Of a stretch of DNA of 41,043 nt, positions 1 through 41,043 are shown piece after piece. Origin of the DNA: Methanoculleus sp. MH98A (GTDB taxonomy: Archaea; Halobacteriota; Methanomicrobia; Methanomicrobiales; Methanoculleaceae); NCBI RefSeq assembly GCF_000691865.1, contig NZ_JMIO01000019.1, positions 1 to 41,043 on the forward strand, written 5' to 3'. The notes beneath the pieces were generated by a model. It saw only the letters and a list, made by a program, of their open reading frames with translations, did no database searches and was not told where the DNA came from. The position numbers were made by a program, and so were the translations under genes. Position 1 is the first letter of the stretch, and the number at the start of each line of letters is the position of its first letter.

Positions 1-153
1 CAGAGAGACACCACCCTCGACCCGTTCCTGGAACGGATCAGGGACGTCATGGAGGACCGCGACCTCTCCGAGATGATGACGCGCGGTGTCGTGAACGACG
101 GCCTTAGCGAAGCAATCGACATCACCGAAGCGATCGACATGGGGGAGTTCTGA
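1..153 (+). CDS. C-terminal end of an unidentified protein (truncated by window edge)
   Basis: The first reading frame is open from base 1 to a TGA at 151-153 and gives 50 residues rich in Asp, Glu, Arg and Met, ending in MGEF. The start lies outside the window. The tail is acidic, has no membrane segment and no motif that I recognise, so no function is proposed. Codon use is GC-rich at third positions, like the clear genes nearby, which supports real coding. The next gene starts 63 bp downstream behind its own AT-rich stretch, so the two are probably separate transcription units. Confidence 0.6.
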   Translation, partial: QRDTTLDPFLERIRDVMEDRDLSEMMTRGVVNDGLSEAIDITEAIDMGEF

Positions 154-216
154 ACCCCCGTCCATTCTCATAATCCACTGAACACTTTTTTAGTATTACG
201 AATCGATCTCTTCTCC

Positions 217-891
217 ATGAGGTTGACCTGGCTTGGCCACGCGTGTTTCTTGCTTTCCGGATCGCAGACGGTCCTCATCGATCCCTTCATCCCGGAGGGA
301 TCGCTTCCCGCAGAGCCCGATATCGTTGCCGTGACGCATGCCCACGCCGACCACCTGGGCATTGCCGCGCAACTGAAGAAGAAGACGGTCGCCGTCAACG
401 AGGTGGCGAAATACCTGAAAACGAAGGGCGTTCCCGCCGAACCGATGAACCTCGGCGGCACCATCACCGTCGACGGCGTCCGGTTCACGATGACACCCGC
501 GCTCCACTCATCGTGGCTGGAAGATGAGGGACCGGGGTTCTACGGCGGTGTGGCCGCCGGGTTCGTCATCACGATGGACGGCGTCAGCATCTACCACGCC
601 GGCGACACGGCGCTCTTCTCCGATATGCAGCTCATCCGCGACCTCTACCGGCCGGACGTGGCGCTCCTCCCCGTAGGCGGGTGCTTTACGATGGGGCCCG
701 ACGAGGCGATGATAGCGGCGCGGTATGTCGGCGCGCCGCTCGTGATCCCGATGCACTACGACACCTTCCCCGCCATCCGGCAGAACCTGGAGGAGTTCAA
801 GCGGACCATCGAGCGCACGACGTCGATCCGGGTCGCGCTGCTCTCGCCGGGAGAGAGCATCGAGGTCGGCCCGGAGGGGGGCGGGGAGTGA
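217..891 (+). CDS. Metal-dependent hydrolase, metallo-beta-lactamase fold (UlaG/UPF0173 type)
   Basis: A 224-residue protein of the length usual for the UPF0173 group of the metallo-beta-lactamase superfamily. The metal-binding signature HxHxDH is at residues 41-46 (THAHADHLG). Further conserved histidines and aspartates follow in ALHSSW, YHAGDTALF and PMHYDTFP, together supplying a complete two-metal site. The N-terminus MRLTWLGHACF is typical of the family, which fixes the ATG at 217. Family members such as UlaG hydrolyse lactone or phosphoester bonds, but the substrate of the archaeal group is not known. The AT-rich stretch at 182-200 probably holds the promoter. It looks like a single-gene unit, since a long noncoding block follows. 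Confidence 0.9.
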   Translation: MRLTWLGHACFLLSGSQTVLIDPFIPEGSLPAEPDIVAVTHAHADHLGIAAQLKKKTVAVNEVAKYLKTKGVPAEPMNLGGTITVDGVRFTMTPALHSSWLEDEGPGFYGGVAAGFVITMDGVSIYHAGDTALFSDMQLIRDLYRPDVALLPVGGCFTMGPDEAMIAARYVGAPLVIPMHYDTFPAIRQNLEEFKRTIERTTSIRVALLSPGESIEVGPEGGGE

Positions 892-1733
892 GGGGGCCCA
901 CACCCAATTTTTATGGAAGGTTAACGCACATCTTCGATGCTTGACTCCTCCAGCCACGTTCTGGGCGTTTCAAGTCCCGTGCACGGTTTTCTAGGGACTG
1001 TACACTTTCGATGTTCATGCTCCGGCCCTTCGGTCAGTCACCTATCGCCACGCACTGCCCGCCCCCTTGGGGGCGGGAGGAGCGCGAAGCGCGGGAGGTG
1101 GGGGTTTTTGAGGAGAGGTTTGCGAGTGCCAATATAGGGAGGTGTTCGATAACTCAGGAAGGGCGACGGACAACTCTAGGAGTTTGAGAAAACCGAAAGT
1201 CTTCGAGTGGGGTTACAGATGTCGGCGTACTGGCAGATACAGGGGAGGGGGGCATGCCCCCCTCCCCGTCAGCCCCTCCCCCAATGGCGATATCCAGTGG
1301 AAAGCCGTGTACAGGCTTTGCGACATCGTGAGGAAGAATCAGCCGTAAGGGGAACAGAATCAGCCATAAAGGAAACCTTCGCACACCCAAACCCCCACCC
1401 TTCGGCGCCTGTTGAACCAGCGCACCAGCCTCCAGGACTCACCGCTCTAGCAAATGTGCTCGCCGGAGCGCAATACTTCTCCTCACCAGACCCCGTCCCC
1501 TCGAAGAACTTCGTTCTTCTCGTCCTCCTGCCCCCGCACCTCACACCTTCGGTGCTCGAACTCCGTTCCCATGGAACGTCGTTCCTAACGGTGCTCCAAC
1601 TCCGTTCCGGAGGAACGTCGCACCTTCGGCCAGTCGCACACCCAACCCCGCACAAAGATATATGTGCTCTCACGCCTGGAGTGACGCGGGCTCACCGGCC
1701 CCCGGTGAGAGTATCCAGCATGAGGTGAGGAAA
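892..1733. other. Repeat-rich noncoding block A
   Basis: There is no convincing gene in these 842 bases. Open frames exist on both strands but they have skewed composition, no family resemblance and no start signals. The block holds short inverted repeats: an 18-bp perfect palindrome-like GC hairpin near 1060-1077, GCGC-GAA-GCGC at about 1081-1091, a 26-bp perfect palindrome at 1242-1267, a 7-3-7 hairpin at 1503-1519, CACC-TTC-GGTG at 1544-1554, and GTTCC-CAT-GGAAC and GTTCC-GGA-GGAAC hairpins between about 1563 and 1617. The AT-rich sequence AAAGATATATG near 1655-1665 is the likely promoter of the rhodanese gene that follows. Confidence 0.7.
1015..1290. repeat. Dispersed intergenic element, copy 1 (ordered hairpin mosaic)
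   Basis: This stretch shares an ordered set of modules with 17985-18222. The order is a CCCTTCGG/CAGTC module, ATCGCCA, a GC hairpin of CCGCCCC/GGGGCGG type, GAGGAGCGCGAAGCGCGGG, a G-rich linker, a large G/C palindrome (here 1242-1267, GGGGAGGGGGGC and its complement), then CCGTCAGCCCC and TGGCGAT. Spacing differs between copies, but order and orientation are kept. No transposase gene or clear target-site duplication is visible, so I call it a non-coding repeat of unknown mobility. Confidence 0.6.
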
Positions 1734-2696
1734 ATGGAAGAGAAGATGTTTACTCCCGGCGGCATGGAGCGCCTGCAGGCCACGAGCGACCGGGAGAATA
1801 TCCCGTATCCCCGTGGTGACGGGAAGGTCAAACTGGTGAACTCGGAGTGGCTGGAACGCCACTTAACCGACACAAACCTGACAGTCATCGACGTTCAGCC
1901 GAACATACACGACTACATCCAGGAGCACGTCCCCGGTGCCGTCTACCTGACCGAAGGCGTCCTGCGGGTATCAAACCGCGGCTTCCCGGGGTCGTACAGC
2001 CCGAACGCCTGCCTGCAGGAGTCGTTCCGGCGTGCGGGTATCGAGGCCGACTCCCCGGTCGTCGTCTATACCGGGAAAGGCGCGTTCTCCGGCGCGGGCG
2101 ACGGACTCGGACAGACGATGATGGCCTACACCCTGGCGAAATACGGCCACAACGCCGTGTACGTCCTCGACGGGGGAATTGACGCATGGAAGAGCGAGGG
2201 GCGGGAACTCTCGCAGGACTACCCCGCGGTCGAGCCGTCCAGGTTCACCGTCGAGGTCCGGGACGACTACCCCATCGGGTACGAGGAGTTCGTGCGGATC
2301 AAGGACAACGACGATGTGGTCGTGCTCGACGCACGCCCGGCAAAGGTCTATGAAGGGAAGGGGCCCTGGCGGAAGGCCGGGCATATCCCCGGTGCCGTCA
2401 ACCTGCCCTGGAAGAGCCTGATGCACGAGGCGAACCCGGCACGGCTTAAATCCAACGACGAACTCGACATGATCCTGGAAGAGCACGGCGTCGACCGGAG
2501 CAAGACGGTCATCTGCTCGTGCGGAACCGGGAGGGAAGCCACGAACGAGTTTGTCCTCTTAAAGTGGCTCTACCTCTACCCGAACGTTCGGATCTACGAG
2601 GGATCATTCACCGAGTGGGTTACCCATCCGGACAACCCGGTCGTAGAAGGGCCGGAGCCCCGAGGAGCGAGAGTCGAGACGGCTCCCGCACGGTAA
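1734..2696 (+). CDS. Two-domain rhodanese-like sulfurtransferase
   Basis: A 320-residue protein with two tandem rhodanese domains, roughly residues 30-165 and 175-310. The C-terminal domain holds the active-site loop CSCGTGREAT, with Cys263 in the position of the persulfide-carrying nucleophile. The N-terminal domain has YTGKGAF there and lacks the cysteine, as in classical thiosulfate sulfurtransferases, where that domain is structural. Family role: transfer of sulfane sulfur from thiosulfate or mercaptopyruvate to a thiol acceptor. Its partner here is not evident. I chose ATG 1734 because GAGGTGAGG at 1722-1730 is a strong ribosome binding site. An upstream in-frame ATG at 1662 would place that site inside the gene. 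Both neighbours are repeat-rich noncoding blocks, so it is monocistronic. Confidence 0.9.
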   Translation: MEEKMFTPGGMERLQATSDRENIPYPRGDGKVKLVNSEWLERHLTDTNLTVIDVQPNIHDYIQEHVPGAVYLTEGVLRVSNRGFPGSYSPNACLQESFRRAGIEADSPVVVYTGKGAFSGAGDGLGQTMMAYTLAKYGHNAVYVLDGGIDAWKSEGRELSQDYPAVEPSRFTVEVRDDYPIGYEEFVRIKDNDDVVVLDARPAKVYEGKGPWRKAGHIPGAVNLPWKSLMHEANPARLKSNDELDMILEEHGVDRSKTVICSCGTGREATNEFVLLKWLYLYPNVRIYEGSFTEWVTHPDNPVVEGPEPRGARVETAPAR

Positions 2697-2860
2697 TCCT
2701 TAAATGCCCGGGCAACCGGCCAAAACCTTTATTTTCTACATTTCCCAAACAGAAATCATTAAATATTAGACTGCACTAGATAGACCTAGAGAGATTTGGA
2801 TCCACGCAAGACACTTCCCCCCTTGACGTCGTCTTTTCGTGTATCCTCTTCTCTCTAAAA

Positions 2861-3035
2861 GCGACGGGCCGAAGGGTGCGACGCTCCTTAGGAGCAGAGC
2901 ATGAGAAGGCCGAAGGCCTTCGAGTCCGGAGCTCGAGAAAACGCTTCGCGTTTTCGAGTTGCGAGGTCCCGCAGGAACCGAGCAGGAGCACCGTCAAGGT
3001 GCGACTTGCGACGGGCCGGAGCACCGCAGGCACGA
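2861..3035. repeat. Hairpin mosaic, related to the block at 17751-17875
   Basis: The first 22 bases (from GCGACGGGCCGAAGG) are identical to 17774-17795, and the likeness continues for about 75 bases through GAGCATGAGAAG and CGAGTCCGGAGC. Two 7-3-7 hairpins lie inside: GAAGGCC-GAA-GGCCTTC at 2905-2921 and AAAACGC-TTC-GCGTTTT at 2938-2954. The first differs from its partner at 17819-17835 by a compensatory pair swap in the stem. The second has the reverse-complement loop of its partner at 17751-17767. GCTCC-TTA-GGAGC near 2883-2895 is a further small hairpin. Confidence 0.7.
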
Positions 3036-3169
3036 AACCGCATTTCTTCCGGGATTACCGTCCACCGGCAGGCAGGTCTCCGCGACGCACCGCCGCGTTT
3101 TACCGAGCAAGAACGTCTTCAGGACCGCCGATTCTTTGATAACCCGACATCTCCCGTATCCAGGCAACA

Positions 3170-3177
3170 TTTATGTA
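3170..3177 (+). promoter_or_regulatory. TATA box for the DUF389 gene
   Basis: TTTATGTA resembles the archaeal TATA element and sits in an otherwise GC-rich stretch. It predicts a start near 3200, which would leave a leader of about 280 nt containing an 11-bp stem (3214-3224 with 3243-3253). Confidence 0.45.
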
Positions 3178-3478
3178 CATCCGCCGCCATTACATTCTTC
3201 GTGGATGGTACTGTCGCCGGGATCGCTCCCGTGGACGATGAAGATCCCGGCGATCACACGATGGGGGACGCCTTGTCGACATTTCTCACCCTAGAATACC
3301 CGTATTGCTACGTAGCGGAGCACTGCCTCCGTGCGCCTGCCGGCTGTTATGGTGCAGCATCCGCCTTTGCAGGAACGGCTCCCGGGGAGAGTCTGCGGCC
3401 GGGCACACGGCATGAAACGGACCGGGAGGCGTGGGAACTCACGCGTATCGGCGGAGCAGCCGACGGGTGGGCGGAGAC

Positions 3479-4453
3479 ATGAAGAAGATCGTCGTTCACG
3501 TGCGGGAGGACGGGCACGAGAAGGTAGAAGAGGTTCTCGAAGGCCTCCATTATACGATATCGCTCGTTCAGGACATCTACAGGATCACCATATACACGCC
3601 GGAGGAGAACCTCGACGACCTGATCGATAAGATCCAGGGCGTACTGGACCTGCGGTACAACGAGAACATAATCGAGGTATCGACACCGGAGTTCGTCATC
3701 TCGTCGCTCCTGAAACGTGCCGAGAAGAAGGTCGAAAAAAAGGAAGAGAAGACACCGGTCGAGAAACTGCTTGACACCGTTAAGGATTATGGGACCCTGG
3801 ATCTGGAAAAGTTGTCGTTGACGTCCATCGCCGGGCTGGTAGCCCTCTCCGGCCTGCTCCTCGACAACCAGACGATCATCATCGGGGCGATGCTCCTCTC
3901 CCCGATCATGGGCCCGATCTACGGGTTCTCCGTCTATGCCGCTCTCGGCAGGATCGAGAACGCCCTGCGCTGCCTCGGCGTACTCGCGGCGCTGCTCCTG
4001 GGTGTCCTCGTCCTCTCCGCAATCGCCACCTTTCTCATCAATATCGTCATACCGCTCACGATGACCGACGAGATCGCCACGCGCCTCGTGGTGAACCCCA
4101 TCTACACGATAATGGCGGTGCTCCTCGGATTCGCAGCGGTGGTGGCGTTCAACCGGGGCACTTCGGAGGTGATCGCCGGCGTCGCCATCGCTGCCGCCAT
4201 CATCCCGCCGACGGTAGTGGCCGGCCTCATTCTGGTGCTCCAGCCCATGAGCCTGATCACTACTGCGCTGCTGGTGACCGGGCAGGTTGTCGGGCTGATA
4301 GCGGGGGCGCTCGTCGCCGTGACCGTGCTGAAGATCAAACCCAGGGATACCCGCGACCAGACCATCGCAAGGCGATATATGACGTGGTCGGTCGCGATGA
4401 TCGTGCTGCTGATCGTCCTGCTTCTCTGGATCTCGTGGCTCATGTGGAGTTAG
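3479..4453 (+). CDS. DUF389 (TIGR00341-type) membrane protein
   Basis: A 324-residue protein. The first ~80 residues form a soluble, ACT-like regulatory region (KKIVVHVREDGHEKVEEVLEG). A charged lysine/glutamate linker follows at about 80-100, then six or more hydrophobic segments from residue ~115 (LTSIAGLVALSGLLLDNQTIIIGAMLLSPIMGPIYGF is the family hallmark, here cut by my own spacing: LLLDNQTIIIGAMLLSPIMG). The DUF389 family has no settled function. Start ATG 3479 follows GGGTGGGCGGAG, and a GTG further upstream at 3431 adds residues outside the family's usual N-terminus. The PhoU-type regulator downstream has its own promoter, so linkage is by position only. Confidence 0.85.
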   Translation: MKKIVVHVREDGHEKVEEVLEGLHYTISLVQDIYRITIYTPEENLDDLIDKIQGVLDLRYNENIIEVSTPEFVISSLLKRAEKKVEKKEEKTPVEKLLDTVKDYGTLDLEKLSLTSIAGLVALSGLLLDNQTIIIGAMLLSPIMGPIYGFSVYAALGRIENALRCLGVLAALLLGVLVLSAIATFLINIVIPLTMTDEIATRLVVNPIYTIMAVLLGFAAVVAFNRGTSEVIAGVAIAAAIIPPTVVAGLILVLQPMSLITTALLVTGQVVGLIAGALVAVTVLKIKPRDTRDQTIARRYMTWSVAMIVLLIVLLLWISWLMWS

Positions 4454-4639
4454 CGGCGCCATCGCACCGAGCGTAACCAGGAGCGTACCGGCCCGGGATC
4501 CGGCTTCTTCCTGGCGCGCCCGTTCCCGGGGCGCTACGCCGATCCGGACCATATGCTTACCATGCAGGTGCCCCGAGCAGACAGACGTTCCCAAAGGAGA
4601 CTATATGAGTATATTCACCCCCCCATAAACTCCGGTAGC

Positions 4640-4647
4640 GTATATAC
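4640..4647 (+). promoter_or_regulatory. TATA box for the AbrB-PhoU gene
   Basis: GTATATAC lies 46-53 bp before the ATG at 4693, predicting a start near 4670 and a leader of about 20 nt. The flanking 4600-4680 stretch is AT-rich compared with the genes on either side. Confidence 0.55.
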
Positions 4648-4692
4648 TACAGAGAATGCATATATCCTCACGGCACCAACGCCTACCAACCC

Positions 4693-5700
4693 ATGGAGAT
4701 CAGAAAAGTCCAGATCACCGGGGGTTCGTCGTACATCGTATCCCTGCCGAAACAGTGGATCAGGTCCGCGAACATCCAGAAGAACGATCCGGTGGGACTG
4801 GTCGTGCAGCCCGACGGTTCGCTCCTGGTCACCCCCAAGATCAGCGGTGAATCGGCCCACCGGACCAGGGTCTTCGAGGTAGGAGCCGCGACCGACCGCA
4901 CCTACCTGCTCCGCCTCCTCGTAGGGGCGTACATTGCCGGATTCACGACCATCCGTCTCGAATCGAAAGGAAGGCTGCCGCCGTTCATCCTGCAGCTCGT
5001 CAGGGAGTTCACGCAGATGGCGATCGGGCAGGAGGTGGTCGGCGAGACGGATTCCTCGATAACGATCAAGGATCTCCTCAACCCCGCAGAGATGCCGTTT
5101 GAAAACACCATCAAACGGATGCACCTTCTGGCGCGGGGGATGCAACAGGACGCGATGACCGCGATAAGAGGGCATGATACGGCTCTTGCGAGCGATGTCG
5201 TCGTGCGGGACACGGAGGTCGACCGGCTGCACTGGCTCATCGCGCGGCAGGACAATCTCATCGCGAACGACGCCACGCTCGCGCGCCGGATGGGCATCCC
5301 GGCAACCCGGGCGGCGTACTGTTTCCAGGTAAGCAGGATCATCGAGCGGATTGCCGACCACGCCACCCGGGTCGCGCACAACGCCCTCCTCCTGATCGAC
5401 CGGGATATCGAGGCGGCGACGCTCGATCTCATGGACGAATCAAGCGCGCTTGCGCTGCAGATCTTCTCGTGGAGCATGGAGGCGTTTCACACGGGAGACG
5501 TCGAAAAGGCGAACACGACGCTTCAGAGGGTGCGCGACCTCGAGGAGATGGCCCGCGACATCAATACCCGGGTGCTCCGGTTCGATGCGGTGACGGCGAT
5601 CCCAACGGGGCAGATTGCAGACAGTATCCGGCGGATCGGGGAATATTCCGGCGACATTTGTGAGAGCGTCATCAACTATACCGTCGGGCAGACGGCCTGA
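4693..5700 (+). CDS. Phosphate uptake regulator, AbrB domain plus PhoU domains
   Basis: A 335-residue protein. Residues 1-50 form a SpoVT/AbrB-type swapped-hairpin DNA-binding domain (KVQITGGSSYIVSLPKQWI, then LVVQPDGSLLVTPK). After residue ~100 come two PhoU helical repeats: FENTIKRMHLLARGMQQDAMTA with VDRLHWLIARQDNLI, and DESSALALQIFSWSMEAF with GEYSGDICESVINY. This arrangement is common in archaea, where PhoU-like proteins are tied to control of phosphate uptake. The AbrB domain suggests direct DNA binding. No pst transporter genes are in the window, so the target is inferred from family only. The length is normal and the frame is intact. Confidence 0.9.
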   Translation: MEIRKVQITGGSSYIVSLPKQWIRSANIQKNDPVGLVVQPDGSLLVTPKISGESAHRTRVFEVGAATDRTYLLRLLVGAYIAGFTTIRLESKGRLPPFILQLVREFTQMAIGQEVVGETDSSITIKDLLNPAEMPFENTIKRMHLLARGMQQDAMTAIRGHDTALASDVVVRDTEVDRLHWLIARQDNLIANDATLARRMGIPATRAAYCFQVSRIIERIADHATRVAHNALLLIDRDIEAATLDLMDESSALALQIFSWSMEAFHTGDVEKANTTLQRVRDLEEMARDINTRVLRFDAVTAIPTGQIADSIRRIGEYSGDICESVINYTVGQTA

Positions 5701-5723
5701 CGGCCCGTCGGCCCCGGGAGCTC

Positions 5724-5730
5724 TTTTTTT
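5724..5730 (+). terminator. Oligo-T terminator after the AbrB-PhoU gene
   Basis: A run of seven T follows a GC-rich stretch (CGGCCCGTCGGCCCCGGG) 24 bp past the stop codon. T tracts like this end archaeal transcripts. Confidence 0.5.
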
Positions 5731-5783
5731 CGGGTAGAGAGCAAACCAATCGATAACGCGCAAGTATCTTCACCGGCGATATC

Positions 5784-7036
5784 ATGGGCACACTCATCCC
5801 GCTCGTCGTTCTCGTCATCGTCTTCCTCCTGATCGCGATCCGAAAGATCGGGAACACCGACTTCCGCATCTGGCAGGTGATGCTCCTCGGCGCGGCGGCC
5901 GTCCTTGCAACAGGATCGATCGCGCCGCTCGACGCGCTCGCGTCGATCAACCTCGACGTGATGCTCTTCCTCTTCTTCATGTTCGTGATCGGGGAGGCGC
6001 TTGCGTCGAGCGGCTACCTCTACCACCTCTCCTTCCGCCTCTTCTCGCGGGCGGGGTCGGTCCGGCACCTGGTCGTTCTCATCCTCATCGGCGCAGGCGT
6101 CCTCTCGGCGCTCCTGATGAACGACACGCTCGCGGTCGTCGGCACCCCGCTGATGCTCTACTTCGCCCGGCGGCACGGCATCTCTTCAAAACTCCTGCTG
6201 CTCGCTCTTGCGTTCGCCGTCACGACGGGAAGCGTCCTAAGCCCCATCGGGAACCCGCAGAACCTCCTCATCGCGCTCTCGGGCGACGTTGCAAACCCGT
6301 TCATCACGTTTCCCCTCTACCTCGCCGTCCCGACGGCGATCTCCCTCCTGCTCGCCTACGCCTTCCTCCGCCGGGCGTTCCCGGACGAACTCAACTCCAC
6401 CGTTCCGCTGGTTCACCGCGAGGAGGCGATCTGTGATCCCGCGCTCGCGGCCCTCTCCCGCCTCTCGCTCATCCTGCTCGTCCTCATGATCGCGGCAAGG
6501 GTCGCCGCGGTGATGCTCGTCCCGGGCATCGATATCCCGCTGACCTGGATCGCGGCCGCTGCGGCCGTTCCCATCCTCGCCGGGAGCGGGCGGCGGTTCG
6601 AGATCCTCCGCCGGATCGATTGGCCGACACTTGCCTTCTTCGCCGCCCTCTTCGTCCTCATGGCGAGCGTCTGGCAGTCGGGGTTCTTCCAGCCGTTCAT
6701 CGAGGGAAGTTCGCTCGATCTCGCCGCCGTCCCGGTCATCGTCGCAACCGGCGTCGTCGCCTCCCAGTTCATCTCAAACGTCCCCTTCGTCGCCCTCTTC
6801 CTTCCCGTCCTCTCCCACCTCGGGACGTCCACGGTCGGATGATGGCGCTTGCGGCCGGCAGCACCATTGCCGGGAACATGCTGATCCTCGGCGCGGCAAG
6901 CAACGTCATCGTCATCCAGGGTGCGGAGAAGGAAGGCGAGACACTGACGTTTTGCGAGTTCGCGCGGGTCGGCGTCCCGCTCACCCTCGCCCAGGCGGTG
7001 GTGTACGTGGTCTGGCTCTCGCTCGTCCCGGCGTGA
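5784..7036 (+). pseudogene. SLC13/ArsB-type anion transporter, interrupted by a frameshift
   Basis: Hydrophobic protein of the citrate/arsenite/sodium:anion transporter superfamily (CitMHS/ArsB fold). Frame one runs from ATG 5784 and gives 352 residues with about nine membrane segments and the family motif IGNPQNLLIA near residue 155. It then stops at 6840-6842. The remaining 66 residues (MMALAAGSTIAGNMLILGAASNVIV, split here: MMALAAGSTIAGN then MLILGAASNVIV) continue in the next frame from ATG 6839 to TGA 7034-7036. That segment is the second half-repeat signature mirroring the first motif. One extra base at about 6836-6838 gives a normal protein of about 418 residues. The overlap ATGATG could in principle couple two polypeptides, but a sequencing indel or recent mutation is simpler. 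The transported anion cannot be told. Confidence 0.75.
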
Positions 7037-7041
7037 GGGAC

Positions 7042-7982
7042 TCAGGGCCCAAACGACTCCATCGACCCCGGAACCGCCCCGAGATCCAGGTATATCGAAC
7101 CGAACCGGACCGACGCGACGGCGGCCGGGTCGAAGGGCGGGGCGAAGACCTCGAGCCGCCGTCCTCCGGGGTGCAGATCTTCGACGATGCCGAGGGCGAC
7201 AACAAAGTTCTCGGGGTCGTTGAGGGAGACCAGCCGCCCGGCGACCCGCGGGGGTTCCTCATGTCGGGCACCCTGCCCTGGAGACCGAGCCCACGGAGCG
7301 GGATCTCCTGCAGTTCTGCGCCGGCAAAATAGGAGGCAAACCGTTCCTCGCGGTAGCGCCGCCGCCCGGTTGCGGTCCTGGCGACGACCGCAGGGGATAC
7401 GGGGATTCTGTGGATTGCAACCCCCGGGCGGCGGGCGAAGTTCGCAAGGAGCCGTTCGAGCTCCCGCCCGCGCTGAAGGGCGACGATGCGGGTGGGGCGC
7501 AGGAGGTCGATCATCTGGAACTGGAACTCGATGCCCGTCCCGCCGGAGACGAGTCCGGGCGAGTCGATGACGGTGGCGCGGGCGGAGAGTTCTTCGGCCT
7601 TCTCGACGAGGCGTTTTGCCCCCGTGATGGTCTGGACGAAGTGGCCGCCCGGGGACGTCGAGCCGACGAACCGGAGGAAAGTGGGACCGGAACAGAGGAC
7701 CATCCCCTCGGTCGTCGGCGGGCCGATCCGGGACTGCCCCGTATCGCAGTCGACGTATGCCGTCCTCGTCTGCGCGGCCGTCGTATCGACGAGGTAACGG
7801 CAGAGCGTCGTCTTCCCGCTGTCCGTCGATCCGACGACGTAGACGCGCTCCCTGACATCCGACCCCCGGAGCGCCGCGGCGAGGCCTTCCCATCCTTCCC
7901 CGATGTCGATCAAACCCGGTACGCCTCCCCGGAGAAACTGTTGCGCTCCAGGGATATAACGCACCCCGCCGAAAGGCCGCAC
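7042..7982 (-). pseudogene. Polynucleotide 5'-hydroxyl kinase, Clp1/Grc3-like (frameshifted)
   Basis: P-loop kinase of the Clp1/Grc3 group, which phosphorylates RNA or DNA 5'-hydroxyl ends. The Walker A motif GSTDSGKTTLCRYL lies near residue 52, followed by YVDCDTGQSRIGPPTTEGM, FVGSTSPGGHF and IDSPGLV, all characteristic of the family. The reading frame shifts at a G5 run at 7250-7254. Upstream it reads GRVPDMRNP, and one added base in the run restores P-RVAGRLVSLNDPENFVVAL through to VPGSMESFGP and a stop at 7042-7044. The start is unsettled: GTG 7982 is the outer limit, while a TATA-like TTATATCC at 7951-7959 (minus strand) would favour TTG 7913. It is convergent with the transporter, with stops 5 bp apart. 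Confidence 0.75.
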
Positions 7983-7995
7983 CCCCCGGGGAGAG

Positions 7996-8005
7996 TTTTA
8001 TCTAA
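7996..8005 (+). promoter_or_regulatory. TATA box for the ATP10-like gene
   Basis: TTTTATCTAA is centred about 27 bp before ATG 8027, so the transcript would be leaderless or nearly so. This supports 8027 over the in-frame upstream ATG at 8009. Confidence 0.55.
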
Positions 8006-8026
8006 AGGGTGCCCTTACCTGCGGCC

Positions 8027-8548
8027 ATGAACAGAACGGCAGCAACCACCGATCCGGTGCCCGCGGCTCTCGGCAGGACGTTTCCCACCCTCATGGCGAC
8101 GTCCCTCTCCGGCAGGGTCGTCACCCTCCCCGACGATGCGGGCGGCGACGTCTCGCTCGTAGTCCTCGTCTTCCTCGAGTCTGCGGGGCCGATGGAAGAG
8201 TCATGGAGCGGCCCGTTCACCGGTGCGTTCACCGGGAATCCCCGGGTGAAGACCTACCTCGCTCTAGTCGTCGGCGACCGCCTCGTCGGCAGGTCCCTTG
8301 CCGACCACATCCGGCAGGGGCTCGCGGGCGGCACCCCTCCCGCAAAGCACGACCTGGTGCTGACCGTCCCGGAGGATATCGAACGGTGCCGGCGGGCCTA
8401 CGGGATAGAAGACCCGTCGCTCGCCTACATCTACCTCCTGGACGGGCGCGGCATCATCCGCTGGATGGAGAAAGGGACCGCGACACCGGAAGGCCTCGCC
8501 GGACTGCTCGATACCGCGGGGACGATGCTCGAACCGCTTCTCGCGTGA
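8027..8548 (+). CDS. Redoxin-fold protein resembling the ATP10 family, without a CxxC
   Basis: A 173-residue protein with the order of a thioredoxin-like domain: SLVVLVFLESAGPMEESWSGPF, split as SLVVLVFLESAG then PMEESWSGPF, a middle YLALVVGDRLVG strand, and LAYIYLLDGRGIIRWMEKG near the end. The place where thioredoxins carry CxxC is occupied by SAGPMEESW, as in ATP10-type proteins. The only cysteine (ERCRRAYG) is not positioned for redox work. Members of this group act as assembly factors or chaperones in mitochondria; the archaeal role is unknown. No signal peptide is seen. It converges with the membrane protein at 8550, with stops 1 bp apart. Confidence 0.65.
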   Translation: MNRTAATTDPVPAALGRTFPTLMATSLSGRVVTLPDDAGGDVSLVVLVFLESAGPMEESWSGPFTGAFTGNPRVKTYLALVVGDRLVGRSLADHIRQGLAGGTPPAKHDLVLTVPEDIERCRRAYGIEDPSLAYIYLLDGRGIIRWMEKGTATPEGLAGLLDTAGTMLEPLLA

Positions 8549-8549
8549 C

Positions 8550-9539
8550 TCACACCGGCGGGCGGCGGGCCGGCAGGATAGCGGCGATGAAGGCAAGCAC
8601 GGGGCCAAGCACGAGGCCCGCCCAGGCAACCAGGGCGAGAGCCCCGAGCGCCGCCATGGCGATGCGCTCCCCGGCCCCGATGTGCCTGCGGAAGGCCACC
8701 AGGAGTGCCCAGACCCCGAGGAGAACGGGGATGACCGCGAAGACAAGGGTCAGGAAGAGGGCGGCCCCGACGTCCGTTCCCACGGCCGCGATAACCATCT
8801 GCATCAGGGTCATCGCGCCGCTCCCGATGAAGAGGAGACCGGCAACCACTCCGGAGAGGGCGAAGGGGGAGAGGGATCGGCGGCGCCGGAACAGCAGGGC
8901 GGCTCCTATCGCGAGGACGACGATCATCGGCGCGAAGATCAGAAGGAGGGGCTGCCCCTCGTGGCGGTGGATGGCGACGACGTCGATCGGAACCCGGATC
9001 CATTCATCAAGGGTGTAGGACTCGACGTAACCGAGCGCAAGAGCGTAGTTTCCTCCCTCTCCGCGGGTGTAGACCGCGAGGGTATAGTCGCCGGCCGCTG
9101 GCGCCGTCATATCGATCCGGGCAACCCTGTAGAGTTTCGACGGCGTGAACGGTTCGTACTCCGGGTGCTCCGGGAGACGCCCCGGCACTGCTATTGCGCC
9201 GGTGCCCTCCGGGAGAGCGACGTAGGGCGGGACGGTGCCTGGGTTCCCGATACCCGGCCCCGCGAGCACCATGCCCGGCACAAACCCGCCGGGACGCGGA
9301 ACCTGGAGCGTTGCGTAGATCCGCTCCCCTTCCTCCATCCGGAACCGGTAGTACCGGGCGGCGGGGCCGTTTAGCAGGGTATCGTAGATCACCCACGACT
9401 TCGTCGGGTCTTCGACGGCGAGCGCCGCGTCGGGTGACGACCCGTCCCGGGCGAAGAGCGGGACATGAGCGAGGGCGGGCGGCGTTGCCAGAAGCACAAT
9501 AAGAAGAACGGAGAGCACCAAACGGCATCCCGGGGCCAT
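8550..9539 (-). CDS. Exported membrane protein with extracytoplasmic domain, unknown function
   Basis: A 329-residue protein. A cleavable-looking signal peptide (residues 1-24, LVLSVLLIVLLATPPALAH) precedes an extracytoplasmic beta-rich region of about 165 residues containing RYYRFRMEEGERIYATLQVP and YTLAVYTRGEGGNYALALGY, which read like a pre-peptidase/CARDB-type sandwich. From about residue 195 there are four hydrophobic helices (LLLIFAPMIVVLAIGAALLF, ALSGVVAGLLFIGSGAM, AALFLTLVFAVIPVLLGVWA, AALGALALVAWAGLVLGPVL). No catalytic motif is visible. The frame is intact. I do not recognise the family; it may be a surface or stress-related membrane protein. Confidence 0.75.
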   Translation of the reverse strand: MAPGCRLVLSVLLIVLLATPPALAHVPLFARDGSSPDAALAVEDPTKSWVIYDTLLNGPAARYYRFRMEEGERIYATLQVPRPGGFVPGMVLAGPGIGNPGTVPPYVALPEGTGAIAVPGRLPEHPEYEPFTPSKLYRVARIDMTAPAAGDYTLAVYTRGEGGNYALALGYVESYTLDEWIRVPIDVVAIHRHEGQPLLLIFAPMIVVLAIGAALLFRRRRSLSPFALSGVVAGLLFIGSGAMTLMQMVIAAVGTDVGAALFLTLVFAVIPVLLGVWALLVAFRRHIGAGERIAMAALGALALVAWAGLVLGPVLAFIAAILPARRPPV

Positions 9540-9584
9540 AGCCGTCCCGTGACTTCCCGACCCATAAGGGTTCCGCCAAAAAAG

Positions 9585-10060
9585 TTAGAGATTCTTCAAG
9601 GCAACGATATCGGTCACGCCGGTCAGTTTCCAGATGTTTGAACGCTCTTCGGAGGCGATCGCCTCGATCGGCTCCTCGGGCTTATGGCCGAGCGCCGCAA
9701 GGATGTTTTTGGAGAGGTTGTGCGCTTGATCATGTTCACGAACTTCTCCCTGATGATCTTCTTCTCGATCGCGTCCTCAAGCTGCACCAGGTACCCCTGC
9801 ATCGTCACGAAGGTGTAGCAGGAGAGGTCGCCGGAATACCTCTCGACCTCGACGGAGACGTACGGGTGCTGCCGGAAGAGGTCGTTCTTCCTGCCGTACT
9901 TGGTTGCCAGGAAGTAGAGAAATTTTCCGTCGAAAACGTACAGGAACGGGGCGATATACGGGTATTTCCCCCCCTGGAATGCGATACGGCTGAGAAACCC
10001 TTCCTCGATGAGTTTGTCGTACTCCGCCTTGTCCATATTCGGTATCTTCACGATCTCCAT
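9585..10060 (-). pseudogene. PPOX-fold flavin-binding protein (frameshifted)
   Basis: Pyridoxamine 5'-phosphate oxidase-like split-barrel protein. It starts MEIVKIPNMDKAEYDKLIEE at ATG 10060 behind AGGAGG (complement of about 10068-10073), and shows the usual FLSRIAFQGGKYPYIAPFLY, KYGRKNDLFRQHPYVSVEVE and GYLVQLED. The frame breaks near 9718-9724. With one inserted base it reads on as KR-HNLSKNILAALGHKPEEP, then IEAIASEERSNIWKLTGVTD and IVALKNL, to a TAA at 9585-9587, giving about 158 residues, a normal family length. As it stands the frame runs to a stop at 9623 with a nonsense tail. Members bind FMN or F420; which one cannot be told. Confidence 0.75.
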
Positions 10061-10292
10061 CGGGCATCCTCCTATGCCGGTAACCCGTGAGAGTTCATAT
10101 AAGTTTCCACAAGATGCAGGGTTCTGCTGCACCATGAGCGGTCTGCGGGTCTTTTGCCGGCTGTTCCAGGCCACGGCCCTCAGCGAGCCAGCCCGCGCTG
10201 CCGGGATCAGAGTCGCGGATGCCGCAGATGTTCCGGTGCCGGAAACGGTTTTGCCGGAGAACCCTTTTTTCCAAAAAGAAAATATAATAATA

Positions 10293-10300
10293 TTTATATT
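10293..10300 (+). promoter_or_regulatory. TATA box for the secreted protein gene
   Basis: TTTATATT lies in an AT-only island at 10278-10305 and is about 27 bp from ATG 10324, predicting an almost leaderless message. Confidence 0.6.
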
Positions 10301-10323
10301 TATCAACTGAAAGAAAAATGCAC

Positions 10324-11616
10324 ATGAGCAAGCACCACCAGAACGCTCTGATTCTCCTTGGAATTGCCGTCTGTGCGGGATTCCTCCTCTCCGTACCGGC
10401 CGCTGCCGGCTCAGGCCAGGGGCTCGCGGTTCTGGAGACGGGAGAACTGCTGCCGATCTCGATCAGGGAGCCTCCGGCGGCAGAGAACGGATCGGAGCCA
10501 TCCGGTGATCCTGTACTCCCGGACGAGAACGGTACCCCCGATGCTGTCCCGGTCTTCACCGAAGACGACGCGGACCCCGACATGCCCGCGGTGACCCCCG
10601 GCGAGGGTAACGCCACCGGTGCAATTCCCGCCCCGACCGGTGCCGACGCCGGCACGGAGCCGACGATGCCCGCCGGTGAAACCGGCAGTTACGACGACGA
10701 ACGGCTGGCGGGATTGGTCGAGACCACCAGCATACGCCTGATGCGGCTCTCGATGGAGCACGCTCACGCCCTCTACCTGCAGGATGCAGATGCCGCCGCT
10801 ACGGCGGCGGACGACCTGCATGCATTCTCCGTCAGGCTGCTCCGCGAGGTGGAGCCGCTCCAGGTCTCCCCGGAACGCCAGCCCTTCAAGGATGAGTTCG
10901 TCAGGTCGCTCGAGGCATACTCCCTGGCAAGCTCGAAACTTCTCGGCTCGACCGATCCCGGCGAAGATGCCGTTCCGGCGGCCTTCAGCGATCTGGCGGC
11001 GGCGTCGGAAAACCTTGAGACGGTCAGCCGCGAAGCCGGCGAAATACAATCCCGTGCACCCATGGTGAACGTCGCCGCCGGAGCACCCGGCACCCCGGCA
11101 GGAACCGGGCCCGTCGTAATGCCACCTCCACAAAAGGTGCTCCATCTCCTGGAGCGCCACACATACGACGATCCGGGCGGCGAGAATATGGTCTCGGTGC
11201 TCGCCGAGTCCACCCGAACCGCAACGGCATACCGGGAGGTTCCCGGAAATGAGTCGACCCCGACCGTCGAAGCAGGCGAAGGACGCATGTTCCTCCTCGT
11301 TGCAGTCAAGTCGACCAACCTCGGGCACAAGGGCGACTCCGACCTCTACACCATCGAGACGCCCGCACGGGACGCGTTCGTTCTCGACTACGAGGGGACT
11401 ACGTTTGCGCCCCTGACGGTCCCGCCCTTCACCACGCTCGGAGAATCGTTCGACAAAAAGCCGCTTGAACGGTACGAATCACTGAAAGGCTACCTCTACT
11501 TCGATGTCCCGGAGACACTCGAGGCCTCCGGGGCGACGCTCAGGGCGGATCTCGGGTATGCCGGCACTCCGACCTGGAGACTGGACGAAGTGCCCGACGA
11601 CGCGGAAGCGGTATAA
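10324..11616 (+). CDS. Secreted protein with acidic linker and DUF4352-like C-terminal domain
   Basis: About 430 residues. A signal peptide (ALILLGIAVCAGFLLSVPAA) leads into a 90-residue acidic, Pro/Gly/Thr-rich region of low complexity. A helical segment follows at about 125-240 (TSIRLMRLSMEHAHALYLQD, then a Leu/Glu-rich stretch). The C-terminal ~120 residues (GRMFLLVAVKSTNLGHKGDS, FVLDYEGTTFAPL, SLKGYLYFDVPE) resemble DUF4352-type immunoglobulin-like domains found in archaeal and Gram-positive surface proteins. ATG 10324 is favoured over 10318 by TATA spacing; the two differ by two residues. No lipobox or C-terminal anchor is visible, so it is probably released or held by partners. Function unknown. 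Confidence 0.75.
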   Translation: MSKHHQNALILLGIAVCAGFLLSVPAAAGSGQGLAVLETGELLPISIREPPAAENGSEPSGDPVLPDENGTPDAVPVFTEDDADPDMPAVTPGEGNATGAIPAPTGADAGTEPTMPAGETGSYDDERLAGLVETTSIRLMRLSMEHAHALYLQDADAAATAADDLHAFSVRLLREVEPLQVSPERQPFKDEFVRSLEAYSLASSKLLGSTDPGEDAVPAAFSDLAAASENLETVSREAGEIQSRAPMVNVAAGAPGTPAGTGPVVMPPPQKVLHLLERHTYDDPGGENMVSVLAESTRTATAYREVPGNESTPTVEAGEGRMFLLVAVKSTNLGHKGDSDLYTIETPARDAFVLDYEGTTFAPLTVPPFTTLGESFDKKPLERYESLKGYLYFDVPETLEASGATLRADLGYAGTPTWRLDEVPDDAEAV

Positions 11617-11629
11617 CCCGCACCGCCTC

Positions 11630-11635
11630 TTTTTT
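11630..11635 (+). terminator. Oligo-T terminator between convergent genes
   Basis: Six T follow CACCGCCTC, 14 bp past the stop of the secreted protein gene and just before the convergent phosphodiesterase stop. Confidence 0.4.
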
Positions 11636-11642
11636 CACCCCC

Positions 11643-12140
11643 TCAGAGGGAGAGCAGTTCCACGTTCCGGGTTTCCGTATCCAGCACGGCAACGGTCGGC
11701 CGCCCGGTCAGGTAACCGCAGGCCTCCCCGGGGTTGACGACCAGCGTCCCCCCAAGCGTTCGGACCTGCGCCTGGTGGGTATGGCCGTGAACCACGACGT
11801 CGAAGGCCTTCCGTCCGATGAGCGCCTGCAGGAGTTCGCGGTCATCGCCGTGGAGAAGCCCTATCGTCATGCCGGCCGCGGTAACTGCGGCAAAGCTGCC
11901 CCGCAGGGTGAGCCGGTCGTGCTCGGCGAATCCGGCCGAAAGGAGACGGTGATCGCCGTCGTTGTTCCCGAGGACACCGATCATGGGAGACTGCAGGTTC
12001 GCAAGCCGGGGGATGACGAACGGCGAGACGTAATCCCCGGCGTGAAGCACCAGATCTACCCGTTCCCCGTTCAGGTGTTTTACGGCCTCGTCCACCATCT
12101 CAAGGCAGTCGTGTGTGTCGGAGAGGATCCCGATGCGCAT
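11643..12140 (-). CDS. Metallophosphoesterase, YfcE/MJ0936 type
   Basis: A 165-residue protein matching the compact YfcE/MJ0936 phosphodiesterase family in length and motif order: GILSDTHD near the start, LHAGDYV, GVLGNNDGD, LLHGDD and VHGHTHQAQV, together giving the complete two-metal active site. Family members hydrolyse phosphodiesters in vitro; the natural substrate is uncertain. ATG 12140 sits downstream of the TATA-like stretch CCATATATATCG (complement of 12162-12173), giving a very short leader. It is monocistronic and convergent with the secreted protein gene. Confidence 0.9.
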   Translation of the reverse strand: MRIGILSDTHDCLEMVDEAVKHLNGERVDLVLHAGDYVSPFVIPRLANLQSPMIGVLGNNDGDHRLLSAGFAEHDRLTLRGSFAAVTAAGMTIGLLHGDDRELLQALIGRKAFDVVVHGHTHQAQVRTLGGTLVVNPGEACGYLTGRPTVAVLDTETRNVELLSL

Positions 12141-12301
12141 GCATCATCCTTGGGCACCGTCACGATATATATGGCTGTCCATCGCCGCAGGGGCAGAGAG
12201 AACATATCCCTCCATTACGGCCCTCAAAGATGCGCTTTTATACAAACCTCCCCGGAAATCCGGAATATTAACACCTAACCCGGCTTTTTAGAGCGTAAAA
12301 T

Positions 12302-12311
12302 CTTTATAAAA
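12302..12311 (+). promoter_or_regulatory. TATA box for the small acidic protein gene
   Basis: CTTTATAAAA is a near-consensus archaeal TATA element and predicts a start near 12332. A second weaker element (CTTTTATAC, about 12235-12243) lies upstream. Confidence 0.6.
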
Positions 12312-12392
12312 CCATTATCCCATACTGGAATGGGGGAATGCTCCCAGAATTATGCCGGGGCACCGAAAAAAATGGATCTGCAGAGGGACAGC

Positions 12393-12560
12393 ATGTGGGC
12401 ATACATCAAGTACTCTGACGGCAGAACAGAGGAGCGGGAGTTTCCTGCGGGGGTATACATCGAGATCGGCGACATCCTCGAGGACGGATCGGTCGTCATT
12501 GATGTCCCGTACCCCGACGAGATCGAAGACGATATGGAATCGGATCTCTACGACGACTGA
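12393..12560 (+). CDS. Small acidic protein of unknown function
   Basis: 55 residues from ATG 12393, beginning MWAYIKYSDGRTEEREFPAG, with a strongly acidic tail (DEIEDDMESDLYDD). I chose 12393 because GAGGG at about 12381-12386 is the only plausible ribosome binding site. In-frame ATGs at 12372 and 12330 would add 7 or 21 residues, and the TATA box at 12302 fits a start of transcription at or just after 12330. The beta-strand/turn pattern suggests a small folded domain. I do not recognise it. Its last 13 bases overlap the convergent Usp-GNAT gene tail to tail. Confidence 0.6.
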   Translation: MWAYIKYSDGRTEEREFPAGVYIEIGDILEDGSVVIDVPYPDEIEDDMESDLYDD

Positions 12561-13795
12561 AACCGCCGGAACCACCCTGCGGCCCGGCGCATCGGCTGGA
12601 CGTTCGCCCCCTCCATCTCGCCGAGAGCAAACGCGAACCTTGCCCGGATCGTCGGCGGGAGGTCGCTCTCCGGTATCGACATGAATCCGTACTCCCCGTA
12701 GAAGTCGACGAGGTTCCTGACCGAATGCATGTACAGGGTGTCGTGCTGGCACGCCTCGACGAGTGCGTCCATCGCCCGCCGGGCATATCCCCGCCCCCGG
12801 AACCTGACCGGGGTGAAGACGCCGTCCACCTCATAGCCGTCCGGGTGCCGGCGGCACCGGGCGACGGAGACCAGCGTGCCGTCAGCAAAGACCCCGAATA
12901 TCCGATCCGTCTTCGGGTCCGCCTTCAACTCGTGGTAGTCGAGCCAGATCTCTTCTGCGAGCCCGAACTCCTCGCTCCGCAGTTCCCGGGTCTCGATCTG
13001 CAGGCGGATCGAGACCGCCAGCACCAGAACCGGCTGTTTTACGCACCCGATAACGGCGCTCGTGACGCTCCCGAGCGGGGCGGCTCCCGCAGCGTCACGC
13101 CTCCCTATGCGCGGGATGGCAACCAGGGATGCGCCGATCTCGTCCGCCACGGCGCAGATGGTGCGTGCCGGATCCCCGGCCCGTACCAGCGGTTCGAGTT
13201 CCCGCCCGGGGGCCGACAGACTGTCTTTCAGGGCGGCGAGCCGGCCGCCGGTCTCCTGCTCCGTCTCCGAACGCCCGGGTTCGACGACGTGCAGGAGTGC
13301 CCCCGTCCCGTCCCCGGCAACACCCTTAAGGAGCGAGCGGACTTCGGGTGCCGGGTCCGCGAGATCGGTCGGCACCAGCAGCCGTGAAAAGAGCGCCGGC
13401 CCGTCTCCTGCCGACTGCGGTACGATCAGGACAGGCACCCGGGCATCCCGGAGCACGGTGGCCGCAACGTTGCCGGAGAAGAGGTTTCGGAGAAGGCCCG
13501 GGTCCCTGATTCCCATCGCAATCAGGTTCGCTCCTATCTCCGCGGCGGTCCGGAGTATCCTCTCGGGGACACCTGTCCCGTCGTCCTCCGCAACCACCGA
13601 CTCGACGGGGAGGCCCTGCCGCTGCACCACCTCCTGCATCCGGCGGAGCGCATCGTCATCGGCGGGCGAGGGGGCGGCTGATCTCCTGGCGTGGATGAGG
13701 ACGACCTCGCGGACGCCCGGAACCTCGCCGACCCGCTCCGCCATGGTGGAGGAGGCCTCGGAGAGGTCCGTTGGAATAAGCACCTTTGCAAACAT
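12548..13795 (-). CDS. Fusion of two universal stress protein domains with a GNAT acetyltransferase
   Basis: A 415-residue protein in three parts. Residues 1-130 and 135-262 are two Usp domains (AKVLIPTDLSEAS and SRLLVPTDLADPA mark their starts; PVLIVP and PVLVLA their ends). Residues about 263-390 form a GNAT N-acetyltransferase, with the acetyl-CoA loop RFRGRGYA at 331-338 and LYMHSVRNLVDFYGEYGFMS. The ATP loop of the first Usp domain is degenerate (spacing G-4x-G-7x-GN instead of G-2x-G-9x-GS). The gene starts 10 bp after the stop of a histidine kinase on the same strand, so the two are probably co-transcribed. Likely role: acetylation of a protein or small molecule controlled by the Usp domains; the substrate is unknown. 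A sensory link to the kinase is inference. Confidence 0.85.
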   Translation of the reverse strand: MFAKVLIPTDLSEASSTMAERVGEVPGVREVVLIHARRSAAPSPADDDALRRMQEVVQRQGLPVESVVAEDDGTGVPERILRTAAEIGANLIAMGIRDPGLLRNLFSGNVAATVLRDARVPVLIVPQSAGDGPALFSRLLVPTDLADPAPEVRSLLKGVAGDGTGALLHVVEPGRSETEQETGGRLAALKDSLSAPGRELEPLVRAGDPARTICAVADEIGASLVAIPRIGRRDAAGAAPLGSVTSAVIGCVKQPVLVLAVSIRLQIETRELRSEEFGLAEEIWLDYHELKADPKTDRIFGVFADGTLVSVARCRRHPDGYEVDGVFTPVRFRGRGYARRAMDALVEACQHDTLYMHSVRNLVDFYGEYGFMSIPESDLPPTIRARFAFALGEMEGANVQPMRRAAGWFRRFQSS

Positions 13796-13804
13796 TCTTC
13801 TGCC

Positions 13805-15220
13805 TCAGATTATTCGGTATCCGCCCGGGGGCACGTGTATCTCGAACCTCGCCCCCCTGCCGGGCGTTCCGGTCTCCCGGATCGTCATGTTCGTGATGGC
13901 GAGGATCTCCCGGACGAGGAAGAGCCCGAGCCCGCCTTCGATGCCGACGCCGTAATCGAAGATCCGCTCTTTCTCCGATTCGGGGATTCCCACGCCGTCG
14001 TCCTCGATGAAGATCGAGAGCCCGTCGTCCAGGATCCGGTAGGTGATGACGACCGACGATACGGTCTTCCCGTGTCGGGCGGCGTTCTCGATCAGGTTCG
14101 AAAAAACCCGGTCGAGCATCGGGTCGGCGAAGACCTCGAGCCGCTCAACCCAGGAGCGAACCGATACCCCCGGGAGCAGCAGACACGACGTCACCTCCCG
14201 GATCACCTTCTGAACCGGCTGCCAGCCCGGGGGCCGGAGGCCGAGATCCTGGTAATCCCGGGTGATCTCGGCACGCCGCTGCACCACCCGGGCGTTCTCT
14301 TCCAGGGTCCTGAGGTAGCGGCGAACGCCGGGATCGTCGAACTCCCGCGCCCCCTCGGCGATCCGCCCGAGGAGGTCCGATACCGCCGCCGCGAGATCGC
14401 TCCGGGTGAGGTGGCCCAGCATATTCAGCTTGGCGTTCGTCCGGCGGAGTGCGTCCTCGGCGTTCTTCCGGGCGGTGATGTCGACGAGCGTGAGGACGAT
14501 CCGTCCGTCCGGAAGCCGGCCGGCCGATACGAGCACCAGAACGGCCGTTCCGTCGATACGGCAAAGGGTCGTCTCGTACTCGTAGACGGTCCCATCCCGG
14601 TCGATATCTGCCGCCAGCGCCTCCCAGGCACCGGGATCGTCGAAGAGCCCGGCGACATCCTTCCCGGCCAGGTCCTTCGTCGTGAAGCCGAGGAGCGCGG
14701 CGCCCACGTAATTCGCCTCCTCGATGCGCGGCCCGGACTCACCGGGGGCAACGATGAACGTTCCCGCCTCCGAGTTATCGAAGATCCCCCGGTAGCGCTC
14801 TTCCTGCTCTCGCAGCCGGAGCGAAAGGAGCGATACGACGGCGCCGACGGCGGCGAAGACCCCCGCCCGCGAGAGCACCGAGGCGACAGCTCCGGCCTCT
14901 CCCCCGGCGAAAGGCAGGATCAACGCCAGGTACCCGAGAGCCAGGGCAAGCGAGAAGACGGTTCCATGGCGGGGGAACCAGTAGGCGGCAAGGATGATCG
15001 GCAGGTAGAACAGGTGCGGGAGGACGACGGTAACGCCGGCAAGGAGGCCGGCGGCGTTTGCGATGAAGGCAACGAGAACCGATGCCGCAAGCAGGAGGAG
15101 CCGGGTATCCTGCCTTGCGGATCGGCTGCGGCGCGAGGTCAGGCTGCCCGCCCCCTGACGCTGGTGCGCAACGCAACCGATCCGCCGGAACCCCGGACGG
15201 GAAGGATCGCTCCACGGCAT
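13805..15220 (-). CDS. Membrane-bound PAS sensor histidine kinase
   Basis: A 471-residue protein. After a short basic N-terminus there are about four membrane helices (residues ~38-135, including LPHLFYLPIILAAYWFPRHG, a form common in Methanomicrobia sensor kinases). A PAS domain follows (about 142-255, RYRGIFDNSEAGTFIVAPGE to LTLVDITARKNAED). The phosphoacceptor region is LGHLTRSDLAAAVSD with His270. The ATPase has N box NLIENAARHG, G1 DDGVGIP and G2 GGLGLFLVREI. There is no receiver domain and no response regulator next door. The Usp-GNAT gene follows 10 bp downstream, so the pair form one operon. GC-rich sequence ahead of ATG 15220 gives no clear TATA; AT-rich sequence at 15228-15245 is a candidate. 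Confidence 0.9.
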   Translation of the reverse strand: MPWSDPSRPGFRRIGCVAHQRQGAGSLTSRRSRSARQDTRLLLLAASVLVAFIANAAGLLAGVTVVLPHLFYLPIILAAYWFPRHGTVFSLALALGYLALILPFAGGEAGAVASVLSRAGVFAAVGAVVSLLSLRLREQEERYRGIFDNSEAGTFIVAPGESGPRIEEANYVGAALLGFTTKDLAGKDVAGLFDDPGAWEALAADIDRDGTVYEYETTLCRIDGTAVLVLVSAGRLPDGRIVLTLVDITARKNAEDALRRTNAKLNMLGHLTRSDLAAAVSDLLGRIAEGAREFDDPGVRRYLRTLEENARVVQRRAEITRDYQDLGLRPPGWQPVQKVIREVTSCLLLPGVSVRSWVERLEVFADPMLDRVFSNLIENAARHGKTVSSVVITYRILDDGLSIFIEDDGVGIPESEKERIFDYGVGIEGGLGLFLVREILAITNMTIRETGTPGRGARFEIHVPPGGYRII

Positions 15221-15389
15221 GCTCTCTGCATTGTTATAAGGCGCTTTGACTTTCGGCCTTTAAAAGGAATATGGTCGGCGGGGACGGGGAGCCGGGTGCC
15301 GGGGAACTCCCGTCCCGCGGGGACAGGGTCAGGCAAAAACATATGCCATCCTTTCCGCCATTACTGATCAGGATAATCAGGGAATGACC

Positions 15390-16978
15390 ATGAAGATCTC
15401 GCTCCTCCAGGTGAACACGGTCGTCGGCGACCTGGCCGGCAACGCCGACCGGATTGCGGCGGGTGTCAGGGAAGCGTCCCGCCACCGGCCGGACCTGATC
15501 GTCGCCCCGGAACTCTCCCTGACCGGCTGCCCGCCCCGGGATCTGCTCCTGCAGGCAGGTTCATAACCCGGAGCCTCGCCGTCCTGGACGACCTGGCCGC
15601 CGGGCTCGCCGATGCCCCGCCGGTGCTCGTCGGTTTCGCCGAACCGAACCCCGCCGGGACCGGCCGGCCGCTCTTCAACGCCGCCGCCCTCCTCCGGGAG
15701 GGGGAGGTGCGGGAGACGTTCCGGAAGACCTCCGTCTCCGGCGTCTTCGACGAATACCGCTACTTCGAGCCGGCGGCAGAAAACCCCCGGGTGCTTCGCC
15801 TCGGCGAGAGAACGGTCGGGGTCTCCATCGGCGAGGAGATCCTGTGGGGCGGGGAGGTGCCGGACGCGATCGTAAACCTCGCAGCATCGCCGTTCGCCGC
15901 AGGCAGACAGCGCCTGCGCGAGGAGGCGCTCTCGGGGCTTGCGAAGGAGTATGGGGCCGCAATCGTCTCGGCAAACCTCGTCGGCGGGAACGACGACCTG
16001 GTCTTCGACGGCCGGAGTACTGTTTTCTCCGCCGACGGAACCCTCGTCGCCCGCGGTGCGGCCTTTGCCGAGGACGTCGTAACCGTCGATCTCGCCCGCC
16101 CCGCCCCGCAGGCGGTCGCTCCCGACGACCGGGACCCCGAGTCCGAGATCTGGCGGGCGCTGGTGCTCGGGACCCGCGACTACGTCCGTAAGTGCGGATT
16201 TACGTCCGTCCATCTCGGCCTCTCCGGCGGGATCGACTCCTCGCTCGTGGCCGCCGTCGCCGCCCGGGCGCTCGGGCCGGAGAACGTCCTCGGGGTGCTC
16301 CTCCCCTCCCCCCACACCTCCGCGGAGAGCATCGAGGATGCCCGAAAACTTGGGGAGAACCTCGGTATCCGGGTGCGATGCATCCCGATCGCTCCGATGA
16401 TGGAGGCGTTCGACGGCGCCCTCGCGGATGTCTTCACGGGGCTCGCACCCGACATCACCGAAGAGAACCTGCAGGCCAGGATCCGGGCGACAGTCCTGAT
16501 GGCCCTCTCGAACAAGTTCGGCTCCATGCTTCTTTCAACCGGGAACAAGTCGGAAGCCGCGGTCGGCTACTGCACCCTGTACGGGGATGCGGCGGGGGGG
16601 CTCTCGGTGATCGGCGACGTCCCGAAGGGGATGGTCTACCGGATTGCCCGGTGGTTGAACGCGAAGGAGCCCGTCGTCCCCGAGAGGGTGCTAAACAAAC
16701 CTCCCTCCGCGGAGCTCCGGCCCGGCCAGACCGACCAGGAGGTCCTCCCCCCCTACGACCTTCTCGACGCGATCCTCCACCGCCATATCGACTGCTTCGA
16801 GTCCCCGGGCGAGATCATCGCCGCCGGGTATCCCGAAGAGACCGTCCGGGAGGTCGCGGGAATGGTCGAGCGCTCGGAGTTCAAGCGCCGGCAGTCCCCG
16901 CCTGGGATCCGGGTGACCGGCAGGGCGTTCGGCCCCGACTGGCATATGCCGATCGCCGCGAAACCCTGGTGGCGGTGA
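15390..16978 (+). pseudogene. nadE: Glutamine-dependent-type NAD+ synthetase, frameshifted, amidase Cys replaced
   Basis: Two-domain NAD+ synthetase, the last step of NAD synthesis (deamido-NAD+ to NAD+). The N-terminal nitrilase-like glutaminase starts MKISLLQVNTVVGDLAGN and keeps the Glu of APELSLTGCP and the Lys of FRKTSVSGVFDEYRYF. The nucleophile position reads VSIGEEILWGG where the family has a Cys, so it is Gly (codon 15830-15832). The synthetase domain is intact, with PP-loop LGLSGGIDSSLVAAVAAR, LLSTGNKSEAAVGYCTLYGD and the C-terminal RRQSPPGIRVTGRAFGPDWH. The frame breaks at TT 15560-15561; one added T restores QAGFITRSLAVLDDL into the downstream frame, giving about 529 residues. ATG 15390 is favoured over 15384 by spacing from CAGGGA. 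It overlaps the next gene at TGATG. Confidence 0.8.
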
Positions 16979-17667
16979 TGGCGGCGACCCTCACCGGCGA
17001 CCTTCCTCTCATCTACGACGCTCTCTTCGCGGCGTTCGGCCACCAGCACTGGTGGCCTGCAAAGACGCCGTTCGAGACGATGGTCGGCGCGATCCTGACC
17101 CAGAACGTCTCCTGGACGAACGCGGCAAAGGCCGTCCGTAACCTCGAAGACGCCGGGATGCTCGACCCCCGCCTCCTCGCCGCGGCCGATACCCCCGAAA
17201 TCGCCCGCCTGATCATCCCTTCCCGGTACTACAACCAGAAAGCAGAGCGGATCAGGGAGTTCGCCGGGGTCTATGTCAGGGAGTTTCACGCCGACCCGGC
17301 GGCGATGGCGGCCGTGGAGACCGGCGAACTCCGCGAGCGGCTGCTCGCCCTCCGGGGTTTCGGGAAGGAGACGGCGGACACCATCCTGCTGTACGCCTGC
17401 GAAAAACCGGTCTTCGTCGTCGACGCCTACACCCGGCGGATATTCTCGCGCTACGGCCTCCTCCCCGAAGGGGCGTCCTACGACCTGACGCAACGGCTCT
17501 TTGCCGAGAACCTGGACCCGGACGTGGAACTCTTCAACGACTACCACGCCCAGATCGTGCGCCTGGGAAAGACCGTCTGCAAAAAGTCTCCGCTCTGCGA
17601 CCGCTGCCCCATCCGCGAGGTTCAAGGGACGCTCCGGTGCGCCGTGGGGCGGGGTGAAGGGAGTTAG
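16978..17667 (+). CDS. HhH-GPD DNA glycosylase related to endonuclease III (COG2231 type)
   Basis: A 229-residue protein. The hallmark opening is FGHQHWWPAKTPFETMVGAI followed by LTQNVSWTNAAKAVRNL, typical of the endonuclease III-related COG2231 group. The helix-hairpin-helix is LLALRGFGKETADTILLYA, and the catalytic Asp lies in VFVVDAYTRRI. A C-terminal cysteine cluster (C-x5-C-x2-C-x10-C, in VCKKSPLCDRCPI to TLRC) probably holds a 4Fe-4S cluster with looser spacing than classical Nth. Likely role: removal of damaged bases. Its ATG overlaps the NAD synthetase stop (TGATG), implying translational coupling. A noncoding repeat block follows. Confidence 0.88.
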   Translation: MAATLTGDLPLIYDALFAAFGHQHWWPAKTPFETMVGAILTQNVSWTNAAKAVRNLEDAGMLDPRLLAAADTPEIARLIIPSRYYNQKAERIREFAGVYVREFHADPAAMAAVETGELRERLLALRGFGKETADTILLYACEKPVFVVDAYTRRIFSRYGLLPEGASYDLTQRLFAENLDPDVELFNDYHAQIVRLGKTVCKKSPLCDRCPIREVQGTLRCAVGRGEGS

Positions 17668-17699
17668 GTCTTCTGGGTGCGACGGACGGAATGCGACTG

Positions 17700-17985
17700 G
17701 CCGCAGGGCAGGAGCATGAGCACCGGAGGTGCGAACGTCCGGAGCTTGGGAAAACGCGAAGCGTTTTCGAGTTGCGACGGGCCGAAGGGTGCGACAGTTC
17801 ACTAGAACCGGAGCATGAGAAGCCCGAAGGGCTTCGAGTCCGGAGCGCGAGCACCGTCAGGTGCGGGGTACACACAGCGGAACGACGGGTGCAGGAGCAC
17901 CGAGGGGGCAAAGCGCGACGGGAACTCGTCAACAATCACACGAACTTCGCGTTCTCGAAGACCTTCGGTCTTCTCGAACCCCGCC
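17700..17985. repeat. Hairpin mosaic, related to the block at 2861-3035
   Basis: Contains three 7-3-7 hairpins: AAAACGC-GAA-GCGTTTT at 17751-17767, GAAGCCC-GAA-GGGCTTC at 17819-17835 and GAAGACC-TTC-GGTCTTC at 17957-17973. Shorter ones include GCACC-GGA-GGTGC near 17719-17731 and GCACC-GTCA-GGTGC near 17851-17864. The stretch 17774-17850 aligns with 2861-2936. Confidence 0.7.
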
Positions 17986-18222
17986 CCTTCGGCCAGTCGC
18001 GTAACGAACCACCGCAATCGCCATGACTGCCCCCGCCCCTGAGGGGCGGAACGACTGCCGGGAGCGTAGCGAACGGCAGGAGTTTGAGCACCGAAGGTGC
18101 GAGTGAGGAGCGCGAAGCGCGGGTGGGGTGGGGCAAATGAGATGTGTGGATCTTTACGAATTGGAGACAGGGGAGGGGGGGCATTCCCCCCTCCCCGTCA
18201 GCCCCACCCCAGTGGCGATAGC
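17985..18222. repeat. Dispersed intergenic element, copy 2
   Basis: Repeats the module order of 1015-1290: CCCTTCGGCCAGTCG, ATCGCCATGACTGCCC, a CGCCCC-TGA-GGGGCG hairpin, GAGGAGCGCGAAGCGCGGG, a G-rich linker, an 11-bp G/C stem at 18170-18180 with 18186-18196 (loop GCATT), then CCGTCAGCCCC and GTGGCGAT. It also has extra hairpins GCACC-GAA-GGTGC at 18088-18100 and GCGC-GAA-GCGC at 18110-18120. Confidence 0.6.
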
Positions 18223-18361
18223 CACCACGGTCCACTGTATGGGGACATGCTCGAGGAAAAAGGCCGATCCTAGGGACAAGCCGGGCCCAGCACCAACCTC
18301 ATCGGGGTAGGGGAAGACCGAAAAAAGGCTTCAACAGAGTCTTTGATACACTTCTCCCTTA

Positions 18362-18397
18362 CCTTCGCGTTCTTCGCGCCTTCGCGTGAACTTGCGG
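18362..18397. repeat. Short tandem TTCGCG units
   Basis: Three imperfect units built on CTTCGCG (spacings 9 and 8 bases) and a fourth degenerate CTTGCGG lie in a row, between the repeat block and the small gene at 18480. No protein reading accounts for them. Confidence 0.5.
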
Positions 18398-18479
18398 AAT
18401 GTGGATGATGATACGGCTCACGCAAAATGAGCGATGACTCTCCCCAGGCCGCCAGCGCCGGGAGAAAACCAATGCCCGC

Positions 18480-18659
18480 TCACTTCTTCCGGTAGATGTT
18501 CAACCCGATCTTGATCTCCTCGTGTTCCGGCACCGCGACGTTGCCCTCGGTCGAGGCGATCGTGATCGACTTCCCGCTCTTCGATGCGCCGAACTCTTTT
18601 TCGAGATCCACGCGTATGGTGAGGACGCTTCCCTCAACCGTCATGTCGACGTTCTTCAT
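18480..18659 (-). CDS. Small conserved protein of unknown function
   Basis: 59 residues, MKNVDMTVEGSVLTIRVDLE then KEFGASKSGKSITIASTEGN and a basic tail ending IYRKK. The alternation of hydrophobic residues suggests a small beta barrel or sandwich. Short proteins of this type recur in methanogens and haloarchaea to my recollection, always without assigned function. I chose ATG 18659 because the family-like part begins there; the frame is open further up to 18710, but that part overlaps the RecQ promoter region. It is divergent from recQ with 107 bp between starts. Confidence 0.65.
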   Translation of the reverse strand: MKNVDMTVEGSVLTIRVDLEKEFGASKSGKSITIASTEGNVAVPEHEEIKIGLNIYRKK

Positions 18660-18766
18660 CGCTTTCAGTACGTGCGTTCCCCGCGGATATGCGCATCGGT
18701 GCGGGAACAATAAACGCTATCCCGCCCCCGGTCCAACCGTACCAGCACATCAGGTTCTGTGACGCA

Positions 18767-20581
18767 ATGGACGCAAAACACACTGCTCTTGAGAAATACT
18801 TCGGCTACACGTCGTTCCTTCCCCACCAGGAAGAGATCGTCGATGCCGTCCTCGCCGGGCGCGACGTCCTCGCCGTCATGGCGACCGGGGGCGGCAAGTC
18901 GCTCTGCTACCAGCTCCCCGCCCTCGTCTTCGGCGGGCTTACAGTCGTCGTCTCGCCGCTCATTGCCCTGATGAAAGACCAGGTCGACGGTCTTCGGGCA
19001 AACGGCATCCCGGCGGCGACGATCAACAGTTCGCTCGGGTATGGGGAGCAGAAGATCGTCGAGCGGGTGATCCTCGAAGGCCGCATCCGGGTCCTCTACG
19101 TCTCGCCGGAACGGGCGGTGCAGCCGTTCTTCCTCTCGCTCATCGCAAAAGCGGACGTCAGGCTCATCGCCGTCGACGAGGCGCACTGCATCTCCATGTG
19201 GGGCCACAACTTCCGCCCCGAATACCGCCGGCTCCGGGCGCTCAAGGAGCGGTTCCCCGCCGTCCCCGTCATCGCCCTGACCGCGACCGCCATCCCCGCC
19301 GTCGCAAACGACATCGCGGTGCAGCTCAATCTTTCGAATCCGGCCCGGTTCGTCGGGAGTTTCAACCGCGAAAACCTCACCTACCGGGTGGTGCAGAAGG
19401 CCCGTTACTTCCCGCGGCTCGTCACCTACCTGCGCGAGCACCCGGACGACGCCGGGATCATCTACTGCTTCTCCCAGAAAGCAACGGAGGAACTCGCGAA
19501 GAAACTGCAGGAGAAGGGATTTTCGGCGCTCCCCTACCACGCGGGCCTCCCCGACAGCGTCCGCGCGGAGCATCAGGAGGCCTTCTCGCGCGGCGATACC
19601 GCGATCATCTGCGCCACCGTCGCCTTCGGCATGGGCATCGACAAACCCGACGTGCGGTTCGTCATCCACACCGACCTCCCGAAGAATATCGAGTCCTACT
19701 ACCAGGAGACCGGCAGAGCGGGGAGAGACGGGGAGAAAAGCGACTGCATCCTCTTCTACTCCCGGGGCGACTACGGCACGATCCGCTACATCATCGAGAA
19801 GGAGGACGGCGATGCGACACAGAAGGACATCGCCTACCGAAAGGCCGGGGCGATGCTCGACTACTGCGAGACCACCGGGTGCCGGAGGAAGTTCCTGCTC
19901 GCCTACTTCGGCGAGTCCTACCCGGAGGAGCGGTGCGGCGCATGCGACCGCTGCGAGACGCCGGTGAAGGTATTCGATGGCACGGAGGTGGCGTCGGCGG
20001 TCATCTCCTGCATCCGGGAGACAGGGGAGCGGTTCGGCGCATCGTATGTCGCCGACGTGCTCGCCGGTTCGAAGAGCGCGAGGATCCGGGAGAACGGGCA
20101 CGACCGGCTTGCCGCCTACGGTTCCGGCAGGGGCTACACCCGCGACCAGTGGCTCCTCTTCATCCAGGAGATGGTCGGGAAGGGGTTCGTCGCGTCGACC
20201 GGCGGCCGGTACCCGGTCCTCGTTTCAAACGACCGGAGCCGGGCGGTGCTCGCAGGAAAGATCCCGGTGCCGCTTGCAGAGCCGCGTCCGGAGGGCGTCA
20301 TCGCGGCACGGGTCGAGAACGACTACGACGAGGCCCTTTTCCTCCGGCTCCGCCGGCTCCGGAAGGTCGTCGCCGACCTCGACCACGTGCCGCCGTTCGT
20401 CGTCTTCCACGACCGGAGCCTCAAGGAGATGGCGACGTCTTACCCGACCACCGGCGTCGCCTTCCTCGAGATCTACGGCGTCAGCGAGGCGAAACTGAAG
20501 CGTTACGGGAGGAGGTTCCTCGACGCCATCGATAAGCACTGCGCCGAGCACGGGATCGGGCCGGAGCAGCGGAGCGGGTGA
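18767..20581 (+). CDS. recQ: ATP-dependent DNA helicase RecQ
   Basis: A 604-residue superfamily 2 helicase. Motif 0 is YFGYTSFLPHQEEIVDAVL, Walker A ATGGGKSLCYQLPAL, motif Ia VVVSPLIALMKDQV, DEAH box AVDEAHCISMWGHNFRPEY, motif III LTATA, motif V ATVAFGMGIDKPDVR and motif VI QETGRAGRDG. The zinc-binding part of RQC is CRRKFLLAYFGESY to CGACDRC, followed by a winged helix. The last ~80 residues form an HRDC domain (LFLRLRRLRKVVADLDHVPP). RecQ unwinds branched DNA in recombination and replication repair. Length is normal for a bacterial-type RecQ with one HRDC. ATG 18767 matches the family N-terminus (MDAKHTALEKYFGY); an upstream ATG at 18689 adds an unconserved leader. Confidence 0.95.
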   Translation: MDAKHTALEKYFGYTSFLPHQEEIVDAVLAGRDVLAVMATGGGKSLCYQLPALVFGGLTVVVSPLIALMKDQVDGLRANGIPAATINSSLGYGEQKIVERVILEGRIRVLYVSPERAVQPFFLSLIAKADVRLIAVDEAHCISMWGHNFRPEYRRLRALKERFPAVPVIALTATAIPAVANDIAVQLNLSNPARFVGSFNRENLTYRVVQKARYFPRLVTYLREHPDDAGIIYCFSQKATEELAKKLQEKGFSALPYHAGLPDSVRAEHQEAFSRGDTAIICATVAFGMGIDKPDVRFVIHTDLPKNIESYYQETGRAGRDGEKSDCILFYSRGDYGTIRYIIEKEDGDATQKDIAYRKAGAMLDYCETTGCRRKFLLAYFGESYPEERCGACDRCETPVKVFDGTEVASAVISCIRETGERFGASYVADVLAGSKSARIRENGHDRLAAYGSGRGYTRDQWLLFIQEMVGKGFVASTGGRYPVLVSNDRSRAVLAGKIPVPLAEPRPEGVIAARVENDYDEALFLRLRRLRKVVADLDHVPPFVVFHDRSLKEMATSYPTTGVAFLEIYGVSEAKLKRYGRRFLDAIDKHCAEHGIGPEQRSG

Positions 20582-20666
20582 CCCCGTCACGCGTAAACAC
20601 CTCGGATTCATCCTCAACTCGATGTATTAATGAACAAGGAAAGCCAATATGCCATATACAAGGCAT

Positions 20667-21634
20667 ATGCGGCTCATTTCATGGAACATAGATCTCTTCC
20701 GCTCCGGTCTCAAGAGCGTGGAGAAGAAAGTCGAAGCAGTCTGCCAGCACTCGCCTGACATCGTCGCCTTCCAGGAGGTGACGGACCGGGCGCTGCCGCT
20801 CTTCCGGGAAGAACTGGAGAAGTTCGGGTTGCTCTACGCCGTCGACAGCCTCGCGCTGGTGGATATCGCGCGGGTGGCCTACATGGCCGAGCGGCTGAAC
20901 GACCTTCGCGCACGGGGCGCGAACGATCCGTTCCAGTTCGCGTACAGCGTCTCCCGGCTCTCGGAACAGTATTCGCCTCCCGGTGAAGCAAAGAACTGCG
21001 GGTGCCTGATCGCGAGCAGGTATCCTATCACGCCGTTAAACCCGCTCGACTTCGATATCCCGTGGAAACAGCGGGTGGTCTCCGCCGTCGTCAGCGCACC
21101 GGCGGGCGAGTTCGAGGTTCACAACGTCCACGTGCCGACGGCCATAGGAAACAGGAGGAACGAGATCGTCAAGGCCGAGACGCTGGCCGGGATCTACCGC
21201 CACCTCGCCGTCCAGTCGGCACGACCGCGGATCCTCTGCGGCGATCTCCACATCCCGGAGGCGGAACTCCCCGACGGACGATCGTTCCCTTCTACCGCGA
21301 TATCATCCCGGACAAAAATTACAACACCACGATCTCCGAGAGCGACGAGTACCTCGGCCGCCCGAGAAAGTGGTGGTATAACGCCGAGATGAACGTCCTT
21401 CCGGGTCTTGCGGAGTACGACCTCCCCGACGTCTTCCGCAGACTTCACGGCTACCAGGCGAGGGAGTACAGCTGGTGCCCCGACCGCGGGCCCGAGGATG
21501 TGCCGAAGTGCAAACGCTACGACCACATCTTCGCGTCCGTGCGCCTCAACCCGACGGCGTGCTGGTACCTCCATGACCTGCGGGGGCAGGGGTTGAGCGA
21601 TCACTCCGCCGTCGTGATGGACTTCGAACCGTGA
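20667..21634 (+). pseudogene. Endonuclease/exonuclease/phosphatase family protein (frameshifted)
   Basis: EEP-superfamily (DNase I-like) metal-dependent phosphodiesterase. The first frame gives MRLISWNIDLFRSG, IVAFQEVTDRALP (catalytic Glu), CGCLIASRYPI, FEVHNVHVPTAIGNRR and ILCGDLHIPEAELPDG. It then loses sense at GG 21276-21277. One added base there gives LPDG-TIVPFYRDIIPDKNY, and the second frame continues with CKRYDHIFAS and LSDHSAVVMDFEP (the SDH motif) to a stop at 21632-21634. The restored length is about 322 residues. Substrate could be DNA, a nucleotide or a phospholipid headgroup. ATG 20667 begins the family sequence; 20649 adds six residues. It lies 85 bp after recQ with its own AT-rich upstream region. 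Confidence 0.75.
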
Positions 21635-21684
21635 GTTGACCCCGGGGACTGCGCCGTCTCAGCAACTCTTTTTTCGATACGAAC

Positions 21685-21694
21685 CTATTTATAC
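21685..21694 (+). promoter_or_regulatory. TATA box for the PPOX-fold gene
   Basis: CTATTTATAC sits in an AT-rich gap, 34-43 bp before ATG 21728, with a ribosome site GGTGA at about 21717-21721. Confidence 0.6.
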
Positions 21695-21727
21695 CTGAAA
21701 CCAAGAAAAATACATCGGTGAAAAACG

Positions 21728-22132
21728 ATGGTTGCACTTACTGAAGAGATGAAGAGGGCTTTCCAGACGATGAAGGCGTTCCCGGTCGCCACGGCCTCGA
21801 AGGACGGTTGGCCGAACGTGGTGCCGATCGCGTTCGTCGAGATCGTCGACGACGAGACGATCTGGATCGCGGACAACTTCATGAAGAAGACGCTCGCAAA
21901 CGTCCAGGAGAACCCGAAGGTCTCCATCTACGTCTGGGGACCCGAGACGAAGGGCTGCTTCCAGGTCAAGGGCGACGTCGAGATCCGGTCGAGCGGCCCG
22001 GAGTTCGAGAAGATGCAGTTCACCGTCCGGGCGAAGATGGCGAAGGCGCCGGCGAAGACCCTCCTCATCATGAAGGTCCGCGAGATCTACGAGTGCTCCC
22101 CCGGGCCGAAGGCCGGAGAGAAGATCATTTGA
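21728..22132 (+). CDS. PPOX-fold flavin-binding protein
   Basis: A 134-residue split-barrel protein of the pyridoxamine 5'-phosphate oxidase-like family. Motifs are AFPVATASKDGWPNVVPIAF, TIWIADNFMKKTLANVQENP and VSIYVWGPETKGCFQVKGDV. Methanogen members of this length bind FMN (or possibly F420) and act as electron-transfer or reductase proteins; the partner is unknown. The start has both a TATA box and GGTGA ribosome site. A T5 run at 22138-22142 follows the stop closely. A second, frameshifted member of the family is at 9585-10060. Confidence 0.88.
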   Translation: MVALTEEMKRAFQTMKAFPVATASKDGWPNVVPIAFVEIVDDETIWIADNFMKKTLANVQENPKVSIYVWGPETKGCFQVKGDVEIRSSGPEFEKMQFTVRAKMAKAPAKTLLIMKVREIYECSPGPKAGEKII

Positions 22133-22137
22133 ATCAC

Positions 22138-22142
22138 TTTTT
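22138..22142 (+). terminator. T-run terminator after the PPOX-fold gene
   Basis: Five T directly follow the stop codon (6 bp away) in an otherwise GC-rich gap between convergent genes. Confidence 0.35.
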
Positions 22143-22325
22143 GAGAGAATTTACTGGGTTATTTCTCCCGGCCGGGGTGGGAGAGGAGATACGCACGGAG
22201 AGGATGTTCTCTCGCGGCGATCGGTGAGACGGTCTCGTCGGGGGCGAAACCGGCGTGTCCCGAAAATCCCCTCCGCATCCGCACCACAATCCGGCGCAAA
22301 GGGACGGCTGTATGAAAAAGGTACC

Positions 22326-23093
22326 CTACCCGCTCCCTTCTTCGAGCGGGATGACGACAGGAATGCCTTTATGCCGCTCGACAATAACATGAACGCCGTA
22401 CACCTCGCGAAGCATGGCGGGGGTGACCACTTCGCTACCGCCGGCGGCAAAGATTGTGCCCTCTTTTAAGAAGATGAACCCGTCCGAGTAACGCAGCGCA
22501 AGGTTGAGATCGTGCATGGTCATGACCGCCGAGACCGGTTGTTCACGCACCGCCTCGCGGACGATGCGCAGGATATCGAGCTGGTTCTTCAGGTCGAGAC
22601 TGCTTGTCGGCTCGTCAAGCAGGAGAAGACGCGGTTCCTGGACAAACGCCCGTGCGACGCTCACCTTCTGCAACTCGCCGCCGCTGATCTCGTCTATGTA
22701 ACGGAGGGAGAGCGCTTCCAGGTTCAGACGCCTGATTGCCGCGTCGACGACCTTCAAGTCGTTTTCTGAAATATTCCAGCGGATATGTGGCCGGCGGCCG
22801 AGCAGGATGGCATCAAACACGGTCAGTCTCCCGGTCTCGCATCGCTGGGGAACGTAACCGATCTCCCGGGCGATCTCTACCCGGTTAAGAGCGAGGACCT
22901 CTCTGCCGTCTATCAGGATGGCGCCGTTTTTCGGCGTTAAAATGGTGTTGATGCACTTGAGCAGCGTGGTCTTGCCTACACCGTTCGGCCCCAGAATGGA
23001 GAGCACCTCGTTTCGTCCGAGAGCGAACCGCACGTCGCTGAGAGCAGGTGTGCTGCGGTAGTCAAATGCAAGCCCGTCTACGCTGAGGATCAC
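22326..23093 (-). CDS. ABC transporter ATP-binding protein, iron-complex/cobalamin type
   Basis: A 255-residue ATPase of the FecE/BtuD group. Walker A is GPNGVGKTTLLKC, the Q loop YVPQRCETG, signature ISGGELQKVSVARAFVQEP, Walker B LLLLDEPTSSLDLK and H-loop VMTMHDLNLALRYSD. It powers the permease encoded just upstream. The start is GTG 23093, overlapping the permease stop by GTGA, so translation is coupled. It is the last gene of a three-gene unit and converges with the PPOX-fold gene. Confidence 0.93.
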   Translation of the reverse strand: MILSVDGLAFDYRSTPALSDVRFALGRNEVLSILGPNGVGKTTLLKCINTILTPKNGAILIDGREVLALNRVEIAREIGYVPQRCETGRLTVFDAILLGRRPHIRWNISENDLKVVDAAIRRLNLEALSLRYIDEISGGELQKVSVARAFVQEPRLLLLDEPTSSLDLKNQLDILRIVREAVREQPVSAVMTMHDLNLALRYSDGFIFLKEGTIFAAGGSEVVTPAMLREVYGVHVIVERHKGIPVVIPLEEGSG

Positions 23094-24160
23094 CGTCGAT
23101 ACCCCCGGAACAGCAGGTAGATGAACATCGGTGCCCCGATAAACGCAGTGAGGACAGCGACGGGGAGAAGATTCGGTGCGACAACGAGCCGGGCGGCAGT
23201 ATCGGCGGCAAGCAGGAGGATAGCTCCTGCAAGACAGGAGCCGGGGATGAGATAGCGGTGGTCGTCACCGATGAGCCGCCGGACCATGTGCGGGCAGACG
23301 AGCCCGACAAAACCGATGATGCCGAGGAATGCGACCGTCATTGCGGACACCAGCGACGCGACCACCATTCCCACCAGGCGGAGCCGGCTGACGTTGACAC
23401 CCAGCCCCTTTGCCGCCTCATCGCCGACGTCGACGGCGTTGTAGTTCCAGGCGTTGAGGATGAAATAGATGCAGGATGCTGCCACGAAGATGCCCATGAT
23501 CCAGATCTCGGTCCATCCCGCCCGGCCGACATCCCCGAACGTCCAGAAGACGACGGCCGCAAGCTGGGTATCGTCGGCGAAGTACTGTAAAAACATCGTC
23601 CCTGCAGAGAAGAGCGAGGAGAGGGCCACGCCTGCGAGCACCATCACCTCCGGCGAGGCGGTGCGAAGGTGTGCTATGGCCAGGATGACGGCGGTTGCGA
23701 CCATGCAGCAGAGGAAGGCGGCACACGATGTCAGGTAAGGGTTGTTGATGACGACGGCGTCGGTGAGGGTGCTCGTCATCTCGCCTGCCCCGAAGACGAT
23801 GACCGCGAGGGCAGCACCAAAAGCGGCGGCGTTGGAGATACCGAGGGTGAAAGGCGAGCCGAGCGGGTTTCGGAGGATCGACTGCATCACCACGCCCGCC
23901 ACGGCAAGGCCGGCTCCGGCGATGACTGCGGCGAGCGCCTGCGGGAGCCTGATGTTCCAGACGATCGCATGCCATGTCACCGTATCGCCCTGCCCGGAAA
24001 ATATCAGGATGACGTCGAGAAACGGGATGGTCACCGCGCCGACCGAGACGGCGGTGACGAGCAGGAGGAAGAGAACAACACAGCCTGCACAGAGAAATGC
24101 GATTTTTCGTCCCGTATACCGAAGGTATGCCCGGGAGATCTCTCCGTCCGCAACGTGCAT
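23090..24160 (-). CDS. ABC transporter permease, FecCD family
   Basis: A 356-residue permease with about nine to ten membrane helices. Family landmarks are IRLPQALAAVIAGAGLAVAG, VVMQSILRNPLGSPFTLGIS, VMVLAGVALSSLFSAGTM, LGIIGFVGLVCPHMVRRLIG (coupling helix) and LVVAPNLLPVAVLTAFIGAP. A homodimer would form the channel for a chelated-iron or corrinoid substrate. ATG 24160 follows GGAG at 9 nt. The gene is 28 bp downstream of the binding-protein gene in the same operon. Confidence 0.93.
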   Translation of the reverse strand: MHVADGEISRAYLRYTGRKIAFLCAGCVVLFLLLVTAVSVGAVTIPFLDVILIFSGQGDTVTWHAIVWNIRLPQALAAVIAGAGLAVAGVVMQSILRNPLGSPFTLGISNAAAFGAALAVIVFGAGEMTSTLTDAVVINNPYLTSCAAFLCCMVATAVILAIAHLRTASPEVMVLAGVALSSLFSAGTMFLQYFADDTQLAAVVFWTFGDVGRAGWTEIWIMGIFVAASCIYFILNAWNYNAVDVGDEAAKGLGVNVSRLRLVGMVVASLVSAMTVAFLGIIGFVGLVCPHMVRRLIGDDHRYLIPGSCLAGAILLLAADTAARLVVAPNLLPVAVLTAFIGAPMFIYLLFRGYRR

Positions 24161-24188
24161 GGATGTTCGCTCCGGATTCTAAAAGAGG

Positions 24189-25370
24189 TCAGAGGGTGAT
24201 CCGGCAGTAAGCCAGACCTTCGAAACGCCTGCTGATATCGTCAAAGACCGGTTTTCCAACCAGGAAGGTGTAGATCTCATCTGCTTTCTCTTCAATGACG
24301 ATATCGCTGAATTGCTCGGGATACATCAGGGTGCCGGCGTAGTACGCGCTGATGATCGCCGTGCCGTAGTTGTAGCTGTACCAGTTGTACGGGACCAGCC
24401 CATACACCTCACCGTTCTGCACCGCTTTCAGGATCCGCAGGCTTTCGTCGGTCCGCATCATGTCGATGGCATCGGGATTGATCTGCACCGTGCCGAGTTC
24501 GACGAAGATCACGTCGGGATCCCAGTCTAGGATCTTCTCCTTTGCGACGTCGACCTGCGCGGCCGGATTGTCGGGGTTGTTGGCGACGTTGAACCGGTTG
24601 GCATTGATATACTCAAACGGGGCGTAGGTCGGCGAGGTCGACTGGAACCCCTGCGGCCCGCGGCTTGAGATGCCGGCAACGTAGACCGTCACCGGGTTCG
24701 TGGGGTTGACACCGGCAACCCGGCCTGCCAGGTCGTCGATCTGCGCCTCGAGGAATGCAACGACTTCGTCCGCACGATCTTCCTTACCGATGACCGTACC
24801 CATCAGCCGGAGGGAATCGTACAGCGCCTCGCGGTTCGCCGTTGGATCCCCGTAGTTGAGGCCGACGACCGGGATGCCGGTCTTCTCCTGGAGTTCTTCG
24901 TCACTGAGCGCGGCTGTCGCCCCGTTGGTCCGGAAGATCACGTCAGGGTTGCAGAGGACGATATTCTCCGGGTTGTCATCGCTGTGGTGGTTGCCGATGA
25001 GAGGCAGCGATGCGTATTCAGGGTGGGCAAGATAATACGCTCGCGCATTATACTCCTTTTCGCTATAGGAGTTGTCTGCCTTGTCGATGTTGTCGACACC
25101 GACGACAAGATCGCTGCCTTCGAGGTAGGTGATGAGGCGGAGGCACCCTGCACCGGAACAGACGACCCGTGTGGGGTTCACCGGGACCGTCACCTCGCGG
25201 CCGTAGGCATCGGTGATGGTGACAATCTCACCTGCCGGTTCGTTCCCTGTAACGTTTCTCGTCGCGGTCGTCTGGCTTCCGGTGCAGCCGCAGAAGCATG
25301 TTGCGAGGATGAGCATCACAACGAGTCCCAGAATGGTATTGCGTGGCGAGCAAATCATAATTACTTTCAC
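24189..25370 (-). CDS. ABC transporter substrate-binding lipoprotein, iron-complex/cobalamin type
   Basis: A 393-residue periplasmic-binding-type protein (helical-backbone class III). The signal region LGLVVMLILATCFCGCTGSQ includes a lipobox-like FCGC, so it is probably membrane-tethered. The mature part has TITDAYGREVTVPVNPTRVV, PLIGNHHSDDNPENIVLCNP, DWDPDVIFVELG and GLVPYNWYSYNYGTAIISAY. It resembles methanogen iron(III)-complex binding proteins; cobalamin is possible, since cobalamin genes occur 5 kb away, but nothing links them. The start is GTG 25370 or ATG 25358. First gene of the import operon; an AT-rich 19-bp inverted repeat covers the start. Confidence 0.9.
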   Translation of the reverse strand: MKVIMICSPRNTILGLVVMLILATCFCGCTGSQTTATRNVTGNEPAGEIVTITDAYGREVTVPVNPTRVVCSGAGCLRLITYLEGSDLVVGVDNIDKADNSYSEKEYNARAYYLAHPEYASLPLIGNHHSDDNPENIVLCNPDVIFRTNGATAALSDEELQEKTGIPVVGLNYGDPTANREALYDSLRLMGTVIGKEDRADEVVAFLEAQIDDLAGRVAGVNPTNPVTVYVAGISSRGPQGFQSTSPTYAPFEYINANRFNVANNPDNPAAQVDVAKEKILDWDPDVIFVELGTVQINPDAIDMMRTDESLRILKAVQNGEVYGLVPYNWYSYNYGTAIISAYYAGTLMYPEQFSDIVIEEKADEIYTFLVGKPVFDDISRRFEGLAYCRITL

Positions 25371-25376
25371 TAATTA
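25358..25376. promoter_or_regulatory. Possible metal-repressor operator at the ABC importer start
   Basis: TAATTA-CTTTCAC-TAATTA is a 19-bp AT-rich repeat with 6-bp inverted arms, overlapping the first codons of the importer. A TATA-like stretch lies upstream on the minus strand (25377-25395). Its size fits Fur- or DtxR-type boxes, but each arm is itself a palindrome and AT-rich, so chance is possible. Confidence 0.35.
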
Positions 25377-25722
25377 AAAAGTATTTGATTAAGACTAAAA
25401 AAAATTTGCTTTTCTGCAAAATTGCCGATACAAGCCATGGTTCGGTCGCTTCGCCGGATCCAAAAGAGTTTTCCGATACCTGCTCACCCTTTTTTCGGCC
25501 TCCCGGGCCTTTTTTCGGGTTACCTGCCGGATCCTCCGCATTTCCGCTCCAGGAGGGAAATATCGCCAGGCCGCCGTAGAGAGGGGACATCTCTCTTTCG
25601 TTCCCGGATCTCTGTAATTCAAACTGTACGTTCGCGCACCGCCTCACAGAGGGGACTGCCTTCCCGGTTCTAAACTATTTTCCCGCAGCGGAGCCAATGC
25701 TTCCTCAGGATTTGATGAAAAA
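25371..25722. other. Intergenic region without a supported gene
   Basis: The gap lies between the divergent importer and flavoprotein genes. The first 40 bases are AT-rich and hold the importer promoter. GGCC-flanked TTTTTTCGG units occur twice around 25490-25520. ACTATTTTCC near 25673-25682 is the probable TATA region of the flavoprotein gene. I see no RNA gene. Confidence 0.5.
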
Positions 25723-26397
25723 ATGAAGATAGCCGCAGTTGTGGGAAGCCCGCGGGGAGTGCAGAGCAGGACGAGAAAACTTGTAACCTTCGTGCTCGCC
25801 GGGGCAAAAGAGGCCGGTGCCGATATCGATATCATCGACCGCGCCGATCTGCAGATCGTCGCCTGCACCGGCTGCGAGAGTTGCAGCCTGGACGGGACGT
25901 GCGTCTTTGGCGACGACTTCCCCGCCGCGTACGACCGGATACGGGATGCCGACGGGCTGGTGTTCGCCTCGCCGGTCTACGTCGACAACGTCAGCGGGCA
26001 GATGAAGGTCTTCATCGACCGGCTGGCGGACGCGATGCGCTACCAGAAGTTCGCCGGGAAATACGGCTGCAGCGTCGCGACCACGCAGGTCTCGGGAGGC
26101 GACGCGGTCGTCGGCTACCTGAACCACGTGCTCAACTACCTCGGGGTGACGACGGTCGGGGGGATGAGCGTCGCACTCGATGACGACCCGGAGGCGCTCG
26201 ACCGGGCTGAACCGGCGGCACGCGATCTCGGGAAGCAGCTTGCCCTTGCCGTCAGGGACCGGCCGCGCTATCCCGATCAGGAGGCCCGGATGGCGGAGAA
26301 CCGGAAATACTTCGCCGGGATAGTCCGGGAAAACCGAGACTGGCGGCCGGACGAGTACGAGCGGTGGGTGCGTGAGGGCTGGATCGGGGAGGAATGA
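25723..26397 (+). CDS. Iron-sulfur flavoprotein (Isf-like, NADPH-dependent FMN reductase fold)
   Basis: A 224-residue flavodoxin-fold protein. The FMN phosphate loop is VVGSPRGVQSRTRKL. The compact cysteine motif C48-x2-C51-x2-C54-x5-C60 (CTGCESCSLDGTC) matches the cluster-binding pattern of archaeal iron-sulfur flavoproteins. FASPVYVDNVSGQMKVFIDR is the second FMN-contact region. In methanogens Isf proteins pass electrons from ferredoxin and can reduce O2 or H2O2. The last 40 residues (EARMAENRKYFAGIVRENRD, then DEYERWVREGWI) are typical of the longer members. It is monocistronic, beside the tRNA-Ser gene. Confidence 0.9.
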   Translation: MKIAAVVGSPRGVQSRTRKLVTFVLAGAKEAGADIDIIDRADLQIVACTGCESCSLDGTCVFGDDFPAAYDRIRDADGLVFASPVYVDNVSGQMKVFIDRLADAMRYQKFAGKYGCSVATTQVSGGDAVVGYLNHVLNYLGVTTVGGMSVALDDDPEALDRAEPAARDLGKQLALAVRDRPRYPDQEARMAENRKYFAGIVRENRDWRPDEYERWVREGWIGEE

Positions 26398-26449
26398 AGT
26401 GACCGGCGAGGCTTCGCCGTAAAAGAGCAGATCTGTTCTTAATTGAATA

Positions 26450-26534
26450 CGCCGGGAGGGAGATTTGAACTCCCGAGGTGCCAGGCACCAGTGGCTTTCA
26501 AGGCCACCGCCTTCCCGGACTAGACTATCCCGGC
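26450..26534 (-). tRNA. tRNA-Ser (anticodon UGA)
   Basis: On the minus strand the sequence starts GCCGGGA at 26534 and ends TCCCGGC plus discriminator G at 26450, a perfect 7-bp acceptor stem. The anticodon arm is GTGGC-CTTGAAA-GCCAC, giving anticodon TGA. A long variable arm (GGTGCCTGGCACC) marks a class II tRNA, and the T arm is GGGAG-TTCAAAT-CTCCC. CCA is not encoded. No intron is present. Length is 85 nt. I saw no duplicated 3' end nearby that would mark an integration site. Confidence 0.95.
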
Positions 26535-26573
26535 TCGCCTTAACCTATTGGTCACCGGACAAAAAAAGGTTGT

Positions 26574-27659
26574 TCATCCCCTGCGCGCGAAGACAACGGC
26601 GAGAAGCGCGAGGAGTGCCAGGGCCGCCGGGAGCGGTGCGGCCTGTGCGGGGGTGGGGGTCGCGTCCCCGAAGAGACCGGGCGCGGTCTGGCTCACCCTG
26701 ACCGAGTCGGCGTTCGTTGCCGATACCTGCACGGCGCCGCTGTCATTGTAGCTCATGGGGTAGACCTTGACGTAGACCGGGCCTCCCTTTGCAGCAACCT
26801 CCACGGTCTCGGGCTCGAGCATGCCTTTCTCGTTGACCTTACGGTGGTTGTCGTCCTCGTCGATGTATTCGACCACCCAGTCGATCCCGGCAGAGGTCAC
26901 GATCTTCACCGTGCCGCTTTTGGTGTCGACCTCGAAGTAGGCCGGGGCGGATCGGCTGGCGGGGGAACTCGCGGATATCATCGCCTCCGTCGGCGCCGGA
27001 CCGGGTGTCCCGGCTACCACGAATACGGCGTCGCCGATGTAGCCCTTGTTGTCGGAGAAGGTGACCTCGTACGAGCCTCCTTCGGAGATGGGCACCGCAA
27101 CGGAGAATGCTCCGTTCTTGTCGGTCGCGACAAACTTCGGCCCGTAGACGGTAAAGCCGACTCGTTCGACCCGGACCTGTACTCCTGCGTCACCGAGATC
27201 CGCGATCGAACCCCGGAGGTCGAGCGTGCCGTCGAAGTCCTGGTTGCTTGGAGAGTCGATCTTGAGCGTCCCTGACCGGTCGACCAGGTTGACGATCTGC
27301 TGTTTCTTCGAACTGCTCCCGAAGGTGGAGAGCGTGGGATCGACGATCTCGATCGAGTACTGCCCCGGTTCGAGGCCGTCCGTCTCGAACGACGTGGAGA
27401 ACGACCCGTCATCCTGAACGACGATCGTCTTGCGGGCAATCTCGTGCTTCATGTACTGGGCACGGTATAGTATAACCTCCGTGCTGAACCCGGGATTGAC
27501 CGTCGGTTTGGGAAGTCCCTCCACGGTCGTGGTGCCGGTGATCTCGAGTGTATCGCCGACATTCACCGTCTGCGGGGCACTGAATGAGATATATGCGGCC
27601 GATGCCGTACCGACGAGCATCATCGCGGCGATGATCGTCAGCCATGCGATCCTTTTCAT
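26574..27659 (-). CDS. Cell-surface protein with signal peptide and C-terminal anchor
   Basis: 361 residues from ATG 27659. A signal peptide (IAWLTIIAAMMLVGTASAAY) precedes several beta-sandwich segments: SAPQTVNVGDTLEITGTTTV, DGSFSTSFETDGLEPGQYSI, FDGTLDLRGSIADL and GSYEVTFSDNKGYIGDAVFV, similar in style to archaeal S-layer-related and CARDB/MEMAR-type domains. The C-terminus is a Thr/Pro spacer followed by a hydrophobic helix and Arg-Arg (PLPAALALLALLAVVFARRG), the layout of an archaeosortase-type or simple membrane anchor, though no PGF triad is present. The frame extends to 27698 upstream but the signal peptide fixes the start. It is divergent from the RaSEA gene. Confidence 0.8.
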   Translation of the reverse strand: MKRIAWLTIIAAMMLVGTASAAYISFSAPQTVNVGDTLEITGTTTVEGLPKPTVNPGFSTEVILYRAQYMKHEIARKTIVVQDDGSFSTSFETDGLEPGQYSIEIVDPTLSTFGSSSKKQQIVNLVDRSGTLKIDSPSNQDFDGTLDLRGSIADLGDAGVQVRVERVGFTVYGPKFVATDKNGAFSVAVPISEGGSYEVTFSDNKGYIGDAVFVVAGTPGPAPTEAMISASSPASRSAPAYFEVDTKSGTVKIVTSAGIDWVVEYIDEDDNHRKVNEKGMLEPETVEVAAKGGPVYVKVYPMSYNDSGAVQVSATNADSVRVSQTAPGLFGDATPTPAQAAPLPAALALLALLAVVFARRG

Positions 27660-27687
27660 ATCATAACATCCTCGAATATGAGGTATA

Positions 27688-28674
27688 ATGGTATCCAAAT
27701 TAACCGAGAAGCCGCTGGCGTCCTGGCGGGGGAAAGACCGCTATGAAGGGCGGATCCTCGATACGCTGACGGTTATCTTTCGAAGCGGCGGGTGTTCCTG
27801 GAACCGGTGCCGGATGTGCGGCTACCGGCACGAGCGCTACCCGGACCTCCCCCGGGACGAACTCGCCGAACGGATGATCCGCCAGGTCCGCTGGGTGAAA
27901 GAGAACTTTCGCGACGAGGACTACCAGTTGCTCAAGATCTTCACGTCGGGGAGTTTCTTCGACCCCGACGAAGTTCCCCCTGCCGTCAGGCGCGCAGTCG
28001 CGGAGGCGTTCCGGGGCAAAGCCGTGATCGCCGAGACGCGGCCCGAGTACGTCGACGCCGATGCGGTCCGCGAGTTCCGGGAAGGCATCGATAGCGGCGA
28101 CTGGGATAAACCGCTCCACGTCGCCGTGGGCCTCGAGACCACGAACGATCTCATCAGGGAGAGGAGCATCGACAAGGGGTTCTCGTACGCCGACTTCCTC
28201 CGCGCCGCAGAGACCGCTCACGCCGGCGGCGCGGGCATGAAGGCCTACCTGCTGATGAAACCGCCGTTCCTGACCGAACGCGAGGCACGCGACGACATGA
28301 TACGCTCGATCAACGACGTCGCCCCCGTTGTGGACAGCATCTCCATGAACCTCTGCACCGTCCAGAGCAGGACCGAGGTCGAACACCTCTGGAAGCAGCA
28401 CGCATACCGGCCGCCATACCTCTGGAGCGTCCTCGACGTGCTGATCGCTTCCCCGGTGCACATCCTCTGCGACCCCGTCGGCGGCGGGAAGATGCGGGGG
28501 CCGCACAACTGCGGAAGATGCGACGGCCCGATCGTGAAGGGGATCATCGACTACTCGCTCTCTGAAGATGTCGAACTCCTGCGTGCCCTTGCGGAGACGG
28601 AGTGCGGGTGCAAAGAAGAGTGGGAGTTCGTGCTGGACCGGGAAGAGCCGTTCTGTATGCCGCTCACCCGCTAG
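27688..28674 (+). CDS. Archaeosine biosynthesis radical SAM protein (RaSEA)
   Basis: A 328-residue radical SAM protein of the TIGR01210/RaSEA family. The cluster-binding cysteines are C36-x4-C41-x2-C44 (CSWNRCRMCGYRHE), an atypical spacing kept in this family. Other matching regions are LLKIFTSGSFFDPDEVP, AETRPEYVDADAV, AVGLETTNDLIRERSIDKGF and KAYLLMKPPFLTE. With ArcS it converts preQ0-lysine-modified tRNA into archaeosine at position 15. No arcS is seen in the window. GAGGT at 27679-27683 is the ribosome site. It converges with the ornithine cyclodeaminase gene, the two stops sharing CTAG. Confidence 0.9.
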   Translation: MVSKLTEKPLASWRGKDRYEGRILDTLTVIFRSGGCSWNRCRMCGYRHERYPDLPRDELAERMIRQVRWVKENFRDEDYQLLKIFTSGSFFDPDEVPPAVRRAVAEAFRGKAVIAETRPEYVDADAVREFREGIDSGDWDKPLHVAVGLETTNDLIRERSIDKGFSYADFLRAAETAHAGGAGMKAYLLMKPPFLTEREARDDMIRSINDVAPVVDSISMNLCTVQSRTEVEHLWKQHAYRPPYLWSVLDVLIASPVHILCDPVGGGKMRGPHNCGRCDGPIVKGIIDYSLSEDVELLRALAETECGCKEEWEFVLDREEPFCMPLTR

Positions 28675-29900
28675 CACTTCTCCTGTTCTTCGAGCTGCTC
28701 GCAGAGCAGCGGGAGGAACGTCCCTGCGTCGCTCACGACGCCGATCGCCTGCGTCGTGCCCCGGTCCATCAGTTTCGTCACCGATGCGGGGTTGATGTCG
28801 ACACAGACGGTCTTGACGTACGAGGGGAGGCAGTTCCCAACGGCGATCGAGTGGAGGAGCGTTCCCACCATCACCACCATCCCGAGGTCGTGAATATAGC
28901 GGCGCATGGTTTCCTGCGCCTCGACGACGTCCGTGATCGTGTCGGGGAGCGGGCCGTCGTCCCGGATGGAGCCGGCGAGCACGAACGGGATGCCCTTCTT
29001 CACGCACTCGTACATGATCCCGCCGGTGACGACCCCCTGGTCGACCGCGTTCTTGATGGAGCCCGCCCGCATGATCTCGCTGATGGCGCGGATGTGGTGC
29101 TTGTGCCCGCCGGTGACGAGCGTGCCCGTTTTGACGTCCATCCCGAGCGACGTGCCGTAGAGGTTGGACTCGATATCGTGGGTGGCGAGCGCGTTCCCCG
29201 CAAAGAGCACGTCGATGCAGCCTGCGCGGATCATCCGCGCAAGGGCGTCGGCCGCTCCGGTATGGACGATGGCGGGGCCGCCGACAAGCGCGATCTTCTC
29301 GCCTTTCTGCTTCGACTTCAGGATCTCGCGGGCAATCTTTGCGATGATCGCCTCGCTCGGCCGCTCTGACGAGACGGTTCCGTGCATGAACTCGAACGTG
29401 CTGACCTTCCGCGGCCGCTCGGGGTAGACCACGCGAACGCCGGCCTCGCTGACGACGACGGCGTCCCCGGCCTTGATCTTCGATATCGGCGTGCAAATCG
29501 CCCGCTTCTCCTTTTCGTCGACCACGATGTGGCAGTCCATCTCGATGCGCTCGACGGGCAGCCAGTCGCCCCGGTATTTCACGAAGGTCGGGTGGTTGGT
29601 GGTCGAGTAGAACCCCTTCGGCAGGATCCGGTCGCCCTCTGCCGGTACGAGGGTGACGTCGTCGATCTCGGGGGCCCGTGCGCCGAGCCGGTGCAGCTCG
29701 GAGAGGATGGCGTCAAGCTGGTGATCGCCGGGCGCCGTCACGCGCAGCCGCGCGTAACTCGTGTCCGTCTTCAGTCTTCCGACGTTGAACGTGAGGATCT
29801 CGAATTCTCCCCCCATATCCATGATCCTGTCAAACACAAGGGTCATGACGCCCGAATCGATGATATGGCCTTCTAGTTCGATTTCCCGGCAGGATTCCAT
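28671..29900 (-). CDS. Archaeal ornithine cyclodeaminase-type protein (TIGR00300, LOR/SDH domain)
   Basis: A 409-residue protein of the TIGR00300 family, whose Methanococcus maripaludis member converts ornithine to proline and ammonia. Characteristic segments are EIELEGHIIDSGVMTLVFDR, GFYSTTNHPTFVKYRGDWLP, ALVGGPAIVHTGAADALARM (NAD-binding-like), FAGNALATHDIESNLYGTSL and GNCLPSYVKTVCVDINPASV. Archaea lacking the usual proline genes make proline this way. ATG 29900 begins the family sequence; a TATA-like ACTGTATTATC (complement of 29924-29934) predicts a leaderless message. Monocistronic. Confidence 0.9.
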   Translation of the reverse strand: MESCREIELEGHIIDSGVMTLVFDRIMDMGGEFEILTFNVGRLKTDTSYARLRVTAPGDHQLDAILSELHRLGARAPEIDDVTLVPAEGDRILPKGFYSTTNHPTFVKYRGDWLPVERIEMDCHIVVDEKEKRAICTPISKIKAGDAVVVSEAGVRVVYPERPRKVSTFEFMHGTVSSERPSEAIIAKIAREILKSKQKGEKIALVGGPAIVHTGAADALARMIRAGCIDVLFAGNALATHDIESNLYGTSLGMDVKTGTLVTGGHKHHIRAISEIMRAGSIKNAVDQGVVTGGIMYECVKKGIPFVLAGSIRDDGPLPDTITDVVEAQETMRRYIHDLGMVVMVGTLLHSIAVGNCLPSYVKTVCVDINPASVTKLMDRGTTQAIGVVSDAGTFLPLLCEQLEEQEKC

Positions 29901-29985
29901 ATTATAAAGATGGGTGATTGTCCGATAATACAGTTTCCCCGGGGGATGACGCCGCGCACCACCGGGGCTCCTGCCCCACGGAACC

Positions 29986-30591
29986 CTACTCGCCCCGCTT
30001 CCGGCAGAGGTACTCCTGCACCAGCGCCAGTTCCTCGCGGGTGTTGACGTTGAAGGCAAGCCGCCTGTCGTGCAGGAGCAGTTGCACCTCGTCCTGGGCC
30101 GCACCGGAACCGCCCGCCGTCAGGATGTTGATTCCGGCGGGACAGGCCGGGACGCCGTCGACCTCTTCCGTGTACCGCGTGCGGCAGCCGTGCTCCTCGC
30201 AGAGGTCGCGGGGCACCCACGTCGAGCATGCCGGCGTTCCCGCCCGGCGCCAGGCGTCCTCGATATCGGCTATGATATCGGGTGCAAGGCAGGGGAGGTC
30301 GGAGACGCAGGTGAAGAAGGGCGTTCCTTCTTCCTCCAGGTCCGCCGCAGCGGCGTTGATGTCCTCGACGTAGCCGAGCCCTTCCGCTTCGTACAGGGCG
30401 ACCCCCTGCACCCGGCACCAGTTCTTGGTGAACGGCGTCTTATGTGAGGCGACCACGACCACCTCGTGGCCTGCGGCCGCGAAGGCGTCGGTGACGTAGG
30501 AGAGCATCGGCCGTCCGCAGATGGTGACCAGGGGCTTCTCACCCAGGCGGAGACGGGTACCCTCTCCCCCGGCCATGATCAGGGCAAGCAT
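29986..30591 (-). CDS. cobY: Adenosylcobinamide-phosphate guanylyltransferase CobY
   Basis: A 201-residue nucleotidyltransferase with the signature LIMAGGEGTRLRLGEKPLVT at its start and VSDLPCLAPDII for metal/nucleotide binding. Length and middle motifs (GRPMLSYVTDAF, VVVASHKTPFTKNW) match CobY, the archaeal GTP:AdoCbi-P guanylyltransferase that replaces bacterial CobU in nucleotide-loop assembly. Its start overlaps the end of cobD by 13 bp, so the two form an operon for the lower half of cobamide synthesis. Confidence 0.92.
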   Translation of the reverse strand: MLALIMAGGEGTRLRLGEKPLVTICGRPMLSYVTDAFAAAGHEVVVVASHKTPFTKNWCRVQGVALYEAEGLGYVEDINAAAADLEEEGTPFFTCVSDLPCLAPDIIADIEDAWRRAGTPACSTWVPRDLCEEHGCRTRYTEEVDGVPACPAGINILTAGGSGAAQDEVQLLLHDRRLAFNVNTREELALVQEYLCRKRGE

Positions 30592-31577
30592 GCTTCGAGC
30601 GCCTCGATAAGTTGCCTGTTCTCCTCACGGGTCCGGACGGCCACGCGGATGTGGCGGGGAAGCCCGAACGACCGGCAGTCCCGCACCAGGACGCCGCGGG
30701 AGAGGAGCCGCTCAACGAGCACTTCCGACTCCACCGGGACTTCGATAAGGATGTAGTTCGCGGACGGCGGCGCATAGACGAGACCGAGAGCGTCCAGGCG
30801 GCTGCAGAGCCAGGCCCGCTCCCGGGCAATCCGGTCCCGCGACTCCTCGAGCAGGTCGTAGTGCCGGAAGGCCTCGATCGCGAAGGATTCGGCGAACGTG
30901 TTCACCGTCCAGGGAAGGCGCACCGTCTCCACTTTTTCGATGAGCTCGGGCGTGCCGAAGGCGTAGCCGAACCGGATGCCCGGCACGGCGAAGCTCTTTG
31001 TCAGGGAGCGCAGCACAAAGAGGTTCTCGTCCGAGACGTCGGCGACGCTCTGGGCCGGGTCGGAGAGTTCGATGAAGGCTTCGTCGAGGAAGAGGCAGGC
31101 CCCCCGCCCGGCGACCCCATCAAGCACCCGGAGGACTTCCGGCCGGGTCAAAAACTTCCCGGTGGGGTTGTTCGGGTTGCAGAGGAACCGGACGGCAGCC
31201 CCGCTCTCATCCGCCGTGCACCGGGCGCCGGCAAGCCGGACCGCCATCCCGTACTCGGCAAACGTCGGCGACTCGACATAGGCGGCATCTCCGGCCCCGA
31301 GCACGGCAGAACAGAACGCGCGGATCAATTCGACGGATCCGTTGCCGACGGCGACCTCTGCGGCATCGCGCCCGAATGTTCTGCCGATTTCCTCTTTGAG
31401 CGTCTCATAACGGTCGTCGGGGTAATCTTTCAGCGCCGAAGCGTCCGGGATCCAGGGGAACGCCGGAGGATACGGATTTATGTTGGCACTGAAATCAAGC
31501 ACCTCGCCCCTCTCCCGGGTGCGGTGCCAGCGCACCCGGCCGCCATGTTCTGCCCTTTTGGGGAGATTATCTCTCAT
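30579..31577 (-). CDS. cobD: Threonine-phosphate decarboxylase CobD (class I PLP aminotransferase fold)
   Basis: A 332-residue PLP enzyme related to histidinol-phosphate aminotransferase. The PLP lysine is Lys194 in SLTKSFAVPGIRFGYA. Other motifs are LDFSANINPYPP, AVGNGSVELIRAF, FLCNPNNPTGKFL and LDEAFIELSD. The N-terminal SANINPYPP and overlap with cobY point to CobD, which makes the aminopropanol-phosphate linker of cobamides, over HisC. ATG 31577 follows GAGAGATAATC. On the minus strand GGTTTTATGG (31618-31627) is a good TATA box with a leader of about 18 nt. Confidence 0.88.
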   Translation of the reverse strand: MRDNLPKRAEHGGRVRWHRTRERGEVLDFSANINPYPPAFPWIPDASALKDYPDDRYETLKEEIGRTFGRDAAEVAVGNGSVELIRAFCSAVLGAGDAAYVESPTFAEYGMAVRLAGARCTADESGAAVRFLCNPNNPTGKFLTRPEVLRVLDGVAGRGACLFLDEAFIELSDPAQSVADVSDENLFVLRSLTKSFAVPGIRFGYAFGTPELIEKVETVRLPWTVNTFAESFAIEAFRHYDLLEESRDRIARERAWLCSRLDALGLVYAPPSANYILIEVPVESEVLVERLLSRGVLVRDCRSFGLPRHIRVAVRTREENRQLIEALEACLP

Positions 31578-31617
31578 ATTCGTGGCAACTCTTTGAGGAT
31601 ACGTTGTCGGCTGCTAT

Positions 31618-31627
31618 CCATAAAACC
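31618..31627 (-). promoter_or_regulatory. TATA box for cobD-cobY
   Basis: Minus-strand GGTTTTATGG, about 45 bp before the cobD ATG. The first 11-bp palindrome (31631-31641) lies directly upstream of it, where it could block TBP/TFB. Confidence 0.45.
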
Positions 31628-31630
31628 ATT

Positions 31631-31763
31631 ATGTCAGACATGATTGCATATCGATAGACATATATATCATCCGAATATTATTATGCCTTATCTGATACAG
31701 TCAGACGAAAAGGTTACGCTTGTCTGACAAATGACCGACAAGGGGCAGTCACATGTCAGATAT
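31631..31763. promoter_or_regulatory. Array of 11-bp palindromes between cobD and cdrS-ftsZ
   Basis: Consensus WTGTCWGACAW. Sites: ATGTCAGACAT at 31631-31641 (perfect), TATCTGATA at 31689-31697, GTCAGAC at 31700-31706, TTGTCTGACAA at 31720-31730 (perfect), ATGTCAGATAT at 31753-31763 (one mismatched pair). Centres of the third strong spacing are 32-33 bp apart (31693, 31725, 31758). A TATA-like ACATATATAT at 31658-31667 would start transcription near 31690, so later sites cover the start and leader. This is what an autorepressing ribbon-helix-helix operator would look like; the binding protein is inferred to be the CdrS-like product next door. Confidence 0.6.
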
Positions 31764-31777
31764 GAGTGATTGAAATG

Positions 31778-31954
31778 ATGGATCGGATTACAATCAGATT
31801 GCCACGGCAACAGGTTGAGATGCTCGAGAAGTTGGTGGAAGCCGGCGAATTCCCCACGGTATCGGAGGCTGTGCGGTATTCAGTTAGGGCGCTTCTCGAG
31901 AGGCATGGAAACCGTGTTCTGCGTGAGGCCGACCAGATTTCATTCAAAGTTTAG
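31778..31954 (+). CDS. cdrS: Ribbon-helix-helix regulator, CdrS-like
   Basis: A 58-residue protein from ATG 31778. The DNA-contact strand is [12 protein letters not shown], followed by helix [20 protein letters not shown] and helix [12 protein letters not shown], a complete CopG/MetJ-type fold. Size, sequence and position directly ahead of ftsZ match CdrS, which in haloarchaea is co-transcribed with ftsZ2 and controls cell-division genes. GTGAT at 31766-31770 can pair with 16S rRNA. Earlier in-frame starts (GTG 31766, ATG 31775) would add one to four residues. It has its stop 11 bp before ftsZ. Confidence 0.85.
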
Positions 31955-31965
31955 GAGGATTATTG

Positions 31966-33090
31966 ATGCAGACGATCATCAACGAGGCGTTAAAACACGC
32001 AGAACAAGAGAAGTACCGCAAGACAGACATGGCAGAGGGTGAAGAAGACATGCTCGGCCAGCCGCGTATTGTCATCGTAGGATGCGGCGGTGCGGGCAAC
32101 AACACCGTCAACCGGCTGTACCACATGCAGGTCAGCGGTGCGGAAACGATCGCGGTCAACACCGACAAGCAGCATCTGGACATGATCCAGGCGGACAAGA
32201 GGGTACTTGTCGGCAAGTCGCTCACCAAAGGCCTTGGAGCCGGCGGGTTCCCGGACGTCGGCAGGCGTGCGGCCGAGATGGCCCGGCCGACCCTGGAGGC
32301 CCTGCTCTGCGACGCCGACCTCGTCTTCATCACCGCAGGCATGGGCGGAGGCACCGGTACGGGCACCGCCCCGGTCGTCGCGCAGATCGCAAAGGAGCAG
32401 GGCGCTATCGTCGTCGGCATGGTCAGCTACCCCTTCCAGGTCGAGAAAGCCCGGCTTCTCCGTGCGGAAGAGGGGCTTGAACAGCTCTCGGCCGCTGCCG
32501 ACTCGGTGATCGTGCTCGACAACAACCGCCTCATCAAGTACGTGCCGAACCTCCCGCTCGGCCAGGCGTTCTCGGTCATGGACCAGCTCATCGCGGAGAC
32601 CGTCAAGGGCATCAGCGAGACGATCACGGAGCCTTCCCTCATCAACATCGACTACGCCGACGTGCGTGCCATCATGAGCAAGGGCGGCGTCGCCGTGATG
32701 CTCGTCGGCGAGAGCAAGCAGCAGAACAAGGCCGAGAGCGTCGTTCACGAGTGCCTCAACCACCCCCTGCTGGACATCGACTACCGCGGAGCCACGGGAA
32801 GCCTCATCCACATCACGGGCGGGAACGACCTGACCCTCCAGGACGCCGAGGAGATCGCAAGCTCCCTGACCTACGAACTCGACCCCCACGCGGACGTCAT
32901 CTGGGGAGCGCGGGTGAACAGCGAGTACGAAGGAAGAGTTCGCGTCATGGCGGTCATGACCGGCGTAAAAAGTGCACAGATCCTCGGAAGCCACTGCGCC
33001 TACGAACAGGTCTCGAAGCGGTCCGGCGCACCCACCGGCAGGCGCATAGCAGGGGACTCCCCGAGCGGGCACCTCATCGACTTCCTCTGA
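31966..33090 (+). CDS. ftsZ: Cell division protein FtsZ (archaeal, probably FtsZ2 type)
   Basis: A 374-residue tubulin-fold GTPase. Nucleotide-binding regions are [20 protein letters not shown], the tubulin signature [10 protein letters not shown] at 127-136, and [17 protein letters not shown]. The T7 loop region and C-terminal domain ([20 protein letters not shown]) are present, with a C-terminal tail ending HLIDFL that may be the partner-binding peptide. It polymerises into the division ring. AGGAGG at 31953-31958 is the ribosome site for ATG 31966. The assignment to FtsZ2 rests on linkage with the CdrS-like gene, not on a tree. Confidence 0.93.
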
Positions 33091-33448
33091 AATCCCCTAC
33101 CCTCTTTATACCTTTTTTAAATCGGAATCGTTCCACGGAGGCGTGCTCCGTGCTCCTACGAAATACTTAAGAGTACAGATGACGTTTGAATTATAGACGT
33201 TCTTGTATAATCCCTCCAGCACGGGGTGTATTGTGCAGGGCACAGATCCACCGGGTCTGGGATTGCCAAAGTACCGGGGTTGAACACATGAGCAGACAGA
33301 TGAACGACGGTCTCGATTGCCGAGTCCGGAAACGTCTTTTCTTGTGGTGTAGCCGCTACACGAGCCTCCGGCATCCTGCAGCACACGGGAGCGGCCTTTT
33401 GCTGGCGGGGATATGAGACAGGTACCGAATGTCGAGGATTGGTAAAGA
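33091..33448. other. Terminator, promoter and long structured leader or small RNA candidate
   Basis: A T6 run at 33113-33118 ends the ftsZ operon. AAATACTTAA at 33161-33170 is a TATA-like element, predicting transcription from about 33190 and a leader of roughly 260 nt before ATG 33449. The leader holds several small stems: TGTGC-AGG-GCACA, AGATCC-ACC-GGGTCT (one G-T pair) and GTGTAG-CCG-CTACAC. A 42-codon frame from an ATG near 33288 to 33416 is possible but has no family likeness. Confidence 0.5.
33113..33118 (+). terminator. Oligo-T terminator of the cdrS-ftsZ operon
   Basis: Six T in TATACCTTTTTTAA, 22 bp past the ftsZ stop. Confidence 0.5.
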
Positions 33449-34309
33449 ATGCTGAACGATCTGATTGAAAAGAGAAAAAAAGTCCTTGCGGAGTCTGAAC
33501 AACACAAAGACCGGCGCAACGAGTTGAACGCGCTTGCCAGCAAAAACGCCCGGGAACGCAACACCTTAAACGGCCAGACCCGCGAGTTCGTCGAGGAGGC
33601 GCAGCAGCACAAGGAGCAGCGGGATAAGATCAACGAGGAAGTCCAGGCGCTGAAAGACCAGAGGAACGAATACAACGATAAGGCAAACGCGCTCTTCGAA
33701 GAGATCGAGTCTTTCAAGAGAGAGCACGGCAACCTCCAGAACCGGGGCATCAAGGAACTGCAGAAGCAGATCGAGCACCTGGAGTTCAAGCAGCAGACCG
33801 AGGTCTACAGCACCGATAAGGAGCGCGAACTGATCGAGAAGATCAAGCAGCTCAAGGCGGCGGCAAAGGACCAGGAGGCCGAGCTCGAACAGAACAAGGA
33901 GATGCGGACGAAACTCACCGATGCCCGCGAGTTTCGCCGGCTGGCTTCCGAGATCCACAAGGAAGTAACCGAGAAGGCCGAGGCCGCACAGCAGCACCAC
34001 GACCTGATGGTGGAGTCCTACAGGAAGGCCGACAAGTCCCGCGAAGAGGCCGATCAGTCCCACCAGCAGTTCGTCGAAGCCCAGGAGGCTGCGGACGAGG
34101 AGCACAAGCAGTTCATCGCCTGCCAGAAGGAACTCCGCGACTACGACAAGGTTATCTCGGGGCTTCGGAAGAAGACCAAGAAGACCAAAGTCACCAAAGA
34201 GCAGAAGGCCGTCCGGAAAGAGGCGGAGCGTGTCTTCCAGCAGTTCCGTGACGGTGAGAAGATCACCACCGACGATCTGCTCCTGCTTCAGCGTGCAAAA
34301 CTCATCTAA
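33449..34309 (+). CDS. Archaeal coiled-coil protein (COG1340 type)
   Basis: A 286-residue protein, almost wholly coiled coil (heptad-rich Glu/Lys/Gln from residue 3 to ~225), then a basic segment (GLRKKTKKTKVTKEQKAVRK) and a short C-terminal helix (TTDDLLLLQRAKLI). No membrane helix or signal peptide. It matches the widespread archaeal COG1340 family of unknown function, often mislabelled as a phosphatase. The conserved C-terminal end suggests a binding surface. ATG 33449 follows GAGGATTGG. The DUF373 gene starts 55 bp downstream after a T6 run. Confidence 0.85.
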   Translation: MLNDLIEKRKKVLAESEQHKDRRNELNALASKNARERNTLNGQTREFVEEAQQHKEQRDKINEEVQALKDQRNEYNDKANALFEEIESFKREHGNLQNRGIKELQKQIEHLEFKQQTEVYSTDKERELIEKIKQLKAAAKDQEAELEQNKEMRTKLTDAREFRRLASEIHKEVTEKAEAAQQHHDLMVESYRKADKSREEADQSHQQFVEAQEAADEEHKQFIACQKELRDYDKVISGLRKKTKKTKVTKEQKAVRKEAERVFQQFRDGEKITTDDLLLLQRAKLI

Positions 34310-34312
34310 TAC

Positions 34313-34318
34313 TTTTTT
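34313..34318 (+). terminator. Oligo-T terminator after the coiled-coil gene
   Basis: Six T in ACTTTTTTAC, directly after the stop. The AT-rich TCATTTAATAG at 34331-34341 then serves the DUF373 gene. Confidence 0.45.
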
Positions 34319-34364
34319 ACCGCGCTGCAAATCATTTAATAGATCTGAGGCGATGTTCTATTGA

Positions 34365-35489
34365 ATGGCGAAAGAGCGGACGCTTGTCCTCTGTGTTGAT
34401 CGCGATGACGATCTCGGGTTCAAAGCCGGGATCGACGGTCCCATCGTGGGCAGAGAGGCATGCCTCCATGCGGCGACCTCGCTCGCCCTGGTCGATCCCG
34501 AGGACTCCGACGTCAACGCGATCTTCGAGACGATCAAACTCTACGACGAACTTGCCAAAAAAGGGGAAGAGGTCGCCGTCGCCGTCATCTGCGGCAACCA
34601 CATGAACCTGCTCGAGGGCGATCGGCGGGTGGCGTCCGGCCTCGATGCAATCCTCTCCGCAACGGGTTCCACATCCTGCATCATCGTCACAGACGGTGCC
34701 GAGGACGAGTACGTTCTCCCCATCATCCAGTCCCGGGTGCCGGTCAGCAGCGTGCGGAGGGTCGTGGTCAACCAGATGCCGAACCTCGAGGGGACGTACT
34801 ACATCTTGCGACGCCTTCTCGACGACCCGAAGGTCTCGAAGATCGTGCTCGTCCCGCTCGGTCTTGCGATGCTCCTCTATGCCGTGGGATACCTGCTCGG
34901 GTACCCCGAGGGCGCGACCATCGTCGTCGTCGGCGTCATCGGCACCTACCTGCTCTTCAAGGGCGTCGGGATAGACGAGGTCTTCGGGTACCTGATCACC
35001 TCGCTGAAAACATCGCTCCACGGCGGGAGGTTCACGTTCGTATCCTACATCGCAGCGATACTGCTCGGTATCGTCGGGATCATCCTCGGGCTCATAAGCC
35101 TCCTCGAATACTACTCCCCGTTCGGCATCGTCATCCAGATGCTCGCGTTCATCTACGGTGCCGTCGCCTGGTTCACCGCCGCCGGCCTCGTGGCGTCGGT
35201 GGGAAAGATCATCGACGTCTTCTTAAACGAGCGCGAGACGATCCAGCGGGTGGTCGCCCTGCCGTTCTTCGTCCTGGCGATCGGGGCCATCGCCTACGGG
35301 GCAAGCATCTACATCCTCTCGATCAGCAGCGAGATCTCCGGGTTCCCCATAACGAGTGCGAGCGGTGCGCTGTATATTGTCTTCGCGATAATCGGGGGTC
35401 TTTTCTGCGCCTTTTTCGGCGTTTACCTCCAGTCGTTCCTGGGCCGGTGGGTCGACGAGCGAGAACCGGTCGCGAACCGGTCGCACTGA
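34365..35489 (+). CDS. DUF373 family membrane protein
   Basis: A 374-residue protein. The N-terminal ~155 residues form a soluble domain (RTLVLCVDRDDDLGFKAGID, then SLALVDPEDSDVNAIFETIK and CIIVTDGAEDEYVLPIIQSR), of toprim/Rossmann-like appearance. Seven or so hydrophobic helices follow, including LVPLGLAMLLYAVGYLLGYP and ILLGIVGIILGLISLLEYYS. DUF373 (COG2237) is a broadly conserved archaeal family without known function. The Asp-rich N-terminus (CVDRDDD) suggests metal or nucleotide binding. Confidence 0.88.
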   Translation: MAKERTLVLCVDRDDDLGFKAGIDGPIVGREACLHAATSLALVDPEDSDVNAIFETIKLYDELAKKGEEVAVAVICGNHMNLLEGDRRVASGLDAILSATGSTSCIIVTDGAEDEYVLPIIQSRVPVSSVRRVVVNQMPNLEGTYYILRRLLDDPKVSKIVLVPLGLAMLLYAVGYLLGYPEGATIVVVGVIGTYLLFKGVGIDEVFGYLITSLKTSLHGGRFTFVSYIAAILLGIVGIILGLISLLEYYSPFGIVIQMLAFIYGAVAWFTAAGLVASVGKIIDVFLNERETIQRVVALPFFVLAIGAIAYGASIYILSISSEISGFPITSASGALYIVFAIIGGLFCAFFGVYLQSFLGRWVDEREPVANRSH

Positions 35490-35531
35490 AGGCTAGAGAG
35501 GGGCCTTCGGACCCGGGACCGTCTCGTCCCC

Positions 35532-36224
35532 TCACTTCTCGACGACGTAGCGGATGAAGCGCTTCGGCCTGATGCCGACCGTATTGAGGAGCATAACCAG
35601 GATATAGACAGCACTCAAGCGGTATTTCCCCACCAGGAGGTATCGCCGCGGCGATACGATGATGGGGAGGTCGAGCCGGACAAGCCGCCCGTGCCGGCGT
35701 GCCGCCCGCGAGAATTCCACGTCCTCCAGGTAGGGAAGCGGCTCGAATCCGCCGATCTCGAAGAAGGCCCCTTTTTCTACGAATATACCGAAATCCCCGA
35801 AGAACGTCTGCGTCCTCGCCGCCAGCAGGTTCCCGAACCTGCTCGTCAGGGAGAGCAGGGGGTCGCGGCTCGCGAACGTGTGTAAAAAGCCCCCGCCGAT
35901 GACACCCTCACGCTCCAGTGCCCGGGCGATCGCGCCCGGGGCATCCGCCGGTATCCTGCAGTCGGCGTGAAGGAAGAGCAGGGCGGTTCCCGTGGCGTGC
36001 CGGGCTCCGGCGTTCATCTGGACGGCCCGTCCTCGCGGCGAGGAGAGCACGACGAGTCTACGGGAGAACGACCCCGCTGCCGCTTCGAGTGCCCTGCACG
36101 TACCGTCCGTGCTCCCGCCGTCGACGACGATTAACTCGAGCGGACCCGCGAGATCATCGATATGCGCCAGAAACGCAGGGATATTCTCTTCCTCGTTGAG
36201 CACCGGCGTGATGATCGAGAGCAT
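35532..36224 (-). CDS. Glycosyltransferase family 2 (TIGR04283, rSAM-associated transferase 2 type)
   Basis: A 230-residue GT-A fold enzyme. The start LSIITPVLNEEENIPAFLAH and VVDGGSTDGTCRAL bind the nucleotide sugar; PRGRAVQMNAGA and ALLFLHADCRIP, with the metal-binding Asp, are hallmarks of the TIGR04283 family. Members often sit beside radical SAM genes and a TIGR04282 transferase, including arsenosugar pathways in bacteria. The C-terminal part (YLLVGKYRLSAVYILVMLLN) is hydrophobic and may touch the membrane. It is divergent from the radical SAM gene across an 87-bp gap, and its partner TIGR04282 gene ends the opposite operon. Confidence 0.88.
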   Translation of the reverse strand: MLSIITPVLNEEENIPAFLAHIDDLAGPLELIVVDGGSTDGTCRALEAAAGSFSRRLVVLSSPRGRAVQMNAGARHATGTALLFLHADCRIPADAPGAIARALEREGVIGGGFLHTFASRDPLLSLTSRFGNLLAARTQTFFGDFGIFVEKGAFFEIGGFEPLPYLEDVEFSRAARRHGRLVRLDLPIIVSPRRYLLVGKYRLSAVYILVMLLNTVGIRPKRFIRYVVEK

Positions 36225-36311
36225 GCGCGAAAACCTCCTCTCGCAAAGACCGCATCTCCGTCACCCACTTATATGATGATGCTTATGGTAGGCTGTGCTG
36301 GGGCTGCTGCC

Positions 36312-37385
36312 ATGGATGCGGGAGGACAAAATCTCAATACGGTCATCGCCCGGGGCTGCCTTCATCCTGCTACGGATGAGGCGGTGCGGTATTTCGAAGA
36401 GGAGCGGGTCTACTCGCTGCAGATTGAGTCGACCCTTGCCTGCCCGCAGGGATGCCGCTACTGCTACGCTCCGGCCGATGCCGCCCGGGTCAGGGATCTC
36501 CCCGCCGGCGATATCGCCGCCGCCCTCTCCTCGGCGGCAGAGATGGACGTGAAAGCCGTCGACTGGCTGGGGGGCGACCCGCTGATCCGCAAGGGCTGGT
36601 ACGATCTCGCAGAGCACGCCCGCGACCTCGGTTTTGTCAACAACATCTGGTCGAGCGGCATCCCGCTCGCCGATCCGGAGGTCGCGGAGCGCGCTGTCGC
36701 CGTAACAGAAGGAGGTTTCATCTCCGTGCACCTGGACACCCTCGACCCGGGTATCTATGCCCAACTCCACGACGGGGATGCCGGGGAGAAGATCCGGGCC
36801 ATCCGCCGCGGCATCGAGAACCTTGTCGCCTTCGGCAAACCCGCAGGCGAGCTCGTCGACTGCATCACGTTCGCACGGCCGCTGGCCGGTGACGACCTTA
36901 TGAAGACGATGCGCTACTTCTGCGAGGAGGTCGGGACGGCGATCTGCCTGACGCAGATGTGCACGGTCGGCAGGGCGTGCCGCCACCCGGAATGGGTGCC
37001 GACGCCCGGGGAAGTCCGGGACGCCTGCCGGGCACGGGACGCGATCTGCTACCCCGGTTCCTCCTGCTCGTTCGGGACGATGGACGTCAACAAGTTCTAC
37101 TGCGGAAGCGTGATCTGCGTGACGGTGGACGGCGACGTTACGCCCTGCTCGGTCATCAGGAAGGGGTTCGGGAACATCAGGGAGCAGCCGCTCCCCCGGA
37201 TCGTCGAAGAGCATCGAAGCGAGCTGCTCTTTTCGGGGATGCGGCACCCGGGCCCGGACTCGTCCTCCTGCACCCGGTGCGAGCAGAACGCCGTCTGCTG
37301 GGGATGCCGGGCGACGGCATACTACGAGACCGGAGACCTCCTGGGCCCCGACCCGAAGTGCTGGCGGGCGGCGCCGGGGAGGTGA
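36312..37385 (+). CDS. Radical SAM enzyme with SPASM-like C-terminal domain, substrate unknown
   Basis: 357 residues. The SAM cluster motif is C44-x3-C48-x2-C51 in LACPQGCRYCYAPA, with WLGGDPLIRKGW as the usual GGE-like SAM-binding segment. The C-terminal third has many cysteines: YCGSVICVTVDGDVTPCSVI, then CTRCEQNAVCWGCRAT and KCW, arranged like a SPASM domain with auxiliary clusters. It does not look like ArsS, the usual radical SAM partner of these transferases. CTTATATGA at 36267-36275 is a TATA box predicting a start near 36298, which favours ATG 36312 over the ATG run at 36273-36285. It leads an operon with a methyltransferase and a TIGR04282 transferase. No precursor-peptide gene was found. 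Confidence 0.85.
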   Translation: MDAGGQNLNTVIARGCLHPATDEAVRYFEEERVYSLQIESTLACPQGCRYCYAPADAARVRDLPAGDIAAALSSAAEMDVKAVDWLGGDPLIRKGWYDLAEHARDLGFVNNIWSSGIPLADPEVAERAVAVTEGGFISVHLDTLDPGIYAQLHDGDAGEKIRAIRRGIENLVAFGKPAGELVDCITFARPLAGDDLMKTMRYFCEEVGTAICLTQMCTVGRACRHPEWVPTPGEVRDACRARDAICYPGSSCSFGTMDVNKFYCGSVICVTVDGDVTPCSVIRKGFGNIREQPLPRIVEEHRSELLFSGMRHPGPDSSSCTRCEQNAVCWGCRATAYYETGDLLGPDPKCWRAAPGR

Positions 37386-37392
37386 GAGGGAG

Positions 37393-38178
37393 ATGCTCGA
37401 TATCAACATCGGCGACGTCACTGCCGCCTACGAAGGGGCGGTCGGCGTCATCTGGGAGATGCTGATGGGGGAGCAGATCCACGTCGGCGGCGAGCGGGAG
37501 ACCGATATCCTCGCGGAGGTGGCGGGCGTGAACGCAGGCACACGGGTGCTGGACGTCCTCTCCGGTCTCGGAGGGCCGGCACGCCACCTGGCACACACCT
37601 ACGGCGCGACGGTGACGGGTCTCGACGCGACGGGGCGGATGGTGAACGAGGCGGTGTTACGCACGGAGCGCGCCGGCCTTCACGACCGCGCCATCTTCCG
37701 GTTCGGTAACGCTCTCGATATGCCCTTCAGGTCGGGGATCTTCGACGTCGTCTGGGGCCAGGACTCCTGGTGCTACGTCACCGATAAGGACCGGCTGATA
37801 CGCGAATGCCGCCGCGTGGCGGTGCCCGGCGGCACGATCGCCTTCACCGACTGGATAGAGACCGGGGCCATGAGCGACGACGAACGGCACAGCCTCAACG
37901 CCTTCATGCTCTTCCCGTACATGGAGACCCTCCCGGGGTACGCGAGACTGCTCCGTCGGCACGGGTTTGCCGTGAGGAAGTGCGAGGATCTCAGCGAGGA
38001 TTTCGCATCGCACATGCGCCGCTACCGGGATGCCCTCGACGGCGGCCTGAAGGGCCGGATCGTCGAACGTTTCGGGGCGGATACCTTCCGGGCTATGGAA
38101 CGCGGCATCGGCCTCTGGGTGGATGCCGCCGACGAGGGGAAGGTGGGGAGGGGCCGGTTCGTGGGCAGGAAGGTGTGA
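37393..38178 (+). CDS. Class I SAM-dependent methyltransferase
   Basis: A 261-residue methyltransferase. Motif I is VLDVLSGLGGPARHLAHTYG, motif II VTGLDATGRMV, and DALDMPF/VVWGQDSWCYVTDK (positions after RFGNALDMPF) match the glycine/sarcosine and phosphoethanolamine N-methyltransferase group. It lacks the paired cysteines of arsenite methyltransferase ArsM. GAGGGAG precedes ATG 37393, 7 bp after the radical SAM stop. Its stop overlaps the next start (TGATG), so the operon is tightly coupled. The acceptor is unknown; a small amine or sugar-linked product of the cluster is possible. Confidence 0.88.
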   Translation: MLDINIGDVTAAYEGAVGVIWEMLMGEQIHVGGERETDILAEVAGVNAGTRVLDVLSGLGGPARHLAHTYGATVTGLDATGRMVNEAVLRTERAGLHDRAIFRFGNALDMPFRSGIFDVVWGQDSWCYVTDKDRLIRECRRVAVPGGTIAFTDWIETGAMSDDERHSLNAFMLFPYMETLPGYARLLRRHGFAVRKCEDLSEDFASHMRRYRDALDGGLKGRIVERFGADTFRAMERGIGLWVDAADEGKVGRGRFVGRKV

Positions 38179-38849
38179 TGCGGGCGGCGGCCGTTATGGC
38201 CCGGATGCCGGTTCCGGGAGAGGTGAAAACAAGGCTCGTCCCGCCGCTCACGTCATGGGAGGCGGCACGGTTGTATACCGGATTCCTGCTGGACACGATC
38301 GAGCTCCTCGCCTCTCTTGAGGGGACCCGTCCGTTCGTGGCCTACACGCCTCCTGCTGCGGGCGGCTTTTTCTCCGGGATCGTTCCTCCGGGATTCTCCA
38401 CGCTCCCCCAGGCCGGAAAGGATCTCGGAGAACGTCTTGACGACGTTACGGCCGCACTCTTTTCGCGGGGGGCAACGGCGGTCGTGCTCTGCGACAGCGA
38501 CAGCCCGACCCTTCCCGGCCGGTATATTACGGAAGCATTCCGGAGACTCGATGAAGCCGATGTCGTCATCGGGCCGTGCGACGACGGCGGCTACTACCTG
38601 ATCGGGATGCGGAAGCGTCTTCCCCGCCTCTTTGAGGGCATCCCCTGGAGCTCGGCCCACGTGACGCAGCGGACGGTCGAAGCCGCCGAACGCCTGGGCC
38701 TCTCTGTCTCCCTGCTCAAGCCCTGGTACGACGTCGACACGGCGGCCGACCTGGCTCGTCTCTGCCGCGAAGTGGCGGCATCCCCGAAAGGCTCCGATTT
38801 CGCCCGCCATACCCGCAGCGCCCTGGCGGAACTCGGGCGGCTGCCGTAG
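38178..38849 (+). CDS. TIGR04282-type transferase (DUF2064, CofC-like nucleotidyltransferase fold)
   Basis: A 223-residue protein. The start AAAVMARMPVPGEVKTRLVP binds the nucleotide, and LCDSDSPTLPGRYITEAF plus VVIGPCDDGGYYLIGMRKRL and PWSSAHVTQRTV are the TIGR04282 signature. The family is called rSAM-associated transferase 1 and is assigned to arsenosugar synthesis in some bacteria. Here it is translationally coupled to the methyltransferase (TGATG). It probably transfers a sugar or nucleotidyl group onto the pathway product; the substrate is not known. Confidence 0.88.
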   Translation: MRAAAVMARMPVPGEVKTRLVPPLTSWEAARLYTGFLLDTIELLASLEGTRPFVAYTPPAAGGFFSGIVPPGFSTLPQAGKDLGERLDDVTAALFSRGATAVVLCDSDSPTLPGRYITEAFRRLDEADVVIGPCDDGGYYLIGMRKRLPRLFEGIPWSSAHVTQRTVEAAERLGLSVSLLKPWYDVDTAADLARLCREVAASPKGSDFARHTRSALAELGRLP

Positions 38850-38899
38850 GACCTCGGGGTAGGCAAAAAGACCGGTACCGCAATCCGGCTTACCGGCGG

Positions 38900-39343
38900 T
38901 CAGGCAAAATAGCCGAGTCCGTCAGGGAACTCGCTGACGTTCTTGTAGTGGTTGACGTCCTGGGGAGTGATGACGGTGAGCGAGGGCACGACCACGCCGA
39001 AACCGTGCGCGGGGAACCAGTACGACCCCTGCCCGTAGTCGTTCGACGCGTCCTTCACGCGCACCTCGATACGCTCGAGATCGAGATACTGGACGCTGGC
39101 GTTGTCGAAGTTCAGTATCTCGAGTGCCTTCTGTTTCAGATCGGATTTTCCAAGGAGGAGAACGAGGAACCCGATGCCGTCGTCTATCGTATAGTTCATG
39201 GTGACGACGGCATCCGCCTTATCCAGCCGGACGGTGACGTCTTTGACGGTGATGTAACTGTGTCGCTCCTCACCCGCCGCCAGGGCGGGAAGAGCGAGAG
39301 CAGCTACCAGCATCAGCGCCATGCCGACCGTCAACCACTTCAT
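38900..39343 (-). CDS. Small secreted protein, unknown function
   Basis: 147 residues. The signal peptide WLTVGMALMLVAALALPALA is followed by a mostly beta-strand domain (HSYITVKDVTVRLDKADAVV, then MNYTIDDGIGFLVLLLGKSD) and a Tyr/Pro-rich end (GQGSYWFPAHGFGVVVPSLT). There are no cysteines and no anchor. I do not recognise the family. A TATA-like CCATATACGC (complement of 39350-39359) lies just before ATG 39343. Confidence 0.7.
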   Translation of the reverse strand: MKWLTVGMALMLVAALALPALAAGEERHSYITVKDVTVRLDKADAVVTMNYTIDDGIGFLVLLLGKSDLKQKALEILNFDNASVQYLDLERIEVRVKDASNDYGQGSYWFPAHGFGVVVPSLTVITPQDVNHYKNVSEFPDGLGYFA

Positions 39344-39538
39344 AGTATAGCGTATATGGTGCGGGTCTTAAAGCCTTTATGGTTGAGCCGCACCAAACCG
39401 GCCGTACAACCGACCTTCTGCCGGATAACGCGCGTCAGACAGGTTTTTCCTCCCCGGGAGCGCCGCCACGAGATGAGGGGGCGCCGACACCCGGCCGCTA
39501 CGCTCTACTCGCGGGTATCAAAAAAGTGCTTCGGGATC

Positions 39539-39814
39539 TCACTTCGCATGAGTGAGGACAATCTCGATGCTTGATACGTTCGTCTTGCCGGTATCGGTGT
39601 CGATCATCTCGGTCGACGTGAAGATCTCTTTTTTGTCCACGTTTGCAAGGAACCGGTTGAGCGCGATCTCCGCCGTATCGACCGCGCGTGAAATTGCCTT
39701 CCCCCGCGCCTTAATCGCGACTTCCTCCGCTCCGTTATTGAACTGGGTGACCACCGCAAGCACGTAGTTCATGACCGGTTTGTTTCCCACGAATACTGTG
39801 TTGTCCTTTATCAT
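39539..39814 (-). CDS. albA: Chromatin protein Alba
   Basis: A 91-residue protein of exactly the usual Alba length: [20 protein letters not shown], then [20 protein letters not shown] and a beta hairpin with the DNA-contact arm. It coats DNA or RNA in archaea. It follows asd by 13 bp on the same strand, so read-through from asd is likely. The region after its stop (39344-39538) holds no gene. Confidence 0.95.
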
Positions 39815-39827
39815 TAGCCCACCTCGT

Positions 39828-40844
39828 CTAAAGGTACTTCCTCGAGCATATCAGTTCAGCGTTGAGGACGGATGCGCCAGCAGCCCCACGGATGGTGTTG
39901 TGACCGAGCGCAACGAACCGTAACCCTTCGCGGATTCTCCCGACGGACACCGTCATGCCCCGTCCGCGGTTACGGTCGAGCCGTGGCTGCGGACGGTCGG
40001 GCCGGTCGAGGAGCTCAACGGCCTTCTCCGGCTGTAAGGGTAGATTGCTGAAGGGGGACTTAAAGTTTGCGTAAACTTTTTTCACCTCGGCAACCGGCTC
40101 CTTTACGTCGACCCAGACCGCAATGGTGTGTCCGTCGATGACGGGGACCCGGTGGCAGCTTGCGCTCACGCCGAACGAAGCCGGAGTTACCTCGGAACCG
40201 TCGAACGACCCCATTATTTTCACCGTCTCGCTCTCCAGCTTCTCCTCTTCGGAGCCGATGTAGGGGACGACGTTATCGTAGATGTCCATGGCGGAGACGC
40301 CGGCGAACCCGCCTCCCGAGATTGCCTGCATGGTCGCCACACGCACGTCGTGGAACTCGAACGACCGGAGGGGTGCAAGGGCCAGCGCAAGGACGATCGT
40401 CGAACAGTTCGGGTTCGTCACGATGAACCCCTCGCGTCCGCGATCCCGCTGGACGTCGATCAGGCCGAGGTGGTCCGGGTTGACTTCCGGGATCACCAGC
40501 GGAACGTCCGCGTCCATGCGGTGCGAGCGGGCGTTGCTGCAGACACCGATACCCGCATCGGCGATCTCCGTCTCAAGGGACGCCGCCACCTCGGCGGGCA
40601 GTGCCGAGAAGACGAGGTCGCAGTCCTTCAGACTCTCGACGGTTGTGGGAGTGACGACGAGATCGCTGACGTTGTCCGGGTACGGCGCATCGAGGCGCCA
40701 GTTGACCACCTTGCCGTACGGCTTTCCCGCACTCCGCTCAGATGCGGTCAGGGTCTGGAGATTAAACCAGGGATGATCCGCCAGCAACTGAACGAAGCGC
40801 TGTCCCACCGCTCCTGTGGCACCAAGCACTCCTACGTTAATCAT
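39828..40844 (-). CDS. asd: Aspartate-semialdehyde dehydrogenase
   Basis: 338 residues from ATG 40844 ([20 protein letters not shown]). NADP loop GATGAVG, catalytic Cys in [16 protein letters not shown], and [20 protein letters not shown] with the active-site His match the archaeal/fungal Asd group. It reduces aspartyl phosphate to the semialdehyde for lysine, threonine, methionine and diaminopimelate synthesis. The C-terminal [20 protein letters not shown] is intact. TTTTAATA (complement of 40872-40879) is a TATA box predicting an almost leaderless message, so start 40844 is preferred over the longer frame to 40922. Confidence 0.93.
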
Positions 40845-40871
40845 AGACAAAAATATCTGTAGTGTTGGTGG

Positions 40872-40879
40872 TATTAAAA
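40872..40879 (-). promoter_or_regulatory. TATA box for asd-albA
   Basis: Minus-strand TTTTAATA, about 28-35 bp before the asd ATG, in the 47-bp gap after the ferredoxin stop. Confidence 0.5.
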
Positions 40880-40891
40880 GAGTTGGTTTCT

Positions 40892-41043
40892 TTATTCCAT
40901 GGAGATTGCTTCCGACGGGCACTCGTCGACACAGGTTTCACAATCAACACAGAGGTCGACGTCGACTTTTGCCTTGCCGTCTTCCATGGTGATGGCGGAA
41001 GCCGGACAGACGTCCACACAGGTTTCACAGCCGGTACACTTCT
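40892..41043 (-). CDS. 2[4Fe-4S] ferredoxin (5' part cut by window edge)
   Basis: The last 49 residues are seen on the minus strand, ending at TAA 40892-40894. Two complete cluster motifs, KCTGCETCVDVCP and LCVDCETCVDECP (CxxCxxCxxxCP), are separated by ASAITMEDGKAKVDVD. This is a bacterial-type two-cluster ferredoxin carrying electrons in methanogen metabolism. Only a few N-terminal residues are probably missing. It lies just upstream of asd on the same strand, but asd appears to have its own promoter. Confidence 0.9.
   Translation of the reverse strand, partial: KCTGCETCVDVCPASAITMEDGKAKVDVDLCVDCETCVDECPSEAISME

Follow-up and report, generated by a model that had tools for sequence, protein, structure and literature searches.

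The 41,043-nucleotide stretch of DNA from Methanoculleus sp. MH98A analysed here (the window) contains an array of short palindromes immediately before the genes cdrS and ftsZ. Comparison of this array with related promoters, and with the promoters of CdrS target genes in haloarchaea, suggests that it is probably an autoregulatory operator of the cdrS-ftsZ(2) operon, on which dimers of the ribbon-helix-helix protein CdrS would assemble cooperatively and repress transcription.

An 11-bp lattice before cdrS-ftsZ

Palindromes of the form TGTCNGACA occur between the TATA box of the divergent cobD gene and cdrS-ftsZ. Two match perfectly (ATGTCAGACAT at 31631-31641 and TTGTCTGACAA at 31720-31730), a third has one mismatch (ATGTCAGATAT at 31753-31763), and two shorter relatives are also present (TATCTGATA at 31689-31697 and GTCAGAC at 31700-31706). 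A sequence-only reading of this DNA had located these five palindromes correctly, and had seen nothing similar elsewhere in the window, where indeed no match to TGTCNGACA is better than two mismatches. The spacing of 32 and 33 bp that it gave for three centres is not the period of the array: two intermediate degenerate sites, at 31731-31741 (ATGACCGACAA) and 31742-31752 (GGGGCAGTCAC), had been overlooked, and the repeat unit of the array is 11 bp, with centres at 31703, 31725, 31736, 31747 and 31758.

The candidate operator sites, for which no strand is assigned, are labelled A to E. Site A (TATCTGATA, 31689-31697) lies over the inferred transcription start, and its centre at 31693 is one base off the lattice, which begins at site B (GTCAGAC, 31700-31706). 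The following position, centred on 31714, is empty in the window, and the corresponding slot (31709-31719) is usually without the motif across the order. Site C (TTGTCTGACAA, 31720-31730) is the strongest, site D (ATGACCGACAA, 31731-31741) is degenerate, and the slot at 31742-31752 (GGGGCAGTCAC) is the weakest, many relatives having a clear TTGTCTGCCAT-type site there. From the end of site E (ATGTCAGATAT, 31753-31763) to the conserved start codon of cdrS there are 14 bp. Within the genus, column conservation is 0.92-0.98 at sites A (0.96), B (0.92), C (0.98) and E (0.98), and 0.72-0.86 in the slots between; sites B, C and E are also found across the order.

The slot at 31709-31719, in the window and in relatives, often holds a different short palindrome (AAAGCACCTTT, AAGAGTTCTCT, ATAGGATCTAT), and covariation among these variable palindromes is not significant. 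Site D and the next slot (31731-31752, and in relatives such as L030, L058 and L073) often form one longer inverted repeat, the outer bases of which tend to co-vary (z 3.0); in L030 this inverted repeat is kept despite loss of the motif.

The TATA box of cdrS-ftsZ (ATATATAT) lies at 31660-31667 on the plus strand, in a form, TATWTATA, that is kept in relatives. Its position places the transcription start at an inferred ~31690, so that sites A to E span approximately the first 70 bases of the inferred transcribed region. The longest cdrS frame begins at a GTG at 31766 and runs to 31954 on the plus strand, with the conserved start, MDRI, at 31778. CdrS consists of a single ribbon-helix-helix domain of about 60 residues, and no other protein of its family was found in the genome. 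The earlier label of this gene as CdrS-type stands, as the protein exceeds the cut-off for Pfam RHH_1 (30.7 bits versus 20.5) and has the haloarchaeal CdrS model as its best NCBIfam match, albeit at 58.6 bits, under the cut-off of 100. Its predicted model has a low-confidence tail, and the closest folds, at weak scores, are ParD-type domains.

Directly downstream of cdrS, and separated from its stop codon by 11 bp, is the second gene of the operon, an ftsZ of the FtsZ2 type (31966-33090, plus strand; TIGR00065, 421 bits). Its product is 65-69% identical to the haloarchaeal FtsZ encoded beside cdrS, versus 44-47% to FtsZ1. In one relative (L089, genome G143), cdrS and ftsZ share one reading frame, with a single TAG stop plus a few codons between them, and an internal TAG is listed for several species of that genus in the search table. 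About 360 bp after ftsZ in the window lies a gene for a coiled-coil-like DUF7121 protein (33449-34309), and a DUF373 gene is found at 34365-35489.

On the other side of the array, the cobD-like gene for a threonine-phosphate decarboxylase/aminotransferase occupies 30579-31577 on the minus strand (Pfam Aminotran_1_2, 155 bits; NCBIfam TIGR01140 CobD, 272 bits, under the cut-off of 290.6). Its TATA-like box (GGTTTTATGG on the minus strand, 31618-31627) lies in a region conserved at 0.96 in congeners. The earlier labels of the adjacent genes as CobD-like and CobY-like can be agreed with, although their scores fall under the curated cut-offs.

A chance origin of the array is excluded. Markov simulation yielded no equally tight cluster of three such sites, or of two perfect ones, in any of 150 windows or 20,000 intergenic regions. 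The whole genome contains four perfect matches to TGTCNGACA, two of which are in the cdrS promoter region. Neither of the others is in a likely place for a promoter site, one being inside a nucleotidyltransferase-like coding sequence and the other just beyond the stop codon of a ribosomal-protein-L11-like gene. A wider regulon of the motif in this genome was considered and rejected: matches with one mismatch occur at background (18, versus 21 in the reversed control), and no second 11-bp pair was found in the genome.

Conservation of the array and its company with cdrS

A cdrS gene was detected in 155 of 159 genomes of the order, and conservation of the array was assessed in 79 cdrS upstream regions from about 30 genera. 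The sequence-only reading had named a lack of conservation upstream of cdrS in relatives as grounds for abandoning its claim that the array is an operator of cdrS-ftsZ. All 79 loci carry sites of two mismatches or fewer in the corresponding stretch, after the TATA box, mostly at about -80, -58, -47, -36 and -25 relative to the conserved start of cdrS, and 78 of the 79 have at least one perfect GTCNGAC core within 150 bp. The lattice itself is regular: among 30 genera, each represented by one sequence, 35 of 35 pairs of perfect cores within 66 bp are separated by multiples of 11 bp, as are 163 of the 205 pairs obtained with one mismatch tolerated. In shuffled sequences, practically no pairs fell on an 11-bp lattice, and none did for perfect cores.

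The array extends beyond the order. Perfect cores lie upstream of cdrS at all 13 non-haloarchaeal loci examined in the rest of the phylum, typically following a TATA box and often at 11-bp intervals, and these loci, together with the 79 above, lend support to the operator claim. Overall, 91 of 92 non-haloarchaeal cdrS loci possess a perfect core. Conversely, among 14 ftsZ2-type promoters from 13 genomes with no detectable cdrS, none has a site within 700 bp; one such genome (G168) belongs to the same genus as two that do bear cdrS (G221 and G293). The co-occurrence of array and cdrS gives a Fisher p of about 1e-15, a value that ignores phylogeny. The exception to this co-occurrence is found at the haloarchaeal cdrS promoters, which hold 0-1 GTCNGAC cores.

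In other methanogens, conserved pair matches fall within coding sequence (L213, L217) or upstream of unrelated-looking genes (L221, L247, L248). A GTCAGACAAAGGTCATAC-type pair, partly intergenic, is common to four species of one genus of the order (L221, L223, L247, L248).

The motif and the cdrS promoter in haloarchaea

In Haloferax, ChIP-seq of CdrS identified 18 in vivo sites with a symmetric motif, and the targets include ftsZ1 (-50), dacZ (-47) and threonine ammonia-lyase, while cdrS itself is absent from the target table (PMC8406309). The pair GTCNGAC-N4-GTCNGAC, at a threshold of at least 10 of 12 bases, is present in 72 of 77 haloarchaeal ftsZ1 promoters, several Haloferax species included, whereas the shuffle rate for such a match is 0.4%. 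This pair nearly always lies just upstream of the TATA region, as illustrated by Haloferax denitrificans (GTCAGACAGATGTCTGAC). At dacZ the correspondence is weaker than at ftsZ1, with a match at the corresponding place in about 11 of 20 haloarchaeal genes. A scan of 12 haloarchaeal genomes returned 34 exact pairs, versus 1 in the reversed control, and these adjoin ftsZ1, a CetZ-like gene, Era-like GTPases, threonine ammonia-lyase and others, the gene names other than ftsZ1 having been read from sequence by eye and not by family search. Together, the matches at ftsZ1 and dacZ and those of the genome scan indicate that the motif of the methanogen array is the one found before CdrS target genes, a comparison drawn through target genes and distances and not through the published logo.

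The exact pairs thereby mark candidate CdrS targets (L183, L186, L189, L193, L194, L196-L199, L232, L234 and L240, around position 1501), which besides the CetZ-like protein, an Era-like GTPase and threonine ammonia-lyase include bactofilin-like proteins, a recurrent membrane protein and an Mch-like protein, likewise named by eye.

At the haloarchaeal cdrS promoters, a different motif occupies the place of the array. Seven of these promoters (L131-L137) contain 3-6 copies of GTAAGAC/GTCTTAC there, paired at 11 bp or nearly so. When up to one mismatch is tolerated, 10 of 12 haloarchaeal genomes contain the pair GTAAGAC-N4-GTCTTAC once and the other two contain it twice; in 10 of the 12, one match lies just upstream of cdrS. 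Neither the window's array nor any of the 13 non-haloarchaeal loci beyond the order contains this motif, and the 79 loci of the order hold four matches to single half-sites. In Halobacterium, CdrL is reported to bind reproducibly only before cdrS-ftsZ2, and to be restricted to haloarchaea (PMC7439475); a CdrL-like frame, of the MSKITFRAD... type, lies directly upstream in most of the haloarchaeal cdrS loci considered here. The GTAAGAC-N4-GTCTTAC pair at haloarchaeal cdrS is probably the CdrL operator, and a change of regulator at this promoter is probable. We lean towards a history in which self-regulation of cdrS-ftsZ2 through an 11-bp-phased CdrS array was ancestral in the phylum and haloarchaea gave the cdrS promoter over to CdrL; the half-sites would have changed from TGTCNGACA to TGTAAGACA with their place and spacing kept, and CdrS, its motif unchanged, would have been redeployed to ftsZ1, dacZ, a cetZ gene and others.

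Proposed autoregulation and its alternatives

CdrS is very probably the binder of the array, as the sequence-only reading had supposed, to judge from the co-occurrence of array and cdrS and from the presence of the motif at CdrS ChIP targets. Dimers of CdrS would bind the 11-bp palindromes through the core GTC-N-GAC and, because the sites are one helical turn apart, would be placed next to one another on the same face of the DNA, where their binding may be cooperative. Since the sites run from the inferred transcription start to the start codon, bound CdrS would be expected to block or slow the polymerase; more CdrS would then mean less cdrS-ftsZ mRNA, and the amount of FtsZ would be kept within a narrow range. 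For this organism, we infer CdrS binding, its cooperativity, the transcription start and the negative sign of the regulation. In all non-haloarchaeal classes examined, the TATA box precedes the sites, and archaeal regulators with sites so placed usually repress. Given CdrS as the binder, net autorepression is likely.

A positive sign would follow if CdrS bound the array but activated, or dually regulated, its own operon, for example by holding the promoter open or by acting through the site upstream, at 31631. Activation of ftsZ2 by CdrS has been reported in Halobacterium (PMC7439475), and the Haloferax CdrS sites are mostly upstream of promoters (PMC8406309). Activation is nevertheless unlikely for the array, given that the non-haloarchaeal sites are downstream of the TATA box, the usual place for repression, and that the upstream site is poorly conserved. 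It is highly unlikely that a different DNA-binding protein occupies the array, in the way that CdrL occupies the cdrS promoter of haloarchaea. While the reported specific binder of the Halobacterium cdrS promoter is CdrL and not CdrS, CdrL is absent outside haloarchaea (PMC7439475); moreover, the haloarchaeal cdrS promoters bear another motif, GTAAGAC-N4-GTCTTAC, whereas the methanogen array shares its motif with CdrS ChIP targets and occurs exclusively alongside cdrS.

The upstream site also bears on the suggestion, made in the sequence-only reading, that CdrS controls cobD-cobY and thereby ties cobamide synthesis to division. A perfect palindrome (ATGTCAGACAT, 31631-31641) does adjoin the TATA box of cobD, placed much as the CdrS sites before haloarchaeal ftsZ1 are, yet it is perfect in just 6 of 33 congeners and within one mismatch in 9 of 33, and its conservation of 0.78 falls below the 0.92-0.98 of sites A, B, C and E. 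The role of this patchy site is doubtful, and the cobamide link is unsupported and very unlikely. Least probable of all is that the repeats work as hairpins in the mRNA leader to control translation of cdrS-ftsZ. The leader RNA folds better than 200 of 200 shuffles (z -2.7), and complementarity between site D and the next slot is slightly above that of shuffled columns (z 3.0). However, palindromes that share a consensus are necessarily complementary to each other, the covariation term of RNAalifold (+0.11) gives no support, and the motif at haloarchaeal ftsZ1 is upstream of the TATA box and hence untranscribed from that promoter.

An autorepressive CdrS operator would have parallels in known systems. 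The bacterial autorepressors Arc, MetJ, CopG and ParD bind as dimers to tandem short operators and repress their own promoters. CdrS has the same fold, but unlike these proteins it is without a toxin partner and is in an operon with a cell-division gene, and the array is conserved over a phylum. The protein is homologous to the small ribbon-helix-helix regulator CdrS of Haloferax volcanii and Halobacterium salinarum, which is likewise in an operon with ftsZ2 (PMC8406309, PMC7439475). The same GTCNGAC pair motif precedes haloarchaeal ftsZ1, dacZ and threonine ammonia-lyase; there, the sites come in pairs and precede the TATA box of genes other than cdrS, while in the window's order they are multiple, precede cdrS itself and lie downstream of the TATA box. 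With the CdrL operator (PMC7439475) the array shares the promoter, the place after the TATA box and the 11-bp spacing of half-sites, differing in its motif (GTCNGAC versus haloarchaeal GTAAGAC/GTCTTAC). SegB of Sulfolobales is another archaeal cell-cycle ribbon-helix-helix protein that binds palindromes, also before its own operon, but it is a chromosome-segregation protein with the motif TCTAGA-S-TCTAGA and mostly intragenic sites (PMC12284271).

In the limited collection of papers searched, no report of the array or of CdrS autoregulation was found. CdrS, CdrL and the cdrS-ftsZ2 operon are already known; what is new, as far as this search shows, is the phylum-wide candidate operator, with the 11-bp lattice on which it is built, its strict association with cdrS and the probable haloarchaeal exchange. 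To our knowledge, control of the FtsZ protein level in archaea is largely unexplained, and work on cdrS has been confined to haloarchaea. With its motif and spacing defined, an operator found throughout the phylum would make CdrS regulation testable in methanogens, and the GTCNGAC motif may be used to find CdrS targets in any genome. The exchange in haloarchaea, in turn, would offer a case in which the replacement of one transcription factor by another at an essential promoter can be traced.
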